Origin: Bacteroidales bacterium
Lineage (GTDB): Bacteria > Bacteroidota > Bacteroidia > Bacteroidales > UBA932
Length of the DNA: 64,000 bases
NCBI GenBank assembly: GCA_017443025.1
Contig: JAFSPG010000018.1
Location: 1-64,000, forward strand
Direction: 5' to 3'
Below, in pieces: positions 1 through 64,000 of the stretch. The notes below the pieces were generated by a model, which saw only the letters and a list, made by a program, of their open reading frames with translations, was not told the origin of the DNA and ran no database searches. A program made the position numbers and the translations under genes. Position 1 is the first letter of the stretch; every line of letters starts with the position of its first letter.

Positions 1-1454
1 GCCAGAAGAAAGAAGGAACCGAGGTCGAATTCAAGTCGGCACTCGGCGGTTTCCCGGGGAGTTTCTGGGAGACTTATTCTGCTTTTGCAAATACGAAGGG
101 TGGTGTGATTGTGCTTGGCGTGAAGGAGAAGAATCATCGCTTCACTCCAGATGGGTTCACGGATGAGCAGGTGGACAAGTATAAGAAGACGTTCTGGGAT
201 TGCGCCAATAACAAGGGCAAGGTAAGCCATTGTCTTCTAATGGATAAGGATGTGATTGAGGGAGAACTTGACGGAAAGAAGGTTCTGGTATTTGTCATTC
301 CTCGCGCTCCATTTGATGTGAAGCCGGTTTATATCAACGGGAATCCGAATCAGGCGTTTAAGCGTAACCACGAGGGTGATTATCTCTGCACAAAGGATGA
401 AATCAGCCGGATGTTTGCCGATGCGATGGTTCTTACCAATCCGCAGGACAGTCGTATCCTGAAGAACTTTACGTTGGAACGTGATTTTGACCAAACCACC
501 ATCCGACAGTATCGGCAGTTGTTCCAGATACGACATGAAGGTCATGCGTGGAATGATTTGGGCGATCTAGAATTCCTGCAGCGACTTGGTGGCTATCGTG
601 TGGACCAGGAGTCTGGTGAGAAGGGCTTTACGCTGGCTGGCGTGCTGATGTTCGGTACAGAACTGGCGATTATGGGCGTGATGCCCAGGTATTTCGTGGA
701 TTTCCGGGAGAAGCTGAGCAGTGATCCGAACATCCGTTGGACAGACCGTGTCTATCCGGACGGTATGTGGGAGCCGAATCTTTATCAGTTCTATCGTCGT
801 GTTCTGCCCAAGCTTTTCCTTGCATTACCGACTCCATTCCAAATGGAGGGCGTGTATCGCCAAGATGAGACCACAGCTCATAAGGCCGTCAGAGAGGCAT
901 TGGTGAACTGCATTGTCCACGCATCGACACGTCTTTACGAAGGTCCTGTCATTGAACGTTATCCTGACCGGCTGTATTTCTCGAATCCGGGAACGATGCT
1001 CGTGAGCGTAGAGGACTTCTTCGAAGGCGGCCATAGCATTTGCCGCAACTCGGCACTTCACAAGATGTTTGAGATGATTGGCGGCGGCGAACGTGCTGGC
1101 AGCGGTGCCGATACCATAAAGAAAGGCTGGGCCGATAACAAGTGGCCAGCGCCTGAAATCAAGGAACACTTCGGTCAGAATGATGACCGGGTGGAGCTGA
1201 CATTGTGGTTAGGTCAGTCCACCAGTTTACCAGGAAAGGAGACTGAAAGTGAACTGAAAAGTAGACAGAAAAGTGGACTGAAAATTGTTGAGTTGATGCG
1301 CAAGAATCCAAGCATCACCATAGCGGAACTTGTAGCCGAATTGGGGATGTCACGGAGTGGCGTTAATAAGCAAATCGCCAAACTAAAAGCGGAGGGTGTT
1401 ATTGAGCGTGAGGGGCCAGATAAAGGCGGTTATTGGCTTGTGATAGATAAATGA
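1..1454 (+). CDS. AlbA_2/Schlafen-type ATP-binding transcriptional regulator (5' truncated by window edge)
   Basis: The reading frame is open from base 3, so the gene begins before the window; the GTG near 105 is internal. The first visible residues include EVEFKSALGGFPGSFWET, the start of an AlbA_2 (Schlafen-like, formerly 'AAA_4') domain. The middle carries REALVNCIVHA and GGGERAGSGAD, typical of the C-terminal HATPase-like domain of this family. The last ~60 residues (SITIAELVAELGMSRSGVNK) form a winged helix. Between them lies a short S-x-x-K repeat linker (1248-1283). A paralogue with the same architecture sits at 46614-48104. The family is commonly annotated as a transcriptional regulator and is frequent in accessory regions; the target is unknown. 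The neighbouring toxin-antitoxin-like remnant supports an accessory locus. Confidence 0.85.
   Translation, partial: QKKEGTEVEFKSALGGFPGSFWETYSAFANTKGGVIVLGVKEKNHRFTPDGFTDEQVDKYKKTFWDCANNKGKVSHCLLMDKDVIEGELDGKKVLVFVIPRAPFDVKPVYINGNPNQAFKRNHEGDYLCTKDEISRMFADAMVLTNPQDSRILKNFTLERDFDQTTIRQYRQLFQIRHEGHAWNDLGDLEFLQRLGGYRVDQESGEKGFTLAGVLMFGTELAIMGVMPRYFVDFREKLSSDPNIRWTDRVYPDGMWEPNLYQFYRRVLPKLFLALPTPFQMEGVYRQDETTAHKAVREALVNCIVHASTRLYEGPVIERYPDRLYFSNPGTMLVSVEDFFEGGHSICRNSALHKMFEMIGGGERAGSGADTIKKGWADNKWPAPEIKEHFGQNDDRVELTLWLGQSTSLPGKETESELKSRQKSGLKIVELMRKNPSITIAELVAELGMSRSGVNKQIAKLKAEGVIEREGPDKGGYWLVIDK
1248..1283 (+). repeat. Three degenerate 12-nt tandem units in the regulator linker
   Basis: Three consecutive 12-nt units of the form AGTnnACnGAAA (1248-1259, 1260-1271, 1272-1283) encode S-E-L-K, S-R-Q-K and S-G-L-K just before the winged helix. 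The paralogue at 46614-48104 has three perfect 12-nt units encoding S-S-V-K at the equivalent place. The periodicity is read directly from the sequence; a hinge or length-variable linker role is inference. Confidence 0.8.
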
Positions 1455-1479
1455 CAGCGTCCCGTCCCAGGGGAATGAA

Positions 1480-1750
1480 GACGTGAAATCGCCATATATT
1501 AAGGGTAAAGGTCTTCAATATTGTTGATATTCTTGAGAATCCGCTCTAAATCGGCTTTTCGGAATCATACTGCTTCATATATCAATATTTTATCCTCGTC
1601 GGCTGTTTTACGGGCAAAATCTTCCAGACATCTGTCTTCTATCAAATAGACTGTCTTGTTCGTGGATTTTTCAATCCTTGTCTGAATCTTCAAGAAGCCT
1701 ATCATTGTTAAATCGTTGGGGGCCATTTCGACGAGCAAATCTATACTCAT
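1480..1750 (-). pseudogene. Remnant of MNT-type nucleotidyltransferase, possibly with HepT start
   Basis: Reading leftward from ATG at 1750, a 61-residue frame begins [20 protein letters not shown] and continues into [15 protein letters not shown] and ILIYEAV. This matches the C-terminal half of small MNT/MntA-like nucleotidyltransferases (the second Asp of the SDIDLLVE motif, then 'VDLVTE...L...I..EAV'). The catalytic GSxxxG half is missing upstream, so the gene is truncated. Directly after the stop, the same frame reads [21 protein letters not shown], then a stop; this resembles the first helix of a HepT/HEPN toxin partner, but without a start codon in frame. I read the stretch as a decayed MntA-HepT pair. 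A functional 61-aa protein is the alternative. Confidence 0.5.
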
Positions 1751-1832
1751 TTGCGCGCCAAAACTGTCGCGCAGGCAGCTTAATCAAGTGGAAGGAAAAG
1801 AAGATATGTGCGGAATTACGGGGAGATTTTGT

Positions 1833-1840
1833 TATATTTG
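1833..1840 (+). promoter_or_regulatory. Bacteroidetes-type -7 box upstream of lysS
   Basis: TATATTTG matches the TAnnTTTG -7 consensus and lies 26 nt before the ATG chosen for lysS. No convincing TTTG -33 box is visible at the usual distance. Confidence 0.55.
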
Positions 1841-1866
1841 CGGATTGTACGAAAAAATTGAAAGAA

Positions 1867-3408
1867 ATGGCAATACAGCAGTTTAGCGAACAGGAATTGC
1901 TCCGCAGGGAGTCGATGAAGCAGTTGAGGGAACTTGGTATCGAGCCGTATCCGGCGCCACTTTATCCGGTGAATGCCACCGCGGCGTCGATTGCTGAGCA
2001 GTATAAACCGGAGGAGAACAACTTGCAGGATGTCTGCATCGCGGGGCGTATCATGTCGCGCCGCATCATGGGCGCGGCTTCGTTCATGGAGCTGCAGGAT
2101 GAGACCGGCAGGATTCAGGTTTACGTCAAGCGCGACGAAATCTGCCCCGGTGAGGATAAGACGATGTACAATACTGTCTTCAAAAAACTCCTCGATATCG
2201 GAGATATCATCGGCATAAAGGGCTTCGCATTCATCACCCAGACAGGCCAGCTTTCGGTTCATGCCAAGGAACTGACTGTGCTGAGCAAGTCGCTGAAGGT
2301 GCTGCCTATCGTCAAGACTGACGCCGACGGGACCGTCCATGACGGCTTCGCCGACCCTGAACTTCGCTATCGCCAGAGGTATGTTGACCTCATCGTCAAT
2401 CCGCAGGTGAAGGATGTTTTCGTGAAGAGATCCAAAATCATCGCCACGATGCGCGAGTACTTCAATGCCGCCGGTTGCCTCGAGGTTGAGACTCCTATCC
2501 TCCAGTCCATCCCCGGTGGTGCGACTGCCCGTCCTTTCATCACCCATCATAACGCCCTCGACATTCCGCTGTATATGCGAATCGCCAATGAGCTTTATCT
2601 CAAGAGGCTGATTGTGGGAGGTTTCCCGGGGGTTTATGAGTTTGCCAAGGATTTCCGCAACGAGGGTATGGACAAGACTCATAATCCGGAATTCACCTGC
2701 ATGGAAATCTACGTTGCCTACAAGGATTATATCTGGATGATGGAGTTTGTGGAGAAGATGCTGGAGAAGGTCTCTACGGCCGTGAACGGCACCACTAAGG
2801 TGACCATCGCCGGCAACGAGGTGGATTTCAAGGCTCCTTACCGCAGAATAGGCATTCTCGATGCCATTAAGGAATATGCGGGTGTAGATGTGGCCGGGAT
2901 GGGAGTTGACGAACTTCGCGGCGTGTGCAAGAAGCTCAATGTGGAGATTACTCCTTCGATGGGCGTAGGCAAGCTGATTGATGCCATCTTCGGCGAATAT
3001 TGCGAGAAGAATTTCGTCCAGCCGACATTCGTTATCGATTATCCCGTGGAGATGTCGCCGCTGACAAAGCGCCATCGCTCGAATCCTGCTCTTACCGAGA
3101 GGTTCGAGCTCTTCGTGTGCGGCAAGGAGCTGGCGAATGCATATTCCGAGCTCAACGACCCTGTTGACCAGCTCGAGCGCTTCGAGGACCAGGCCAAGCT
3201 CAAGGCCGGCGGAGATGATGAAGCGATGTTCATCGACTACGACTTCGTGCGTGCCCTTGAATACGGTATGCCTCCGACTTCAGGTCTCGGTATGGGTATC
3301 GACCGTCTGACGATGTTCATGACGGGCCAGACTACCATCCAGGATGTTCTCTTCTTCCCTCAGATGCGTCCGGAGAAGACCGTTCGCAAGGAAGAGGCTG
3401 AGTCATAA
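1867..3408 (+). CDS. lysS: Lysyl-tRNA synthetase, class II
   Basis: Charges tRNA-Lys with lysine in the cytoplasm. I chose ATG 1867 ([15 protein letters not shown]), giving 513 aa, because it follows a -7 box by 26 nt and matches the usual LysRS N-terminus; the frame stays open further upstream but overlaps the remnant on the other strand. An N-terminal OB-fold anticodon-binding domain contains [18 protein letters not shown]. The class II catalytic domain shows motif 2 ([15 protein letters not shown], about residue 263) and motif 3 ([12 protein letters not shown], about residue 473). The protein ends shortly after FFPQMRPEK, so it lacks the C-terminal extension I recall from Bacteroides LysRS. 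The next gene starts 16 nt downstream and may be co-transcribed. Confidence 0.96.
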
Positions 3409-3424
3409 TTAATTCTCCCCCGTC

Positions 3425-4468
3425 ATGAGGGAACTTATCACATCGGCACAGAATCCTAAGATAAAGGAGCTTCTTGCGTTGCAGGAGAAATCCCGCCTGA
3501 GACGCAAGGAGGGGCTCTTCGTGCTGGAGGGCCGGAGGGAGCTTGAGCGCTGCGTCGCGGCCGGCATGAAGGTGCGCACGCTGTTCGTGTGCCCGGAAAT
3601 TTTTGGTCTTGCGGAGAACGACGCCGGACCATTGGCCCTGTCAGGTGTGCCAAAATTTGCGCCACCTGGCGGGAAAAGGCCGGAAATCCCGGCAGGTGGG
3701 TCAGAAAATGTACCACCTGACAGGATGGCCCTCGGGGATGGCAGCTCCGCGACGCCGATCCTCCCCACTCCGTGGGTCCCCTCCCTTTTCGGGAGCCAAA
3801 GTCGGCTTTCGCGGACTGCCAACCCCGAGGCAGGGCTCGAATTGACTCCAGAATCGTCCTCCGATTTGGGCACAGCGGTGTTCGAGGTGAGTGCGGCGGT
3901 GTATGAGAAGATTGCGTACCGCGGCGGGACGGAAGGAGTGATGGCGATTGTGGAGACGCCGGAGCTCGGGCTCGAACGGCTGAATCTTCCGGAGAAGCCG
4001 CTCGTGGTGGTGCTGGAAGCCGTCGAGAAGCCCGGCAATCTCGGCGCCGTGCTTCGCTCGGCCGATGCTGCCGGAGCCGACGCCGTGATAGTCTGCGACG
4101 AGTTGGCGGATGTCTTTAATCCGAATGTCATCAGGGCTTCGACCGGGGCGGTGTTCTCCGTGCCGGTTGCCGTGGCTTCTTCCGAAGAAGCGATAGACTT
4201 CCTCAAGAAAAATAATATCCGCATCCTGACCGCACAGTTGCAAGATTCGGTGCTATATTACGATTCGCCCATGACAGGCGGAACGGCCATAGTGATGGGA
4301 ACCGAGGATAAGGGGCTTTCCGATATCTGGAGAGAGGCCGCCGATGAGCATATCAGGATTCCTATGCTCGGGGTAGCGGACTCGCTGAATGTTTCGGTGT
4401 CGGCGGCGATTCTGCTTTTCGAGGCCGTGAGGCAGCGCCGGGGAGATGCCCGATCAGGTCGGGCATGA
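3425..4468 (+). CDS. SpoU/TrmH-family RNA 2'-O-methyltransferase with in-frame repeat insertion
   Basis: A SAM-dependent rRNA/tRNA ribose methyltransferase of the SPOUT fold. The N-terminal substrate-binding part is recognisable (ITSAQNPKIKELLALQEKSR) and the SPOUT domain carries motif 1 EKPGNLGAVLRSADAAG (about residue 201), motif 2 GTEDKGLSD (about 291) and motif 3 SLNVSVSAAI (about 320). At 347 aa it is roughly 80 aa longer than usual. The excess, about residues 72-149, is Pro/Gly-rich low-complexity protein encoded by palindromic repeat DNA (3637-3804) placed between the L30e-like N-terminal domain and the linker into SPOUT. The frame is kept and the catalytic core is intact, so the enzyme is probably active with an extended loop. 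It sits between lysS and aroE; a 20-nt tandem repeat begins just before its stop codon. Confidence 0.88.
   Translation: MRELITSAQNPKIKELLALQEKSRLRRKEGLFVLEGRRELERCVAAGMKVRTLFVCPEIFGLAENDAGPLALSGVPKFAPPGGKRPEIPAGGSENVPPDRMALGDGSSATPILPTPWVPSLFGSQSRLSRTANPEAGLELTPESSSDLGTAVFEVSAAVYEKIAYRGGTEGVMAIVETPELGLERLNLPEKPLVVVLEAVEKPGNLGAVLRSADAAGADAVIVCDELADVFNPNVIRASTGAVFSVPVAVASSEEAIDFLKKNNIRILTAQLQDSVLYYDSPMTGGTAIVMGTEDKGLSDIWREAADEHIRIPMLGVADSLNVSVSAAILLFEAVRQRRGDARSGRA
3637..3724. repeat. 88-bp nested palindromic element inside the methyltransferase gene
   Basis: The outer arms are perfect 11-bp inverted repeats, CCTGTCAGGTG (3637-3647) and CACCTGACAGG (3714-3724). Inner arms 3662-3673 and 3688-3699 form a 12-bp inverted repeat with one mismatch. 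The whole stretch folds as a long imperfect hairpin, like a REP/BIME-type element, yet it is translated in frame within a conserved RNA methyltransferase. Confidence 0.8.
3756..3804 (-). repeat. 49-nt intragenic repeat core, copy A
   Basis: Read on the minus strand, this matches 27232-27280 on the plus strand at 47 of 49 positions. It contains two adjacent hairpins: CTCCC-GAAAA-GGGAG and CCCAC-nnn-GTGGG. The only two differences between the copies fall in the 3-nt loop of the second hairpin. It is translated as part of the insertion in the SpoU-family methyltransferase. Confidence 0.9.
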
Positions 4469-4516
4469 CGGACAAGAGTAGGGCCTGTCGGACAAGAGTA
4501 GGGCATGACGGAGAGG
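4461..4516 (+). repeat. 20-nt tandem repeat, 2.8 copies
   Basis: Units 4461-4480, 4481-4500 and 4501-4516 share GGGCnTGnCGGACAAGAGTA, the last one truncated. The repeat begins in the final codons of the methyltransferase and runs toward aroE. The preceding CGATCAGGTCGGGCATGACG resembles a widespread short intergenic repeat seen in many genomes. No coding role is apparent. Confidence 0.8.
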
Positions 4517-4535
4517 AGGGAACGGAAAGGAAAAT

Positions 4536-5465
4536 ATGAAAAGATATGGGTTAATAGGGCGTGATATCCGCCGGTCGGGAAGTCCGGAACTGTTCCGGGC
4601 AGCCTATGGCGGTAAGTGGCCTTATGACCTGCTGGAGGGTGATGAATTCGAGCCTCTCTGGAAAACATTCCTGAACGGATACGACGGAGTAAATATCACA
4701 ACCCCATATAAAGAGGCTGCTTTCGGGCAGATTCTGGCGCTGGCTAAAGACGGGCTCGGAACGATTTCCGGGCCGGCTCTCCGCTGCGGAGCAGTAAATA
4801 TCGCCGTAAAGGCCGAAGACGGAAGAATCTCCGGAGAAAATTCTGATTTCCAAGCAGTTATTCTTTGTATTGCAGAAGCTGTATTCCCTGGAATTACCTC
4901 TGAATTCACAGAAACTTTCGGGCCATGCGACGCGGTTAAAAAAGTTCACCAGTTCTTCCTCGCGAAAGGTAAAGAAAAACTGCTCGGAACGTATGAAGCA
5001 GCCGGAGATACAGCAAAGAATATCAAAGCCCTGGTGATAGGATGTGGAGGGGCCGGGAAGGCGGCGGCGGTGGCAGCCGCGGAGCTGGGCTGCACCGTAA
5101 CGCTCGCCAACCGCACGATGGAACGCGCGGCTCTATTCGCCCTCGATGTGCCGGAATACCGCTTTGCAGTGTGCCCGACGGCCCTGCTCGGCGCGGCAGT
5201 CCGCAACTCCGACATAATAATCTATACCGCTTCAGGCCCTATTGATGAAATTACGCGGCTCGGCAAGGACGACTTTATCGCCGCCTCGGGACGCGGGCCG
5301 AAAATCATACTTGAGGCGAATTATTTCAGCCCGGTCTTCAACGGAAAACTCCTTGAAGAGGTCCTTGAAGCCGGAGCGACATACATCGGCGGCCAGGAAT
5401 GGCTCCGTGCACAGGCAGTGGCCGGATATCCAATCCTTACCGGAGAAAAGACATATTTAGATTGA
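4536..5465 (+). CDS. aroE: Shikimate dehydrogenase
   Basis: Reduces 3-dehydroshikimate to shikimate with NADPH in aromatic amino acid synthesis. The substrate-binding domain starts KRYGLIGRDIRRSGSPELF, which fits the family S-x-S region, and carries VNITTPYKEAAF (about residue 52) with the catalytic Lys. The Rossmann domain has GCGGAGKAAAV (about 169) followed by LANRT, the NADP-binding signature, and GGQEWLRAQA (about 285) is the conserved C-terminal Gln helix. At 309 aa it is longer than the usual 250-290; the excess lies between the two domains. The start ATG follows a purine-rich GGAAAGGAAA stretch. The next gene begins 14 nt downstream. Confidence 0.92.
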   Translation: MKRYGLIGRDIRRSGSPELFRAAYGGKWPYDLLEGDEFEPLWKTFLNGYDGVNITTPYKEAAFGQILALAKDGLGTISGPALRCGAVNIAVKAEDGRISGENSDFQAVILCIAEAVFPGITSEFTETFGPCDAVKKVHQFFLAKGKEKLLGTYEAAGDTAKNIKALVIGCGGAGKAAAVAAAELGCTVTLANRTMERAALFALDVPEYRFAVCPTALLGAAVRNSDIIIYTASGPIDEITRLGKDDFIAASGRGPKIILEANYFSPVFNGKLLEEVLEAGATYIGGQEWLRAQAVAGYPILTGEKTYLD

Positions 5466-5479
5466 ACAGAACACGAAAT

Positions 5480-6571
5480 ATGAAAAAGATTCTTACTCTC
5501 ATAGCCGTGGCAGTTTCTTCAGCATCCGCTTTTTCGCAGACGCTGAAGCTGGAAATCGACGCCCCGTTCAAGTATTACTTCGACAACCGCGAAATGACAT
5601 CGAAGGGCGAAGCTCTCGGCAGCCCGTCAAAGACGCTCCACTCCGCCTCCATAATGCCGGCCGTTGGAATAAGTTTCCAGCAGAACGAGAGCATCAGCCA
5701 CCGCCTTATGGTAGGTGCTGATTTCGTCCACGACATGGGCGAACAGAGCTGGAAAGATGTTTTCAGCGAGGCGCTGGCGTATTACAATCTCAAAATCACC
5801 ACCGATAAAGGCACCTTCGAAGGAGCCGCCGGTATATACCCTACCTCTATGCAGGAGGGATATTATTCGGACCTTTTTTACTCGGATGAAGCTGTTCTGA
5901 CCGACCATCTTTATGAGGGCGTCATCTTAAAATGGAAATCCGAAAAACTGTTTGCAGAACTCGGCTGCGACTGGATGGGGAAACTCGGCTACGAGCGCAG
6001 GGAACGCTTTCAGATCTTCACTGCCGGAGAGTGGCGGGCAAAGCCCTGGCTCAGTCTCGGCTGGACCGGCAGTTTCTACCACTACGCCTGCTCCGAACTT
6101 GCTCCCGAAGTCGTTGACAATCACCTCTTCGAACCCTGGGCCAAAATTGGGCTCCCGGAGGGACGCGGAGCCTGGCAGGAGCTGTCGCTTAGGGCCGGTT
6201 TTATGGCAGGCTATCAGCGCAACCGTGAACTATCGAAGAAAGTGATCAATCCCCTTGGAGGAGAATTCGAGGTAACGGCAAAGCGCTGGAACATAATGCT
6301 TAAGAACACTTCTTACTTCGGCGACAACCAGATGCCTTTCTATGATATGGTGGATCCTTCCGGCGCCGTTTACGGCTCCGCCCTTTACTTCGGCACTCCT
6401 TTCTACCGCGGCTTTTACAATCGCGCTGAAATAGCCTGGACTCCCCACATCGCAGACTTCCTGAACATAAAGGCCGGCGCCCGTCTCCACTTCGGCAAAG
6501 ACGGCTTCCTCGGCTGGCAACAGGTCCTGACACTCAGCTTCAACTTAGGAAATCTTTGTCGAACGAAATAA
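5480..6571 (+). CDS. Exported, probably outer-membrane beta-barrel protein of unknown function
   Basis: A 363-aa protein with a clear signal peptide (KKILTLIAVAVSSASAFSQT, cleavage expected near SAFA/FSQ). The remainder alternates aromatic and polar residues in short strands, with FYRGFYNRAEIAWTP and GARLHFGKDGFLGW near the end, as in outer-membrane barrels of Bacteroidetes. The last strand is followed by a few extra residues (NLCRTK) rather than ending on the usual terminal Phe. ATG 5480 was chosen because the signal peptide begins there; the frame is open upstream only by overlap with aroE. I do not recognise a named family. It lies 14 nt after aroE and may share its transcript. Confidence 0.7.
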   Translation: MKKILTLIAVAVSSASAFSQTLKLEIDAPFKYYFDNREMTSKGEALGSPSKTLHSASIMPAVGISFQQNESISHRLMVGADFVHDMGEQSWKDVFSEALAYYNLKITTDKGTFEGAAGIYPTSMQEGYYSDLFYSDEAVLTDHLYEGVILKWKSEKLFAELGCDWMGKLGYERRERFQIFTAGEWRAKPWLSLGWTGSFYHYACSELAPEVVDNHLFEPWAKIGLPEGRGAWQELSLRAGFMAGYQRNRELSKKVINPLGGEFEVTAKRWNIMLKNTSYFGDNQMPFYDMVDPSGAVYGSALYFGTPFYRGFYNRAEIAWTPHIADFLNIKAGARLHFGKDGFLGWQQVLTLSFNLGNLCRTK

Positions 6572-6596
6572 CATTGCTTTTGTCAAATATTTTGTG

Positions 6597-6604
6597 TATC
6601 TTGG
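6597..6604 (+). promoter_or_regulatory. Candidate -7 box for ssb
   Basis: TATCTTGG is one base off the TAnnTTTG consensus, 41 nt before the ssb ATG. Spacing to the nearest TTTG (6579-6582) is shorter than usual, so this is tentative. Confidence 0.35.
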
Positions 6605-6645
6605 CGTGTTAAAACGTTGATTATTATTTTTAACACAGATAAGAT

Positions 6646-7143
6646 ATGTCACTGAACAAAGTAATGCTGATCGGTAACGTGGGCCAGGACCCTTCCGTAC
6701 GTTACCTTGACAATGGAACCCAAAACGGCCAGACCTCCAAGGTGGCCTCTTTCACCCTCGCCACGACTGAACGTTACCGCGACCGTAACGGTACTTCTCA
6801 GGAGAACACCGAGTGGCACAACATCGTCGTATGGCGCGGCCTCGCCGACACCGTCGAGCGTTTCGTACGCAAAGGCTCGCAGCTCTACATCGAAGGCCGC
6901 CTGAGAACCCGCTCCTGGAACGACCAGACAGGCAACAAGCGTTTTACCACCGAGATTGTAGCCGACAACATCCAGCTTCTTGGCAAACGCGGCGACCGCG
7001 AGGATGCCCCTGAACAGGGCGGATATCAAGCCCAGCCTGCAGCAGGCGGCTATGCTCCCGCCGGCTTCCAGCCCAAGGCTGCACCCGCACCCGTCGACCT
7101 CCCTACTCCAGGTGAAGGCGACTCCGACGATCTCCCGTTCTAA
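6646..7143 (+). CDS. ssb: Single-stranded DNA-binding protein
   Basis: Binds and protects single-stranded DNA during replication, repair and recombination. The first ~110 residues form the OB fold (LNKVMLIGNVGQDPSVRYL at the start; EWHNIVVWRGLADTVERFV and LYIEGRLRTRSW follow). A Gly/Pro/Ala/Gln-rich disordered linker leads to the acidic tip DSDDLPF, the conserved partner-recruiting tail. The 165-aa length is normal. It precedes purA by 38 nt and could be co-transcribed with it. Confidence 0.97.
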   Translation: MSLNKVMLIGNVGQDPSVRYLDNGTQNGQTSKVASFTLATTERYRDRNGTSQENTEWHNIVVWRGLADTVERFVRKGSQLYIEGRLRTRSWNDQTGNKRFTTEIVADNIQLLGKRGDREDAPEQGGYQAQPAAGGYAPAGFQPKAAPAPVDLPTPGEGDSDDLPF

Positions 7144-7181
7144 TAATTTAAAGGCGATTTAAACACTTCGGCATTTTTACG

Positions 7182-8477
7182 ATGGGAAGTAAGGTAGACG
7201 TAGTCCTCGGACTCCAGTGGGGAGATGAGGGCAAAGGAAAAATCGTGGACGTACTCGCCGGGCGATATAAGACCGTAGCCCGTTTTCAGGGCGGGCCAAA
7301 CGCCGGGCACTCGCTTCATTTTGACGGACAGTCCTTCGTGGTCCGCAGCATTCCCTCGGGAATCTTCCGCGAAGGTACCGTCAACCTGATTGGCAGCGGT
7401 GTCGTACTCGACCCGATATCCTTTGCCGCAGAATGCGATAATGTCAGAAATCTGGGCATAGAGCCAGAAAGCAAAATCGTCATCTCCCGTAAAATCCATC
7501 TGATACTCCCCACCCACCGCCTTCTTGACGCAGCCCGCGAGACTGCCGCAGGCAAGGCTAAAATCGGCTCCACGCTCAAGGGAATCGGGCCTGCATACTC
7601 CGATAAAACCGGCCGCAAGGGCCTGAGGGTGGGAGATATAGAGAGTCAGGGCTTCGCCGAGAAGTTCAAAGCCCTTAAAGCGGCTCATATCGCCGAAGTC
7701 AAGCGCATGAATCTCGAAGGATTCGATGAGGTTATCGCCAAGGCGGAGGCCGAAGAGAAAACCTTCTTCGAGTGCATAGAAAAACTCAGGAAGTTCAGCT
7801 TCGTGGACTGTGAGTTTTTCGTCAACGACACCCTTCAGAAGCACGATATCCTCGCCGAGGGCGCCCAAGGTTCAATGCTGGACGTCGACCACGGCTCCTA
7901 TCCCTTCGTCACTTCGTCGAATACTACCTGCGGCGGCGTATGCACTGGCCTCGGCGTAGCCCCGGGCCGAATTGGTAAGGTTTACGGAATCTTCAAGGCA
8001 TACTGCACCCGCGTCGGCAGCGGGCCGTTTCCGACCGAACTCTTTGATGCCACTGGCGAAAGGATTCGCCAGATTGGCCACGAGTTCGGCGCCGTCACCG
8101 GCCGGCCGCGCCGCTGCGGCTGGCTCGACCTCGTAGCCCTCAGGTATGCAGTCATAGTCAATGGAGTCACCGACCTCATAATGATGAAGTCCGACTGTCT
8201 GGATTCATTCCCGACAATCAAGGCCTGCGTGGCGTACAATATAGGAGGAAAAGAGACCGACCGCTTCCCCTTCGACATCTCTCCGGAGGCGATTACTCCC
8301 GTGTACCACGAGTTCCCGGGCTGGCAGAAAGACCTTAGCGGAATTCGAAGCGAAGATGAGTTGCCGAAGGCCTTCAAGGATTATATCGCCTTCATCGAGG
8401 ATTACCTCGGAGTAAGGGTAAGCATACTGTCCGTCGGCCCCGACCGTGATGCAAACATCGAGCGGCATACACCTTAA
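7182..8477 (+). CDS. purA: Adenylosuccinate synthetase
   Basis: Joins IMP and aspartate using GTP, the first committed step to AMP. The N-terminal signature GLQWGDEGKGKIVD (residues 10-23) holds the catalytic Asp and GTP loop, and GRPRRCGWLDLVALRYA is the conserved nucleotide/IMP-binding stretch. The 431-aa length is standard, and the C-terminus GVRVSILSVGPDRDANI is typical. It starts 38 nt after ssb, and a GH29 gene follows after only 9 nt, so an unrelated glycosidase probably rides on the same transcript. Confidence 0.97.
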   Translation: MGSKVDVVLGLQWGDEGKGKIVDVLAGRYKTVARFQGGPNAGHSLHFDGQSFVVRSIPSGIFREGTVNLIGSGVVLDPISFAAECDNVRNLGIEPESKIVISRKIHLILPTHRLLDAARETAAGKAKIGSTLKGIGPAYSDKTGRKGLRVGDIESQGFAEKFKALKAAHIAEVKRMNLEGFDEVIAKAEAEEKTFFECIEKLRKFSFVDCEFFVNDTLQKHDILAEGAQGSMLDVDHGSYPFVTSSNTTCGGVCTGLGVAPGRIGKVYGIFKAYCTRVGSGPFPTELFDATGERIRQIGHEFGAVTGRPRRCGWLDLVALRYAVIVNGVTDLIMMKSDCLDSFPTIKACVAYNIGGKETDRFPFDISPEAITPVYHEFPGWQKDLSGIRSEDELPKAFKDYIAFIEDYLGVRVSILSVGPDRDANIERHTP

Positions 8478-8486
8478 TATAATTAT

Positions 8487-9851
8487 ATGAGAAAACTCTC
8501 CCTTATCATCCTGCTCGCGGCGGCATTTGCCCGCTGCTCCGGAAGCGGGGCGCCTCAGTGTACCCCCTACGACGCAAAAAAGACACTCACCGACGAAAAA
8601 ATGGAGTGGTTCGACGATGCGAAACTTGGAATTTTCATCCACTGGGGAATATATGCGGTCGATGGCGTAGGAGAGAGCTGGTCCTTCTTCAACAAACATA
8701 TTTCCCATAAGGATTATATGGCTCAGGCAGAGCGCTTTACGGCCTCCCGGTACGAGCCTGAAGAATGGGCGGATCTTATTGCAAGAAGCGGGGCCAAATA
8801 CACCGTCATCACCTCCAAACACCACGACGGAGTAGCCCTTTGGGATACTCGCGCGGACAAGAAAAGCATCCCGGAACTATCCCCCGCCTGCCGCGACGTC
8901 CTTACGCCGTTCGTGGATGCCGTAAAGGCCAAAGGACTTAAACTCGGCCTTTATTATTCCCTTATTGACTGGTCCCATCCCGATTATCCGAACTACGAGC
9001 GCGACGGAGTGCCGAGATATGAAATCCCGGAAGACCCGGCCAGATGGCAGAAATTCCTGGACTTCGACAACGCCCAGCTGAACGAGCTTATCGAGGCTTA
9101 TAACCCCGACCTCTGGTGGTTTGACGGCGACTGGGAACAGAGCGCAGAAACCTGGAAGGCCGGTGAGCTGACAGCCAAGCTGCGCAAACGTAATCCAAAG
9201 GTCATAATCAATTCACGCATACAGGGTTACGGCGATTACGGAACACCCGAAATAGGAGTCCCCGTCGTCCGTCCGGCCGACCGTTACTGGGAGCTTTGCT
9301 ATACGATCAACGACTCCTGGGGATTCCAGCACAGAGACGTCAATTTCAAGAGCCCGATGATGGTTCTGAAGACTCTTGTGGACTGCATCAGCAACGGCGG
9401 AAATCTGCTCCTTGACATCGGTCCGAGAGAAGACGGAACCATCCCGGCCGAGGAAGTTGAAGTACTCGAAGAACTCGGACGCTGGACCGGTAAACACGCC
9501 GAGGCGGTTTACGGCACCCGCGCCGGAATTCCGGGCGAACACGTGAAGGCCTACACCAGCGTCAACTCCACAGCGGACATCCTCTATATCTATCTGACTT
9601 ACAAGCCTGTAGGCCCGATTGAAATCAAGGGGCTCGTCGACAATATCAAGCGCATCCGCGTAGTCGGTGACGGACGCGAACTCAAGTGGAAAGTTTACAA
9701 CAAACTCTCCTGGACAGACGTCCCCGGCCTGGTCGAAATCGATGTCCCGGAGTCCGCCCTCGACAGCGCAATAACCGTCCTTGCCGTCGAGACCGACGGC
9801 CCCATCCGCCTTTACCGTGGCTCCGGTCAAGTCATGACCATGGGCAACTAA
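8487..9851 (+). CDS. GH29 alpha-L-fucosidase, exported
   Basis: Removes alpha-linked L-fucose from glycans by a retaining mechanism. The N-terminus (RKLSLIILLAAAFARCSGSG) is a signal peptide with a Cys in lipobox-like position, although Arg at -1 is unusual, so lipidation is uncertain. Family hallmarks are DAKLGIFIHWGIYAV (about residue 50), SKHHDGVALWDT (about 111) and LWWFDGDWE (209-217), where Asp213 fits the nucleophile. At 454 aa it has the catalytic TIM barrel plus a short beta-sandwich. It sits 9 nt after purA and is followed by a terminator. Substrates could be host mucin or plant glycans. Confidence 0.9.
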   Translation: MRKLSLIILLAAAFARCSGSGAPQCTPYDAKKTLTDEKMEWFDDAKLGIFIHWGIYAVDGVGESWSFFNKHISHKDYMAQAERFTASRYEPEEWADLIARSGAKYTVITSKHHDGVALWDTRADKKSIPELSPACRDVLTPFVDAVKAKGLKLGLYYSLIDWSHPDYPNYERDGVPRYEIPEDPARWQKFLDFDNAQLNELIEAYNPDLWWFDGDWEQSAETWKAGELTAKLRKRNPKVIINSRIQGYGDYGTPEIGVPVVRPADRYWELCYTINDSWGFQHRDVNFKSPMMVLKTLVDCISNGGNLLLDIGPREDGTIPAEEVEVLEELGRWTGKHAEAVYGTRAGIPGEHVKAYTSVNSTADILYIYLTYKPVGPIEIKGLVDNIKRIRVVGDGRELKWKVYNKLSWTDVPGLVEIDVPESALDSAITVLAVETDGPIRLYRGSGQVMTMGN

Positions 9852-9897
9852 CTTCGCTCGTGGCGCGATAATTTCTGATTAATAACGCGATTTCACG

Positions 9898-9934
9898 ATT
9901 CGGTCTCCCGGCACTCTGGGAGGCCGAATTTTTT
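9898..9934 (+). terminator. Rho-independent terminator after the purA-fucosidase transcript
   Basis: A 12-bp stem (9898-9909 with 9918-9929, one G-U pair) and an 8-nt loop are followed by a T run. It separates the fucosidase gene from the dcw promoter. Confidence 0.85.
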
Positions 9935-9950
9935 GATTGTTAATTATTTT

Positions 9951-9990
9951 GTGGAAAAATTTGTAAAAAAGTGGAAGAAAGTGGAAAAAT
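9951..9990 (+). promoter_or_regulatory. Putative MraZ operator: GTGGA repeats at exact 10-nt period
   Basis: GTGGA occurs at 9951, 9971 and 9981, with a degenerate TTGTA at 9961, so four sites fall on a strict 10-nt grid ending 5 nt before the -7 box. Known MraZ operators in other phyla consist of TGGGN-type repeats with the same 10-nt period upstream of mraZ. Autoregulation of the dcw operon here is inferred from that similarity. Confidence 0.7.
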
Positions 9991-9995
9991 TTATT

Positions 9996-10003
9996 TACCT
10001 TTG
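9996..10003 (+). promoter_or_regulatory. -7 box of the dcw operon promoter
   Basis: TACCTTTG matches TAnnTTTG exactly, 27 nt before the mraZ ATG and just downstream of the GTGGA repeats. Confidence 0.65.
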
Positions 10004-10030
10004 TCCCTGCGTGAATGAAAAGATTATAAA

Positions 10031-10489
10031 ATGAACCACTCAGCTTTCATAGGTGATTATAGCGCTAAGGTCGACGACAAAGGAAGACTGGTCTTCCCCT
10101 CCGACCTCAAATGCTCAGTTAACGGCGACTCTGAGCCTAAGTTCGTCGTTCACAAAGACATATACCAGGACTGCCTAGAGGTTTATACCTTCGAGGACTG
10201 GCAGGAAATGGCAGACAGCGTTCTGAGCAAGCTGGATTTATTCAATCCTACTCACGCAAACTTCTGGAGGAAGTATATGCAGGACAGCGCAGTGGTCTCT
10301 CCGGATCCCAAGCTCGGCCGCATACTCATCCCCAACAATCTCAAGGAAATGGTTGGTCTGACCAAGGACGTGATATTTGCGGGTAAAGGATTCAAGATTG
10401 AAATCTGGGATGCGGGCAGATACCGCGACCAGGAAATGTCTGTCATCGATTACCAATCTCTCGCCCAAGGCCTTTCTCAGAAGAGATAA
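10031..10489 (+). CDS. mraZ: Transcriptional regulator MraZ
   Basis: A DNA-binding ring protein of the AbrB/SpoVT type that controls the dcw cluster. Two tandem ~75-residue MraZ repeats are visible: the first carries GDYSAKVDDKGRLVFPSDL, the second VSPDPKLGRILIPNNLKEM. The 152-aa length is normal. It is the first gene of the operon, directly downstream of its likely operator. Its stop codon overlaps an unusually strong AAGGAGG (10488-10494) that serves rsmH. Confidence 0.96.
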   Translation: MNHSAFIGDYSAKVDDKGRLVFPSDLKCSVNGDSEPKFVVHKDIYQDCLEVYTFEDWQEMADSVLSKLDLFNPTHANFWRKYMQDSAVVSPDPKLGRILIPNNLKEMVGLTKDVIFAGKGFKIEIWDAGRYRDQEMSVIDYQSLAQGLSQKR

Positions 10490-10494
10490 GGAGG
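10488..10494 (+). promoter_or_regulatory. Strong Shine-Dalgarno for rsmH
   Basis: AAGGAGG ends 7 nt before the rsmH ATG. Nearly all other starts in this window lack such a motif, as expected for Bacteroidetes, so this site stands out. Confidence 0.7.
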
Positions 10495-10501
10495 GCCTCA
10501 G

Positions 10502-11419
10502 ATGAGCGACTATCATATCCCCGTGCTGCTTGACAGAAGTGTCGAGGCGCTCATCACCGACCCGTCAGGATTATACATTGATGCTACTTTCGGAGGCGGC
10601 GGCCATACCGCAGAAATCCTTTCCCGCCTGACCGGAAAAGGGAGCGTTATTGCCTTCGACCGCGACGCTGATGCGATACTGAACAAACCGGACGACTCTC
10701 GTCTACACTTGATACACAATAACTTCCGCTTCGTGCGGAATTATCTGACTCTTCTCGCGCGCGAGGAGGGCCTGCCCGAAAAAGCCTGTGGAGTACTGGC
10801 TGACCTTGGTGTCTCTTCACACCAGTTCGACACTCCCGGGCGCGGGTTCTCGTTCAGGTTCGACACTCCGCTGGACATGCGGATGAGCCAGGACGCTCCT
10901 GTCAGTGCAGCCGATATCGTAAACACCTACGATGCAGAGTCGCTCTCAAGGATACTTCGCCTCTACGGCGAAGTTCAGGGGGCCGGCAGGATGGCCGGGC
11001 TAATTGTTTCCGCGCGTGCGCGCACGCCGCTGCGCACGACGGGCGACCTCGACAAGGCCATCGCGCCGATGCTCCCGAAGCAGGCGGAGCACAAGGCTCT
11101 CGCAAAGGTATATCAGGCGCTCCGCATCGAGGTAAACCAGGAGATGCGTGCGCTGGAGAAGTTCCTTGAGGCAATGCCTCACGTAATCGCCCCCGGCGGA
11201 AGGCTGGTGGTCATCACCTACCACTCCCTCGAGGACAGGATGGTGAAGAACTTCATCAAGACCGGTAACGTGGACGGAGAAATGAAGAAGGACGTTTTCG
11301 GCCGCGCCGAGGTGCCTTTCGAGGCTCTCGACAGAAAGGCAGGGGTGCCTACGGAAGAGGAGATTGCCGGCAACACCCGCGCGCGCAGCGCAAAGTTGAG
11401 AACAGCTGTAAAACTTTAG
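10502..11419 (+). CDS. rsmH: 16S rRNA (cytosine-1402-N4)-methyltransferase
   Basis: Methylates N4 of C1402 in the ribosomal P-site region. The N-terminus YHIPVLLDRSVEAL and the SAM-binding stretch IDATFGGGGHTAEIL (about residue 21) are diagnostic, as are LGVSSHQFDTPGRGFSF and DTPLDMRM. The C-terminal VVITYHSLEDRMVKNFIK is also typical. Its 305 aa is normal length. It is the second gene of the dcw operon and is followed 3 nt later by ftsL. Confidence 0.97.
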   Translation: MSDYHIPVLLDRSVEALITDPSGLYIDATFGGGGHTAEILSRLTGKGSVIAFDRDADAILNKPDDSRLHLIHNNFRFVRNYLTLLAREEGLPEKACGVLADLGVSSHQFDTPGRGFSFRFDTPLDMRMSQDAPVSAADIVNTYDAESLSRILRLYGEVQGAGRMAGLIVSARARTPLRTTGDLDKAIAPMLPKQAEHKALAKVYQALRIEVNQEMRALEKFLEAMPHVIAPGGRLVVITYHSLEDRMVKNFIKTGNVDGEMKKDVFGRAEVPFEALDRKAGVPTEEEIAGNTRARSAKLRTAVKL

Positions 11420-11422
11420 GGT

Positions 11423-11764
11423 ATGAAGTACGTCAAAAAATTTTTTTCAGCGCTCATCGGCGGGTTTAAGGCCATACTGATGGGTCAGCTCCTGCTGAAG
11501 CTGAAAATCGAACGTTTCTTCATCCACATCCTCTACACCTTCCTGATGTTCTGGCTTGCCATCCTCTGCAGCATGATGGTCCAGAACACGCTGGTGGAAA
11601 TTGAAAAGAACAAAGCCATCATCTCCGAGATGAAGATCTACCACGCGCAGAAAACCCTTCAGCTCGTGAAGATGGGAAGGCTCGAAACGGTGGAGCAGCA
11701 GCTCTCCCGCCGCGGCTCCAAGGTAGCCAGCCCCGAGAAACCGGCCGTAACGATTGAACAGTAG
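11423..11764 (+). CDS. ftsL: FtsL-like divisome protein
   Basis: A 113-aa bitopic membrane protein in the ftsL position between rsmH and ftsI. It has a basic cytoplasmic N-terminus, one transmembrane segment (about residues 33-53, FIHILYTFLMFWLAIL) and a charged region likely to form a coiled coil (VEIEKNKAIISEMKIYHAQK), ending in a short tail. This is the FtsL-like form seen in Bacteroidetes, expected to bridge FtsQ and the FtsW/FtsI synthase. Assignment rests on size, topology and position rather than strong sequence motifs. Confidence 0.85.
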   Translation: MKYVKKFFSALIGGFKAILMGQLLLKLKIERFFIHILYTFLMFWLAILCSMMVQNTLVEIEKNKAIISEMKIYHAQKTLQLVKMGRLETVEQQLSRRGSKVASPEKPAVTIEQ

Positions 11765-11773
11765 CCAAAGGCA

Positions 11774-13753
11774 ATGGAAGAGAAGAACACAAAAACCGCC
11801 AGAAAGGTTTACATAATCTACCTGCTATATCTCATAGCGGGAGTCGTTCTTCTGCTCAGGCTCATCCAGATACAGCTCACTTACGAGCCCAATCCGAAGC
11901 TGAACAAATACTTCCATCCCAAAATCCGGAAAGAAATCCTCAACCCCGACCGCGGAGCCATCCTCTCGCATGACGGCCGTCTCCTGGCGATGTCTCTTCC
12001 CTTCTATCAGGTGTACATGGACTGCACCGTAATGAAAGGCAGCTACGCCGAGGACAAGAAAAACGGAGCCCAGAAGGAAGCTCTCTGGATGAGCAAGGCC
12101 GACACCCTCTCCCGCGAGCTTGCCGCCCTATACGGCGACCACTCCGCAAAATGGTACTACGAGCTGATAAAGAACGGCCGCGAAAACGGAAGGCAATACG
12201 TAAAGATCGGACATATCATCGATTACGACACCCGTAAGAAGGTCAAGTCCTTCCACCTTTTCAACGAGCCGTCCAACAAGGGAGGATACATCGAGGAAGT
12301 CATAGACACCCGCCAGTATCCCTACGGAAGCCTTGCAAGAAGGACTATCGGTTACGTAAAGAACAACCGCGAGAGCAACAACATCGGCCTCGAAGGCAAA
12401 TTCGACTACTGGCTCCACGGCACCGACGGATACTTCTGGACCAAAATCACCGACGGCAACAAGAAGATACAGGATTTCGACAGCACTTCCCGCGCCCCCA
12501 TGCGCGGATATGACCTCCGCACCACCATCAACATCGACATCCAGGACATCGCCGACAAGGCTATGCGTAACAGCATGAATCTCAATCCCAACATTTACGG
12601 CGGATGTATGGTAATCATGGAGGTTGAAACAGGTGCAATCCGGGCGATGGTCAATCTCCTCCGCGACGACAAGACCGGCCACCTCGGCGAAAGCATCAAC
12701 TTCGCGGTGACCAAGGCCGGCGAACCTGGCTCCGTATTCAAGTCCACCACCTTGATGAGCCTTCTGGAAGATGGTTTCGTGACCATCGACCAGGAAATCC
12801 CCAACAACGGCGGACAGGTCCCCGGATACGAGAAGCGTTTCGGCGTCGACAGATACATAACCAACTACGAAAGACGCTCCGACAAGAAGACAATACCGAT
12901 TCGCCACGCTCTCGAGATTTCATCGAACTACGCCTTCCGTTACCTTGCTCTCAAGTACTACGGAAGCGAGCCCAAGAAGATGATAGAGAAACTCTATCGC
13001 TACAAGCTCGGCGACGAGCCGATGGTATTCGACATCGGCGGCCTTGCCTCTCCCGTTCTGCCCAATCCCGAGAACAAGAAATACTGGAGCGACACCGACC
13101 TTCCTTCGGTAGCCATCGGCTACACCGTCAAGGAAACGCCACTGCACATCCTCACCTTCTACAACGCCATCGCAAACGGCGGAAGGATGATGAAGCCATA
13201 TCTGGTTGAGAGCATAGAGCGGGGAGTTACCGTAGAAAAGCAGTTCTACCCCACCGTTCTCAACGGAAGCATCTGCTCCAGAAGAGTGGCCGACACCCTG
13301 CGCTCCGCACTCCGCGGAGTAGTAGCCAACCCCAGAGGAACCGGTCACAATGTATTCTTCGATGCCAAACTCCCTGTCGCCGGCAAAACCGGTACGGCCC
13401 AGATGGTAATCGAGAAGAAATTCGCCCCGGGCGGAAAACCTGTCCGAGAGGTCAACGGCAAGAGGCAGTACCAGGCTACTTTCGTAGGCTTCTTCCCTTA
13501 CGACAAACCCAAATACAGCATAATATCCACGATGTACACGGTGCCGGTGGCGGTAAGCGATGCGGTTTACGGCGGAAACAACCCGGCCCGCGCCATCAGG
13601 GAGGTGGTGGACAGGCTCTACGCCATGGACCCCACGTTCAGGAGCGAAGTCCGGAAGACCGGCCACGTTCCGACGCTTGAAGACATCAAACAGGCAGACA
13701 CCCTTGCAATTACAAAGCAGATTGATGAGAACGATAGAGGAAATACTGAGTAA
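11774..13753 (+). CDS. ftsI: Septal peptidoglycan transpeptidase PBP3
   Basis: Cross-links septal peptidoglycan with FtsW. It has one N-terminal transmembrane anchor (about residues 12-30, YIIYLLYLIAGVVLLLRL), a pedestal domain and the penicillin-binding transpeptidase domain with Ser320 in SVFK, S383-S384-N385, and K538-T539-G540. The catalytic set is complete. The 659-aa protein ends about 75 residues after the last core strand with RSEVRKTGHVPTLED and shows no PASTA domain, which I recall being present in many Bacteroidetes homologues. It overlaps the murE start by 29 nt. Confidence 0.96.
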   Translation: MEEKNTKTARKVYIIYLLYLIAGVVLLLRLIQIQLTYEPNPKLNKYFHPKIRKEILNPDRGAILSHDGRLLAMSLPFYQVYMDCTVMKGSYAEDKKNGAQKEALWMSKADTLSRELAALYGDHSAKWYYELIKNGRENGRQYVKIGHIIDYDTRKKVKSFHLFNEPSNKGGYIEEVIDTRQYPYGSLARRTIGYVKNNRESNNIGLEGKFDYWLHGTDGYFWTKITDGNKKIQDFDSTSRAPMRGYDLRTTINIDIQDIADKAMRNSMNLNPNIYGGCMVIMEVETGAIRAMVNLLRDDKTGHLGESINFAVTKAGEPGSVFKSTTLMSLLEDGFVTIDQEIPNNGGQVPGYEKRFGVDRYITNYERRSDKKTIPIRHALEISSNYAFRYLALKYYGSEPKKMIEKLYRYKLGDEPMVFDIGGLASPVLPNPENKKYWSDTDLPSVAIGYTVKETPLHILTFYNAIANGGRMMKPYLVESIERGVTVEKQFYPTVLNGSICSRRVADTLRSALRGVVANPRGTGHNVFFDAKLPVAGKTGTAQMVIEKKFAPGGKPVREVNGKRQYQATFVGFFPYDKPKYSIISTMYTVPVAVSDAVYGGNNPARAIREVVDRLYAMDPTFRSEVRKTGHVPTLEDIKQADTLAITKQIDENDRGNTE

Positions 13754-15149
13754 GGCCAGCGACATCACGGCCGATTCCCGTAAAGTGATTCCCGGTGCGG
13801 TATTCGTTGCCGTCCCGGGCTTCAGCATCGACGGGCACGACTTCATTGGCGACGCCATTGCCAAGGGCGCCGCTGCAGTCGTATATGAGCGTGACGAAGC
13901 ACTCGCCGGGCTCGACAAGGGGGACACAGCCTTCTTCAAGGTGGAATCCTCCCGCAGGGCCCTCGCCGAAATGGCCTCGGCCTTCTTCGGCCATCCTTCA
14001 CGCAAGCTCAAGCTTACGGTCATTACCGGAACAAACGGCAAAACAACTACCGTAACCCTCCTCTACAAGCTGTTCATGGACCTCGGCTACAACTGCGGGC
14101 TCCTTTCCACCATCGCCAACTACGTTGGCAAGAAGCAGCTTGAAACGACCAATACCACCTCCGACCCAGTCACCACCAACAGGCTTTTGGCCCAGATGGT
14201 TGACGAAGGCTGCGAGTACTGCTTCATGGAGGCCAGCTCAATCGGAATCGAGCAGGACAGGGTAACCGGTCTCGACTTCGACGTAGCCATCTTCTCGAAC
14301 CTCACCCACGACCATCTCGACTATCACAAGACCTTCGCCGAATATCTCCGCTGCAAGAAACTGCTCTTCGACCGCCTGCCGAAAGAGGCCGTAGCCCTGA
14401 TAAACACCGACGACAAGAACGGCCCAGTGATGGTACAGAATACAGCGGCAAAGGTTGTCACCTACGCCCTGCAGAGGGCGGCCGACCACCGCTGCAAGAT
14501 TCTGGAGGAGAGCTTCGACGGAATGTTGCTCCGCATAGACGACACTGATATCTGGACGCGCCTGATTGGCCATCACAATGCATATAACCTCCTGGCCATT
14601 TACTCTGCAGCCCTCGCTCTCGGCGCGAACCGCGACGAAGTGCTCGTAGCCCTAAGCCGCCTCGAGTCCGCAAAAGGCCGCCTTGAAGTAATGCACGGCC
14701 CGAAGAACATTTCGGTAATTCTCGACTATGCGCACACCCCCGACGCCCTCGACAACGTGCTAAAGACATTGCGAGACATTGCCCCCGGCGAGCAGCTCGT
14801 GTGCGTGTTCGGCTGCGGCGGCGACCGCGACCGCAGCAAGCGCCCCGAGATGGCGGCAGTGGCGGAGAAGTACGCCGACCGCATCATCGTAACCTCCGAC
14901 AACAGCCGCAGTGAGAAGACCGAAGACATCCTGGAAGAAATCCGCGGAGGATTCTCCACAAAAGGCCTGGCTAAGGCGCTTTTCATCGCCGACCGTCGTG
15001 AGGCCATACGCACAGCCATAATTACAGCCCCTGAGGGAGCAGCCATACTTCTCGCCGGAAAGGGCCACGAAACATACCAGATTATCGGAAAGGAGAAATT
15101 CCATTTCGATGAAAGGGAAATAACCGAAGAGATTTTCAAGAGCTTATGA
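13725..15149 (+). CDS. murE: UDP-MurNAc-tripeptide synthetase
   Basis: Adds the third amino acid, expected meso-diaminopimelate, to UDP-MurNAc-dipeptide. ATG 13725 gives RTIEEILSKASDITADSRK, the normal MurE N-terminus; upstream frame is ftsI overlap. The ATP loop is GTNGKTTT (from Gly102), and the central domain has TNTTSDPVTTN. The family's third-residue selectivity motif DNPR appears here as D392-N393-S394-R395, keeping the Arg associated with mDAP but replacing Pro by Ser. 474 aa. It overlaps mraY by four bases (ATGA), indicating translational coupling. Confidence 0.95.
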   Translation: MRTIEEILSKASDITADSRKVIPGAVFVAVPGFSIDGHDFIGDAIAKGAAAVVYERDEALAGLDKGDTAFFKVESSRRALAEMASAFFGHPSRKLKLTVITGTNGKTTTVTLLYKLFMDLGYNCGLLSTIANYVGKKQLETTNTTSDPVTTNRLLAQMVDEGCEYCFMEASSIGIEQDRVTGLDFDVAIFSNLTHDHLDYHKTFAEYLRCKKLLFDRLPKEAVALINTDDKNGPVMVQNTAAKVVTYALQRAADHRCKILEESFDGMLLRIDDTDIWTRLIGHHNAYNLLAIYSAALALGANRDEVLVALSRLESAKGRLEVMHGPKNISVILDYAHTPDALDNVLKTLRDIAPGEQLVCVFGCGGDRDRSKRPEMAAVAEKYADRIIVTSDNSRSEKTEDILEEIRGGFSTKGLAKALFIADRREAIRTAIITAPEGAAILLAGKGHETYQIIGKEKFHFDEREITEEIFKSL

Positions 15150-16444
15150 TTTACCATCTGTTCCAAGCACTCCAGGACTGGGATATCCCGGGAGCGGGTT
15201 TGATGACATACCTTTCGTTCAGGGCGATGCTGGCTGCAGTACTGTCGATGGCCATCGCGCTGTTCGCAGGCAAAAAGATTATCCGCTTCCTGCAGAAAAA
15301 GCAGATAGGAGAGACTATCCGCGACCTCGGGCTCGAAGGCCAGCTAAGCAAGAAAGGCACCCCCACGATGGGCGGAATCATCATAATCATAGCCATTGCC
15401 GGAACTGCCCTTCTAATTTGCGACCTTACTAGCATATATGCCCTTCTGTTGATTTTCACCACCCTCTGGTGCGGAGCAATCGGCCTGCGCGACGACTATA
15501 TCAAGGTTTTCAAGCATAACAAGGAAGGAATGAGCGGCAAGACCAAAATCATCCTCCAGGTTATTCTCGGCCTGATAATAGGCCTCACGGTATGGCAGAG
15601 CAACGATATCGTCATCCGCGGCAAGATGGACAGCGAGACCGGAACCGTTTATGTCAACAGCAGCGGCGAACTCTCCCCCAACGCCGACATCATGGTCGAA
15701 AACCATCGCTGGTCTGACGTCAACGTCGTTAAAACCACAAAGACCACAATACCCTTCGTAAGCAGCCACGAGTTCGATTACAGGAGTCTTTCTCCCTTCG
15801 GAGGCAGCATGGGATGGTATGCCAAGTGGGCCATCTATGTGCTGATGATAGTCTTTGTAATCACGGGCTGCTCGAACGGCACCAACCTCACCGACGGGAT
15901 GGACGGCCTCGCGGCCGGCACTTCGGCCATAGTAGGCGTGGTGCTCGGCGTCCTGGCCTGGCTCAGCGGCAACATAATCGATTCGCAGTACCTCAACATA
16001 ATGTACATACCCGGAGCGGGAGAAGTGGCAGTATTCATGTCGGCCTTCGTAGGAGCCCTCATAGGCTTCCTCTGGTACAATTCCTATCCGGCACAGGTCT
16101 TTATGGGAGATACGGGCAGCCTTACCATAGGAGGCATCATCGGAGTTTCCGCCATCCTCGTACGAAAGGAGCTTCTGCTCCCCCTGCTGTGCGGGATTTT
16201 CTTCGTGGAAAGCCTTTCGGTGATTATCCAAAGATTCTGGTTCAAGCGTACACGTATCAAGTATGGCGAAGGACAAAGGGTATTCAAGATGTCGCCGCTG
16301 CATCACCATTTCCAGAAGGAAGGTATTCCGTCGATCATCCAGAAACCCAAAAACGCAATTCCCGAGGCAAAAATCGTAACCCGTTTCTGGATTATAGGCC
16401 TTCTCCTCGGAGTCGCGACCTTGGCATTGTTGAAAGTCAGATAA
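15146..16444 (+). CDS. mraY: Phospho-MurNAc-pentapeptide transferase
   Basis: Transfers phospho-MurNAc-pentapeptide to undecaprenyl phosphate, forming lipid I at the inner membrane. About ten hydrophobic segments are present. Signature motifs include KKGTPTMGG, GLRDDYIKVF (the Asp pair near residue 115), NLTDGMDGLAAG (about 248) and SPLHHHFQKEG near the C-terminus. At 432 aa it is longer than the ~360 of E. coli because of an extracytoplasmic insert (about residues 150-215), as usual in Bacteroidetes. It lies between murE (4-nt overlap) and murD (18-nt gap). Confidence 0.97.
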   Translation: MIYHLFQALQDWDIPGAGLMTYLSFRAMLAAVLSMAIALFAGKKIIRFLQKKQIGETIRDLGLEGQLSKKGTPTMGGIIIIIAIAGTALLICDLTSIYALLLIFTTLWCGAIGLRDDYIKVFKHNKEGMSGKTKIILQVILGLIIGLTVWQSNDIVIRGKMDSETGTVYVNSSGELSPNADIMVENHRWSDVNVVKTTKTTIPFVSSHEFDYRSLSPFGGSMGWYAKWAIYVLMIVFVITGCSNGTNLTDGMDGLAAGTSAIVGVVLGVLAWLSGNIIDSQYLNIMYIPGAGEVAVFMSAFVGALIGFLWYNSYPAQVFMGDTGSLTIGGIIGVSAILVRKELLLPLLCGIFFVESLSVIIQRFWFKRTRIKYGEGQRVFKMSPLHHHFQKEGIPSIIQKPKNAIPEAKIVTRFWIIGLLLGVATLALLKVR

Positions 16445-16462
16445 TTTTAGAGTAGTCAGATA

Positions 16463-17800
16463 ATGAAGATTGTAGTGTTGGGCGGGGCAGAGAGCGGTGT
16501 CGGAGCCGCAGTCCTCGCAAAAGTGAAAGGATTTGACGTTTTCCTCTCAGACAGGGGAACGATAGAGGAAAAATATCTCGAGACCTTGCGCAAATGGGAT
16601 ATTCCCTTCGAGCAGGGCTCTCACAGCGAAGATATTATCCTCGGGGCGGATGAAGTAATCAAGAGCCCCGGTATCCCCTCGTCAGCCCCCATCGTCAGGA
16701 AGATAGAAGACAATGGAATTAAAATCATCTCGGAAATCGAGTTTGCAGGCCGCTACGACAAAGCCCGCAAGATCTGCATTACCGGCTCGAACGGCAAGAC
16801 GACCACCACCTCCCTTATCTACTACCTCCTGCAGCAAGCCGGCCTCAACGTCGGGCTCGGCGGCAATATCGGAATGAGCTACGCATATCAGGTGGCAACT
16901 TGCAACTACGACTACTACGTCCTCGAAATCAGCAGCTTCCAACTGGACAACTGCTATGACTTCAGGCCTGATATCGCCATCATCACCAACATCACCCCCG
17001 ACCACCTCGACCGCTACGACTACAAGATGGAGAATTACGTCCGCGCCAAATTCCGTATTATCCAGAATCTTCGCCCAGAAGACTGCTTCATCTTCGACTC
17101 CGACGACGAAATCACCGTAGGCCACCTCAGCAACATCATCACCAAGGCCAAGATGCTGCCTTTCACCCAGAAGGGCGAAGTCGAGCAGGGCGCCTTCCTG
17201 AAGGACGACCATATCGTGGTCCGCTACGAACAGGACGAATGCGACCTCTACCTCGAGGAACTTGCCCTCGGCGGAAAACACAATATCTACAACTCGATGG
17301 CAGCCGCCCTTGCCGCAAAGGCTTCGGGCATCGACAACAAAGTCATCCGCAATGCCCTCGAGACCTTCCAGCCCATCGAGCACAGGCTTGAGCCGGTGCT
17401 CAGCGTAGGCGGAGTTATGTATATCAACGATTCCAAGGCCACAAATGTGGATTCAGCCTGGTACGCCCTTGAGTGCCAGAAGAGCCCGGTAGTGTGGATT
17501 GTCGGCGGCAAGGACAAAGGCAACGACTACAGCGTGCTCTACGACCTAGTCCGTGAAAAGGTCAAGGGCATCATCTGCATGGGAGTCGACAACGCCAAGT
17601 TGCATCAGTGCTTCGAAAGCATAGTTGGTACCGAAAACATTACCGACGCATTGTCAGCCGAGGAAGCTGTCCGCAAGGCAAGCGAGATGGCCGTCGACGG
17701 CGATGTCGTCCTCCTCAGCCCCTGCTGCGCCAGCTTCGACCTCTTCAAGAACTACGAAGACCGCGGAAAGAAATTCAAGGAGGCCGTAAGGAACCTTTAA
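16463..17800 (+). CDS. murD: UDP-MurNAc-alanine--D-glutamate ligase
   Basis: Adds D-glutamate to UDP-MurNAc-L-Ala. The N-terminal Rossmann part begins KIVVLGGAESGVGAA and the ATP loop is GSNGKTTTTSL (about residue 109). ITPDHLDRYD and the C-terminal YINDSKATNVDSAWYAL are typical of the family. 445 aa, normal. The following ftsW starts 11 nt after its stop codon. Confidence 0.97.
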   Translation: MKIVVLGGAESGVGAAVLAKVKGFDVFLSDRGTIEEKYLETLRKWDIPFEQGSHSEDIILGADEVIKSPGIPSSAPIVRKIEDNGIKIISEIEFAGRYDKARKICITGSNGKTTTTSLIYYLLQQAGLNVGLGGNIGMSYAYQVATCNYDYYVLEISSFQLDNCYDFRPDIAIITNITPDHLDRYDYKMENYVRAKFRIIQNLRPEDCFIFDSDDEITVGHLSNIITKAKMLPFTQKGEVEQGAFLKDDHIVVRYEQDECDLYLEELALGGKHNIYNSMAAALAAKASGIDNKVIRNALETFQPIEHRLEPVLSVGGVMYINDSKATNVDSAWYALECQKSPVVWIVGGKDKGNDYSVLYDLVREKVKGIICMGVDNAKLHQCFESIVGTENITDALSAEEAVRKASEMAVDGDVVLLSPCCASFDLFKNYEDRGKKFKEAVRNL

Positions 17801-17811
17801 AACTATCTAAG

Positions 17812-19116
17812 ATGGCAGAGAACAGGAAAACCGGCATTTGGAACATAATCGACCGTATCGAAGGCGACAAGATTATCTGGATGATAGTCCTGATACTTAT
17901 CGCGTTCTCCATCATCGCCATCTCCTCCTCCACTCCGCTGCTGGCAAAGATGCATCATACCTCGAGGATAAACATCATCTACACTCAGGTGGGCATCGCC
18001 ATCCTCGGCCTCGGAGTAATACTTTTCTTTTACACCTTCGTGAAGAAAATCGGCGTGCTCAAATGGATTTCGCAGCTGGGATTCTTTGCTTCCTTCCTGC
18101 TGCTGACGATGCTGGTGATAAAAATCCGCCTGCCCTTTATCAGAGTCGTCGATACGAATGATGCCGTAAGGGCCCTTTCAGTAATGGGCTTCCAGCTGCA
18201 CGTGTACGAGTTCAACAAGGTACTGATGATAATGTACATGGCCTGGGCGACGTCAGCCTACAACAGCGGCAAACTCCGCTGGGCCGACTATCTCGCCGAG
18301 CGCTACAACTGGCAATTCCTCAAAAACGACCACTGGCGCTTCCTCATATACATTATCCTTCCGGCCATGACCATTACGGCGATGACGTTGCAGGGGAGCA
18401 ACTCCAGCGCCATGTTCATCTTCCTTGTAATGTTCATGACAATGCTGCTGGGTGGAATAAAATTCAAGAAGCTCCTCCCTTACGGGCTCGCCGGCATACT
18501 TCTCGGCCTTACGCTGTTCGGCCTCAACTGGGTTTCCAACGGAAAGATTCTTCCGGGAATGCGCGTAGGCACTGCCATCGAAAGATTCTCCCTGGCGGGG
18601 CAGGATCCCGAGGAACAGCTCCTCGCGCTGGATGAAAAGAGCAAGGCCTTCGACGACTTGCTCGACAAAGTCCGCCAGCCCATAGCGGCGAAAGTGGCAA
18701 TCAGCGAAGGCGGAGTAATAGGGAAAGGCCCGGGCAGAAGCACGCAGAGATATGTAGTGCCCCTGATGTTCGGCGACTATATGTTCAGCTTCATAGTTGA
18801 AGAATTCGGCCTTGTAGGGGCCCTTGTGATAATTATTCTATTCGGAAGCCTACTGGCCAGAGGAGCGATACTTGTCAGGAACTGCACCAACACCTTTGCC
18901 CAGACGGCCATCGGCGGCCTTGTGGTAATGATATCCGGGCAGGCCCTTATGCATATGATGATAAACGCCGACCTCGGGCCGCTTACCGGACAGACACTGC
19001 CGATGATAAGCCACGGAAATTCATCCTTCCTGGCATTCAGCATAGCTTTCGGAATCATCCTGGCCACGAGCCGCATGGTAAAAAAACAGATGGAACAATA
19101 TGAGCAGCAGCAATAG
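17812..19116 (+). CDS. ftsW: Septal peptidoglycan glycosyltransferase (SEDS family)
   Basis: Polymerises lipid II at the septum with FtsI. ATG 17812 gives 434 aa starting AENRKTGIWNIIDRI; the frame is open upstream only by overlap with murD. About ten transmembrane helices are visible. SEDS features include FVKKIGVLKWI after the second helix, the long periplasmic loop, EEFGLVGALVII, and the C-terminal LPMISHGNSSF stretch that replaces the more common 'P.iSyGGSS'. It ends inside murG (17-nt overlap). Confidence 0.95.
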   Translation: MAENRKTGIWNIIDRIEGDKIIWMIVLILIAFSIIAISSSTPLLAKMHHTSRINIIYTQVGIAILGLGVILFFYTFVKKIGVLKWISQLGFFASFLLLTMLVIKIRLPFIRVVDTNDAVRALSVMGFQLHVYEFNKVLMIMYMAWATSAYNSGKLRWADYLAERYNWQFLKNDHWRFLIYIILPAMTITAMTLQGSNSSAMFIFLVMFMTMLLGGIKFKKLLPYGLAGILLGLTLFGLNWVSNGKILPGMRVGTAIERFSLAGQDPEEQLLALDEKSKAFDDLLDKVRQPIAAKVAISEGGVIGKGPGRSTQRYVVPLMFGDYMFSFIVEEFGLVGALVIIILFGSLLARGAILVRNCTNTFAQTAIGGLVVMISGQALMHMMINADLGPLTGQTLPMISHGNSSFLAFSIAFGIILATSRMVKKQMEQYEQQQ

Positions 19117-20251
19117 ACCATTGAGAGTGATAATCAGCGGAGGCGGTACCGGCGGGCATATCTTCCCGGCGGTATCTATCGCTAATGCCCTAAAAGAAAA
19201 CTGCCCCAAAACGGAGATACTTTTCGTAGGTGCGGAGGGCAAGATGGAGATGGAGAAAGTTCCGGCTTCGGGCTATAAAATCGTAGGCCTGCCTATCGCC
19301 GGACTCCAGCGTCGGCTCAGCCTGAAAAATATTTGGAACAACCTTAAAGTCCCCTTCAAGGTACTCCAGAGCACCCGTAGGGCCCGCAAGATTCTGAAAG
19401 AATTCAAGCCGGATATAGCTGTGGGCGTAGGCGGTTTTGCCAGCGGACCGCTGCTCAAGGCCGCCCAGAAGATGGGTATCCCCACCCTGCTACAGGAGCA
19501 GAACGGCTTTGCCGGGCTCACCAACAAGCTGCTCGGAAAGAAAGCCGGATGCATCTGCGTGGCCTATGAGGGAATGGAGAGGTTCTTCCCAGCAGACAAA
19601 ATCGTGATGACGGGTAATCCTATCCGCTCCGACATCGTCCCCGCAGGGGAAGAACTGATACGCGAAGGCCTCGAGTACTATAAGCTCTGCCCCGGTAAAG
19701 ACCATATCCTCATAGTAGGCGGAAGCCTTGGCAGCGGCACCCTCAACAAAGCGATGCAGGCCTGGATTAACGCAGGCTGCCCCGGCGGAGAAAATGTGGA
19801 GATAATATGGCAGTGCGGCAAGTACTACAAGAAGGGCGTTGATGAATTCATGGAGGCTGCGGCGGCTTCGGGCAAAGACCTGAGCAATATCCACCACAGC
19901 GACTTCATAGGAAGGATGGACCTCGCCTACGCGGTAGCGGACGTCGTCATCTCCCGCTCCGGAGCAAGCACGGTATCAGAGCTCTGCGCCGCACACAAGG
20001 CAGCCATCTTCGTGCCTTCGCCCAACGTAGCCGAAGACCATCAGACACATAATGCCATGGCCCTTGTCCGCAAGGATGCCGCCATAATGGTAAGGGACGC
20101 CGAGGCCGTGGAGAAACTGCTCCCCGAGGCTCTCGCCCTGCTCAAGGACGAAGAAAAGATACAGGCCCTGGAGAAGAACATAGCCAAGCTCGCCCTCAGG
20201 GACGCAGGCAAGACCATAGTGGAGGAAATTTACAAGCTTCTCGGAAAATGA
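19100..20251 (+). CDS. murG: Lipid II synthase (UDP-GlcNAc transferase)
   Basis: Adds GlcNAc to lipid I on the inner face of the membrane (GT28). The N-terminal glycine loop RVIISGGGTGGHIFPAVS and the second loop ILIVGGSLGSGTLNKAM are diagnostic. The UDP-GlcNAc region reads VISRSGASTVSELCA, then PSPNVAEDHQTHNA. The 383-aa length is normal. It overlaps ftsW by 17 nt and murC by 4 nt, showing tight translational coupling. Confidence 0.97.
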   Translation: MSSSNRPLRVIISGGGTGGHIFPAVSIANALKENCPKTEILFVGAEGKMEMEKVPASGYKIVGLPIAGLQRRLSLKNIWNNLKVPFKVLQSTRRARKILKEFKPDIAVGVGGFASGPLLKAAQKMGIPTLLQEQNGFAGLTNKLLGKKAGCICVAYEGMERFFPADKIVMTGNPIRSDIVPAGEELIREGLEYYKLCPGKDHILIVGGSLGSGTLNKAMQAWINAGCPGGENVEIIWQCGKYYKKGVDEFMEAAAASGKDLSNIHHSDFIGRMDLAYAVADVVISRSGASTVSELCAAHKAAIFVPSPNVAEDHQTHNAMALVRKDAAIMVRDAEAVEKLLPEALALLKDEEKIQALEKNIAKLALRDAGKTIVEEIYKLLGK

Positions 20252-21597
20252 AACGTGTTTACTTCATAGGAATAGGCGGAATCGGAATGAGCGCCATAGC
20301 CCGTTACTTCAAGCGCAAAGGCCTGGAGGTAAGCGGCTATGACAGAACCCCCTCGGATCTTACCAAGGCTCTCGAGGAGGAAGGCATACCGGTACACTAC
20401 AGCGACGATATTTCCTTCGTTCCGGCCAAAGAGGATACCATGGTGGTCTATACTCCGGCCATTCCTTCTGATATGGGCGAACTCTGCTATGTGAAGGAAA
20501 AGGGATACAAAGTGGTCAAGCGTTCTGCCATTCTCGGCGAGATTGCACGCGGTCAGGACTGCCTTGCTGTTGCAGGCACCCACGGAAAGACCACGACTTC
20601 GACCATGGTGGCCCATATTCTTACGGCCGCCGGAGCCGGCTGCAGCGCCTTCCTCGGAGGTATTTCAAAGAATTACAATTCAAACCTGATAGTAGGCGAC
20701 AAGCCCGTGATTGTAGCTGAGGCCGACGAATTCGACCGCTCCTTCCTGCAGCTCTTCCCGAAGATTGCAGTGATTACGGCCATGGACCCCGACCATCTCG
20801 ACATCTACGGCACCGCCGAGAGTTACCGCCAGGCTTTCAGGGATTTCGCCGCGCAGGTCAGCGACACCCTCATTATCCGCGAAGGGCTGCCAATCAGCGC
20901 CGGTGACACCAAGGCAAAGATACTCTCCTACTGCTTTGACAGCACTACGGCCGACTTCAGGGCTGAAAACGCAAGGATTGACGAGTTCGGGCACTACGTT
21001 TTCGACCTCGTTTATCCCGGCGGAACTATTAAGAATATGCGTGCCGGAGTTCCGGGCAGATTCAACGCCGAGAACACGCTGGCAGCAGCGGCGCTCTGCC
21101 TTGCCTACGGCACGGCAGAGGGAGCGGTACGCTCCGGAGCAGACTCCTTCGCAGGAGTCTGCCGCCGCCTCGACATCCACCTCAACCGTGGCGGCAAGCT
21201 GGTGTACGTCGACGACTACGCCCATCACCCTGAAGAACTCGCCTCGGCCATACGCTCCCTGAGGGGAATCTTCCCTGGGAAGAAGCTTACGGCTATATTC
21301 CAGCCCCACCTTTACACGAGGACGCGGGATTTCGCCGACGGCTTTGCCGCCTCTCTCAGCCAGGTGGACAAGCTGATACTCCTGCCTATCTACCCTGCCC
21401 GCGAAGAACCCATCCCGGGAGTTGACTCGGAAATGATTCTGGGCAAGGTTACTGCCCCCGAAAAAGTGCTTATCCAGAAGGAGGACCTCATTTCCTATAT
21501 TGAAAAAGAACCCCTCGAAGTGCTGGTCACCTTCGGTGCAGGCAACATCGACCGATATATTGAACCTATAACCCGCCTGTTGTCGGAAAGAGCATGA
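20248..21597 (+). CDS. murC: UDP-MurNAc--L-alanine ligase
   Basis: Adds the first amino acid of the peptide stem. The N-terminal VYFIGIGGIGMSAIARYF binds the UDP moiety, and the ATP loop is GTHGKTTTSTM (about residue 110). ITAMDPDHLDIYG and VDDYAHHPEELASAI follow as expected. 449 aa, normal. Start and stop overlap neighbours by 4 nt each (ATGA), coupling it to murG and ftsQ. No ddl or murB gene lies next to it, which is common for this phylum. Confidence 0.97.
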   Translation: MKRVYFIGIGGIGMSAIARYFKRKGLEVSGYDRTPSDLTKALEEEGIPVHYSDDISFVPAKEDTMVVYTPAIPSDMGELCYVKEKGYKVVKRSAILGEIARGQDCLAVAGTHGKTTTSTMVAHILTAAGAGCSAFLGGISKNYNSNLIVGDKPVIVAEADEFDRSFLQLFPKIAVITAMDPDHLDIYGTAESYRQAFRDFAAQVSDTLIIREGLPISAGDTKAKILSYCFDSTTADFRAENARIDEFGHYVFDLVYPGGTIKNMRAGVPGRFNAENTLAAAALCLAYGTAEGAVRSGADSFAGVCRRLDIHLNRGGKLVYVDDYAHHPEELASAIRSLRGIFPGKKLTAIFQPHLYTRTRDFADGFAASLSQVDKLILLPIYPAREEPIPGVDSEMILGKVTAPEKVLIQKEDLISYIEKEPLEVLVTFGAGNIDRYIEPITRLLSERA

Positions 21598-22379
21598 AAC
21601 CGCTCGTAAGGAACATACTTGCCGGCTTCACCATCGCCGCCTGCTCCGCCCTTCTGGTCTTTGTAGACCGGGAGAGGGAAATCGAGCAGCGTCCGGTAAC
21701 CTGTTCCGGAGTCACGGTCACAATCCTCGACAGCGCAAAGGTTTCGTTCGTCACGGTAGCCGATGTAAAGGGCTACATACAGAATGAAGCAGGCCCCTGG
21801 CTGGGCCAGAAACCCGACAGCATAAAGCTGTGGCAGATAGAAGAGATACTCTCCTCCAAACCTGCAATCCGTAATGGCGAGGCCTATTTCACCGGCGCTC
21901 AGCTGCACGTTGACGTAATGCAGCGCGAGCCCGCCGTCAAGTTCTCCCTTTCCGGCGTAGAAAGCTTCTACGCCGATCCTTCAGGCTTCATTTTCCCCCT
22001 GCAGCCCGGGTATCGTTCCGACGTGCCGGTCGTGGAAGGAAACAGCCCGCTTGTGCTTCCCTCCGGATTCAAGGGCCGCATCGACAATGCCAAGGGAAGG
22101 GCATGGCTCGGGAGAATCATCGATCTTGCAAGTTTCATCAATGAACATCCCCAATGGAAAGCCCTATTCCCGGCAATCGAGGCCGACAGGGAGGGGAATC
22201 TCCGCCTTAAACCGGCCGTCGGCGAAGAAATCTTCATCTTCGGCCAGCCGCTGAGGGTGGAAGACAAATTTTCGAAGATTAAAAAGTATTATGAGTATAT
22301 AGCCGTACAGAACGGCGAAAGACGGGATTACAAAACCGTCAACATCAGTTTTAAAGGACAAATAATCTGCTCAAGGTAA
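21594..22379 (+). CDS. ftsQ: Divisome protein FtsQ
   Basis: A 261-aa bitopic protein in the expected ftsQ slot between murC and ftsA. A short cytoplasmic N-terminus precedes one transmembrane segment (about residues 8-23, ILAGFTIAACSALLVF). The POTRA-like region contains VTVADVKGYIQNEAGPWLGQ and the FtsQ beta domain follows (YADPSGFIFPLQPGY, RVEDKFSKIKKYYEYI). Sequence is divergent as usual for FtsQ; the call combines topology, YADPSG motif and context. Confidence 0.9.
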   Translation: MKPLVRNILAGFTIAACSALLVFVDREREIEQRPVTCSGVTVTILDSAKVSFVTVADVKGYIQNEAGPWLGQKPDSIKLWQIEEILSSKPAIRNGEAYFTGAQLHVDVMQREPAVKFSLSGVESFYADPSGFIFPLQPGYRSDVPVVEGNSPLVLPSGFKGRIDNAKGRAWLGRIIDLASFINEHPQWKALFPAIEADREGNLRLKPAVGEEIFIFGQPLRVEDKFSKIKKYYEYIAVQNGERRDYKTVNISFKGQIICSR

Positions 22380-22385
22380 GTTGTT

Positions 22386-23795
22386 ATGATTGAAGAGAGG
22401 TATATAGCCGCTATTGACCCGGGGACGGCGAGAATCGTGCTTACGGTTGCCAAGGTCGCCGGCGACGACATCCAGATTCTTTATTACAATTCGCTTCCTT
22501 CCGCGGGCATCCGCTACAGCGCGGTATACAATCCGCAGAAAGCGGCGGAGCCGATAAAGCGTCTGATAGCCGATGCCGAACAGGCCCTGAACATCAAGAT
22601 AAAGCAGGTCGTAGTAGGCCTGCCGAGATGGTACGTACGCGAAGAAATCGGCAATGCAAAAGTCGAGCGCTCGAATCCCGAGGAATCCATCACCAAAGAA
22701 GAGGTGGAAGCCCTCAAGAAGATTGCCCAGGAAGATTATCCTCTCCCCGACCCCGAGGCCGAGACCATCTACTGCGCAGTAGCCCAGTCCTTCTCGTCGG
22801 ATGAATACTTCCAGCAGATTGAAAGCGACATAATCGGCGAGATAAGCCGCAACCTGGAGGGTAATTTCAAGCTCTTCATCGGCAAGAAGAATTCCATCAA
22901 AACCCTCGACAAGATTTTCAGCAGCGCGGGCATCTCCATCGCCAGGAAATACTTCAACCCCGTGGTCCAGGCCAAGGCTGTACTTACCAGCGATGAAATC
23001 AGCGGAGGAGTAGCCCTCCTCGACATAGGCGCGGGAGTAGCCTCGGTATCCGTTTACCAGAACAGGATTCTGCGCCACTATGCAGCCATTCCGTTCGGAG
23101 GAAATAGCATTACCTCTGACATAAAGACCGAATGCTTCATCTCCGAAAGGCTCGCCGAAAATATCAAGCTCGCTTACGGAGCCTGCATCCCCGAGAAGCT
23201 CCAGACCCTCGGCGAGAAGATTCTCCAGATTGAAGGAGAGGATATGGAAAGCTACAAACAGGTGCCGGTCAAATATCTTTCAGAGATTATCACGGCCCGC
23301 GTAAAGGAGATTACCGAAGCCCTCCTGTACGAGATTCAGGCGAGCGGACTGTCCGAGAAACTTCGCCGCGGCATCGTAATTACCGGCGGCTGCGCCAACC
23401 TGACCAATATATCGATGTATATCAACGACCTCTCAGGATACAACGTAAGGCCAGGCTTCCCGAGAAAGAAATTCTCCGCTTCCGGCTGCCCCGGAATAAT
23501 AGATCCGGAAGCTACCACCTCCATTGGTCTGATACTCGCGGCAAAGGAAGACGGCCTCCCGAGCTGCATAGAAAATATGAGGATTCCTGAGACGGCATTT
23601 ACCTTCGCTGACGAGACTAAGCCTGTTGACATACATGAGCAGGCTCCGGTAGAAGATACTACAGTGAGCGACAACCCCGTCGAATCCGCTCCGGCGCCGG
23701 CCGCCCCCAAGGGCCCCTTCTTCAAGGTGTCTTGGAACAAATTCAAGGAATTCGTGGACGGAAGAGTCAAGGATATGGATAAAGAGATGATTTAA
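22386..23795 (+). CDS. ftsA: Divisome actin-like membrane tether FtsA
   Basis: Anchors FtsZ to the membrane and recruits the divisome. Actin/Hsp70-fold phosphate loops are visible: ERYIAAIDPGTARIVLTVAK at the start and ALLDIGAGVASVSVY near residue 215. IVITGGCANLTNISMYI is the adenosine loop. The last ~60 residues are a Pro/Ala-rich linker followed by WNKFKEFVDGRVKDMDKEM, a likely amphipathic membrane-targeting helix. The 469-aa length is slightly long because of that linker. Only 5 nt separate it from ftsZ. Confidence 0.95.
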   Translation: MIEERYIAAIDPGTARIVLTVAKVAGDDIQILYYNSLPSAGIRYSAVYNPQKAAEPIKRLIADAEQALNIKIKQVVVGLPRWYVREEIGNAKVERSNPEESITKEEVEALKKIAQEDYPLPDPEAETIYCAVAQSFSSDEYFQQIESDIIGEISRNLEGNFKLFIGKKNSIKTLDKIFSSAGISIARKYFNPVVQAKAVLTSDEISGGVALLDIGAGVASVSVYQNRILRHYAAIPFGGNSITSDIKTECFISERLAENIKLAYGACIPEKLQTLGEKILQIEGEDMESYKQVPVKYLSEIITARVKEITEALLYEIQASGLSEKLRRGIVITGGCANLTNISMYINDLSGYNVRPGFPRKKFSASGCPGIIDPEATTSIGLILAAKEDGLPSCIENMRIPETAFTFADETKPVDIHEQAPVEDTTVSDNPVESAPAPAAPKGPFFKVSWNKFKEFVDGRVKDMDKEMI

Positions 23796-23800
23796 GGACT

Positions 23801-25069
23801 ATGGTAGAAACATTGGACATTCTTGGAAACAATATCGCTCCCAGCGACTGGGAGACCGATTCCTCCATCATAAAGGTTATCGGCGTAGGCGGTGGTGGCT
23901 GCAATGCGGTGTCGTATATGTACCGCCAGAAAGTCAAGGGTTGCAGCTTCCTCGTGTGCAACACCGACGCCCAGGCCCTGAACAAATGCCCCGTGCCGGT
24001 AAAAATCCAGCTCGGAGAAGGCCTTGGCGCAGGAACAAACCCAACTGAAGGCCGTAACGCCGCGATTGAATCCCAGCAGCTCATAGCCGAAAAGCTGCTC
24101 ACCCCGAATACCCGTATGGTCTTCATCACGGCGGGAATGGGCGGCGGTACCGGAACGGGTGCTTCTCCCGTCATCGCCAAGATGGCAAAAGACAAGGGCA
24201 TACTGACGGTGGCCGTCGTTACCATCCCCTTCCGCAATGAAGGCGACGATACCCTTTCGAAGGCCATAGACGGCATCCACGAACTCGAACATAACGTAGA
24301 CAGCCTGCTGCTCATAAACAATGAGAAGCTGTACGAATATTACGGAAACGTTCTGGTGCAGGACGCCTATCCCCTGGCCGACGAAGTCCTGGCAACTGCT
24401 GTTAGGGGTATCACCGAGATTATCTCCACCACAGGCTACCGCAACGTCGACTTCAAGGATATCCGCAATATGATGCGCAACAGCGGAATGGCCCTGATGG
24501 GCTGCGGCCACGGCAGTGGCGAGAACCGCCTGAAAGATGCCGTTCAGGGCGCTCTGGACTCTCCCCTGCTCAATGATTTCGACCTCAAGACCTCGAAGAA
24601 CCTACTGGTAAACATTACCGTAGGAAATAATTCCAACGGCCTCAAGATGGACGATATCAAAACGCTTGAGGAAATGATTTCCAAGCAGACCGGTGGCACC
24701 AGGAGCTTCAAGCACGGCCTCGTACTGGTCGACGACCCCTCTTACGGCGACAAGGTGCAGATTACGGTGATTGCCACAGGCTTCAAGATGAATCTTATCG
24801 GAATAACCGGCACCGACCTCGGGAAAATCATTCCGGTTGAAAGGGACTTCGAATACCACAAGGCAGATCTCACTGGCGAGATTCTCCTGCCGAATGACGA
24901 TCCGAACACCACAATAATAGGTTACAGTTCCACCAAGAACGTAAGAAAGTTCAGTTTCTCGCCCGACAACAAGCCTGTACTTCTGGTAGAGCCCGGACAG
25001 GATAAGAGCGAGCTGGAGCAGACGGCAGCCATACGCCGTATCATTAAAAGTCACACAGAAGAAGAATAA
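23801..25069 (+). CDS. ftsZ: Tubulin-like division GTPase FtsZ
   Basis: Forms the Z ring. The GTPase domain shows IKVIGVGGGGCNAV (residues ~24-37), the tubulin signature GMGGGTGTGASPV (from about residue 112), VDSLLLINNEKLY, and the synergy loop region NVDFKDIRNMM. At 422 aa the globular core ends near VIATGFKMN, leaving only ~95 residues. These include a weakly conserved stretch and the tail SELEQTAAIRRIIKSHTEEE. I do not see the usual long disordered linker nor the canonical IPxFLRR-type tail peptide; AAIRRIIK may be its counterpart. gltX begins 3 nt after the stop. Confidence 0.96.
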   Translation: MVETLDILGNNIAPSDWETDSSIIKVIGVGGGGCNAVSYMYRQKVKGCSFLVCNTDAQALNKCPVPVKIQLGEGLGAGTNPTEGRNAAIESQQLIAEKLLTPNTRMVFITAGMGGGTGTGASPVIAKMAKDKGILTVAVVTIPFRNEGDDTLSKAIDGIHELEHNVDSLLLINNEKLYEYYGNVLVQDAYPLADEVLATAVRGITEIISTTGYRNVDFKDIRNMMRNSGMALMGCGHGSGENRLKDAVQGALDSPLLNDFDLKTSKNLLVNITVGNNSNGLKMDDIKTLEEMISKQTGGTRSFKHGLVLVDDPSYGDKVQITVIATGFKMNLIGITGTDLGKIIPVERDFEYHKADLTGEILLPNDDPNTTIIGYSSTKNVRKFSFSPDNKPVLLVEPGQDKSELEQTAAIRRIIKSHTEEE

Positions 25070-25072
25070 GAG

Positions 25073-26623
25073 ATGAGACGTACAAGAGTTAGATTCGCCC
25101 CCTCACCCACCGGTCCTCTCCATATGGGAGGAGTCAGGACTGCCCTTTACAATTACCTGTTCGCAAAGCAGAACGGCGGCGATTTCATTCTCCGCATTGA
25201 AGATACAGATTCACACCGCTTCGTCCCCGGAGCCGAGAAATATATAATCGAAGCCCTGAAATGGTGCGGAATCACCCCGGACGAAGGCGTTGACGCTGAA
25301 GGAAACGTGGTATCGGTAGCATCGGACAAGCATCCTCACGCCCCTTACCGCCAGAGCGAGCGCAAGCCTATCTACCGCAAGTACGCCGAGCAGCTGGTTG
25401 CCTCCGGCAACGCCTACTATGCCTTCGACACGGCAGAGGAACTTGCCGCGAAGCGCGCCGAGGCCGAAGCCGCCGGGCAGACCTTCATCTATAACCAAAA
25501 TACACGCAAGGAGCTCCGCAATTCGCTTACCCTCAGCGAGGCCGAGACCAAGGCCCTTCTCGAGGAGCGCAGCGACTGGACCATCCGTTTCAAGATGCCG
25601 GAGAATACCGTCGTAAAGATGGACGACCTCATCCGCGGACACGTGGAGGTCAACACCGACACCCTCGACGACAAAGTACTCTGGAAGAGGGCCGACGAAC
25701 TGCCCACCTATCACCTCGCCAACATAGTCGACGACCATCTGATGGAGATTACCGAGGTAATCCGCGGCGAGGAATGGCTCCCGTCCCTGCCCCTGCACTA
25801 TCTGCTTTATCAGGCCTTCGGCTGGACGGACACAATGCCCCGCTTCGCCCACCTTTCGCTTCTGCTCAAGCCCGACGGCAAGGGTAAGCTCAGCAAGCGC
25901 GACGGCGACAAGATGGGCTTCCCCGTCTTCCCCTTGCGCTGGGTTAACGCCGAGGGCGAAGTCTCTCGCGGATACCGCGAGGACGGTTACTTCCCCGAGG
26001 CCTTCGTAAACCTCCTGGCCTTCCTCGGCTGGAATCCCGGCGACGACCGCGAGCTCTTCACCCTCGAAGAACTTGTTCCGGTCTTCTCGCTTGAGCGAAT
26101 CATCAAGTCCGGCGCCCGTTTCAACCCAGAAAAGGCCCGCTGGTACAACCGCGAATACCTTAGGATGAAATCCGACTCCGAACTGGCGAAACTCCTCGCC
26201 CCCATTCTCGAGGAGAACGGACTCAAGGGAGCCTTCACAGACGAATATGTAACAAAGGCCGTAGCCCTTGTCAAGGAAAGGGCCTTCTTCGTGCAGGATA
26301 TCTGGGAGAGCGCCAAGTGCCTCTTCCTCGCCCCGAAGGAGTATAACCAGAAGGATGTGGAGAAGTTCTGGAAAGAAGACACTCCTGCCATGGTCAAGGC
26401 TGCAGTCAAGGACCTCGCCGAGAAGGGAGACTTCTCTTCCAAGGAGGCTATCGAAGAGCATCTGGTAGGCTTTATCAAAGGCAACGAATGGCCGATGGGC
26501 AAGGTAATGAACTCGCTGCGCCTTGTTCTTACCGGAGCCGCCAGCGGCCTCGGAATTGCCGACATAATAAGTTTCATTGGGCGGGATGAACTTCTCCGCC
26601 GCGTTAACGGATGTGCGCTCTGA
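25073..26623 (+). CDS. gltX: Glutamyl-tRNA synthetase
   Basis: Charges tRNA-Glu. The class I HIGH-type motif is within APSPTGPLHMGGVRTAL and the KMSKS-type motif is KGKLSKRDGDKMG (about residue 272). The C-terminal helical anticodon-binding domain includes GKVMNSLRLVLTGAASG. 516 aa, normal for Bacteroidetes. Its placement only 3 nt after ftsZ makes it part of the dcw transcript, an arrangement I do not know as standard. It overlaps truB by 13 nt. Confidence 0.96.
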   Translation: MRRTRVRFAPSPTGPLHMGGVRTALYNYLFAKQNGGDFILRIEDTDSHRFVPGAEKYIIEALKWCGITPDEGVDAEGNVVSVASDKHPHAPYRQSERKPIYRKYAEQLVASGNAYYAFDTAEELAAKRAEAEAAGQTFIYNQNTRKELRNSLTLSEAETKALLEERSDWTIRFKMPENTVVKMDDLIRGHVEVNTDTLDDKVLWKRADELPTYHLANIVDDHLMEITEVIRGEEWLPSLPLHYLLYQAFGWTDTMPRFAHLSLLLKPDGKGKLSKRDGDKMGFPVFPLRWVNAEGEVSRGYREDGYFPEAFVNLLAFLGWNPGDDRELFTLEELVPVFSLERIIKSGARFNPEKARWYNREYLRMKSDSELAKLLAPILEENGLKGAFTDEYVTKAVALVKERAFFVQDIWESAKCLFLAPKEYNQKDVEKFWKEDTPAMVKAAVKDLAEKGDFSSKEAIEEHLVGFIKGNEWPMGKVMNSLRLVLTGAASGLGIADIISFIGRDELLRRVNGCAL

Positions 26624-27543
26624 CGGCAGACAGAAGCCTGAAGATGCTGTCCCGGTCGATTGACGACTATCCCGAGGGCATCATCTTGCCGATAGACAAA
26701 CCCTATCGGTGGACCTCCGCTGACGTAATTCGAAAGATAAAATTCGCAGCCGTAAAGCACTTCGGCAAGAAGAATCTGAAGGTCGGCCACGCCGGCACCC
26801 TCGACCCTCTGGCTACCGGAGTACTGATAGTCTGCATAGGCAAGGCCACCAAACTGGCCGAAGAAATACAGAAGAGCGATAAAGAATATATCGCAGGCAT
26901 AACTTTCGGGGCCACTACCCCCTCGTACGACCTCGAAAAGCCAATCGACAGGATGTACCCGACCGACGGCGTGTCGGAAAACGCCGTAAGGAAGGCGCTT
27001 GAAGGTTTTATCGGCGAGCAGGAGCAGGTGGCGCCGCTGTTCTCGGCCAAGTCGGTCGACGGCGTAAGGGCCTACGAACTGGCCCGCAAGCTGTACCGCA
27101 GCGGCGGAGAGCTCGACGCTCAGGCTGAGGAACTGCTGTCCAGGCAATGGATAACGATTTCCGCCACCGAACTTCTTTCCTTTGAGACTGGGCAAAGAGG
27201 GACCAGAGAGGACGGACATGGAGGGAACCGACGACTTTGGCTCCCGAAAAGGGAGGGGACCCACTGTGTGGGGAGGATCGTCGGCCCCTCTGTGCCCGGC
27301 CCCGACAGCGCTGGAGCATCTGGACGGATAAACGTTACGGATAACAGCGGGCTGGGGCTCCCGAGGGCGGAAGTGAGGATAGCCTGCTCGAAAGGCACGT
27401 ACATCCGTGCCTTTGCGCGCGACCTGGGCGAAGCCCTCGCCTCCGGCGCGCACCTCGACAGCCTGATTCGCTCGCGCTGCGGCGAATTCACGGTCGAGAA
27501 CGCCCTACTCCTCGAAGAAGCCCTCGCGCTTCTTCAAAAATGA
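26611..27543 (+). CDS. truB: tRNA pseudouridine-55 synthase with in-frame repeat insertion
   Basis: Isomerises U55 to pseudouridine in the T loop of tRNAs. The catalytic Asp is Asp65 in KVGHAGTLDPLATGVL, and GGVRAYELARKLYRSG-type sequence (VDGVRAYELARKL) and SKGTYIRAFARDLGEAL (about 260-276) are family marks. About 60 residues (roughly 191-250) between ELLSFE and LPRAEVRIACSKGTY do not belong to TruB. They are encoded by repeat DNA containing the 49-nt core at 27232-27280. The frame and the catalytic residues are intact. The start could also be ATG 26644; 26611 overlaps gltX by 13 nt. It is the last gene of the dcw transcript. Confidence 0.92.
   Translation: MCALTADRSLKMLSRSIDDYPEGIILPIDKPYRWTSADVIRKIKFAAVKHFGKKNLKVGHAGTLDPLATGVLIVCIGKATKLAEEIQKSDKEYIAGITFGATTPSYDLEKPIDRMYPTDGVSENAVRKALEGFIGEQEQVAPLFSAKSVDGVRAYELARKLYRSGGELDAQAEELLSRQWITISATELLSFETGQRGTREDGHGGNRRLWLPKREGTHCVGRIVGPSVPGPDSAGASGRINVTDNSGLGLPRAEVRIACSKGTYIRAFARDLGEALASGAHLDSLIRSRCGEFTVENALLLEEALALLQK
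27232..27280 (+). repeat. 49-nt intragenic repeat core, copy B
   Basis: Matches the reverse complement of 3756-3804 at 47 of 49 bases. It forms hairpins CTCCC-GAAAA-GGGAG and CCCAC-TGT-GTGGG; in copy A the second loop is GGA. It is translated here in the opposite orientation to copy A, as LWLPKREGTHCVGRI, within the TruB insertion. Confidence 0.9.
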
Positions 27544-27566
27544 TAAACAATACCTTATTGTTTATC
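27542..27566 (+). terminator. Hairpin immediately after truB
   Basis: A perfect 11-bp stem (27542-27552 with 27556-27566) with a 3-nt loop begins within the truB stop codon. It overlaps the left arm of the larger inverted-repeat element, so the two folds are mutually exclusive. It is AT-rich and has no clean T run, so terminator function is likely but not certain. Confidence 0.5.
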
Positions 27567-27668
27567 TAAAAACCGTGGTCGCCCGTGACCTCGTGAACGG
27601 GAGGGGCCCAACTGAAAGTTGGGAGGGATAGCGCCGTAGGCGCGTAGTTTTTAGATAAATGATAAGGT
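27552..27668. repeat. 117-bp element with 22-bp terminal inverted repeats and three internal hairpins
   Basis: Terminal arms 27552-27573 and 27647-27668 pair over 22 bp with two mismatches. Inside lie three hairpins: CCCGT/ACGGG (27582-27601), CCCAACT/AGTTGGG (27607-27623) and GCGCC/GGCGC (27631-27643), with AGGGAT (27624-27629) between the last two. Together they give a four-way-junction, cloverleaf-like shape. The order hairpin-GGGG-hairpin-AGGGAT resembles the intragenic core in truB. It fills the gap between truB and the next gene; it may be a MITE-like remnant or a transcribed structured element. Confidence 0.7.
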
Positions 27669-27684
27669 TATAAGACTAAAATAT

Positions 27685-28731
27685 ATGGAAAAGAGAGTTT
27701 ATAAGGTAGCGAATGCGATATTTGAGGTGAGACTCGAAGAACCGTGGTCATTCATGGAATATGGCCCGGTAGTATCCGAACGCATACGCAGGGCGGCAGA
27801 TGGCGGCATCGGCCTTGAAATCCTTCCCACAAGGGCCGGCGACAAAGAACCCCACCGCACCCTCATCCAGACACGCGAAGAAGTCCTCCCCGAAGCCCTC
27901 AAGCCCGGAATCCTCGACATGTCGCAATACGAGCCCTTCCTCTATGAAGGCAAGGATAAACCCGACTTTACCATTACCCTCAAAACCAGCCATGATACCC
28001 TGCCGGAGCTCGGACGTAAACTCATCCGTATCGATTCCCAGCAGCCCTTCTATACCATATACGACAACGACGGCGCACCGAGAATAACCCTCGACGAACA
28101 CCCGGATACAGGCATCCCCTGCGCCACGCTCTGTATGAACACCACCTTCTCTGAAGGCGAAGTCTATCCAGCCGCCGGCATCCGTAAATCATCCGTGGTA
28201 TTCAACCTCTCCACCGCCTTGATGATGATGTTCACCTACAGCCAGGCAACAAAGGGAAAACTTCTCATCCACGCCTCCACCGTAAGGCATCTCGGTAAAG
28301 CCAATATCTTCCTCGGCCAGAGCGGAACAGGCAAGAGCACCCACAGCCACCTCTGGCTGGAGCATATCGAAGGAGCAGAACTGCTCAACGACGACAATCC
28401 TGTAGTCGCCGTAGAAAATGGCGTACCTATGGTATACGGAACTCCATGGAGCGGCAAGACACCCTGCTACAGGAACACATCCGCCCAAATCAGAGCCATA
28501 GTAAGGCTTGAGCAGGCCCCGGAGAACAGCATAAGCCCGAACAAAGGCTTATCCGCCTTCACGGCATTCGTCGGCTCCGTATCTTCAATCAGGTGGAACC
28601 GCCCCATAATGGACTGCATCAACTCCACCGCCGAGCAAATAGTGCTCGCCTGCGGAGTATATACGCTCCGTTGCAGGCCCGACCGCGAAGCGGCCGAAAC
28701 CTGCTGCAAAGCTATTGAAAGCTCCGATTAG
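27685..28731 (+). CDS. HprK/PEP carboxykinase-like P-loop protein of unknown role
   Basis: A 348-aa protein whose central part reads KLLIHASTVRHLGKANIFLG then QSGTGKSTHSHLWLEHI, a Walker A loop (about residue 211) in the HPr-kinase/PEP-carboxykinase fold context, followed by LLNDDNPVVAV, the matching acidic Walker B-like segment, and YGTPWSGKTPCYRN. The N-terminal ~180 residues have no motif I recognise. Such proteins are often called 'HPr kinase-like' in Bacteroidetes, but no Hpr partner is visible, so the substrate is unknown. It converges with the nuclease gene, overlapping by 4 nt, and does not belong to the dcw operon because the structured element intervenes. Confidence 0.7.
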   Translation: MEKRVYKVANAIFEVRLEEPWSFMEYGPVVSERIRRAADGGIGLEILPTRAGDKEPHRTLIQTREEVLPEALKPGILDMSQYEPFLYEGKDKPDFTITLKTSHDTLPELGRKLIRIDSQQPFYTIYDNDGAPRITLDEHPDTGIPCATLCMNTTFSEGEVYPAAGIRKSSVVFNLSTALMMMFTYSQATKGKLLIHASTVRHLGKANIFLGQSGTGKSTHSHLWLEHIEGAELLNDDNPVVAVENGVPMVYGTPWSGKTPCYRNTSAQIRAIVRLEQAPENSISPNKGLSAFTAFVGSVSSIRWNRPIMDCINSTAEQIVLACGVYTLRCRPDREAAETCCKAIESSD

Positions 28732-30542
28732 AGTCCCCAGTCAGAAGCCGTAGCCGTAGACTTCGGCGCATTGGGAACGTTCTGGAAATAGGTTATCCCC
28801 GTAATCTGTTCGAGAGCCGAGACGCTCATCATCTCCTTGGAAGAAACCTTCTGCCCCTTGAGACTGTTGGTGTGTGCCCTAACAAAGGCGGCGCACTTGA
28901 TTTCAGAGGCAGCACAATCCTTGAGGGCCTTGCCTGTGGAACCTTTCTTCGTACGCATCAGCACATAGTAGAACATGGTAGGGAAGGAAACGTCGTCGCG
29001 GCCTGCATAGGTAATCTTCTTGGGCTGGACGGTGTATCCGTAGCCGTCGGTAAACTGCTCGAAATAAGTACCAATCACGACGTACAGGGTATCGGAGCAT
29101 ACCTGACCGTCAACCCAGCCTTCCAGGGTATTCCAGCCGCCGCCACCGGTGTTGAAGCCGGATGATAGCTGAGGAGCGATGTTGCTGAGGTAGAATACCT
29201 GGGCGTTGGTCTGCGATGTAGCAGTGCGCTCTGCGCTTCCGAGCATGTGCCCGCGGTTGCAGCCGCTGCCGCTGCCAGCCGACTTGGACTTGTACTGAAT
29301 GTCGGCCGGGATGTCAGGGTCAATCTTGTAGGCATCGGTACGTCCTGAGCCGCCCTCGTACATCGAATGCCTCGGAGCCGCCACCCAAAGCGGGCAGTGG
29401 TGCTCACCGCTGAAGCAGATAGTATAGTTCCTGGCCTTCTTGTTTCCGGAGGTATAAAGATCCGGGCAGATATGATAGGCGTAATAATCCGAAGGATTGT
29501 CGGTATTGTACATATAATCGCCGGAGACGGATATATTCATCAGAGGAAGCTCATACCAGCCCTTCTGGTCTCCGGGGACTACGGGCGTAGGTCCGACTGA
29601 TTCCTGGGTAGTGAAGTTGCGGACAGCGCCCTTGAAGGTCTGCTCGCCGCTCTTCTCACGGACGATTACGTAAGCCTGATAGTAATATGTGGTGTTTTCG
29701 GAAAGTCCTGAAATGCTGGTTGAGAATTCACTTGCCGTGCCGGACGGAGCTGAAGGGACCTTGACTGCATCCGTAGGCTGTGAGGTAATGCCCCAGTAGA
29801 ATCCCGCCTCTACAGGGGCGCTGCTGGCTGCCGAGAAATAGCCTGAAAGAACTGCCGAAGCTGTGGTGATGCCGTCGGCTGCGCCTGTAGTGACCGTGGC
29901 GGCAGGCTGAACGCTGCTGGCATTCTGCACGACCGTCACCGTGGCAGAAACAATACCGTCAAGCGACGAGAAGGTTATGGTGCCCGTACGTGAGCTGTCG
30001 CCGGTATATTCATCAATCGTAAAGATATTGGCGTGTGCCGTGGAAACGTGAATCCAGGATGCAGCAGCCTGCGACACCGTGGAAGTATACTTGACGTTCG
30101 TGTTGAGTCTGATTTCCAATGTACCACCTGCAGCGCCAACAGTATATGACGACTCCTCAGGCTCTATGTGAGGAATGACGGAAGGCTCCTGGCCCTGGCC
30201 GCTCTGCGACAAGACGCTGCTTCCGCTCTTGTTGCCGACAGTGGCAATGATTGTAGCCGTGCGGAACGAAGGTGTTTCGTTGGCCTCATACGACAAAACT
30301 ACTGCCGCAGCACTTCCGACACCGCTTTCAGGATTGAACTGCACCCAGTCGGCCGGCGAGGACAATTTCCAGGCTCCGTCGGCCTCGATGGAAATAAACT
30401 GCTGGCCGCCGTCGGCGGTGACAAGAGTAGTCTTGATAGTTACTTTGGGGGCTTTTGTAGAAGAGCCGTCTCCGCTCTTGGAGCACATCAAAAAGCCAAG
30501 CGAAAGAACCGCAAGGCAGGCAATACGCAATACTGCTTTCAT
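28728..30542 (-). CDS. Surface lipoprotein: BACON and FN3-like domains fused to DNA/RNA non-specific endonuclease
   Basis: A 604-aa protein with an N-terminal signal peptide ending LGFLMCSKSG, where Cys20 is the likely lipidation site (Met at -1 is not canonical). Residues ~33-115 and ~120-210 look like BACON/Ig domains (WVQFNPESGVGSAA; SYTVGAAGGTLEIRLN). A fibronectin-III-like domain follows to ~315 (ASAVLSGYFSAASSAPVEAGFYWG). The C-terminal part is a beta-beta-alpha metal nuclease of the NUC1 type with CNRGHMLGSAERT (His432) in place of the usual DRGH, then FYLSNIAPQ. It probably degrades extracellular nucleic acid at the cell surface. It lies 7 nt after the transporter gene, so the two may be co-transcribed. 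Confidence 0.82.
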   Translation of the reverse strand: MKAVLRIACLAVLSLGFLMCSKSGDGSSTKAPKVTIKTTLVTADGGQQFISIEADGAWKLSSPADWVQFNPESGVGSAAAVVLSYEANETPSFRTATIIATVGNKSGSSVLSQSGQGQEPSVIPHIEPEESSYTVGAAGGTLEIRLNTNVKYTSTVSQAAASWIHVSTAHANIFTIDEYTGDSSRTGTITFSSLDGIVSATVTVVQNASSVQPAATVTTGAADGITTASAVLSGYFSAASSAPVEAGFYWGITSQPTDAVKVPSAPSGTASEFSTSISGLSENTTYYYQAYVIVREKSGEQTFKGAVRNFTTQESVGPTPVVPGDQKGWYELPLMNISVSGDYMYNTDNPSDYYAYHICPDLYTSGNKKARNYTICFSGEHHCPLWVAAPRHSMYEGGSGRTDAYKIDPDIPADIQYKSKSAGSGSGCNRGHMLGSAERTATSQTNAQVFYLSNIAPQLSSGFNTGGGGWNTLEGWVDGQVCSDTLYVVIGTYFEQFTDGYGYTVQPKKITYAGRDDVSFPTMFYYVLMRTKKGSTGKALKDCAASEIKCAAFVRAHTNSLKGQKVSSKEMMSVSALEQITGITYFQNVPNAPKSTATASDWGL

Positions 30543-30548
30543 AACTGA

Positions 30549-31601
30549 TTATGTGGTTTTTTTGGCGGCCTTTCCGGCCTTTTTCTGCTTGCGCCAGCGT
30601 TCCTTAGCCAGCTGCTGCATGTCGCGGACTTCGTCGCGCTCGTCCACGATTTCGTTACCTATGATGGTTTCGATTACGTCTTCAAGGGTAAGAATTCCCT
30701 GGAAGGAACCGTATTCGTTGATTACTACGCTAATGGGCTCATCCTTGGCTATCATTTCGTCCCAGATTCGGTCGAGGGAAGTCTCCTCGGGGAAGGATGG
30801 GATGTCGCGGCGGATGTCTCCGAGGGTTACATCGAACTTATCCTCTGCGATAAGCTGAAGAGCCTCCATCCTGAGGATATAGCCGGTAATGTATTCGTCG
30901 TTGTCGGCGTAAATGGGGATGCGGCTGTGATGGAGGAAGCGCTTGTCTTTATAGAAAGATTTCAGGCGCATCGTAGCGGGGGCGATTGCGCATACTACGC
31001 GGGGAGTCATGGCGTCGGCGGCCGTGACTTCATCGAGCGAGATAATGTTCTGGATTACCTCGTTTTCGTCTTCGTCAAGCTCGCCGGACTCCTCGGCTAC
31101 GTCGGCCAGGGCCCCGACTTCCTCGCGGGACACAGTAGCGTCGCTCTCCTTCGGGGAAATAAGCTTCTGCAGCCATTCTATGGCGCGGACAATAGGATGG
31201 AGCACTATGATGAGGTAGCGAATCGACGTTGCCGCAAAGCCCATGAGGGACTTCCAGTGCGAAGTACCGATATTCTTTGGAATAATCTCGGAGAACACCA
31301 GAATGAGGATGGTGGTGACTGCACTCACCAGGCCAAACCAGGCTGAGCCGAAAAGAAGAGTGGCTTCCTGGCCCACACCGGCTGCACCGATAGTGTTGGC
31401 TATGGTATTGAGCGAGAGTATTGCGGCAAGGGGGCGGGAGGGGTCGGTTTTATACATCTTCATAAGGGAAGCAGGACGGTAACCCTCCTCTTCCTTCATG
31501 GTTATGTATGATATCGGGGTACTCATCAGCGTAGCCTCCAGAATGGAGCAGAAGAACGAGATGAGCATTGCGCCCAAAAGGAAAACCAACAGCATTCCCA
31601 T
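30549..31601 (-). CDS. CNNM/CorC-type transporter or hemolysin-family membrane protein
   Basis: 350 aa from ATG 31601; a TTG six bases upstream is less likely. The N-terminal ~175 residues form a DUF21/CNNM membrane domain with four hydrophobic segments (LLVFLLGAMLISFFCSI; LILVFSEIIPKNIG). A paired CBS domain follows (AADAMTPRVVCAI; VVINEYGSFQGILTLEDV), with the conserved 'LEDVIETIIGNEI' end. Family members export Mg2+ or other cations; the exact ion is unknown. No CorC_HlyC C-terminal domain is present after the CBS pair. A good promoter lies 33 nt upstream. Confidence 0.85.
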   Translation of the reverse strand: MGMLLVFLLGAMLISFFCSILEATLMSTPISYITMKEEEGYRPASLMKMYKTDPSRPLAAILSLNTIANTIGAAGVGQEATLLFGSAWFGLVSAVTTILILVFSEIIPKNIGTSHWKSLMGFAATSIRYLIIVLHPIVRAIEWLQKLISPKESDATVSREEVGALADVAEESGELDEDENEVIQNIISLDEVTAADAMTPRVVCAIAPATMRLKSFYKDKRFLHHSRIPIYADNDEYITGYILRMEALQLIAEDKFDVTLGDIRRDIPSFPEETSLDRIWDEMIAKDEPISVVINEYGSFQGILTLEDVIETIIGNEIVDERDEVRDMQQLAKERWRKQKKAGKAAKKTT

Positions 31602-31633
31602 AGTCAAAACTTAACTCACTTTCAGTGAGAGTA

Positions 31634-31665
31634 CAAAGATACTCTTAATCCGCAACAAATGCAAA
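31634..31665 (-). promoter_or_regulatory. Promoter of the CNNM-type gene
   Basis: On the minus strand TTTG (31662-31665), a 20-nt spacer and TATCTTTG (31634-31641) give an exact match to the Bacteroidetes -33/-7 consensus, 33 nt before the ATG. Confidence 0.7.
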
Positions 31666-31681
31666 AAGAGATTGATACAAA

Positions 31682-31707
31682 GAAGCCGGAGCTTTCGCCC
31701 CGGCTTC
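31682..31707 (-). terminator. Hairpin downstream of susD
   Basis: An 11-bp stem with one mismatch (31682-31692 with 31697-31707) and a TTTC loop, 25 nt after the SusD-like stop. A short T-rich stretch follows on the minus strand. Confidence 0.65.
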
Positions 31708-31731
31708 AATGCTTATTTGGTTATCAGTTTA

Positions 31732-33375
31732 TTACTGCAGTTTCTTTGCCCAGAAGAGCACGTGATCGTTGGTGTCTTCGAAGTCAGCAACGGCTGCATT
31801 GTAGTTTGCGGTGTTGTTGTTCTTCTCAACGATAGGATAGAGAATCCTCTGAACGATGTTACGGTTCTGCTGGCTCTGGGTATCAGGACGATAGTACAGT
31901 GCCGGATATCCGGTACGGCGGATATCGGTCCATGACTCGTGAGCATTGATGAGGCTGAAGTGGAGCCACTTCTGGGTCATGATGGTCTCGAGTTTGTCGT
32001 TGGAGGATTCCCAAAGCGTTGTTGCATAAGCCATGCAGTCGCTTGCAGAAGGGGCCTCAGCGGCTTTCTGCTGAGTACCTGTAGACATATTTCCGAGAGG
32101 AGTGCTGGTCATGTTGCGGTCGTACCACTCGATGATAGACTGAACTACACCCTCTTTGAAAGCAGCTTCAGCGGAGCCTGCAAGGCCGTAAGCCTGACGA
32201 GCCTCAGCAAGGAGGAAGAAAGCCTCAGCAGGAGTGAAGATAGGGGCCTTCATGTTGCCGTTGGCAACGAAGGTGACAGAGTCGAGGGTAGCATAAGCAC
32301 GCTCATTCCATGTCTTTGTATCATTCTCCATCTGCTCGGCCTTAGTCTCTTCTACACTCTTACCGACATATGCGCCGGCTGCGTTAGGATAGTAGAAGAT
32401 AGCAAGACGAGGATCTTCAGTTACTCCGGTAGCCATCATGGCATCGATCACAGTCTGGGAAGCGGTGAAGTTCTTGCCGTCGCCGGCGAAACCGTCGCGG
32501 TACCACTCATAGTAGTGGCCGCCATCAGCCATATCGTTGCCGGTAGGTCCGAAGATACCGTTCTCAAGATTGGTAACAAGCTCTCTCTGGGCGCACTCTG
32601 CGATAGCAGCTTTTGCTTTAGCAACAAGGCTGCCCTTTGCAGCTACGTGAACTGCAAGACGGAGACGCAGGGAGTTGGCATAACGGAGCCATTTGTCGAG
32701 GCTGCCGCCATTGAGGAAATCCTGAACTTTGAGTTTGGCGTTGGAAATGGTAACAGGATTGTCGATGTAGCCCTTGATGTCGGTGTAAAGTTCGCCGAGG
32801 CGGTCGATCATCATTTCATAAAGAGCCTCATCGCTGTCATATTTAGGGAATGACGTTGCGTAGTTACCGGTAATTCCGAGATAGCCAGCCTCAGTGAAAG
32901 GAACAGGTCCGAATGCATCGACGAGCTGTGCGAGGTGATCGTAAACGAAAACTTCGGTGAGGTCGACGAAGATACGGTCGCCTTCCTGGTCTACTGCAGC
33001 CTCCTTGTTGTAGGTGGACTGCATCAGACGGAACTGGGCGAGAATCTCATAGAAGTTGTTCCAGCGGTCGGTAGCCCAGCTGTCGGAAAGATAGTAAACG
33101 CTACCTGATTCGTTCGTGAAGCCAACCTGCTGGGTGAACTGGGCGATAGTGCCCTCCCAGGTGTACAAACGCCAGTATGTAGGATAAGCAAAACCCTTGT
33201 AGGTAGCACTTCCTACGAACATTGCGCCGGAGAAAAGCTTGTCGCAAGAGACTGTAGAGGTCTTTGAAGGATCAGCAAACTTCTCGTCGAAATCCTTGTC
33301 TTTGCAGGCAGAGATAGAGAAGATAAGCGATAGACCGAGTGCAAGTGCAAATATCTTTTTCATTGTCATTTTCAT
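31732..33375 (-). CDS. SusD/RagB-family nutrient-binding outer-membrane lipoprotein
   Basis: A 547-aa lipoprotein that forms the lid of a SusC channel. The signal peptide KKIFALALGLSLIFSISACK ends at a lipobox Cys. The body is helical TPR-like, with TWEGTIAQFTQQVGF near the N-terminus, WDNFYE-type sequence (WNNFYEILAQFRLM), KWLRYANSLRLRLAVHV and the C-terminal HESWTDIRRTGYPALY. These fit the SusD-like group of PF12771 rather than classical starch SusD. It starts 19 nt after the SusC stop, so the pair is one transcript. No glycosidase sits beside it, so the ligand (glycan or peptide) is unknown. Confidence 0.9.
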   Translation of the reverse strand: MKMTMKKIFALALGLSLIFSISACKDKDFDEKFADPSKTSTVSCDKLFSGAMFVGSATYKGFAYPTYWRLYTWEGTIAQFTQQVGFTNESGSVYYLSDSWATDRWNNFYEILAQFRLMQSTYNKEAAVDQEGDRIFVDLTEVFVYDHLAQLVDAFGPVPFTEAGYLGITGNYATSFPKYDSDEALYEMMIDRLGELYTDIKGYIDNPVTISNAKLKVQDFLNGGSLDKWLRYANSLRLRLAVHVAAKGSLVAKAKAAIAECAQRELVTNLENGIFGPTGNDMADGGHYYEWYRDGFAGDGKNFTASQTVIDAMMATGVTEDPRLAIFYYPNAAGAYVGKSVEETKAEQMENDTKTWNERAYATLDSVTFVANGNMKAPIFTPAEAFFLLAEARQAYGLAGSAEAAFKEGVVQSIIEWYDRNMTSTPLGNMSTGTQQKAAEAPSASDCMAYATTLWESSNDKLETIMTQKWLHFSLINAHESWTDIRRTGYPALYYRPDTQSQQNRNIVQRILYPIVEKNNNTANYNAAVADFEDTNDHVLFWAKKLQ

Positions 33376-33394
33376 ATTAAATTGTCAGACACTT

Positions 33395-36300
33395 TTAGAA
33401 GTTTGCGCGCAGAGAGAGACCGAACGTACGGGTAGCGTTGGTGGAACCCTCGAGGAAGGCCTGGTTGGTCCAACCGGTGGAGTCGGAAGCCTCAGCATCC
33501 CAGATGGGGAGGTTCTTGTACACGTAGAACGGGTTACGGGCAAATACGGAAACCTTGAGGCCCTTGCACCAGCCCTTGAGGATGGATTCGGGAACCGTAT
33601 AGGTGAGGGTGAGCTCACGGCACTTCAGGTAGGTGTTCTTGAAGATGGCGTGTGAATAGTATGTAGGATCACCGGTACCCCAGTTGTAGGTCCAGTTGTA
33701 CCAAATATCGGAGCTGATGATCTGATCGTTGGGAGTTCCGTCTTCCTTGACACCGGGAACAATCATACCGTTGTGCCAGATCTTCTCGCCGTTAGGACCG
33801 GCGCTCAAGCCTGCTGCAGGTACGCAGTAACCGTCCTCGTCGAAGTAGTAGTCGAGACCGCCGTGGGCATTGTCACGATACTTCATGGAGTTTGTAAGGG
33901 TACCACGGCCCATCAGGTACTCGTAAGGAGTGTTGACTACGTCGCCGCCGATCTGATAGTTGAAGAGGGCGTCGAGGGTGAACCTCTTGTAGCTTACGGA
34001 TACGCTGAAACCACCGATGAGGTCAGGCATTGCATTACCGACCTTTACAGGTTCGGGGGTAAGTTTTGCAAAGCCGTCGCCGGTGGGGTCGCCGAGGGTT
34101 GAGTAAACGATAGTCTGTCCTTTCTCATTCTTCAGAGGAGCATAAGCGTAGATGTCACCCATCTTCTTACCTACGAAGGAATAGAGATAAGCGGCGCCAC
34201 CGTCAAGGTTACGATGCTGGAGAACGGTGAGACCGTCGGCGAGCTTCTTAACCTTGTTGGTGTTCCATGCTACGTTGGCGCTGAGGTCGACTTTCCAGTC
34301 GCGGTTCTCGAATACGGTGCCGTAAACATTGAATTCAACACCCTGGTTCTCGAGTTCACCTACGTTCATCCAGATTGAAGTTGCACCGGCTGACATAGGA
34401 GCGGTGGTCTGGAGAATCTGGTCCTTGATGGTCTTGTGATAGTAAGCGAAGTCGAAGCCGAGACGGTTCTTGAAGAACTTGCCTTCGAGACCGGCCTCAA
34501 ACTCATAAGTAGTTTCAGGTTTGAGAGCCTCGTTGTTCAGGCTGGTGTCCATCCTGTTGTAGGTGTAGGTCGAGTTGTCGAGCTGGAAGGACTTCTGGGT
34601 ATAAACATTGGCTGCAGTGTAAGCAGCGGGAGCGTTACCCACGATACCATAGGAAGCACGAACCTTACCGAAATCAATCCATGAAGGAGTGCTCTTGATG
34701 AGCTCGGTGAGAACTACGGAACCGTTGACTGAAGGATACCAGTAAGAGTTGTTGCCGTTCTTCAGGGAAGAAACCTTCTCATTACGGATGGTTGCCTCAA
34801 GGAAGGCCCAGTTGTCGTAGGAGAGGGATACGGTTCCGAAGATAGCCTGCTTCAGGAATTCGGTCTTGGTCATTCCGGAATTAGCCTTGTTGGCGCTGGA
34901 ATTGAGGTGGAACCAGTTTTCAATAGTCAAACCACCATTGGTAGAAACGTTGCTGTTGAGAGCTTTCTCGCTACGGGCGGAGTAACCGAGGTTTACATCA
35001 AGGCCGATCTTGTCAGTGAGCTGGCGGGTGTAATTGGCCATGAAGTCGCCGTAAACGGTGGTGTAGGTGTTGTTGGACAGTGAATAGAAACCGTCGCCGT
35101 CGGTACCGAAAGCGCTTGAGTAACGGGGATGACGCTCATCCTCGATTCTCTGGCCGGTGTAGTCGATGGCGATGTTGCCCTTGAGGGTGAGGCCCTTGAT
35201 GACCTCCCACTGAGGAGAAACGCTGGCAATGAGCCTCTGGTTGTTCTCGTTCTGCTCACGGCCGAGGATCTGCCACAGATAATCACCTACCAAATCGCCG
35301 AAGGAAAGACCGTAAGCCCAGCCTTCTGCAGGATTCTCGTGGTTGGTGGAGGTGTAGGTCCTGTTCATGTAGCCGAGGGTGGTGACGGCGTGCTTGCGAA
35401 CGTAAGCGACATCGTCGAAGGCACCGAACATACCGGAGAAGTTATTGGTGACACGTGAAATACGCCAAGGACGGTTCTTCACGCTCTGATTCATGTAGTT
35501 TACGGAGTAGTTCAACTTAACCTCGCCGTTAGCAGTGATGTTCTGGCTGCCGGAGAGAGCGAAGTTGTGCTTTCCGAGGTGAGAGTTGTACTGGTTAGGA
35601 GTGTTGTCGAAGAAGGTGTATGCAAAACGCATGTTACCCTTATCGTTACCGGCGGTAACAGCAACATTGTACTGCTGTGTGAAACCGGTACGGAACAGGT
35701 CGTTCCAAGGATTGCTGGTGATAGCGCGATACTTGCGCATTGTGCCATCGAAATAGTAAACCTCACGGCCGTCGTATTTAGGTCCGAAGTAAGCGGTAGC
35801 GGAAGCTACACCGAGAACCTGGTTGCCGTTGCGGTCGGTCCTGTAATAGAAACCTTCATCGGTAAGACCGTTGCCCTTCCATGCGCCGTTGCGGGGGCCG
35901 GGACCGAAGGTGGTCTGATACTTAGGCATATAAGCTACGAAGTCACCCTGAACGGAAGCTCCGAACTCTACGTTGATGCCGCTGTTCCTCTTACCTTTCT
36001 TCATGGTGATGAGGATAACGCCGTTTGCACCTTCAGAACCATAGAGGGAAGTTGCGGAAGCGCCCTTGAGAACGGTGAGGTTCTCGATATCCTCGACGTT
36101 GATGTCGGTAAGACCGTTGGACTGGATCCTCTGTGTGTTCCAGTAGTCGCCGTTGTTGGCCTCGCCGTTGCGGATCGGAACACCGTCAACAACTACGAGA
36201 GGCTGGTTGCTTCCGGTAATGGAAGAAAGACCACGGACCTGGATAGAGATAGCGCCGGTTGCGCCGCCGGGGGCGGTGGTAACGCGGACACCGGAAGCTT

Positions 36301-36742
36301 TACCGTAGAGGGCGGAGCCCAGTGACGGAGCAGCAGTAGCATTCAGTTTGCTTGCGTCGATGGAGGAAACCGCGTAACCAACTTTCTTCTGATCCTTGCG
36401 GATACCGAGAGCGGTTACGACGGTACCTTCAAGCATCTCGGCATCCTCCTGGAGGACTACGTCGATGGCCTGGCCGTCGAACACAACAACCTGTGAAGCA
36501 TAGCCGATGCAGGAGATTTCGATCTTGTCACCTGCCTTGGCGTTGGAAAGAGTATAGGAGCCGTCTTCGGCGACGATAACGCCGTTGTGGGTTCCCTGAA
36601 CAAATACAGAAGCTCCGATGACGGGCTGTCCCGAAGCGTCCTTTACTGTTCCTTTAACGGTTGACTGGGCAAAAGCCGCGAGGCCTGCTGCCATCAGCAC
36701 AACTGTCAAAGTCACTCTGGAGAACAGATTTTTCATGTGCAT
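33395..36742 (-). CDS. SusC/RagA-family TonB-dependent outer-membrane transporter
   Basis: A 1115-aa importer energised by TonB. After a signal peptide (TLTVVLMAAGLAAFAQS) comes the carboxypeptidase-regulatory-like domain (VKGTVKDASGQPVIGASVFV, residues ~28-110). The plug follows, with ISIQVRGLSSITGSNQPLVV and VLKGASATSLYGSEGANGVI, then a 22-strand barrel ending in FGLSLRANF with terminal Phe. No N-terminal sigma-regulator (STN) domain is present. It is transcribed leftward from a promoter in the 436-nt gap shared with the BACON lipoprotein and is followed by its SusD partner. Confidence 0.94.
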   Translation of the reverse strand: MHMKNLFSRVTLTVVLMAAGLAAFAQSTVKGTVKDASGQPVIGASVFVQGTHNGVIVAEDGSYTLSNAKAGDKIEISCIGYASQVVVFDGQAIDVVLQEDAEMLEGTVVTALGIRKDQKKVGYAVSSIDASKLNATAAPSLGSALYGKASGVRVTTAPGGATGAISIQVRGLSSITGSNQPLVVVDGVPIRNGEANNGDYWNTQRIQSNGLTDINVEDIENLTVLKGASATSLYGSEGANGVILITMKKGKRNSGINVEFGASVQGDFVAYMPKYQTTFGPGPRNGAWKGNGLTDEGFYYRTDRNGNQVLGVASATAYFGPKYDGREVYYFDGTMRKYRAITSNPWNDLFRTGFTQQYNVAVTAGNDKGNMRFAYTFFDNTPNQYNSHLGKHNFALSGSQNITANGEVKLNYSVNYMNQSVKNRPWRISRVTNNFSGMFGAFDDVAYVRKHAVTTLGYMNRTYTSTNHENPAEGWAYGLSFGDLVGDYLWQILGREQNENNQRLIASVSPQWEVIKGLTLKGNIAIDYTGQRIEDERHPRYSSAFGTDGDGFYSLSNNTYTTVYGDFMANYTRQLTDKIGLDVNLGYSARSEKALNSNVSTNGGLTIENWFHLNSSANKANSGMTKTEFLKQAIFGTVSLSYDNWAFLEATIRNEKVSSLKNGNNSYWYPSVNGSVVLTELIKSTPSWIDFGKVRASYGIVGNAPAAYTAANVYTQKSFQLDNSTYTYNRMDTSLNNEALKPETTYEFEAGLEGKFFKNRLGFDFAYYHKTIKDQILQTTAPMSAGATSIWMNVGELENQGVEFNVYGTVFENRDWKVDLSANVAWNTNKVKKLADGLTVLQHRNLDGGAAYLYSFVGKKMGDIYAYAPLKNEKGQTIVYSTLGDPTGDGFAKLTPEPVKVGNAMPDLIGGFSVSVSYKRFTLDALFNYQIGGDVVNTPYEYLMGRGTLTNSMKYRDNAHGGLDYYFDEDGYCVPAAGLSAGPNGEKIWHNGMIVPGVKEDGTPNDQIISSDIWYNWTYNWGTGDPTYYSHAIFKNTYLKCRELTLTYTVPESILKGWCKGLKVSVFARNPFYVYKNLPIWDAEASDSTGWTNQAFLEGSTNATRTFGLSLRANF

Positions 36743-37178
36743 TTGTGTTAGTTAGTAATAAAGTGTATTAAGTAAAAATACTTATTCCTTATATAATATA
36801 CAGTCGGACCGATGGAATTTTTGCCCTGGTTCTCTGGCGGTTTCACACCAATCCGGCCTACAAAAATAAAAAGGTTTTTTTAAATAACAATGGATTTTTT
36901 TAAATCGTTTAATGTTATTTTTCAGCTTTCCTTCGCAAACCTACGAATTTTCAGCATTTTACAAATGTTTTTAAAATCTGTAAGCAGAATCCTTTTTATT
37001 AATAATAATCCGTAAGCGGAAAACGTTTTTAGCATTTTGGTGATATTCCAGAGATTTTTGACCATGATTCAAGCAGAAAATAAAAGCATTTCGTTATTGC
37101 AGTTTCGGCGAAAAATGATAACTTTGCAGAATATGGTATTGAAAATATTTTAATACAAAATTTAATATCCAAAACGCA
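36743..37178. promoter_or_regulatory. 436-nt AT-rich divergent intergenic region with two promoters
   Basis: On the minus strand, ATTG (36888-36891), a 19-nt spacer and TATTTTTG (36861-36868) form a likely susC promoter with a long leader. On the plus strand, ATTG (37096-37099), 19 nt and TAACTTTG (37119-37126) lie 53 nt before the lipoprotein ATG. Both have the same imperfect -33 box. The remaining ~200 nt (36892-37090) are AT-rich, and I see no gene or clear repeat in them. Confidence 0.5.
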
Positions 37179-39650
37179 ATGAAAAAATTCCTACTGATGC
37201 TACTTCCGATGGCCGCTCTGCTGGTCAGTGGTTGCCGCTTCGACGACTCCGACATCTGGGACGAGCTCAACGACCACGAGACTAGGATTCTCGCTATCGA
37301 GAATGTCGTCAACAATGACCTCGCTTCCATCTCCGCCATCGTCGCAGCCCTGAATCAAAAGGTTTATGTAGAGAACGTAGCCACCGTAGACGGAGGCTTC
37401 ACTATCACCTTTACAAACGGCAAGTCTTATACCGTCACCAACGGTGAGGCCGGCCATACGCCCCTTATCTCCGTCAAGCAGGACGAAGACGGAGCATATT
37501 ACTGGACCGTCGACGGCGAATGGCTCCTCGACTCCGGAAATGAGAAGGTTCGCGCCGACGCCATCGCCCCAAAGGTAAAGCTTGAAAACGACAAATGGTA
37601 TATTTCTACCGATAACGGCGTTACCTGGGTAGAAGCCGGCCCTGCCGCAACAGACCCTATCTTCAAGTCTGTTTCCCAGGAAAACGGATATCTTATCCTC
37701 ACCCTCCAGAACGACGAAACCATCACTCTCCCGATGGCCGAGCTTATGAAGAAGCTCCAGCTTATCTTCGACGAGAGCCTCATCAAGAGCATTTCCGCCG
37801 GAGCTACCGCAACAGCACCTTACGAGGTTATCGTTCCTGAAGGCGAAACCTTCGATTTCGACACCTTCGAAAATAACGGATACACGGTCAACATCATTCC
37901 TGCAAATGACGAAGGCCTCAGCGGTGAGATTTCTGTAACCGCTCCCGATCCCGCAATCCAGGGCAAGGTTCTCTTCATTCTTACCGGCAGCGAAGGAAGC
38001 ACCTTCGTCAAGACTGTCACCATCAACGCCAACCCTGCCATCTACGTTCCTACCACCTACGACGTAGACTATCAGGCCGGCAGTTTCGAAATCGCCGTGA
38101 GCGCGAATGTGCCTTATACCTCCGAGATTGAAGCAGGTGTTACCTGGCTCCACAAGGGCCCAGCTGAGAACGCCTTTACCATTGATGCCAACGAAGACGA
38201 ATTCAACAACCGTACAGCAAACATCACTTTCTCTGCAGCAGGTGTAAATCCGGTAGTCGTAGCCCTCACCCAGAGCGCCAAATATGCTATCGTCCTTGAC
38301 TCCCAGACTGCAACCGTCGGTGCCAACGACGCCGGCTTCGAGATCGCCATCAGGACCAATACCGTTGTTACCGCTACCAGCGACGTAACCTGGATGGCTC
38401 CTGTAGAGGCAACCAAAGCCGCCCATCCCCAGAAGGTGTTCGAGTTTACACTTGAGGCCAATACCGGCGACGCCCGCGAAGGTCATATCACCTTCTCTGC
38501 CGGTGACGTCCAGCAGACCGTTACCGTAACCCAGCAGAGCGCAACCGGCGGAGATTTTATCGTCGCGACAATAGAACAGTTCAATGCGGCAGCGGAATCC
38601 GACACACAGGTTTATGAGCTGGTTGGAACCATCGGCGGCACAATCAATACCACCTACGGCAACTTCGACCTTACCGACGCTACCGGAACCGTATATGTTT
38701 ATGGTCTTACCTCCACCAACCTTGGATATGGCGCCAAGAATGACAAGAGCTACTCTTCGCTCGGCCTTGTTGCAGGCGACAATATCAAGATTCACGGTTA
38801 CCGCGGTTCATATAACAACAAGATTGAAGTTGTTTACGCCTGGTTCATCGAGAAGGTTGACGGCGGAGATGTCCCTACCATTACGGCCAGCGATATCACC
38901 GGCGTTGCAGCCGAGGGAGTTACCGGTGCAACAACTAACGTAACCATTACCAACGGCGAAGGTTGGACTCCTTCGGTAAGCTGCGACGGCACTGTTGTGT
39001 ACGAGGCTTCTATCCTGAACTCCGTCATCACCTATTCCGTCAATGGCAACCAGGGAGCTGCACGCCAGGGTAAGATTACCGTCACCCTCAGCAAGACCGG
39101 CGAGACCTCTGTGTCCAAGGAAATCAAAGTCAGCCAGCAGGCTGCAAGCTCAGGCGACGAAACCATTCTTTGGGCAGAGGACTGGACCGGCGGCGAGAAG
39201 GATGAGACCCCCGAAACTTATGGCCAGGAAGGCACAACGGTATATGGCAGCGCCACCGTCACCTATTCCATTACGAGCGGCGACACTAACACCAAACTCT
39301 ACAACGACAACCAGATGGATGGTGCAACCAGCCAGCTGAACCTTCTGCTTGGCAAATCCGGCAAGACCTGGACTATCTCCGGTATTCCTACCGGCGGCGC
39401 CACCAGCGCTACGCTGAAGTTCTATGTCAACAATGGAAACACAGCTGGTGCTGCCGGCTTTACAGTCACGACATCCACGGAAGGCGTAACCCTCGGAGAC
39501 AAGACCAAAGGAACTGAGGCTGCCAAACCTTTCTCCTTCACCTACGACATTACTATCGGCCAGAACGTCTCGACATTCGACCTGACCTTCACCAATGGCG
39601 CATCCAGCAACGTCCGCCTCGACGACCTGTGCGTTTATACTGAGCTTTAA
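37179..39650 (+). CDS. Large surface lipoprotein with DUF4988-like and BACON domains
   Basis: An 823-aa protein with a textbook lipoprotein signal (KKFLLMLLPMAALLVSGCRF). Residues ~20-190 resemble DUF4988, with a short coiled coil (ELNDHETRILAIENVVNNDL) and SVKQDEDGAYYWTVDGEWL. Several BACON-type beta domains follow (VPYTSEIEAGVTWLHKG; TATSDVTWMAPVEA; VTVTQQSA). About 465-565 is an OB-fold-like region (YELVGTIGGTINTTYGNFDL), and the last ~160 residues are a jelly-roll-like domain ending NVRLDDLCVYTEL. The function is probably glycan or matrix binding at the cell surface. It is divergent from SusC and may act with it; catalytic motifs are not seen. Confidence 0.75.
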   Translation: MKKFLLMLLPMAALLVSGCRFDDSDIWDELNDHETRILAIENVVNNDLASISAIVAALNQKVYVENVATVDGGFTITFTNGKSYTVTNGEAGHTPLISVKQDEDGAYYWTVDGEWLLDSGNEKVRADAIAPKVKLENDKWYISTDNGVTWVEAGPAATDPIFKSVSQENGYLILTLQNDETITLPMAELMKKLQLIFDESLIKSISAGATATAPYEVIVPEGETFDFDTFENNGYTVNIIPANDEGLSGEISVTAPDPAIQGKVLFILTGSEGSTFVKTVTINANPAIYVPTTYDVDYQAGSFEIAVSANVPYTSEIEAGVTWLHKGPAENAFTIDANEDEFNNRTANITFSAAGVNPVVVALTQSAKYAIVLDSQTATVGANDAGFEIAIRTNTVVTATSDVTWMAPVEATKAAHPQKVFEFTLEANTGDAREGHITFSAGDVQQTVTVTQQSATGGDFIVATIEQFNAAAESDTQVYELVGTIGGTINTTYGNFDLTDATGTVYVYGLTSTNLGYGAKNDKSYSSLGLVAGDNIKIHGYRGSYNNKIEVVYAWFIEKVDGGDVPTITASDITGVAAEGVTGATTNVTITNGEGWTPSVSCDGTVVYEASILNSVITYSVNGNQGAARQGKITVTLSKTGETSVSKEIKVSQQAASSGDETILWAEDWTGGEKDETPETYGQEGTTVYGSATVTYSITSGDTNTKLYNDNQMDGATSQLNLLLGKSGKTWTISGIPTGGATSATLKFYVNNGNTAGAAGFTVTTSTEGVTLGDKTKGTEAAKPFSFTYDITIGQNVSTFDLTFTNGASSNVRLDDLCVYTEL

Positions 39651-39670
39651 TCCTCTAGATTAATAAACCT

Positions 39671-39707
39671 AAAAAAACCGGAGCTTTTCACAAGCCCCGG
39701 TTTTTTT
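39671..39707. terminator. Bidirectional terminator between convergent genes
   Basis: A 16-bp stem with one mismatch (39671-39686 with 39692-39707) is flanked by A and T runs. It serves both the BACON lipoprotein and the beta-barrel gene, overlapping the latter's stop codon. Confidence 0.85.
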
Positions 39708-40467
39708 AGAACTTATAGAAAACTCCTATCGTTCCGTATATTGGATAGAGAGTTTGTTTTACCGTCTTGAAAGAGCTCTTGAAGATTCCTGAAAGCCCCC
39801 AGGCGAGGTCGGCGGAAAGGCCGACATGAGGATTCAGCTGCCAGTCGACTCCTGCATCGAGTCCCCATTGGAATTTGCGAAGGTCTTCGCTAAAATCATA
39901 AGTGGCCCACTCACCGGGCTTGTTTCCGACATCAATCTTCGGGCCGGTAGGAGTGCCCTGGCGGATATAACCGTTGGTAGCGAGGCCGTCGAATTTCTTC
40001 GACAGAAGAAGGGAGAAGTAGGGGCCGGCCTTCAGGCTTACTTTACCGCTGAGTGCATAATTGGCCTGCACGGGGAGTGTGAGCATCCACTGACTGACTT
40101 TCTGATGAACATGTCCGGTAAAGAGACCGAGAATTTGAGTATCTCCTTTCTTGAGCTCCATGCTATAGCTCTTGGTGGTGACATCTGCATTCATTCCCTT
40201 GTTTTCAAAACGCAGGCCGGCCGAGATGCTCCATTTCCCCTTGAGCGGCATGGTGGCATCTGCGCCAAGCATAAATGACGGAGTCAGGCGGAAGGCTTCG
40301 ATGCTACGGATCGAGGCGGGCATGCCGATAGGAGCGGTGCCGCCGATGCTGTAGCCGGCGCGGGCCTTTATGGTTGTTCCTTCGGGGATAATGCCTGCAA
40401 AGAGAGTATTTCCCGAGGCAAAAGCCAATGCGACGGAAGTCGCCATCATCATAATATATCTTCTCAT
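39706..40467 (-). CDS. Outer-membrane beta-barrel protein
   Basis: A 253-aa protein with an N-terminal signal peptide (MMATSVALAFASGNTLFAG) and a predicted eight-strand barrel of the OmpA/porin-like PF13568 type. Visible strands include GKWSISAGLRFENKGM, SLKAGPYFSLLLSKKF and PHVGLSADLAWGLSGI, and the chain ends in IYGTIGVFYKF with a terminal Phe. Function is unknown. It starts 3 nt after the PCMD lipoprotein gene, so the two are co-transcribed and may form one envelope unit. Confidence 0.8.
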   Translation of the reverse strand: MRRYIMMMATSVALAFASGNTLFAGIIPEGTTIKARAGYSIGGTAPIGMPASIRSIEAFRLTPSFMLGADATMPLKGKWSISAGLRFENKGMNADVTTKSYSMELKKGDTQILGLFTGHVHQKVSQWMLTLPVQANYALSGKVSLKAGPYFSLLLSKKFDGLATNGYIRQGTPTGPKIDVGNKPGEWATYDFSEDLRKFQWGLDAGVDWQLNPHVGLSADLAWGLSGIFKSSFKTVKQTLYPIYGTIGVFYKF

Positions 40468-40470
40468 TGC

Positions 40471-41616
40471 TTACTGTTCATTTTCAAATGAAACTTCAAC
40501 CTCATCTACATACAAAGTGCTGCCGATTGCACCTTCGAAAGATGCTCCATCCTTGCTGGATGAGAAAACAAGGGTGAAACTGTAGCCGAGGGCTGCCAGA
40601 ATTTCGCTGTCGGCGTCACCACCCTCGAAGAAGGCCTCGAACCTTGTCCACTTGTCGGTGGCCGGGAGGGATGCAACCTGAGCCTTCCTTAAAATATAGG
40701 GGCTGCTCAGGACGTCGTCGCCGTGAAGGACGATACTGTTGCCCTGCTCGTCCTGGTTACGGTAAAATACGGCATAGATGCTCGCTTCGTCGACTCGGTC
40801 GGGGATAATATGCATATCCTTGTCGGTAAAGGTGTCGCCGGGCTGATATTTATAGAATCCGACTATGCGGACCGGCTCCCTTTCGATGGGAATACCGAAT
40901 TCCGTGGCCTTCAGTGCGTCCGTCAATACGGCGTTGATGTTGAAGTTCCCAAGGAAAAGGTTGCCTGCAGCGATGGGCTTTCCGAAAAGGGCTCCGAGGG
41001 TACCTGCATCCTGAGTATTGAGGCATATACCCTTGCCGCTGTAACCTTCGGCAACGGATTTTGTAGGGAACATGTCCGGTGTCCATTCCTGACGCATGAT
41101 GGCTACGCCTGCATTGCCTGAAGCCCAGACATTGCGGCGGGTCTCTGTATTGTCAAGCTCGTAAAACACATTATAGGTGCTCTTGCTGGCTTCGAAATAC
41201 ACTTCATCTACGTTTTCGAAACTGAACTTGAATTTAGGCAGCTCGGCTTCGACGAAGTAAACATGGTATTTACGGCACCATTTTCCGTCCTGGGCAGTTA
41301 CCGTATATTCTACAGGGCCCTGCTTGAAGTCGTGGACAGAGCCACTCTCGGGGGTAATTGTCGCTCCGGGGGTGATGTCAAACTTGATTGCAAGTTCCGG
41401 AAGAGAGTAAAGCGAGCGTACGGTAAATGCTATTTCGTTGATGTTGGAAGGGATATTTTCCTTCTTCATCTGCGATCTGTTGTAGAAGTTGATATCTATG
41501 TCCTCGCCTTCTACCCAGGCGCTCAGGATATCGCATTCATCGTTCTTGGGCATACTTTTGATGCACGACGACGCAGTTAAGGCTGCAGCCGCCAGCAATA
41601 CGAATAAATATCTCAT
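40471..41616 (-). CDS. PCMD-domain lipoprotein
   Basis: A 381-aa lipoprotein: YLFVLLAAAALTASSCIKSM has a clear lipobox Cys. An N-terminal Ig-like part (EIAFTVRSLYSLPELAIKFD; AQDGKWCRKYHVYF) precedes a C-terminal region with VWASGNAGVAIM, GYSGKGICLNTQDAG and FLGNFNINAVLTD, and ends STLYVDEVEVSFENEQ. This layout fits the PCMD ('putative carbohydrate metabolism domain') lipoproteins of Bacteroidetes. It is the first gene of a two-gene transcript with the barrel protein. Biochemical role is not established. Confidence 0.75.
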   Translation of the reverse strand: MRYLFVLLAAAALTASSCIKSMPKNDECDILSAWVEGEDIDINFYNRSQMKKENIPSNINEIAFTVRSLYSLPELAIKFDITPGATITPESGSVHDFKQGPVEYTVTAQDGKWCRKYHVYFVEAELPKFKFSFENVDEVYFEASKSTYNVFYELDNTETRRNVWASGNAGVAIMRQEWTPDMFPTKSVAEGYSGKGICLNTQDAGTLGALFGKPIAAGNLFLGNFNINAVLTDALKATEFGIPIEREPVRIVGFYKYQPGDTFTDKDMHIIPDRVDEASIYAVFYRNQDEQGNSIVLHGDDVLSSPYILRKAQVASLPATDKWTRFEAFFEGGDADSEILAALGYSFTLVFSSSKDGASFEGAIGSTLYVDEVEVSFENEQ

Positions 41617-41644
41617 AAAATTATGGTTTTCAGTATTGGAAATC

Positions 41645-42988
41645 TTATATCTCGAAAGGGCCTCCCTTGGCGAAGAGGGGATCTACGATTGCATCGTAGA
41701 AGCCGCCGCGCTTGCCCAGGTCAAGTACGTTGAAGCGGAAGCGCATCAGTTGTACAAGGGGGAACATGCTGCGGAGCTTCTCTCTTGAGACTCCAATCTG
41801 CTCGGGCTCGTAGGGGGCTCCGGATGCCTTAAGAAGAGACTTCATCTTTTCGTAGGAATAGACCTGGCCCTGCAGGCGGGCTTTCAGCTCCGGCCATTCT
41901 GCCTTAAGGCGTGTGAGTTGCTCGCGGACGGTAGCGGGGTCATTCCACTTCTTGGTGATTTCGTCAAAGCCGAGGCGCGGTGCAGGAAAATCCTTGAAGA
42001 GTTCCAGCGCTCTGGCCTGCTCGCTCTCGAGCGTAGGCCAGGCGGCCACGCAAGCGCCTACATCGAGCTTTGTAAGGTCGAGCTTGAACAGTTCGTCAAA
42101 GACGGCGCACATGGTAAGGGTGCCGATTGCCACCTGGAAGCCGTGCGACTGAAGCTTGCCGTTGTAGCGGTGCTCCGTCATGTCGAGAATATGGCTGAAG
42201 AGGTGGTCGCAGCAGGAGGCCGGGCGTGAGCTCCGGGCTATCTGCATGGCGATACCGCTGAGGGTGAGTCCCTCGAAGATATCGGCGATGGCTTCAGGGT
42301 CGCCGGCGGCGACTTCGGCCGGATGGGCGAGGAAGTCGTCGAGGTAATCCTGCAGCACCTTCCAGGCCTCGGGATGGATGGGGGCGGTACCGACGAAGTC
42401 GGCGACCATCCATTCCGCGCCGGCGGGCACTTTTGCGGCAAGGTCGGCGTAGCCGGCTGCCGTCATGTGCTTAGGCGCAGCGGCGATTACGTCAATATCC
42501 GCCAGTATCGCTACGGGAGCCGGGCAGGAGAAGGTCTGCTTTGCGCCCTCGAAGGTGATGGATGCCCCGAAAGAGGAATATCCATCTACCGATGCTGCAG
42601 TAGGAATGGTCAGATATGACTGCTCGTGATGGTGAGAACTGAGTTTGCAGAGGTCGTTGATTACTCCGGAACCCACGGACACGAGGATATGGCCGGGGTG
42701 AGAATCCAGAAGGCCGTCGACGAGCTCGACGTATTTCCACTCGGCGTGGAATTCCTTCTCTTCAATTATATATTTGTCGATGGGAATACCGGCTTTTTCA
42801 AAAAACCCGAACACCATCTCACCGGCTGCAGGCCAGCTGAAAACATCGGCAATAAGAAGGGCTTTTTTGCACGGGAAACACTCTTTGAAAATAGCGGGAG
42901 CCTCGCTCGCGGCCCCACGGCCCATCTTGAATACTTTGGTATCGGATGCAAGCGACAATGCATAGCCGATTCTCTCTTCTCTTGTCAT
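41645..42988 (-). CDS. sn-glycerol-1-phosphate dehydrogenase (AraM/EgsA-like)
   Basis: Reduces dihydroxyacetone phosphate to sn-glycerol-1-phosphate, the archaeal-type enantiomer. ATG 42988 gives 447 aa and is supported by a -7 box 21 nt upstream; a longer frame to 43147 would run over the serB start. Family marks are LVSVGSGVINDLCKLSSH (nucleotide-binding GSG) and TIPTAASVDGYSSFGASI. Zn ligands expected for this family lie in CSRP-like ASCCDHLFSHILDM and SHGFQVAIGT. It is longer than the ~400-aa AraM by a C-terminal helical extension. Its product in Bacteroidetes is unknown; a role in unusual lipids or teichoic-like polymers is possible. Confidence 0.85.
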   Translation of the reverse strand: MTREERIGYALSLASDTKVFKMGRGAASEAPAIFKECFPCKKALLIADVFSWPAAGEMVFGFFEKAGIPIDKYIIEEKEFHAEWKYVELVDGLLDSHPGHILVSVGSGVINDLCKLSSHHHEQSYLTIPTAASVDGYSSFGASITFEGAKQTFSCPAPVAILADIDVIAAAPKHMTAAGYADLAAKVPAGAEWMVADFVGTAPIHPEAWKVLQDYLDDFLAHPAEVAAGDPEAIADIFEGLTLSGIAMQIARSSRPASCCDHLFSHILDMTEHRYNGKLQSHGFQVAIGTLTMCAVFDELFKLDLTKLDVGACVAAWPTLESEQARALELFKDFPAPRLGFDEITKKWNDPATVREQLTRLKAEWPELKARLQGQVYSYEKMKSLLKASGAPYEPEQIGVSREKLRSMFPLVQLMRFRFNVLDLGKRGGFYDAIVDPLFAKGGPFEI

Positions 42989-43008
42989 AATTTTAAGAAT
43001 TTGCTTCG

Positions 43009-43016
43009 CAAAGATA
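43009..43016 (-). promoter_or_regulatory. -7 box of the G1P dehydrogenase gene
   Basis: TATCTTTG on the minus strand, 21 nt upstream of ATG 42988, matches the consensus and fixes the short start choice. Confidence 0.6.
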
Positions 43017-43072
43017 GTCATTTCTCCCTTACATTTATTCCTTATTTTGTATGCAAATCGATTTGAACAATT

Positions 43073-43080
43073 TATATTTG
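43073..43080 (+). promoter_or_regulatory. -7 box of serB
   Basis: TATATTTG, 24 nt before the serB ATG; a TTTG lies 23 nt upstream (43046-43049), slightly far for a -33 box. Confidence 0.55.
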
Positions 43081-43103
43081 CAATGATAAACAGCTGATGA
43101 CTT

Positions 43104-44339
43104 ATGGAAAGTCGAAAAGAACAGATTCTTATCAGGATTGCCGGCAAGGACAGAATCGGACTTACGGCAGAGATAATGCATATCCTGGCGCGTTACGAGG
43201 CCACAATTCTGGATATCGGCCAGGCCGACATTCACAGCACGCTTTCGCTTGGCATCCTGATTCGGATTGATGAAAATGTGTCGGGGCAGGTAATGAAGGA
43301 ACTCCTGTTCAAGACCACGGAACTCGGCGTGAGCATTGGTTTCGAACCAGTGCCGCTCGACGATTACGAGGCCTGGGCAGGGCGGCAGGGCCGCAATCGC
43401 TACATCCTCACGGCCATCGGCCGGAGCCTGAGCGCAAGGCAGATTGAGGCCGCCGCCGAAATCATTGCACGGCACAATCTGAACATCGACGCCATCAAGC
43501 GCCTCACCGGGCGTATGAGCATCGCCCATCCCGAAAGAAACGTAAGGGCCTGCGTCGAATTCTCCATACGCGGCAGCCTCGATGACAAAGCCGCCTTCCA
43601 GAGGGAAATAATGGCACTTTCCGCCGAATCCGAAATTGATTTCTCCTTCCAGAAGGACGATATGTACCGCAGGATGCGAAGGCTCATTTGCTTTGATATG
43701 GATTCTACCCTGATACAGGCCGAATGCATCGACGAACTTGCCCGCCGCCACGGAGTTTACGACAAGGTGGCGGCCATTACGGAGAGGGCCATGCGAGGAG
43801 AGATTGATTTCAAAGAGAGTTTCACCGAAAGAGTGGCTCTTCTGAAGGGCCTCGACGTATCGGTGATGAAAGAAATTGCCGAGAATCTGCCTATTACCGA
43901 AGGCACCGACCGCCTTATGAGCGTCCTCAAGACCTGCGGATACAAGATTGCCATCCTCAGCGGTGGATTCACCTTCTTCGGGGAATATCTCCAGAGGCGC
44001 TACGGTATTGATTACGTATATGCCAACGAGCTCGAAATCGGCGAGGACGGCAAGCTCACCGGCCGCTACGTAGGCGAAATCGTGGACGGCCGCCGCAAGG
44101 CTGACCTTCTTAAATTGATTGCCATGACGGAGAAGGTCAATCTTGCCCAGACAATTGCAGTGGGCGACGGCGCCAACGACCTCCCGATGCTGATGGAGGC
44201 CGGCCTGGGCATCGCTTTCCATGCCAAGCCCCGCGTCAAGGAAAGCGCCCGCCAGAGCCTGAGCACCATCGGTCTCGACGGTATCCTATACTTCCTCGGC
44301 TTCAAGGACAGCCATCTTGGCGAGCAGGGGCAACTATAA
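43104..44339 (+). CDS. serB: Phosphoserine phosphatase with N-terminal ACT domains
   Basis: Makes serine from phosphoserine, the last step of serine synthesis. Residues ~1-180 hold two ACT-like regulatory domains (LIRIAGKDRIGLTAEIMHIL; YILTAIGRSLSARQIEAAAE). The HAD phosphatase domain starts CFDMDSTLIQAECIDELA, with Asp198 as nucleophile and Asp200 as acid/base. AILSGGFTFFGEYL and VGDGANDLPMLMEAGLGIAF are the later HAD motifs. 411 aa, normal for the ACT-fused form. It is divergent from the G1P dehydrogenase gene, and rpiB follows after 12 nt. Confidence 0.95.
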   Translation: MESRKEQILIRIAGKDRIGLTAEIMHILARYEATILDIGQADIHSTLSLGILIRIDENVSGQVMKELLFKTTELGVSIGFEPVPLDDYEAWAGRQGRNRYILTAIGRSLSARQIEAAAEIIARHNLNIDAIKRLTGRMSIAHPERNVRACVEFSIRGSLDDKAAFQREIMALSAESEIDFSFQKDDMYRRMRRLICFDMDSTLIQAECIDELARRHGVYDKVAAITERAMRGEIDFKESFTERVALLKGLDVSVMKEIAENLPITEGTDRLMSVLKTCGYKIAILSGGFTFFGEYLQRRYGIDYVYANELEIGEDGKLTGRYVGEIVDGRRKADLLKLIAMTEKVNLAQTIAVGDGANDLPMLMEAGLGIAFHAKPRVKESARQSLSTIGLDGILYFLGFKDSHLGEQGQL

Positions 44340-44351
44340 TTTGGGAATAAG

Positions 44352-44786
44352 ATGAAAATTGGAATTTGCAACGATCACGCCGGCGTGGACTATAAGTTCA
44401 AGCTCGTGAAGATGCTTCAGGGCCGCGGCATCGAAGTAGTCAATTACGGCACCGACACCACTCAAAGCGTCGATTACCCCGACTTCGCTCACCGCCTTGC
44501 ATCCGCAGTCGAAAGCGGCGAAGTCGACCTTGGCATCGCCCTGTGCGGCACCGGCAACGGTATGGCCATAACCCTCAACAAGCATCAGGGTATCCGCGCC
44601 GGACTCGCATGGGATATCCCCATCGGCGAGCTAGTCGCCGCCCACAACAACGCCAACGTCCTGGTGCTCCCCGCCCGCTTCATCCCCTACCGCAAGACCT
44701 CGGCCATCGTCCGCGCCTGGCTCGACACCCCCTTCGAAGGCGGCCGCCACCAGAATCGCATCGACAAAATGCCCTGCCACCAGTAA
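44352..44786 (+). CDS. rpiB: Ribose-5-phosphate isomerase B
   Basis: Interconverts ribulose-5- and ribose-5-phosphate. The 144-aa protein begins KIGICNDHAGVDYKFKLVKM (substrate-binding DHAG) and has the active-site Cys65 in IALCGTGNGMAITLNK. RAGLAWD and HNNANVLVLPARF are also typical. It follows serB by 12 nt and is likely co-transcribed with it. The tRNA-Ser promoter begins 28 nt after its stop. Confidence 0.95.
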   Translation: MKIGICNDHAGVDYKFKLVKMLQGRGIEVVNYGTDTTQSVDYPDFAHRLASAVESGEVDLGIALCGTGNGMAITLNKHQGIRAGLAWDIPIGELVAAHNNANVLVLPARFIPYRKTSAIVRAWLDTPFEGGRHQNRIDKMPCHQ

Positions 44787-44814
44787 GCGATATTGTAAAC
44801 TGAATTATTTTTTA

Positions 44815-44822
44815 TAACTTTG
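44815..44822 (+). promoter_or_regulatory. -7 box of tRNA-Ser
   Basis: TAACTTTG, ending 13 nt before the mature tRNA 5' end, matches the consensus. Confidence 0.65.
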
Positions 44823-44835
44823 CCGTCCCTTAACC

Positions 44836-44922
44836 GGTGAGTTGTCCGAGTGGTTGAAGGAGCCTGCCTCGAAAACAGGTGTGCGGGTGACCGTACCGGG
44901 GGTTCGAATCCCTCACTCACCG
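44836..44922 (+). tRNA. tRNA-Ser(CGA)
   Basis: An 87-nt cloverleaf: acceptor stem GGTGAGT/ACTCACC with discriminator G, D arm GTCCGAGTGGTTGAAGGAG, anticodon loop CTCGAAA with anticodon CGA, a long variable arm (GTGCGGGTGACCGTAC) that marks a class II tRNA, and T loop GGTTCGAATCC. CCA is not encoded. The base of the anticodon stem (C31-A39) is a mismatch, where a T-A pair is normal. Its 3' end faces a decayed mobile island, consistent with use as an integration site. Confidence 0.93.
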
Positions 44923-44944
44923 CTGACGCGGTTCGTTCGGGATT

Positions 44945-44975
44945 AGCGGCGCAAATGCGCCGCTTTCCCTTTTTA
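44945..44975 (+). terminator. Terminator after tRNA-Ser
   Basis: A 9-bp GC-rich stem (44945-44953 with 44956-44964) is followed by TTTCCCTTTTT, 22 nt past the tRNA. Confidence 0.75.
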
Positions 44976-44986
44976 TACCGGGGGAA

Positions 44987-45018
44987 CTATTCGCTCCCCC
45001 AGAACCCTGGCACCGCAA
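44987..45018 (+). repeat. Island-flanking direct repeat, left copy
   Basis: Begins CTATTCGCTCCCCCAGA (17 nt identical to 48426-48442) and continues with a near match to CCGCAA. The right copy sits at 48426-48458 exactly where the integrase frame breaks. Together they bracket the 3.4-kb island. Confidence 0.75.
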
Positions 45019-45023
45019 GCAAA

Positions 45024-45063
45024 GCCCGCCGCAGGCGGGGAGGGATGTGGCCGGCGAAGCCGG
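45024..45063 (+). repeat. Intergenic double hairpin with AGGGAT motif
   Basis: CCCGCC-GCA-GGCGGG (45025-45039), then AGGGAT (45041-45046) and CCGGC-GAA-GCCGG (45051-45063). The hairpin-AGGGAT-hairpin order is the same as in the 27552-27668 element. The rest of 44976-45101 shows no gene. Confidence 0.5.
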
Positions 45064-45101
45064 GCAAATCCCGTAGGTGAGTAAGGGTGTTATGAGCTTA
45101 A

Positions 45102-45879
45102 TCACATAAGTTTCTTCATTTCTTCTTCATCCGGAAGAAGCTCTTTCAATTTCTCTTGACTTACCTTGTATGTGGCAACACCCATTGGACGCTGGTAATC
45201 TTGTAGCACATACTCGACGAATGTCTTCATCTCGCTCTCCCAATTGCTCTACATTAATGTAATCCAGGAGATATTCATCCTTGAACATCTGAATGGCTCT
45301 AAATGCCTGCTTGTATTCCGGAATTGTAGCAATGAAGTTATTAGGCATCTTCCATTGATTATGGAATGAATCCTCCGCAATCTTACGCGCCAATGCTTCA
45401 TGACTAAGCTGTAGATCTGCGCAGAGTTGAATATAATACTTCCTTTCCTCTATTGTTTTGGTTTTAGACAGTATTAATACATGATGGGAAAAACCAATAC
45501 TGAAAAATGCAACAATAGGAACAGCAAGGAGTCCTAAAGGGATCAAATTGTTTTCATCTGCAGATTTGGCAGACGCATCTGCCAAATTATTGTCTAAGAC
45601 TTGCCATTGTTCATAGAAAGTCCTCATATTTCGTAAGTTACGAGGAGAAAAACCCCTTAGTCCAGGCATCTCTGATGACAATTGTCGGCTAATCGTATCA
45701 ATTGCATCTTTCCCCCAAAAGCCAGCACGAGAATTCTGGGAAATAAAGCGCCCGATACCGTAATAGAGAGCGAGTTGCTCCTGGTTTATCCCGGCAAGAG
45801 CCTTGGCTTGACTTCGTAGAATAGCCGTTTTAATTTGCTGTACAGCTGCATTGTATTTGGGGCTGAGCTTATCTTCCAT
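45102..45879 (-). pseudogene. DUF1016 (YhcG-type PDDEXK nuclease) pseudogene with central deletion
   Basis: The first ~215 residues are a good DUF1016 N-terminal domain: YYGIGRFISQNSRAGFWGKD, LRGFSPRNLRNMRTFYEQW and FKDEYLLDYINVEQL. Normally the PDDEXK nuclease domain follows. Here the sequence jumps, in another frame, to EMKTFVEYVLQDYQRPMGVA and ends EEEMKKLM (stop at 45102-45104), which is the normal C-terminus of the family. So the catalytic middle has been deleted and the frame shifted. The open frame as it stands ends in unrelated residues at 45127. A small N-terminal protein could still be made, but nuclease activity must be lost. Confidence 0.8.
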
Positions 45880-46027
45880 AAATCATCAATTATTATTTGG
45901 GTTTTTGATTAATGCTCGCCGGGTATTCGGAAGAAAGTCTCTGCGGGCACATCTTGCTCTCCCCATCAGTTCGGCTTCCGTCCTCCCTGAAGGATCGCTG
46001 GGACAAAGGAAACCACTCTACACAAAA

Positions 46028-46070
46028 AGAGCATCTATTCTAACCGAGAATTGGTCTTTATAGATGCTCT
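46028..46070. terminator. Inverted repeat between the DUF1016 pseudogene and membrane pseudogene
   Basis: Perfect 11-bp arms AGAGCATCTAT (46028-46038) and ATAGATGCTCT (46060-46070) with a 21-nt loop, preceded by an A run, as expected for a terminator of the leftward genes upstream. The stretch 45880-46027 holds no recognisable gene. Confidence 0.6.
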
Positions 46071-46092
46071 ATAGAAATTATAGACTTGATTA

Positions 46093-46607
46093 TCAGACTC
46101 CTTCGCGCGACCAGATATCTTGGAAGGTCTGGGCTAACTGCTCTGCCGTGACTGGTTTTCCGCCGGGGCCTTTGAGTAGATTGTCGATGGGGTTCCAGTC
46201 TTCCCGGCCGTAGGGATGGAAATACTTGTTGGCTATACAGAAGCGGACAAAGTCTGAGCGGGGCCCTGTAGCTGGTTGTTCTCGTCAATAAGGCCTTCTT
46301 GTTTGGCATGGTCCAAAGCGGCGGCGTAGGGTTTGGGCTTGGCGCCGGGTGTGTTGGTCTCATCCTCAAGGTCTATCTTCCGGAGGTCCGCGAGGTATTC
46401 CGGAATCTGGAGGGCTGCTGCAAGAAGCGCGAAGGTAATCATGAAGAAGATTTGCCAGCCGCGGCTCATGAAGCTTCCGCCCAGCTTGTCATATAGCCAT
46501 ATGAACAGCAGACCGACACCAATCACAAACATGGCGGCCAACACCATATAGATTACGAACTTGTAGGTCCGTAACTGTTTTCGGTATTGTTTGTCGGTGT
46601 GGGGCAT
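46093..46607 (-). pseudogene. Frameshifted two-TM membrane protein gene, partner of the AlbA-type regulator
   Basis: The first 124 residues are open (ATG 46607): a basic N-terminus, two transmembrane segments (FVIYMVLAAMFVIGVGLLFI; IFFMITFALLAAALQIP), then DNLQ-type sequence ending NNQLQG. At about 46260-46266 (a GGGGCCC tract) the frame breaks. A one-base shift restores RSDFVRFCIANKYFHPYGRE, continuing to IWSREGV and a stop at 46093-46095. The second part is clearly protein-like, so the ancestral gene was ~171 aa. It begins 6 nt after the regulator stop and was probably its operon partner. I do not recognise the family. Confidence 0.65.
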
Positions 46608-46613
46608 GGTTGT

Positions 46614-48104
46614 TTACTTGAGTACTTCCCATTCCCCAGCGATATCCGAACCCTTACGTCGAATGATGCCGGCATCACGTAGCTTTGCGATATTCTTATA
46701 AATCGCCCGTTCCGATATTCCTAACATTAAAGTAAGCTCCGCTGCAGTAATATGAGCATTCTCGCGCATCGCCTGAACTATTTTCACTGAACTTTTCACT
46801 GAACTTTTCACTGAACTCTCTGAACCTTGTTCGGTAATAGGTGCGGAAACAGAACTCAAACGTAAGGTAAGTTCGACCCGGTCGGTGTTGGGGCCGAAGT
46901 GCTCTTTTATCTCCGGTTCCGGCCAATTGTTCTCCTTCCAACCCTGACTGATGATGTCTGCACCGCTGCCAAGGCGCTCACCACGACCGAAGACGATAAA
47001 CATTTTCTGGAGTATGCGGTTGCGGCAGATGGAGTGACCACCTTCGAAGAATTCTTCTACCGTAATGAGCATAGTTCCAGGGTTGGAGAAGTAGAGATGG
47101 TCCGGGTAGCGTTCAATGACAACGCCTTCAAGCATCCTCCACTGGCAATGGATGAGGCTGTTGCAGACGGCTTCACGCAGAGATTCGTGGGCGGGAGTTT
47201 CGTCCACACGACCGTCACCCTCAAGCTTGAATTTGACGGGTATGGCGTGGTATAATTTCTCCAGAACACGGGTGTAAAACTGGAATAGATTGGGGACCCA
47301 AGTGCCGTCGGGATATAGCCGGTCGGTATAACGGACACGTGGATCAGGTGACATTTTCTCTCGATAATCGACAAAGTAGTTGGGAGCTGCATCGTGAATG
47401 GCCTCTTCCGTACCGAACATCAGAACACCTGCCAGCGTAAAGCCGCTCTCTCCAGTCTCACGATCTTCCCGCCAAGCCTCAATCTTCCGAAGGAATTCCA
47501 TATCGTCAAGCGCATTCCAAGCGTGACGGGGCTGCCGAAGTTTGAACAGTTGACGGTACTGGTTAATGGTGGGCTGGTCGAAATCCTTCTCCAGATGGTA
47601 ATTCTTCAGTATGGTCGAGTCCAACGGATGGACCAGAAGGTCTGCTTCAGCATACATCCGGCTGATCTCAGCCTGAGTGCAGATGTAGTCTCCCTCGTGA
47701 TTACGGCGGTAGGCATTCTTAGGATTACCGTCAATGTACACAGGCTTTGAATCAAAGGGAGCGCGGGGAATCTTGAAGATGAGGATGAAGGATCCATCGG
47801 TATAACGGTCTACAATGACATCCTCTTCCTTTAACAGGCAGACGCTCACTTTCTGAGGATTATGTGCACTATCCCAAAACGTTTTTTTGTATTTGTTGAT
47901 AGTTTCCTCGTCAAAGCCATCCGGCTTAAAGCGATGATTTTTCTCGATAATACCTAATACGATAATACCACCTGCTGTATTGGCAAAGGCGGAATAAGTA
48001 TCCCAGAAACTCCCCGGGAAGCCTCCTTTGGCACCCTTGAACTCAACTTCGTATCCTTCTTTCTTGCCGCAGAGGCCAAGAATGTATGTGCGAAAATCCT
48101 TCAT
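46614..48104 (-). CDS. AlbA_2/Schlafen-type ATP-binding transcriptional regulator
   Basis: 496 aa from ATG 48104 (KDFRTYILGLCGKKEGYEVE); a TTG nine bases upstream is less likely. The AlbA_2 domain holds EVEFKGAKGGFPGSFWDT and TAGGIIVLGIIEKNH; the middle has REAVCNSLIHCQW and GRGERLGSGADI of the HATPase-like module. A linker of three S-S-V-K units precedes the winged helix (HITAAELTLMLGISERAIYK). It closely resembles the gene at the left edge of the window, with the same domain order. It lies on the island between two pseudogenes yet is itself intact. Role: probable regulator; target unknown. Confidence 0.88.
   Translation of the reverse strand: MKDFRTYILGLCGKKEGYEVEFKGAKGGFPGSFWDTYSAFANTAGGIIVLGIIEKNHRFKPDGFDEETINKYKKTFWDSAHNPQKVSVCLLKEEDVIVDRYTDGSFILIFKIPRAPFDSKPVYIDGNPKNAYRRNHEGDYICTQAEISRMYAEADLLVHPLDSTILKNYHLEKDFDQPTINQYRQLFKLRQPRHAWNALDDMEFLRKIEAWREDRETGESGFTLAGVLMFGTEEAIHDAAPNYFVDYREKMSPDPRVRYTDRLYPDGTWVPNLFQFYTRVLEKLYHAIPVKFKLEGDGRVDETPAHESLREAVCNSLIHCQWRMLEGVVIERYPDHLYFSNPGTMLITVEEFFEGGHSICRNRILQKMFIVFGRGERLGSGADIISQGWKENNWPEPEIKEHFGPNTDRVELTLRLSSVSAPITEQGSESSVKSSVKSSVKIVQAMRENAHITAAELTLMLGISERAIYKNIAKLRDAGIIRRKGSDIAGEWEVLK
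46782..46817 (-). repeat. Three perfect 12-nt tandem units in the regulator gene
   Basis: TTTCACTGAACT (plus strand) occurs three times in a row, encoding S-S-V-K x3 on the minus strand. Copy-number change would keep the frame and vary only the linker between the ATP-binding part and the winged helix. Confidence 0.9.
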
Positions 48105-48122
48105 AATTGACAAATTTAACGA

Positions 48123-48427
48123 TTATTCCGGATTATCCTTCAAATTCTTTTCAAAGATGGCCATCTGCTCAGCCTTGACCTTTTCAGCAATGTCGATGTA
48201 GGGCTTCATTGCTTTGTAATCCTTATGTCCGGTCAATTTCATGACTACCTGAGGAGGAATGCCGCTGGATAGGGCGAAGCATATGAAGGTGCGGCGGCCG
48301 GCGTGAGTACCAATGAGTTCGTATTTTGGCTTTGTAGTTTCCTCTCTTTTTCCAGCCCGATAGGTAACAGTGGTAATAGGCGTGTTGAATTCGCAGAGTT
48401 CGCAGAGATTCTTAAGGTAGTCATTCT
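48123..48427 (-). pseudogene. C-terminal remnant of a tyrosine recombinase/integrase
   Basis: An open minus-strand frame of ~101 residues, NDYLKNLCELCEFNTPITT onward, carries the integrase C-terminal box: GTHAGRRTFICFAL (H-x-x-R), VVMKLTGHKDYKAM (the second His) and KPYIDIAEK with the likely nucleophile Tyr. It ends ...KNLKDNPE, stop 48123-48125. There is no start codon and a stop lies directly upstream, at the edge of the direct repeat. The N-terminal core-binding and first catalytic Arg are missing, so the enzyme is dead. It is the likely mover of this island. Confidence 0.85.
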
Positions 48428-48458
48428 ATTCGCTCCCCCAGACCCCCTGGGACCGCAA
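48426..48458 (+). repeat. Island-flanking direct repeat, right copy
   Basis: CTATTCGCTCCCCCAGA and the following CCGCAA match 44987-45018 with a few changes. Just beyond, 48465-48478 is the exact reverse complement of the tRNA-Ser 3' segment 44906-44919 (14 of 14 bases). Confidence 0.75.
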
Positions 48459-48509
48459 TCATGATGAGTGAGGGATTCCATTTTCATCCGCTTCACTACC
48501 CCCTAAATA

Positions 48510-48540
48510 TTTGCCTGACGTGCAAATAATGTTATCTTTG
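48510..48540 (+). promoter_or_regulatory. Promoter of the GH127-like gene
   Basis: TTTG (48510-48513), a 19-nt spacer and TATCTTTG (48533-48540), a full consensus match, 21 nt before the ATG. Confidence 0.75.
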
Positions 48541-48561
48541 CGAGAGTTAACGACGTAAGCC

Positions 48562-50457
48562 ATGAAAAAGATAGTATTCTCCTTATTTGCACTGGTGATG
48601 ATTTGTTCTTCTCTCGGCGGGCAGCCGTGGAGGGAGGCAAGTCTGAAAGATATCCGGCCGGCGGGCTGGCTTGAGCAGAAACTGCTCACCCAGAAAGAAG
48701 GCCTATCCGGGCACCCCGAGGCACTTTCCTACCCATACAATACCTGCCTGTGGGCAGGTGAAATCCCCCGTATGGGAACTCACGGCCAGGACTGGTGGCG
48801 ATACGAGCAGACGGCATACTACACCGACGGCCTTCTGCGACTGGGATATCTGCTGGACAACAAGGAATTCATCGACAAAGGAGAGGCAGGTATCTCCTAT
48901 ACTCTGAAGCATCCATGGGACAATGGCCGCCTTGGCTCGACAGTAATCAGCAACACCTGGCCCTTCGCCGTATTTTTCAGGGCAATGAAAGCAGCATATG
49001 ACGTATCGCCGAATCCTGAGGTTCTGGACGCGCTGACGAGGCATTACAAGTCCATCCCCATGAAGCAACTTGTGCGTAAGCGCGACATCATCTCTATCGA
49101 AGGAATGCTCTGGACAGCCACCCAGACAGGCGACAAAGAATTGATTGCTCGGGCAGATTCAGCTTTCCGTTATCGCCAGGAACTCCTTGAGGGCGTTGAT
49201 ATCAAACGAGACGACCGCGTGACACCCGCCTTCCTTATGGGAGAAAAGCCATATAACATGCACGGAGTAACGATGAGCGAGTTTCTGAAACTCCCCATTA
49301 TGCTCTATGCCGCCACCGGAAACGTATGGTATAAGCAACTGGCTGTAAGCTCTTTGGACAGGCTGTATGAAGAAGACGGACTACCCGATGGCCTTTTCAC
49401 GAGCGCAGAATGGCTCCAGGGCCGTGGCATCCGACATAGTCATGAGACCTGCAACGCAATAGACATGAGCTGGACGCTGGGATACTTCCTTGAGATTCTC
49501 CAGGACGCACGCTACGCCGACATGATCGAGAAGATTGTATTCAACGCCGGAGCCGGCAGCGTAACGGAAGATTTCAAGGCCCTGCAATATTACTCCTCGG
49601 TAAATCAGTTCCTTGCAACCGGGACTTCAAACCACAACAAAGACAATTATTGCTCCACCTGGATGGCCTACAGGCCTACGCACCAGACGGAATGCTGCGC
49701 GGGCAACATCCACCGTCTCTATCCGAACTATGCGGCCCGAATGTGGCTACGCTCTCCCGATGGCGTCGTGGCGGCCCTGTACGGCCCGTCCGCTTTCCGC
49801 TATAACGACGACCTGACCTTCGTGGAAGAAACGGAATATCCGTACGGAGAAACCATAAAGTTCAAAGTAAACGCTTCAAAAGGTAAACATTCCGCCGTCC
49901 TGACGCTCAGAATACCTCAGTGGTGCAAGGAAGCATCCCTGAAAGTCAACGGCAAGCCCGTCAAGACAAAAACCGAAGCAGGCACCTTTGTCGATCTGGA
50001 CCGCCAGTGGAAGGATGGAGACTGCATTGAACTGCATCTTCCTATGTCAATCCTCAGCAAAACAGCATTCGGCGGTGGCATCTGGTTCGAACGCGGGCCT
50101 CTGGTGTATAGTTACGCTATTCCGGCCACTTTCGCCAAAGACACTATCCGATATGCAAATATGAACGGGAAATATCCTTCCGACGACAACGCTTTCCCCT
50201 GCTGGGACATCCAGCCTTCAGCCCCTTGGAACTATGCTGTCAAGGCCGATGTCGAACCCGATGCCGGCCAGACCGGAGTACTGCGCATACCTGTTTATCC
50301 TATAGAATGGGACTTTGACAAAGGGCCTAAGGGAGAACTCCTGACGCCGGACCTTCCGATAGCGCCAAAGGCCACAGGCCCTGCACAGTATATAGACCTT
50401 GTTCCCTACGGCACAACCACCCTGAGACTGACAGTATTCCCTGTCATTTGCGAGTAA
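48562..50457 (+). CDS. GH127/GH146-like beta-L-arabinofuranosidase-family enzyme, exported
   Basis: A 631-aa enzyme with signal peptide KKIVFSLFALVMICSSLG. The N-terminal (alpha/alpha)6 barrel shows DIRPAGWLEQKLLTQKEGL and WWRYEQTAYYTDGLLRLGYL. The unusual Cys-dependent active site of this clan is complete: E295-T-C297 in SHETCNAIDM and E377-C378-C379 in THQTECCAGNIHRL, equivalent to the Zn-binding Glu/Cys and Cys nucleophile of characterised GH127 enzymes. Beta-sandwich domains follow (VLTLRIPQWCKEASLKVNG). The clan now holds several families with different sugars, so arabinofuranosidase activity is the best guess only. It is followed after 7 nt by a membrane protein gene. Confidence 0.85.
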   Translation: MKKIVFSLFALVMICSSLGGQPWREASLKDIRPAGWLEQKLLTQKEGLSGHPEALSYPYNTCLWAGEIPRMGTHGQDWWRYEQTAYYTDGLLRLGYLLDNKEFIDKGEAGISYTLKHPWDNGRLGSTVISNTWPFAVFFRAMKAAYDVSPNPEVLDALTRHYKSIPMKQLVRKRDIISIEGMLWTATQTGDKELIARADSAFRYRQELLEGVDIKRDDRVTPAFLMGEKPYNMHGVTMSEFLKLPIMLYAATGNVWYKQLAVSSLDRLYEEDGLPDGLFTSAEWLQGRGIRHSHETCNAIDMSWTLGYFLEILQDARYADMIEKIVFNAGAGSVTEDFKALQYYSSVNQFLATGTSNHNKDNYCSTWMAYRPTHQTECCAGNIHRLYPNYAARMWLRSPDGVVAALYGPSAFRYNDDLTFVEETEYPYGETIKFKVNASKGKHSAVLTLRIPQWCKEASLKVNGKPVKTKTEAGTFVDLDRQWKDGDCIELHLPMSILSKTAFGGGIWFERGPLVYSYAIPATFAKDTIRYANMNGKYPSDDNAFPCWDIQPSAPWNYAVKADVEPDAGQTGVLRIPVYPIEWDFDKGPKGELLTPDLPIAPKATGPAQYIDLVPYGTTTLRLTVFPVICE

Positions 50458-50464
50458 TCTATTT

Positions 50465-51604
50465 ATGCGGCAGCGGTATTTCGACATAATATTTATTGCG
50501 GCGATGGTGGTGCTGTCGCTGATGGCCAGGATTGCGCTGCTGCCTCTGGAGTCGGTCGACTGGGAGGGACCGGTTTCGGGCTGGGTACACAGAATCCAGG
50601 AACTCGGAGCCTGGAACTCCCTCGGAGTAGCCGTGTCGGACTATACTTCGTCGTACATGTACGTCCTGTGCCTGATATCAGGCTTCAGCAATTCCCTGGT
50701 TGCCACAAAGGCGGCATCCATCGTCTTCGACTACGCCGCCGCCTTTGTAATCTTCCTGCTCATCAAGCAGCTAACGGGAAACCGCAGAAAATCCATTCTC
50801 GCTTCGGCAATTTTCCTTTTCTGCCCCACGATATTGATTAACAGCGCCTGGTGGGCCAACTGCGACATCCATTACGCTTTCTTCACCCTCCTGGCTCTGC
50901 TATTCCTCTTTAAGGACAAGGGCGCCCTGTGCTGCATAATGATGGGAATCGCTTACTCTTTCAAGCAGCAAGCTATTTTCATACTCCCCTTCCTGGTTAT
51001 CCTTTGCGCAAAGGGAAAGACAATCAAGGCCTGGCACTTCCTCTTGATTCCCATAGTCTTCGTCCTCATCCAGGTTCCGGCCTGCATTGCCGGTCGGCCA
51101 CTGATTGAACTTCTGCGCGTTTATTATCTCCAGGCGGGAGAATACCCCTGGTGTACGATGAATTTCCCCAACATTTACGAATTCCTGGACGAAACCCTTT
51201 TCCATTGGCATAATATGAAGGAAATGACGGCCTTCGGCCTGGCTTTCTCCTTCGGGGCGATGGGTGTTTTCGCCTGGTGGATGTATTCGCAGAAATTCAG
51301 GATGACAGGAGAAATTCTGGTGACGATGGCCCTGTTCTCAGTATCTTTGGCCCTTTTTACACTGCCCCACATGCACGAGAGATATGGTTTCATAGTCGAT
51401 ATGCTCGCCATCATATATGCAGTCCAGCGCCCGTCGAAGACGCCAATAGCCATAGGCTACATCACCGTGTCGCTACTCTCTTATATGTGGTTCCTGCATA
51501 GCGCAATTCTCATTCCGCACATATATCTGGCAGCTGCCCTGATGGTCCTCAACGCCCTTGTATGTATGGATTTGGCTAAGCAAATTAAGGAGAACCCCAG
51601 CTAG
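50465..51604 (+). CDS. GT-C-like polytopic membrane glycosyltransferase
   Basis: 379 aa with about ten transmembrane segments. After the first helix comes an extracytoplasmic loop with [18 protein letters not shown], where the acidic residue sits as in GT-C transferases. Later loops include [20 protein letters not shown] and [19 protein letters not shown], reminiscent of Alg6/Alg8 or mannosyltransferase-type GT-C proteins using polyprenyl-phosphate sugars. The acceptor is unknown. It is co-transcribed with the GH127-like gene (7-nt gap) and converges with the FAD oxidoreductase, overlapping by 4 nt. Confidence 0.65.
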
Positions 51605-53085
51605 CCTTCGTGATATTCTTCTTCTGAATTGACGGCCCAGATGGCAGATTTGTCGGTTTTGCCGCCGGCGATGGCCTCGACGGCCCTAATTGCCGTCAGC
51701 ATCGAATGGTCCATATTGTTGTAGCGATGCTGGCCGTTCCGCCCGAGGCAGAACAGATTCCCAAGCCCGTTCAGATACTCCTTGACCTTATCCAGTTCGT
51801 AATAACTGCCATAATAGGCCGGATATGCTTTCCTGACGCGCACGTGGCAGGAATCCAGCACGTCTTCCTTGGAGATGATATCAATTCCGGCAAGTTCATC
51901 GACTGCCATTTTGATAAAGTCCTCCCCGCTCATCTCCCATAGTTCATCTCCCTCCGAGCAGAAGTACTCGAGCCCCATCCATACTGTGTTTTCATTATCG
52001 CCCACAAGATAGGGCGACCAGTTGTTGAATATCTGCAGACGGCCTATCCTGACGTCACGTTCCTGGATATAAATCCACGTGTCGGATACCCTCCCTCCGG
52101 AGAGTTTAAGCTTTTTGACACAAAGGCCTACGGTGATGAAATCACGGTACGGGAGGCCAGCGGCTATGCGAGATACATCATCGGGCTTGCCGGCGTCGTG
52201 GATGGCCGCCATCAAGTCCTTGATGGGCATAGTGGAAAGCACATAGTCACAGTCGATAGTATTGATGCTCCCATCTTTGGAGCGATACTCAAGCGAGGTG
52301 ACATTGCAATCGTCGACATCAAGGCCGGTAACCCGGGAATTAAGGAGGATTTCCCCTCCTCCTGCCTTTATTTTATCAGCCACAACCTCCCAGAACTGAC
52401 CGGGACCGTATTTCGGGTAGATAAATTCTTCTATAAGGGATGTTTCGACCTTTCCGCCCTTCTTCCTTCCCGTCTTCTTTGCAAGCATATCTTTGAAGAC
52501 AGCCCATACAGAAAGGCCCTTTACTCTCTGGCTCCCCCAGTCGGCGCCGAGGGCCGAAGGGTGGATGCCCCATACCTTCTCGGTGTAATGTTCGAAAAAC
52601 ATCCGGTACAGAGGCTTACCGAAGCGATTGATGTAAAAGTCTTCCAAAGACTTCTCCGGGCGGCGGGGATGCAGCAGGGCCAGCAGATATCCTCCAACGG
52701 CCTTTATCGTCCGGGAGAAGCCCATATTGGCAAAGGTCCTTCCGGATAAGGTAACAGGATAATCGAAAAATTTCCGCAGGAAGAAAATCCGGCTCTTGCG
52801 CGGGCGTTTCAAAAAGACTTCGTCGGAAGTATCGGAAGACTGCTCCTGAAGTGGCATCATGTTATACCACCAGAACACCACCTCCGGGCTCTTGGAGAAG
52901 AAGCGGTGCCCGCCTATGTCCATTCTGTTTCCGTTGTGGCAGATTGTCCTGGCTATTCCTCCGACTGCCTCTTCAGCCTCCAGAATGACTGGCCGGATAT
53001 CAGTCTTTTCCAGCAGTTCGCGGGCGGCCGTAAGACCGGCCGGCCCCGCTCCTATAATAACTGCTGTCTTCTTTTTTCCGGCCAT
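51601..53085 (-). CDS. FAD-dependent oxidoreductase, UDP-galactopyranose mutase/amine-oxidase-like
   Basis: A 494-aa flavoprotein. The N-terminal dinucleotide fold reads [18 protein letters not shown], then [19 protein letters not shown] and [15 protein letters not shown], the His-bearing stretch seen in UDP-sugar mutase-like and protoporphyrinogen-oxidase-like proteins. The C-terminus has [20 protein letters not shown], the second FAD contact. It lacks a signal peptide, so it is cytoplasmic. It follows the GH2 gene by 13 nt and ends the minus-strand operon. Such proteins often serve surface-glycan synthesis, but the substrate here is unknown. Confidence 0.75.
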
Positions 53086-53098
53086 ATAATCCGGGAGC

Positions 53099-54976
53099 TT
53101 ACTTGGAAGTCATGGCATTACGCACCTGGAGGTTGACTTCGCGGAGCTGAGCTTCGTCGACTTTAATAACCTTGCGGTCGTAGGTCATGATGCCATTCAC
53201 TTCTCCTTCCACATCAGTCGTCTGGGTATATACGGCGGCTGAAATGCCGTCGGCGACGGAAGGTAAAAGATATTCCAGAGCATAGCGACGATATTTCTCA
53301 AGAACCTGCTCGCCATTTTCGCAGAGGCCCTTGTAACCCCAGTTGCCGTCCTCTTTCCAGGTATGGTTTTCAACTGCGCAACCAATGCCGCCATATTCAC
53401 CCACGACATCAATCTGCTCGCCGTTGCTTCGGAGCAACATCTTGGGTTTGGGATAATTGTGGCTGTCGAGGATATCACCGCAGTGGCGATGGTTGCCGCC
53501 TGATGCGGAGTTGATGAGACGTGAGCCGTCCAGAGCCTTGGTAAAGGCCACCACGGCTTCCGTATCAAACTGACCCCAGCCTTCATTGAAGGGCACCCAA
53601 ACAACTATACAGGGGAACTTCTTAAGCTGATTCATTATCTCCTCCCATTCCTTATAGAAGTTGGCCTTTGCCGACTCGGAAAGAGGATAGTCCCAGCCGG
53701 TACCATAGGCCTTGCGACCCCACTGTTTGTTAGGATCATCAGGCTCTGCCGTGATATTCTCGGCTACAGAAGGCATATCCTGCCAGACCATCATTCCCAA
53801 CCTGTCGCAGTGATAGTACCAGCGGGAAGGTTCTATCTTGATATGCTTGCGGATGAAGTTGTAACCCCATTCCTTCGTCTTGACGATATCGAAGGCCAGA
53901 GCTTCATCAGTCGGGGCTGTGTAAAGGCCGTCAGGCCACCATCCCTGGTCGAGGGGACCATACTGGAAACATGGCTCGCCGTTCAAGGCCATACGCTTGT
54001 GGCCGTTTGAATCAATCATCTCGAAACAACTCCTCAGGGCCGTATATGCATTGACCTTGTCGACCACCTTGCCGTCTTTGACGGCCTCTATCGTAATAGG
54101 ATACAGATAAGGGGAGTCAGGTGACCAGAAATGCGCACCGGGGACCTCCAGGGTAATCGGCTTGCCGGGCTCGACGGATGATGATGCTATCTTGCTGCCT
54201 GCCTTACCTTTTTCGGCGTCCCAGCCCTCAGCGCCTTCAAAAATGGTAACCTTGACCTCGTCGGCGTCACCTTCCACCTCGGGAATAACCACGACGGAAC
54301 TTTGAGCGATATCGGAGATGCAGTTATAATCTTTAATGTAGGCCTTTCCTACCGGTTCAATCCATACGCTCTGCCAGATTCCCGTCACAGAAGTATACCA
54401 GATGCTGCGAGGATTGGAAACCTGCTTTCCGCGCGGCTGCTCGTCATTATCGGTTCCGTCCCAGACCTTCACTACCAGTTCCTGGCGGCCTTTGCGAAGC
54501 TGACCGGTGATATCAAAGGAAAATGCCGTATAACCTCCGGTATGAACGCCGAGCAAGCTGCCATTGAGCCAGACTTCGGCCTTCCAGTCGACAGCATCGA
54601 AATGAAGGAGGACTTTCTCCTTCCATGATGACGGAACCTTGAACTCACGCCTGTACCACAGGACGCTGTCGGCGCCCACCATGCGCCCGACTCCGGAAAG
54701 TGACGACTCGACGCAGAACGGGACCAGAATCTGACCTTCATAGGCCTGCGGAGCGGCTGCATCAACTGCTTTGATGCTGTAATCCCACAGTCCGTTAAGG
54801 CTTTCCCAGGCTTTGCGAATCATCTGAGGGCGAGGATACTCGGGAAGAGCATTTTTTGGGCTGACTTTTTCGGCCCAAGGGGTTGAGATGCGGTCTCCTA
54901 CAGGAGTCCAATTATCATTGTTCCCGCTGCAGGAAATCACGGCTGCAAGAAGGAGCGGCAAAAAGTATCTCTTCAT
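53099..54976 (-). CDS. GH2-family glycosidase, lipoprotein
   Basis: 625 aa with lipoprotein signal [18 protein letters not shown]. The GH2 sugar-binding jelly roll ([34 protein letters not shown]) and Ig-like domain precede the TIM barrel. The acid/base motif is [13 protein letters not shown] with Glu465; the nucleophile is likely in [30 protein letters not shown] is also typical. It lacks the extra C-terminal domains of E. coli LacZ, so beta-galactosidase, beta-glucuronidase or beta-mannosidase activity cannot be separated by eye. It sits between uxuA (5-nt gap) and the FAD protein, so uronic acid or galactose release is plausible. Confidence 0.85.
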
Positions 54977-54981
54977 ATTGC

Positions 54982-56157
54982 TTACTGTTTATTGGTTTTA
55001 TTGATAAGGGCGTATTCTATGCCTCGGAGTTCGGCCAGAGAGCGCAGGCGGCCGTAGCAGGAATAGCCGGGATTGGATTTTCGGTTAAGGTCATCGCACA
55101 TCTGATGGCCGTGGTCGGGACGCAGGAAGATACGGAATCCTCTCTTCTGCTCCACTTCGAACATGGCTTTCATCATTTCGTAGACGGGGACATCGCCTTC
55201 CAGGAGATTAGCCTCGAAGAAGTTGCCCTCGGCGTCGCGTTTGGTTGAGCGCAGATGGACAAAGTCGATGCGGTCGCCGAACTCCCGCATCATTGCAGGG
55301 CAGTCGTTGTCGGCGCGCACGCCGAGGGAGCCCGTGCAGAGATTAAGGCCGTTGGCCGGGCTGGGAACGGCGGCGATGAGTTTGCGGAAATCTTCGGCAG
55401 TACTCATTATGCGCGGCAGGCCCAGAATTGGATATGGCGGATCGTCGGGGTGAATGACCATTCGAGAGCCGACCTCCTCGCATACGGGGCAGATTTGCTG
55501 GAGGAAGAAGATGAGATTGGACCTTAATTCCTCGGGGCCTATGCCCTTGTAGCGGTCGAGAGCGGACTGGAACTGCTCCAGGGTAAAACTCTCCTCGCTT
55601 CCGGGAAGGCCTGCAATCATATTGCGGGTAATCAATGCTACCTCATCGGGCGACATCGCCTCAAAGCGGGCTTTAGCCTTGGCTATTTCTTCAGCCGTGT
55701 ATTCCTTTTCTGCGCCGGGACGCTTCAGGATGAAAAGGTCGAAGGCCAGGAAGGCGGCACGCTCGAAACGGAGGGCGCGGCTGCCATCGGGCATTTCATA
55801 GGCCAGATTGGTACGCGTCCAGTCCAGCACAGGCATGAAGTTGTAGGTGATGCAGTGGATGTCGCAGACTGCGAGGTTACGGATTGTCTGTTTGTAGTTC
55901 TCGATATACTCAAGGTACCTGCCTTCGCGGGTCTTGATATGCTCGTGAACGGGAACGCTTTCAACTACGCTCCATACCAGACCTTTTGCGGCGCACTGGG
56001 CCTTGCGCTTCTCGATTTCTTCCACCGTCCATACTTCCCCGTTGGGAATATGGTGAAGGGCGCTCACTATGTCGGTGACTCCGGCCTGGCGGATATTGTC
56101 CAGCGTGACCGGGTCGTTGGGACCGTACCAGCGCCAGGATTGTCTCATTGTATACAT
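54982..56157 (-). CDS. uxuA: Mannonate dehydratase
   Basis: Converts D-mannonate to 2-keto-3-deoxygluconate in glucuronate/galacturonate breakdown. The start [20 protein letters not shown] and [20 protein letters not shown] are diagnostic of Uxu[19 protein letters not shown] and [15 protein letters not shown] carry the metal-binding Cys/His set, and [11 protein letters not shown] follows. 391 aa, normal. It lies 3 nt from the SDR gene upstream and 5 nt from the GH2 gene downstream, so it is inside the uronate operon. Confidence 0.95.
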
Positions 56158-56160
56158 AAG

Positions 56161-56979
56161 TTAAATTGTAAAGCAGTTAAAGCCTCCGTCGACGACGGCG
56201 ATGGTGCCGGTGACACCTTTGGAGGCGTCGGAAGCAAGGTAGTGGAGGGCACCGACGAGTTCGTCAGGCTCAAGGAAGCGGCCATAAGGAGTATGGCCCA
56301 GAATCTTGTGAGAACGGTCGGTGAGCGAGCCATCAGGGTTGGTAAGCAGAGTGCGGTTCTGGTTGGTGAGGAGGAAGCCCGGAGCAATGGCATTCACACG
56401 GATTCCTTCGCCGAACTTCATGGCCAGTTCTCCGGAGAGCCACTGTGTCCAGCTGGCCATTCCGGCCTTGGCAATGCCGTATCCAGCTACGCGGGTAAGC
56501 GGGCGGAAGGAGGACATCGAGCAGAAGTTGATGATGGAACCCTTCTTCTGCTCCACCATCGGCTTTACGAACACCTTGGTAGGAATTACCGTGCCGAAAA
56601 TATTCAGTTCGCACACCTTCTTCATCGCATCGATGTCGAGGTCGGCGATGGTCTGGTCGGGTTGAACGTTGGCCGGACCCATATTGCCTCCGGCGGCGTT
56701 CAGAAGGATGTCGATAGTACCGTAGGCTTTGAGAATATCGGCGAGATTCTGCTCCAGAGCAGCTTCTTCCAATACGTTGGTTGGCAAAAACATCGCTTCG
56801 CCACCGGCAGCCTTGATTGCGGACACAATCTGCTCACCCTTTTCGCGGGCACGTTCCAAATCCAGCAAGACAACCTTGCAGCCTTCGGATGCGAAATACT
56901 TGACGATGGTCTCCCCAAGAACCCCGCAGGCTCCGGTCATGACCACTACTTTACCCTTGATGTCAAATAACTGGTTCAT
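56161..56979 (-). CDS. SDR-family oxidoreductase, probable D-mannonate oxidoreductase
   Basis: A 272-aa short-chain dehydrogenase; ATG 56979 starts NQLFDIKGKVVVMTGACGVL, the normal SDR N-terminus, and the longer frame upstream has no start context. GACGVLGE binds the cofactor, NAAGGNMGP is the structural NAG-type motif, and YGIAKAG is the catalytic Y-x-x-x-K, with NFCSMSSF giving the Ser. PGFLLTNQNRTLL and VDGGFNCFTI close the chain. Next to uxuA it most likely reduces fructuronate to mannonate, replacing the MDR-type UxuB; the activity is inferred from context. It begins 1 nt after the GH2-GH28 stop. Confidence 0.88.
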   Translation of the reverse strand: MNQLFDIKGKVVVMTGACGVLGETIVKYFASEGCKVVLLDLERAREKGEQIVSAIKAAGGEAMFLPTNVLEEAALEQNLADILKAYGTIDILLNAAGGNMGPANVQPDQTIADLDIDAMKKVCELNIFGTVIPTKVFVKPMVEQKKGSIINFCSMSSFRPLTRVAGYGIAKAGMASWTQWLSGELAMKFGEGIRVNAIAPGFLLTNQNRTLLTNPDGSLTDRSHKILGHTPYGRFLEPDELVGALHYLASDASKGVTGTIAVVDGGFNCFTI

Positions 56980-56980
56980 A

Positions 56981-59900
56981 TCAATATAAAAGATTTTTTT
57001 CGATTTCGATGTTTTTACGCCTGAGCTCAACATCCTCCCGGCTCAGCTTTCTCTTTTTAATCATTCCGCCTTTAACTTTCACTTTGGCGTCGATGCATTC
57101 AAAGCAGGCAGGCACATTCACGTTCCGGAGGATGATACCCCGGAACGGAGCCGCCCGCTTTGCCCAGATGTGGGAATCCTCAGGGGCGGTACCGCTGATG
57201 TTCTCGAAGGTGATGTCCTTGATGACGGCATCTTTCGAGCGCATATGATGAATGCGCATAAGTTCCTTGGCCTCAACCTTTATGTCTTTGAAGAGGATAT
57301 CGCCTATATCCGTTCCCCTGGAGCCCTTGGAATACGATGACACGACATTGAAAGCTGTCTTGGTGTCGGTGATGGTAATATCCGAAAGAACAGCGTCGTA
57401 AATGCGTCCTTCACCCACGCCTACCCTGATGGCATTGCAACTTGATGAAAGGTGACAGTTCCTGACGGTAACTCCGGCGCAGTCCTGAGGATGCTCCAGA
57501 AGATGGGCAGAAGATGCGCGGAGGGTGATGCAGTCGTCAGCGGTATCGATACGGCAATTGCTGATTGTAACATTGTGGCAGCGGTCGATATCAAGTCCGT
57601 CGCCGTTGTACGTATGATAATCTTTCCTGTGAGTATGGACATAACAGCCGTCTATGGATACTCTCTCGCAGTTCAGCATGAAGCAGCTCCAATAAGGAGA
57701 ATTGGCCAGTTCGATATCCTTTATCTTTATGTCCTGGCTGTCGACGAACCACACCATCTGTCCGGGGCGGAAAGGGACATATTTTTTCTTTTTATAATAG
57801 TAGCCGTCCTTGTCCAGAATGAAGGCGTCTGAGTTGCCGTCAATCTTTCCGGGGCCGCTCAGAGTGACATTATTTACCCCTACCCCCAGAAGCAGGTGAC
57901 CGCCGCTCATATAATCGCCGTGGCCGATTTCGCCTTCGTTCTGAGGGCAGCAGTCTGCCGCGCAGTAGTCTTTGATGTCAGGGCTGCCTTTGATGACAGC
58001 ACCTTCCTCGAGGCGAAGTTCCATGTTGCTCTTAAGCCAGATGGAACCGCAGAGGTATGTACCCCGGGGTACGGATACGACTCCGCCGCCGAGACTGGCA
58101 ATATAATCGATGGCCGCCTGAACGGCATCGGTGTCAAGCGTAACTCCGTCGCCCCTGGCGCCGAATTCCTTAACCGAGGCCAGGTTCCTTACGATTCTTA
58201 TGGCGTTCAGAGCTGGCTGGCCCTCTGAAGGGATGAAATCCACAGAAAGGCCTTGACCTCCCTCGATATCAACTGTAAATTCTTTGATTATCGCGGCATT
58301 CAATCCCTTTTCACGGGAAATGCTGTAATTCTCAAGGACGGTATTACCGTTTATGCCGACGGAGAATTCGCGCGCAGCCTCTTCGGTCTCGGCAAAATAC
58401 AGATAAACGCGATATTTTCCGTCGGGGACATCGGCCTTGAATGCCTCCAGCCCCACCCTGCGGGTTTGGAATACGGGGTCCAAATCAGTATCGGTAATAT
58501 TTGCCTTTGCAATCGGACAGGGTTGTCCGCCCACAAAGCCCCAGGAACCGCTGCGATATTCCTGCTCTGGAATCCATATCTGCGAGTTCGCACGATCTTC
58601 GAAATATCGCTTCGAGCCGAGCATTACGTTTATTTCCCTGAAGAGCGACATATCCTCGGGGACAAGGCGGACATCTATCGCCTGACTGTCGTTCGCTCCG
58701 TCGGAGCCTCGGGCCTCAAGAGTATTTTCGCCGTTTATAAAGGCCACATCGAATGATGCTCGGCCGTCACTTACCGGCTTCAAGCCCATAGACTGCCCGT
58801 TCAGGAAAAGTTCCGCCTGAGGTGCGGTGGCATATACCTCTACCGGCTGGACGAATTTTCCTCCGTCGGCCTGGCCGCCGCGAATTTTCCAATCGCCACC
58901 CGCAATGCGGATAAAGGGAGCCTTGCCGAACAGGGCTTTGTACATCCAGTAGCTGTCCTTGGGTACCCTCTCGCTGGTGACAATGCCCTTCAGATTAAAG
59001 TGCGGTACGGCGAAGCCTCTGGCTTCCGAGTGGAAGTCATTGAGGTTCCATACGGTGGCGCAGGAAACGTATTCCTTCTCCATAAGGACAGGTATATAGC
59101 TTTTATGGAAAAGGAGGCCGAATTCGCAGGTATAATCCATAGCCTCAGGCTGGAAAGAGTGAAGCCTGACATCGGCATCAGCGCCAAATTCCGTAACGAA
59201 CACGGGCTTGTCGGGGTACGTAGCGTGAATCTTGTCAAGGCCGGGGCCAATTTTTGAAAACTTGCCATAATACCAGCCGTAATAGAGATTGAATCCGATA
59301 ATATCGGGAATGTGGCAAACCCCGCATTCATCGTACTTCTTCAAGTCGGCGTCACTGGGAATCATCGTGGGGCGGGAAGGGTCCGCTTGCCTTATGGCAC
59401 CGTCGATGGATGAGGCGCAGGCCCTCACTTTGGCGAAGTATTCATCCTTGGGCAGGCCCTTGCTCTTCCACGGAGATTTGTCGTTGAGAATCTCGTTCAT
59501 ATAGGCCCATACGAGAATTGACGGATGGTTGAAGTACTGATATACCATCTCCCTTGCCATATTCTCGCAGTTGGCCGTAAAGTCGTCGGCATAACCGATG
59601 CGGTCGACTACCGGTATTTCCATGCAGCTGAGGATGCCCAGACTGTCGCAGGCTTCGGAGACAAGGCGGTCCTGGGGATAATGTGAAATCCTGAGAAAGT
59701 TGCCGCCCATATCCTTGAGAAGCTGCACGTCGCTAAGGTGCATTTCGCGGGGGAGGGCATTTCCAAGGCCACGGCAATCCTGGTGGCGGTTGGTGCCGAA
59801 AAGCTTGATGTGCCTGCCATTGAGGAAGAAACCTTTGTCGGGATCAAAACGGTAAGAACGGATTCCGAAGCTGTTTCGCTGCGAGTCGATTTCACGGCCT

Positions 59901-60688
59901 TTGCCGTCCAGAAGACGGGTGACCAGGGTATAAAGATGAGGGGCGTCGATATCCCAAAGAAGGGGCTTGGCTACAGTGGCGCCGGCCTTGACCACGACGT
60001 CACCGGCGGCGGGCCTTGACAACACCTTTCGAATTTTTGCAACCATTGCTCCCGAGGGCGAAAGGATGGTCTGCTCCAGAATCATCTTCTTTTCAGGGGA
60101 GGAAATGCTCAGATGAGTTTCTATCTCCACTGAGGCCTCAGCTCCGGAAACTTTTGGAGTGGTGATATAAACTCCGTCGCTGGCGTAATGCTCTACGCTG
60201 ATATGGTTTTCGGGGACTACAAGGAGTGAAACCTGACGATAAATACCTCCGAAGAAGGTAAAATCCGCCGAGACAGGAGGAATACCCTCGTTGTGGGAAT
60301 TATCGACCTTGATTCTGAAATTGTTGTCGCCTCTGACTATGAGCTTGCTTATATCGAAAATGAAGGCCGTATAGCCGCCTTTGTGATTGCCCGCGTGAGA
60401 GCCGTTCACATAAAGGTCCACTTCCTGGTTGGCTCCTTCGAAACGAATGAATACCTTCTTTCCGGTAAAATCGTCAGGGAGACTGATTGTTTTTTCGTAC
60501 CAGCCTGCGCCCCTCCAGTAGCCGGGTTCGTCATCCATGCAGTCAAGGGCATTCCAGGTGTGGGGAAGAGATACGGTCTGGCAATGCGAATCGCAGTCTC
60601 TTCTGAACGACCACTCATCATTAATCGCCCTCTCGTAGCGCGGAATCAGGGCAGAAACAATCGCGGATATAATGGCTGTTAGTAACAT
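56981..60688 (-). CDS. GH2 - malectin-like - GH28 fusion enzyme
   Basis: A 1235-aa multidomain glycosidase with a weak N-terminal signal (LLTAIISAIVSALIP). Residues ~20-680 are GH2: VSLPHTWNALDCMDDEPGYW, FEGANQEVDLYVNGSHAGNH, acid/base Glu399 in WAYMNEIL and nucleophile Glu500 in FVTEFGADAD. Residues ~690-830 are a malectin-like carbohydrate-binding domain (SGSWGFVGGQP; YRVYLYFAETEEAARE). From ~833 it is a GH28 polygalacturonase helix: SVKEFGARGDGVTLDTDAVQ, NGDGLDID (~1030) and TADDCITL (~1053). The usual GHG motif is replaced by SSCNAIRVGVGEG, so the GH28 site may differ. Two hydrolases in one chain suit a pectin side chain. It overlaps the thioesterase stop by 10 nt. Confidence 0.9.
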   Translation of the reverse strand: MLLTAIISAIVSALIPRYERAINDEWSFRRDCDSHCQTVSLPHTWNALDCMDDEPGYWRGAGWYEKTISLPDDFTGKKVFIRFEGANQEVDLYVNGSHAGNHKGGYTAFIFDISKLIVRGDNNFRIKVDNSHNEGIPPVSADFTFFGGIYRQVSLLVVPENHISVEHYASDGVYITTPKVSGAEASVEIETHLSISSPEKKMILEQTILSPSGAMVAKIRKVLSRPAAGDVVVKAGATVAKPLLWDIDAPHLYTLVTRLLDGKGREIDSQRNSFGIRSYRFDPDKGFFLNGRHIKLFGTNRHQDCRGLGNALPREMHLSDVQLLKDMGGNFLRISHYPQDRLVSEACDSLGILSCMEIPVVDRIGYADDFTANCENMAREMVYQYFNHPSILVWAYMNEILNDKSPWKSKGLPKDEYFAKVRACASSIDGAIRQADPSRPTMIPSDADLKKYDECGVCHIPDIIGFNLYYGWYYGKFSKIGPGLDKIHATYPDKPVFVTEFGADADVRLHSFQPEAMDYTCEFGLLFHKSYIPVLMEKEYVSCATVWNLNDFHSEARGFAVPHFNLKGIVTSERVPKDSYWMYKALFGKAPFIRIAGGDWKIRGGQADGGKFVQPVEVYATAPQAELFLNGQSMGLKPVSDGRASFDVAFINGENTLEARGSDGANDSQAIDVRLVPEDMSLFREINVMLGSKRYFEDRANSQIWIPEQEYRSGSWGFVGGQPCPIAKANITDTDLDPVFQTRRVGLEAFKADVPDGKYRVYLYFAETEEAAREFSVGINGNTVLENYSISREKGLNAAIIKEFTVDIEGGQGLSVDFIPSEGQPALNAIRIVRNLASVKEFGARGDGVTLDTDAVQAAIDYIASLGGGVVSVPRGTYLCGSIWLKSNMELRLEEGAVIKGSPDIKDYCAADCCPQNEGEIGHGDYMSGGHLLLGVGVNNVTLSGPGKIDGNSDAFILDKDGYYYKKKKYVPFRPGQMVWFVDSQDIKIKDIELANSPYWSCFMLNCERVSIDGCYVHTHRKDYHTYNGDGLDIDRCHNVTISNCRIDTADDCITLRASSAHLLEHPQDCAGVTVRNCHLSSSCNAIRVGVGEGRIYDAVLSDITITDTKTAFNVVSSYSKGSRGTDIGDILFKDIKVEAKELMRIHHMRSKDAVIKDITFENISGTAPEDSHIWAKRAAPFRGIILRNVNVPACFECIDAKVKVKGGMIKKRKLSREDVELRRKNIEIEKNLLY

Positions 60689-61419
60689 TTATCTGTTTTT
60701 ATCTGTACCGCGAAGCAGAGTTTGTCGCCGAGGAGGCCGTCGACGTAGATGGAGCCGTCGGCGCTTCCGGTACGCAACTGAATTTGCTCACCATCGAAGG
60801 TTTCTTTATGGAAATTGACCACGAGTTCATTGATGGTGGTATCGGCCGGCAGGCAGTCGAGGGCCCAGCCGACATAGCGGGCGTTATTGACGTGATGGTT
60901 TATGTCAATTTCAGAACTGCTGACTACGTGCTCCCCTGCCAATTCCATGTCTTTAGGGAGAAGCAGTTTCGGTGCCGGCTCGGCAATTGCATCTTCGGCC
61001 AGGCCTGTCTGCAGAAACTGCTGAAGCGAATCGGGGCGAACCATTTTTCGGCTAAGTTCGTCCATTACAACCCAGGAACTGGTAGCCGCAACGGCAATCT
61101 CTCCGTCGGCCCCACGGAGCAGGAAGTCACGCAGATACAAAAGGCCGTTTGTCCCTTTATGCCAGGTATATAAACTCACATTGTCGCGCCAGCGAACTGG
61201 ACGCATAAAGCGTATGTGCATCCTGGCCAGAACCCAGGCCGTGTGGTGGACATGAAGGTTGCCATAGCCGAACCCAAGGGCCTCGGCCGCCCAGTAGGCA
61301 ATCTCCTGGGCTATATCCATAAAGGCAGTAGGCTTGAGCAGCCCCTTACTGTCGGTCTGATAGCAGGGAATGCAAAGCTCCTGGATGAAAGTACTGCCGT
61401 CTTGTTTTACAGGTATCAT
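60679..61419 (-). CDS. Acyl-ACP thioesterase
   Basis: A 246-aa double hot-dog protein of the plant FatA/FatB-like bacterial family (PF01643). The first hot dog reads LCIPCYQTDSKGLLKPTAFM, DIAQEIAYWAAEALGFGYGN and TAWVLARMHIRFMRPVRWRD. The second has SSEIDINHHVNNARYVGWAL, whose Asn-His pair matches the family active site. It releases free fatty acids from acyl-ACP in the cytoplasm. Why it sits in a sugar operon, 1 nt from the CBM9-like gene and overlapping the GH2-GH28 gene by 10 nt, is not obvious. Confidence 0.88.
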   Translation of the reverse strand: MIPVKQDGSTFIQELCIPCYQTDSKGLLKPTAFMDIAQEIAYWAAEALGFGYGNLHVHHTAWVLARMHIRFMRPVRWRDNVSLYTWHKGTNGLLYLRDFLLRGADGEIAVAATSSWVVMDELSRKMVRPDSLQQFLQTGLAEDAIAEPAPKLLLPKDMELAGEHVVSSSEIDINHHVNNARYVGWALDCLPADTTINELVVNFHKETFDGEQIQLRTGSADGSIYVDGLLGDKLCFAVQIKTDKCY

Positions 61420-61420
61420 A

Positions 61421-62071
61421 TCAAAATTTCAGTTCTCCGAAAAACTCGGGGCGATGGAAATCGGGGATGGGAGTGGAAATTGGAGCCCATGAGGCAAAAT
61501 GAGGATGGGCGGTAAGGTCGCCGCATTTGTAAAAGTTACCGCGAAGTTTTGCCGGGAGATTATCAGCATCAACTCCGATGATATCGAAAGGAATTATCAG
61601 CATTACTCTCCAGTTCCAGAGGCCGCCTTCGAACTCCACGGGGGAGTCGATGGATGAAAGGCCGGAAACGGATGTTATCCTGACGATTCTGGCGAAATCC
61701 TCGGCGGGAAGTGGCTCGCGGCCTTCGCGGGCAGGGCCGTGCGAAGCTACGAGGAAACCGGCAGGATTCACCTCGAAGTTGAAGTACTCGCTGCCGTCAG
61801 GCGCCTGGACGAAGAACTCACAGCAGCTGTCTTCCCAGATATGCCCACGATCTTCCAGATTCACTGCCCGCAAATCCAGCCCGCTCACGCGGAAATCTAC
61901 GACAATGGAATCCTCGGTACGCGCAATGCGGCCGGCGCAGAAAGGCGAATATGGGTATTTTTCCGGCCAATTGACGTTATCAACCCGGAAGGAGTTTCCC
62001 TCCAGTTCGATGGAAGTATCCAGATCCCTGTCTTCCAGATTGCCGAGCAAAGGAATTCGGAGAGTCTTCAT
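61421..62071 (-). CDS. CBM9-like carbohydrate-binding family protein, probably cytoplasmic
   Basis: 216 aa without signal peptide. The sequence VNWPEKYPYSPFCAGRIART, GHIWEDSCCEFFVQAPDG and YFNFEVNPAGFLVASHG matches the CBM9-like fold ('WEDSCVEFF...YYNFE.N..G' pattern) of Bacteroidetes proteins. No catalytic residues are evident. It lies 3 nt after the NahK-like kinase and 1 nt before the thioesterase gene. Its intracellular location is unusual for a carbohydrate-binding domain; role unknown. Confidence 0.8.
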   Translation of the reverse strand: MKTLRIPLLGNLEDRDLDTSIELEGNSFRVDNVNWPEKYPYSPFCAGRIARTEDSIVVDFRVSGLDLRAVNLEDRGHIWEDSCCEFFVQAPDGSEYFNFEVNPAGFLVASHGPAREGREPLPAEDFARIVRITSVSGLSSIDSPVEFEGGLWNWRVMLIIPFDIIGVDADNLPAKLRGNFYKCGDLTAHPHFASWAPISTPIPDFHRPEFFGELKF

Positions 62072-62074
62072 ATC

Positions 62075-63148
62075 CTAGACGAGCGATTTGATGAAAGCCT
62101 GCATTGCCGGAACTTTTGCCATTGCGGCGTGGAAGAGAGCCACCTGATTACGGGTGCGCACCAGATTATGCTCCGGATACTTAATCTTGTAATAGGTATC
62201 GCCGTTTATATAATCGGCGAAGAAACGCACTGCCTGCATATACGGGAAAAGACAGACGGCATATGGAAGATTTTCAATCTCTACCGGAGTAAGGAAGGCC
62301 TTGGCGGAAGACAGATAGCCCTTTGTGAAAGCTTCGAATATATCCATCCTGAAATCCACCTTCTCGATAGCCGGATCGTCTTCAGCCACCGTAGAGGCCG
62401 CTGTACGCAAGAAATCCCCGAAATCAGAAAACACGAACGAAGGCATTATGGTATCAAGGTCGATGACGCACAGAACATTCCCGGCGTCGTCGAAAAGCAT
62501 ATTGTTGACCTTGGTGTCGCAATGACAAATTCTCTTTGGAAGCTTTCCCTCCCGGTGCATCTTCTCGGCCTTGCACATCTCGGCCTCGAAAGGAAGAAGG
62601 TCGTCCAGAATTGCCTTCACCTCAGGATTGGCCATCCTGCCGGCCGCATCGGCCGCAACGGCCTCGCGGAGCTGCCTTGCGCGGAGCTCCATGTTATGGA
62701 AATCGGGAATAGTCTCGCCAAGGGTATCGGGGATATCGGCGAGCATCGCCTCAAAATTGCCGAAGGCCTTGCCGGCTATGCAGGAATACTCGGGATTGAC
62801 AGTTTCGAAGGTATGGGAGCCTTTGATGAAGACTGACATCCTCCAATACTCGCGGCCGTCGGTCCAGTAAGTCTTGCCCGTTTCCTTGCAGGGGAGGAAG
62901 GTCAGGACCTTGCGGTCGATGTCAGGGTCTCCGGCAAGCTTGCGGCGGATATGGGCCGTGGCGCAGTCGATGTTATGCTGAAGAAGCTCGACGTCCTTGA
63001 AAATTGCGTTGTTAATCTTCTGCAATACATAGTCATTGGGGCCGTCGGTCTTGACAAGGAGGGTGTCATTGATAAGGCCGTTGCCCAAGGGCTTGATTTC
63101 CAATATGTTGCCCTGAAGGTCAAATCTTTCGGCGATTGTATTTACCAT
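62075..63148 (-). CDS. NahK-like N-acetylhexosamine/aminoglycoside-type kinase
   Basis: 357 aa from ATG 63148, supported by a -7 box 18 nt upstream; the longer frame to 63391 overlaps the deformylase gene. It is an aminoglycoside-phosphotransferase-fold kinase: LGNGLINDTLLVKTDG forms the glycine loop, ICHCDTKVNNMLF is the catalytic Brenner loop (H-x-D-x4-N) and VLCVIDLDTIMPSF holds the metal-binding Asp. The last two match N-acetylhexosamine 1-kinase (NahK/LnpB) closely. It would phosphorylate a free sugar, probably GlcNAc/GalNAc or a related hexose, at C1. It is the first gene of the eight-gene minus-strand operon. Confidence 0.85.
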   Translation of the reverse strand: MVNTIAERFDLQGNILEIKPLGNGLINDTLLVKTDGPNDYVLQKINNAIFKDVELLQHNIDCATAHIRRKLAGDPDIDRKVLTFLPCKETGKTYWTDGREYWRMSVFIKGSHTFETVNPEYSCIAGKAFGNFEAMLADIPDTLGETIPDFHNMELRARQLREAVAADAAGRMANPEVKAILDDLLPFEAEMCKAEKMHREGKLPKRICHCDTKVNNMLFDDAGNVLCVIDLDTIMPSFVFSDFGDFLRTAASTVAEDDPAIEKVDFRMDIFEAFTKGYLSSAKAFLTPVEIENLPYAVCLFPYMQAVRFFADYINGDTYYKIKYPEHNLVRTRNQVALFHAAMAKVPAMQAFIKSLV

Positions 63149-63165
63149 AGATGAAGAGGTTTTTA

Positions 63166-63173
63166 CAAAAGTA
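63166..63173 (-). promoter_or_regulatory. -7 box of the carbohydrate operon
   Basis: TACTTTTG on the minus strand, 18 nt before ATG 63148. All seven downstream genes follow with gaps under 15 nt, so this is the only evident promoter for 63148-51601. Confidence 0.55.
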
Positions 63174-63180
63174 GAGTATT

Positions 63181-63213
63181 TTTGTCTCATCTCAAATATT
63201 TTCTGTACATTTG
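63181..63213 (+). promoter_or_regulatory. Promoter of the deformylase gene
   Basis: TTTG (63181-63184), a 21-nt spacer and TACATTTG (63206-63213), a full consensus match 23 nt before ATG 63237. Confidence 0.7.
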
Positions 63214-63236
63214 CTTTCACTATAGACTTGAAGTTT

Positions 63237-63836
63237 ATGATAAGAAATATCCTTTTGACCTTTGTTGTCATTGCAATAGCCGGATGCGGACGCGGCGGCG
63301 GATGGACGCAGGCGGAGAAGGAACTCATCAATGGCTCCGACTCGGTTATGTACGTTACTACGATTACCGCCGACAGCGCCATCCTGCGCACTCCCAGTAT
63401 AGATTTAAGTCCTGATGCCCTGAAGTCTGCGGAGCTTGAAACTCTTATGGCTAAAATGCTCCGTACCGTAACGGACCCTTCTCAGGACGGCGTGGGAATT
63501 GCCGCGCCTCAGGTGGGTATTAACCGCCGCATTGTCTGCGTACAACGCTTCGACAAGGAGGGAGAGCCTTTCGAATGCTACCCCAATATCCGCATCGACA
63601 GCCTCATGGGAGAGATTAAAGTCGGCCCTGAAGGTTGCCTGTCGGTCCCGGGCAAGCGAGGGCTTGTACCTCGCTACAGCCGTATAAAAATCAGCTATGT
63701 TTCCACACCTGACGGGGAAGCCCGCAATGAAGAGATTGAAGGGTTCACCGCAGTTATTTTCCAGCACGAGTGCGACCACCTGGACGGCATTCTCTATACC
63801 GACCGCGCCGACACCGTCTTCGTATCGAAGAGATAA
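63237..63836 (+). CDS. def: Lipoprotein-type peptide deformylase
   Basis: 199 aa from ATG 63237; a TTG nine bases upstream is the only alternative. The three deformylase motifs are complete: GVGIAAPQVG (~86), EGCLS (132-136) and HECDH (177-181), giving the Cys-His-His metal site and catalytic Glu. Unlike ordinary cytoplasmic Def, the N-terminus IRNILLTFVVIAIAGCGRGG is a lipoprotein signal with a consensus lipobox, so the enzyme should be exported and lipid-anchored. An exported deformylase cannot act on nascent chains; it might act on formylated peptides outside the cytoplasm. Whether a second, cytoplasmic Def exists elsewhere cannot be seen here. Confidence 0.88.
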   Translation: MIRNILLTFVVIAIAGCGRGGGWTQAEKELINGSDSVMYVTTITADSAILRTPSIDLSPDALKSAELETLMAKMLRTVTDPSQDGVGIAAPQVGINRRIVCVQRFDKEGEPFECYPNIRIDSLMGEIKVGPEGCLSVPGKRGLVPRYSRIKISYVSTPDGEARNEEIEGFTAVIFQHECDHLDGILYTDRADTVFVSKR

Positions 63837-63847
63837 ACTTGTTTTGA

Positions 63848-64000
63848 ATGAAAAAGACTGCCGCCAAAGACTGGTTTTCCTTCTTTGCTCCAAGGTTTCT
63901 GTGCCTCACACTGGCCTTGGGCTTCATCATAAGGATTATCCTGATTCTCCACCCGATGACTGTCGTGGACTGGGGCCTTGCCGACTGGCTTAAAATTTTC
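63848..64000 (+). CDS. Membrane protein, N-terminus only (cut by window edge)
   Basis: Starts 11 nt after def: a short charged N-terminus, one transmembrane segment (FLCLTLALGFIIRIILIL) and TVVDWGLADWLKIF. Only 51 residues are visible. The start recalls polytopic anchors of LTA-synthase-like sulfatases or GT-C transferases, but this is too short to decide. It may be co-transcribed with def. Confidence 0.55.
   Translation, partial: MKKTAAKDWFSFFAPRFLCLTLALGFIIRIILILHPMTVVDWGLADWLKIF

What the first reader, a model, noticed from the sequence alone, without database searches (positions are those of the whole stretch)
27184..27350. Same repeat core, opposite orientation, inserted in TruB
TruB carries a foreign ~60-residue loop between two conserved beta segments. 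Its DNA contains the reverse complement of the core in the methyltransferase gene with 47/49 identity. The only two differences fall in the 3-nt loop of a CCCAC/GTGGG hairpin, implying selection on structure rather than on the encoded peptide, since the two copies are read from opposite strands. Both hosts are RNA-modification enzymes, which may be chance or may point to a role of the RNA hairpin in regulating them.
Basis: partly seen in the sequence, partly recalled or inferred. Interest (0 to 1): 0.9.

Follow-up and report, generated by a model that had tools for sequence, protein, structure and literature searches.

The report
Flipping hairpin repeat inside bacterial genes
A small repeated DNA hairpin, spread through one family of gut bacteria, sits mostly between genes that end head-on but sometimes inside protein genes without breaking them, and its 43-letter centre flips direction between related genomes, which points to a mobile DNA element rather than to a control switch for one enzyme.

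Summary
The truB insert and the methyltransferase gene (window 3759) carry the same core in opposite orientations, 47 of 49 identical, both differences in a 3-nt loop. The cores belong to a repeat family: 9 copies in this genome, 43 of 199 genomes of its family, 83 of 400 of its genus; of 393 genomes of its order 4 match, all in its own family.

A copy is a near-invariant 43-nt, two-hairpin core capping an inverted repeat (median 26 bp) whose sequence differs from locus to locus. Most copies lie between convergent genes (109 of 146 gene gaps holding a copy; 34 of 495 gaps without one). Some lie in frame inside genes, read in all six frames. In 11 of 24 groups of matching loci the core is flipped between genomes, once inside a GH92 gene that stays open both ways.

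Best reading: a mobile palindromic repeat, like REP or Rickettsia palindromic elements, whose arms and flipping are explained by replication template switching. RNA regulation of the host enzymes is not supported, although RNA-modification genes are over-represented among coding hosts (5 of 14).

The parts
26611..27543 (+). truB coding sequence, open across the element
   Evidence: ORF 310 aa; TruB_N E 1e-38, residues 54-160; TruB_C_2 E 4e-5, 24 bits, below its cut-off of 29.3, residues 266-303
27208..27303 (.). family-1 element in truB: two arms plus core
   Evidence: fold (z -3.8 for 27184-27350), (22 pairs enclose the core, 27208-27303 outermost, 27234-27278 innermost)
27235..27277 (-). 43-nt core of the family-1 element (two hairpins); TCCTCCCC...GCCAAAG reads on the minus strand
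   Evidence: coordinates; model hit 27220-27294 minus, E 2e-20
3425..4468 (+). SpoU-type RNA 2'-O-methyltransferase gene, open across the element
   Evidence: 347 aa; MRM3-like substrate-binding domain 10-60 and SpoU_methylase 193-332, on either side of the element
3730..3830 (.). family-1 element in the methyltransferase gene: arms CCTCGGGG..GCCGA / TCGGC..CCCCGAGG plus core
   Evidence: fold; one search hit 3742-3816, E 6e-25; the enclosing pairs reach out to 3716 and 3834
3759..3801 (+). 43-nt core, opposite orientation to the truB copy
3637..3724 (.). second, imperfect palindrome (38-nt arms, 74% complementary) next to the element in the same gene
   Evidence: I1
27552..27668 (+). family-2 element just after the truB stop codon: 22-nt arms (91% complementary) around a 73-nt core
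   Evidence: I2; z -5.6; 16 further rows in the own genome, about 15 places

Best explanation
It is a small mobile palindromic DNA repeat (about 95-110 bp). A conserved 43-nt core, able to fold into two short hairpins, caps an inverted repeat of about 26 bp. SHOWN: it is dispersed over many unrelated loci in one bacterial family; it sits mainly in the gap between convergent genes; some copies are in frame inside genes; arms match within a copy but differ between loci; the core is flipped in place between related genomes; whole copies are absent from some matching sites. INFERRED: copies spread by an enzyme acting on the folded single strand (no enzyme identified); arms are kept alike, and the core inverted, by DNA polymerase switching templates between the arms during replication; copies in genes survive only where the frame stays open and the protein tolerates a loop; at convergent gene ends the hairpin serves or is tolerated as a two-way 3'-end structure. 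In truB it is a passenger in an insertion-tolerant linker.
For: Dispersal; 208 distinct copies collected. Matches in the order only in the own family. Arms: 169 of 201 copies with at least 20 paired bp, against 7 of 197 when the 3' arm is taken from a random other copy. Location: 109 convergent, 36 tandem, 1 divergent among 146 gaps with an element; 34, 384, 77 among 495 without. Inversion: 11 of 24 groups of matching loci, e.g. L045/L091 with 96% identical flanks. In-gene inversion in GH92 with both orientations open. All six frames used in host genes. Matching sites with and without the element: GH92 and the recQ-side locus. Template switching is reported to homogenise inverted-repeat arms and invert the spacer (PMC8604942, abstract) and to create and mend stems (PMC8794818, abstract and start of introduction). 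G-U pairs are few (20 of 2150 cells) while changes on both sides are common (515 cells).
Against: No transposase was linked. One own RAYT-type gene (L009) is flanked by a different hairpin, the other (L011) by none found; of 31 Y1_Tnp loci scanned, one has a family-1 copy within about 1.5 kb (not all Y1_Tnp hits were fetched); 2 of the 24 element-bearing genomes tested had no Y1_Tnp hit. No clear target-site duplication; the one clean absent site (G167) is best read as a loss. Only 26 of 201 copies have arms of 20 bp or more without any mismatch or gap, and in pairs with few arm differences compensated and uncompensated changes are about equal (15 to 14), so arm repair is not immediate; the 46 to 15 count includes pairs with many differences. 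A weak strand bias of G-U-type mismatches (75 to 44, P 0.006; related copies not independent) hints at one favoured strand.
Confidence: 0.68

Rival explanations
1. The element is a selected two-way transcription end or mRNA 3'-end shield. The core is a protein or ribosome signal; copies in genes are strays of a functional part.
For: Strong placement between convergent genes, with stop codon to core often about 40 nt on both sides. At the recQ-side locus G062 has a plain hairpin of about 20 bp where others have the element. The core is far better conserved than the arms.
Against: No U-tract: 10 nt after the arms hold 3.0 T on average against 2.45 background, with 6 or more T in only 14 and 10 of 201 copies. 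Many relatives show no match at all (317 of 400 in the genus, with filters that lose some weak matches). REP-like selfish repeats also collect at 3' ends (recalled).
Confidence: 0.18
2. One reading: an RNA hairpin that regulates RNA-modification enzymes.
For: 5 of 14 coding hosts are RNA-modification enzymes (TruB in two genomes, SpoU-type, TrmB, MiaA), and another copy lies directly upstream of queC. The truB linker holds other hairpins in relatives: 10 of 25 other TruB loci scored have z at or below -4.
Against: Other hosts are unrelated (NapH/NapG-like, CitX-CitG, NamZ, DnaX, GH92, M20 peptidase, PRK07208-type, a nuclease, an unknown). Copies inside genes are a minority (147 of 208 placed between genes). 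Both orientations occur. The truB linker varies freely and several relatives have no hairpin there.
Confidence: 0.06
3. An inverton: a site-specific recombinase flips the core for phase variation.
For: The core is flipped between relatives in 11 of 24 groups, and invertons are known in gut bacteria (PMC11892184, abstract start in the search listing).
Against: Arms differ from locus to locus, so there is no shared recombination site in them; flipping moves no gene or recognisable promoter (inferred from the convergent placement).
Confidence: 0.05

Closest known systems
Rickettsia palindromic elements (RPE)
   Same: Palindromic repeats of about 150 bp found inserted in unrelated genes, many in frame (PMC10969869, passages).
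   Different: [quoted passage not shown] here the core is read in all six frames. No invertible core or locus-specific arms are described in the passages I saw. Different bacteria; sequence similarity to RPEs was not tested.
REP / BIME repeats with RAYT transposases (Bacteroidetes subclasses 2.4 and 2.6)
   Same: Palindromic repeats outside genes; subclass 2.6 genes are flanked by atypical structures with copies elsewhere, and subclass 2.4 REPs can sit in frame inside the transposase genes themselves (PMC6006769, sections 23 and 25 and passages).
   Different: No GT[AG]G foot, a longer locus-specific stem, an invertible core, and no consistent RAYT beside it.
Quasipalindromes mended by template switching
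   Same: Arm homogenisation and spacer inversion, also inside coding DNA (PMC8604942, abstract).
   Different: There any inverted repeat is affected; here a conserved core is dispersed as a repeat family.
Genomic and intragenic invertons
   Same: DNA between inverted repeats found in both orientations, once in an open reading frame.
   Different: No recombination site shared by the arms; invertase genes were not searched for; spacer only about 43 nt. Intragenic invertons are recalled; no paper on them was read.

Membership tests
Rickettsia palindromic elements | Palindromic repeat of about 100-150 bp inserted in frame in protein genes | tested here: met
   hosts with domains or models on both sides of, or across, the insert, e.g. 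truB, SpoU-type, CitG, DnaX, M20
Rickettsia palindromic elements | Element encodes a conserved peptide | tested here: not met
   the core is read in all six frames in different hosts
REP with RAYT | Copies flank the cognate Y1 transposase gene | tested here: not met
   own RAYT locus L009 has another hairpin on both sides; 1 of 31 Y1_Tnp loci scanned has a family-1 copy nearby (L247)
REP with RAYT | GT[AG]G foot at the base of the stem | tested here: not met
   GT[AG]G within 6 nt of either foot in 13 of 87 copies, against 7 of 87 random stretches; copies with ungapped arms under 15 bp or short flanks were left out
MITE | Terminal inverted repeats shared by copies, and target-site duplication | tested here: inconclusive
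   Arms are inverted repeats but not shared between loci; a 3-nt repeat GCG at one absent site fits loss as well as insertion
Intrinsic terminator | GC stem followed by a U-tract | tested here: not met
   6 or more T in the next 10 nt in 14 and 10 of 201 copies
Inverton | Recombination sites shared by the inverted arms of different copies | tested here: not met
   Arms differ between loci
Inverton | A dedicated invertase | not tested
   Invertase genes were not searched for
Any Rfam family | Match at the gathering score (window), or E up to 1 (8 family-1 loci) or 5 (9 family-2 loci) | tested here: not met
   nothing at the elements

The most novel reading that the evidence does not exclude
The mobile unit is the 43-nt core alone: a 'hairpin cap' that inserts at the tip of existing hairpins or near-palindromes, after which template switching perfects the arms and flips the cap. 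Different caps then trade places on the same spots. Support: at the GH92 site a relative without the element already has a near-palindrome matching both outer arms, and carries a third, 21-nt cap with the same end letters; truB carries family-1 or family-2-like cores in different species; one site 3' of a RAYT gene, with flanks 96.5% and 91% identical, holds family 1 in one genome and a family-2-like core in another, though their arms differ too; a plain hairpin stands in for a capped one. Against: all own copies except the truB one share inner arm letters, so some arm travels with the core.
Probability: 0.25. Interest if true: 0.85.

Novelty: new variant of a known kind. Interest (0 to 1): 0.6.

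Why it matters
It adds a palindromic repeat family that I found in no catalogue searched, with three unusual traits together: arms private to each locus yet closely matched, a core that is flipped in place, and in-frame life inside conserved genes in all six reading frames. It gives many natural examples that fit template switching acting on real genomes, warns that covariation in long stems need not mean a selected RNA, and shows how new protein loops may arise in enzymes such as TruB, MiaA, TrmB and DnaX. The excess of RNA-modification hosts is a small open question that more genomes can settle.

Tried and rejected
Truncated-transposon or RAYT-REP reading: Y1_Tnp loci were searched and those fetched were scanned for hairpins and core letters; no consistent link. 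One of the three own Y1_Tnp hits (C17:212968) overlaps what looks by eye like a cytidylate-kinase-type ORF and was set aside. Known RNA family: rejected. Phage or plasmid carriage: no exact match in viral contigs, no blastn match in phages or plasmids. Strand preference of the structure: G-U-type mismatches 62 B / 82 A in a first count and 44 / 75 in a second; weak and not independent. Six-frame openness of the core: P 0.11 against shuffles, so not significant; 62 of 208 copies hold a stop triplet on one or other strand of the core. Arms wholly host-derived (inverted target duplication): considered from the truB and GH92 comparisons, but the empty GH92 site was already a near-palindrome and the G167 site lacks both arms, so not adopted.

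Coding hosts: 40 loci have an ORF of 130 aa or more running across a copy; ORFs of 39 were scanned with Pfam, all but L111, which is masked by N. My first list (21 of 132) was too generous: L028, L109, L140, L065, L088, L083, L045 and L157 gave no Pfam match and were dropped, as were the further ORFs without a match; L029 (Mfa2) has the element at its edge, and L261 (GNAT) has its domain far downstream so that the start codon may lie after the element; both were left out. L087 was first read on the wrong strand (no match) and kept after rereading. L075/L078 were kept on coding score alone (no Pfam match); NamZ (L026) and the nuclease (L304) have a domain on one side only. The strict coding-score test (7 of 208) misses several hosts that family models support.

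Literature: no paper with 'Cryptobacteroides' plus 'inverted repeat' and none printing the core letters of family 1 (the one hit, for a family-2 string, is a cancer paper). Statements about what is not in print rest only.

Full report
WHAT IS THERE. The window lies on contig C17 of a 1.66-Mb genome. truB (26611-27543) and a SpoU-type RNA methyltransferase gene (3425-4468) each contain, in frame, a 43-nt core in opposite orientation: 27235-27277 and 3759-3801. Around each core are arms that pair with each other. A covariance model from eight own copies finds nine copies in the own genome (E 6e-25 to 8e-18) and nothing else up to E 1. Among eight own copies, 8 of 12 stem pairs show changes on both sides.

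THE FAMILY. The model hits 43 of 199 genomes of the family, in 7 of 25 genera, at E 0.01, 83 of 400 genomes of the genus at E 0.001 and 4 of 393 genomes of the order at E 1e-4, all four in the own family; these larger scans used filters that lose some weak matches. There was no exact match in viral contigs and no blastn match in phages or plasmids, and Rfam gave nothing at these places.

ANATOMY. Read in one orientation: arm, T, CCTC, hairpin CCCAC(nnn)GTGGG, TCCC, hairpin CTCCC(TTTTC)GGGAG, CCAA[ACT]G, arm. Paired arm length is 26 bp at the median (quartiles 23 and 29); 169 of 201 copies reach 20 bp, against 7 of 197 when the 3' arm is swapped for that of a random other copy; 26 of 201 have 20 bp or more with no mismatch or gap at all. 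The arms differ between loci and genera; the core hardly does. On 99 distinct aligned copies 96.6% of cells pair and 16 of 22 pairs have double changes, also in the core hairpins, with 0 of 500 shuffles as high on these two measures (the count of pair types is not raised: 133 of 500); sliding the partner by one column drops pairing to 48-53%. This alignment was fitted to the model and so leans towards its structure.

PLACE. In a codon-scored gene call, gaps holding an element are 109 convergent, 36 tandem and 1 divergent; gaps without one in the same loci are 34, 384 and 77 (odds ratio about 40; related loci are not independent). A per-copy count of 208 gives 107 convergent, 38 tandem, 2 divergent, 7 inside genes by a strict test and 54 with one or both sides unclear. 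In tandem settings the core shows no preferred direction (12 same, 17 opposite).

INSIDE GENES. Hosts with family-model support: TruB (window; L112), SpoU-type (window), TrmB (L020), NapH/NapG-like fusion (L022), CitX-CitG fusion (L023), NamZ (L026, domain on one side), MiaA (L132, two tandem copies), DnaX (L160), GH92 (L333/L337), M20 peptidase (L292), a PRK07208-type protein (L087), a nuclease (L304, domain on one side); plus a 424-443-aa ORF without a Pfam match kept on coding score (L075/L078). That is 14 host genes, counting orthologous pairs once, out of 40 loci with a spanning ORF, 39 of them scanned (see Tried and rejected). For TrmB and MiaA the matched model stretch lies on one side of the element; the other side was recognised by eye. 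In these hosts the core is read in all six frames, so the peptide is not what is conserved. For an assumed base rate of 2-3% this gives P 0.0015-0.005, a post hoc figure. queC has a copy just upstream.

THE truB LINKER. Forty of 41 genus genomes have a TruB match. The stretch where the element lies varies in length among the sequences aligned. Of 25 other loci scored, 10 fold with z at or below -4 (L193-L196, L198-L200, L204, L211, L215), among them family-2-like cores in L194, L196, L198 and, reversed, L199 (read by eye); others, such as L203, L206, L208, L210, L212 and L213, show no hairpin; four (L191, L201, L217, L218) were not scored because the script did not find their linker ends. The own linker itself scored only z -1.8 in that test (60 shuffles), though the 167-nt finding region scores -3.8. 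So the site is insertion-tolerant and repeatedly occupied.

FLIPPING. Flank comparison gives 24 groups of matching loci; one of them (L295) is two copies in a single locus. Eleven groups contain both core orientations, in pairs whose flanks are 79-97% identical. L045 and L091 have near-identical arms and flanks and a reversed core. In a GH92 gene two genomes with about 97% identical flanks carry the core in opposite orientations, both open; L337 also lacks 33 nt next to it, with part of one outer arm. Arms change in concert between orthologs: 46 compensated, 15 one-sided and 1 other difference in 18 pairs; but when pairs with more than six differences are left out the figures are 15 and 14 (15 pairs). 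Across the family, changes on both sides are common (515 cells) while G-U pairs are few (20 of 2150 cells). Template switching between inverted-repeat arms is reported to do exactly these two things, homogenise arms and invert the spacer, in coding DNA too (PMC8604942 abstract), and to create and mend stems (PMC8794818 abstract). I therefore do not take arm covariation as proof of RNA function.

SITES WITHOUT THE ELEMENT. At the GH92 site relatives L379 and L380 lack family 1 but carry a 21-nt mini-core (TCCTGTTCGTAAGGGCCAAAG) between their own arms, and the spot matching the family-1 arms is an imperfect palindrome in L379 (read by eye); L381-L389 lack both cores, L386 having other inserted sequence. 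At the convergent recQ-side locus five genomes hold the element, G120 in one orientation and G109, G197, G151 and G131 in the other; G167, 99% identical to G120 on one flank and 93% on the other, lacks 118 nt with both arms, bounded by GCG repeats, best read as a loss because the relatives share it; G046 and G159 have no core, and G062 has a plain hairpin of about 20 bp (the gene name recQ is recognised by eye). On the 3' side of a RAYT gene, G131 (L247) has family 1 and G151 (L248) a family-2-like element, each with 30-bp arms that differ; the flanks are 96.5% identical over 2,627 nt and 91% over 287 nt.

SECOND FAMILY. Directly after truB, 27552-27668 is a related element with a 73-nt core; a search with it gives 19 rows in the own genome, three of them itself or its own arms. 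Of 16 places printed, 12 show long private arms around a conserved core, L178-L180 differ in the 5' half, and L181 could not be folded because of its locus length.

MOBILITY. Y1_Tnp genes occur in 22 of 24 element-bearing and 10 of 20 element-free genomes that I picked from the lists; the choice was not random. One own RAYT gene is flanked by its own, different hairpin. The mobilising enzyme is unknown.

VERDICT. A mobile palindromic repeat of REP/RPE type with locus-private arms and an invertible core; new as a variant. The regulatory reading for TruB is unlikely.

Noticed in passing
window 3637-3724: A second imperfect palindrome (38-nt arms, 74% complementary) lies beside the element in the same methyltransferase linker, so two inserts seem stacked there.
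   Followed up: no
L009 1237-1285 and 2944-2992: A Y1_Tnp (RAYT-type) gene of the own genome is flanked on both sides by near-identical copies of a hairpin with core around CCCGAAAATGGAC, a typical RAYT-REP arrangement.
   Followed up: partly
L178-L180: A variant of family 2 whose 5' half is replaced by two other hairpins while the 3' half (GGGAGGGGCCCA..TGGGAGGGATAG) stays much the same.
   Followed up: no
L379 around 1963, L380 around 1981, L333 around 2126: A 21-nt mini-core TCCTGTTCGTAAGGGCCAAAG with its own arms, sharing end letters with family 1: a possible third family.
   Followed up: partly
L132 770-934: miaA carries two tandem family-1 copies in frame.
   Followed up: no
L247 2693-2797 and L248 2907-3021: At the same site 3' of a RAYT gene one genome has a family-1 and the other a family-2-like element, each with 30-bp arms.
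   Followed up: partly
L030 1518-1679: Two family-1 copies about 120 bp apart in direct repeat between two genes of the same direction.
   Followed up: no
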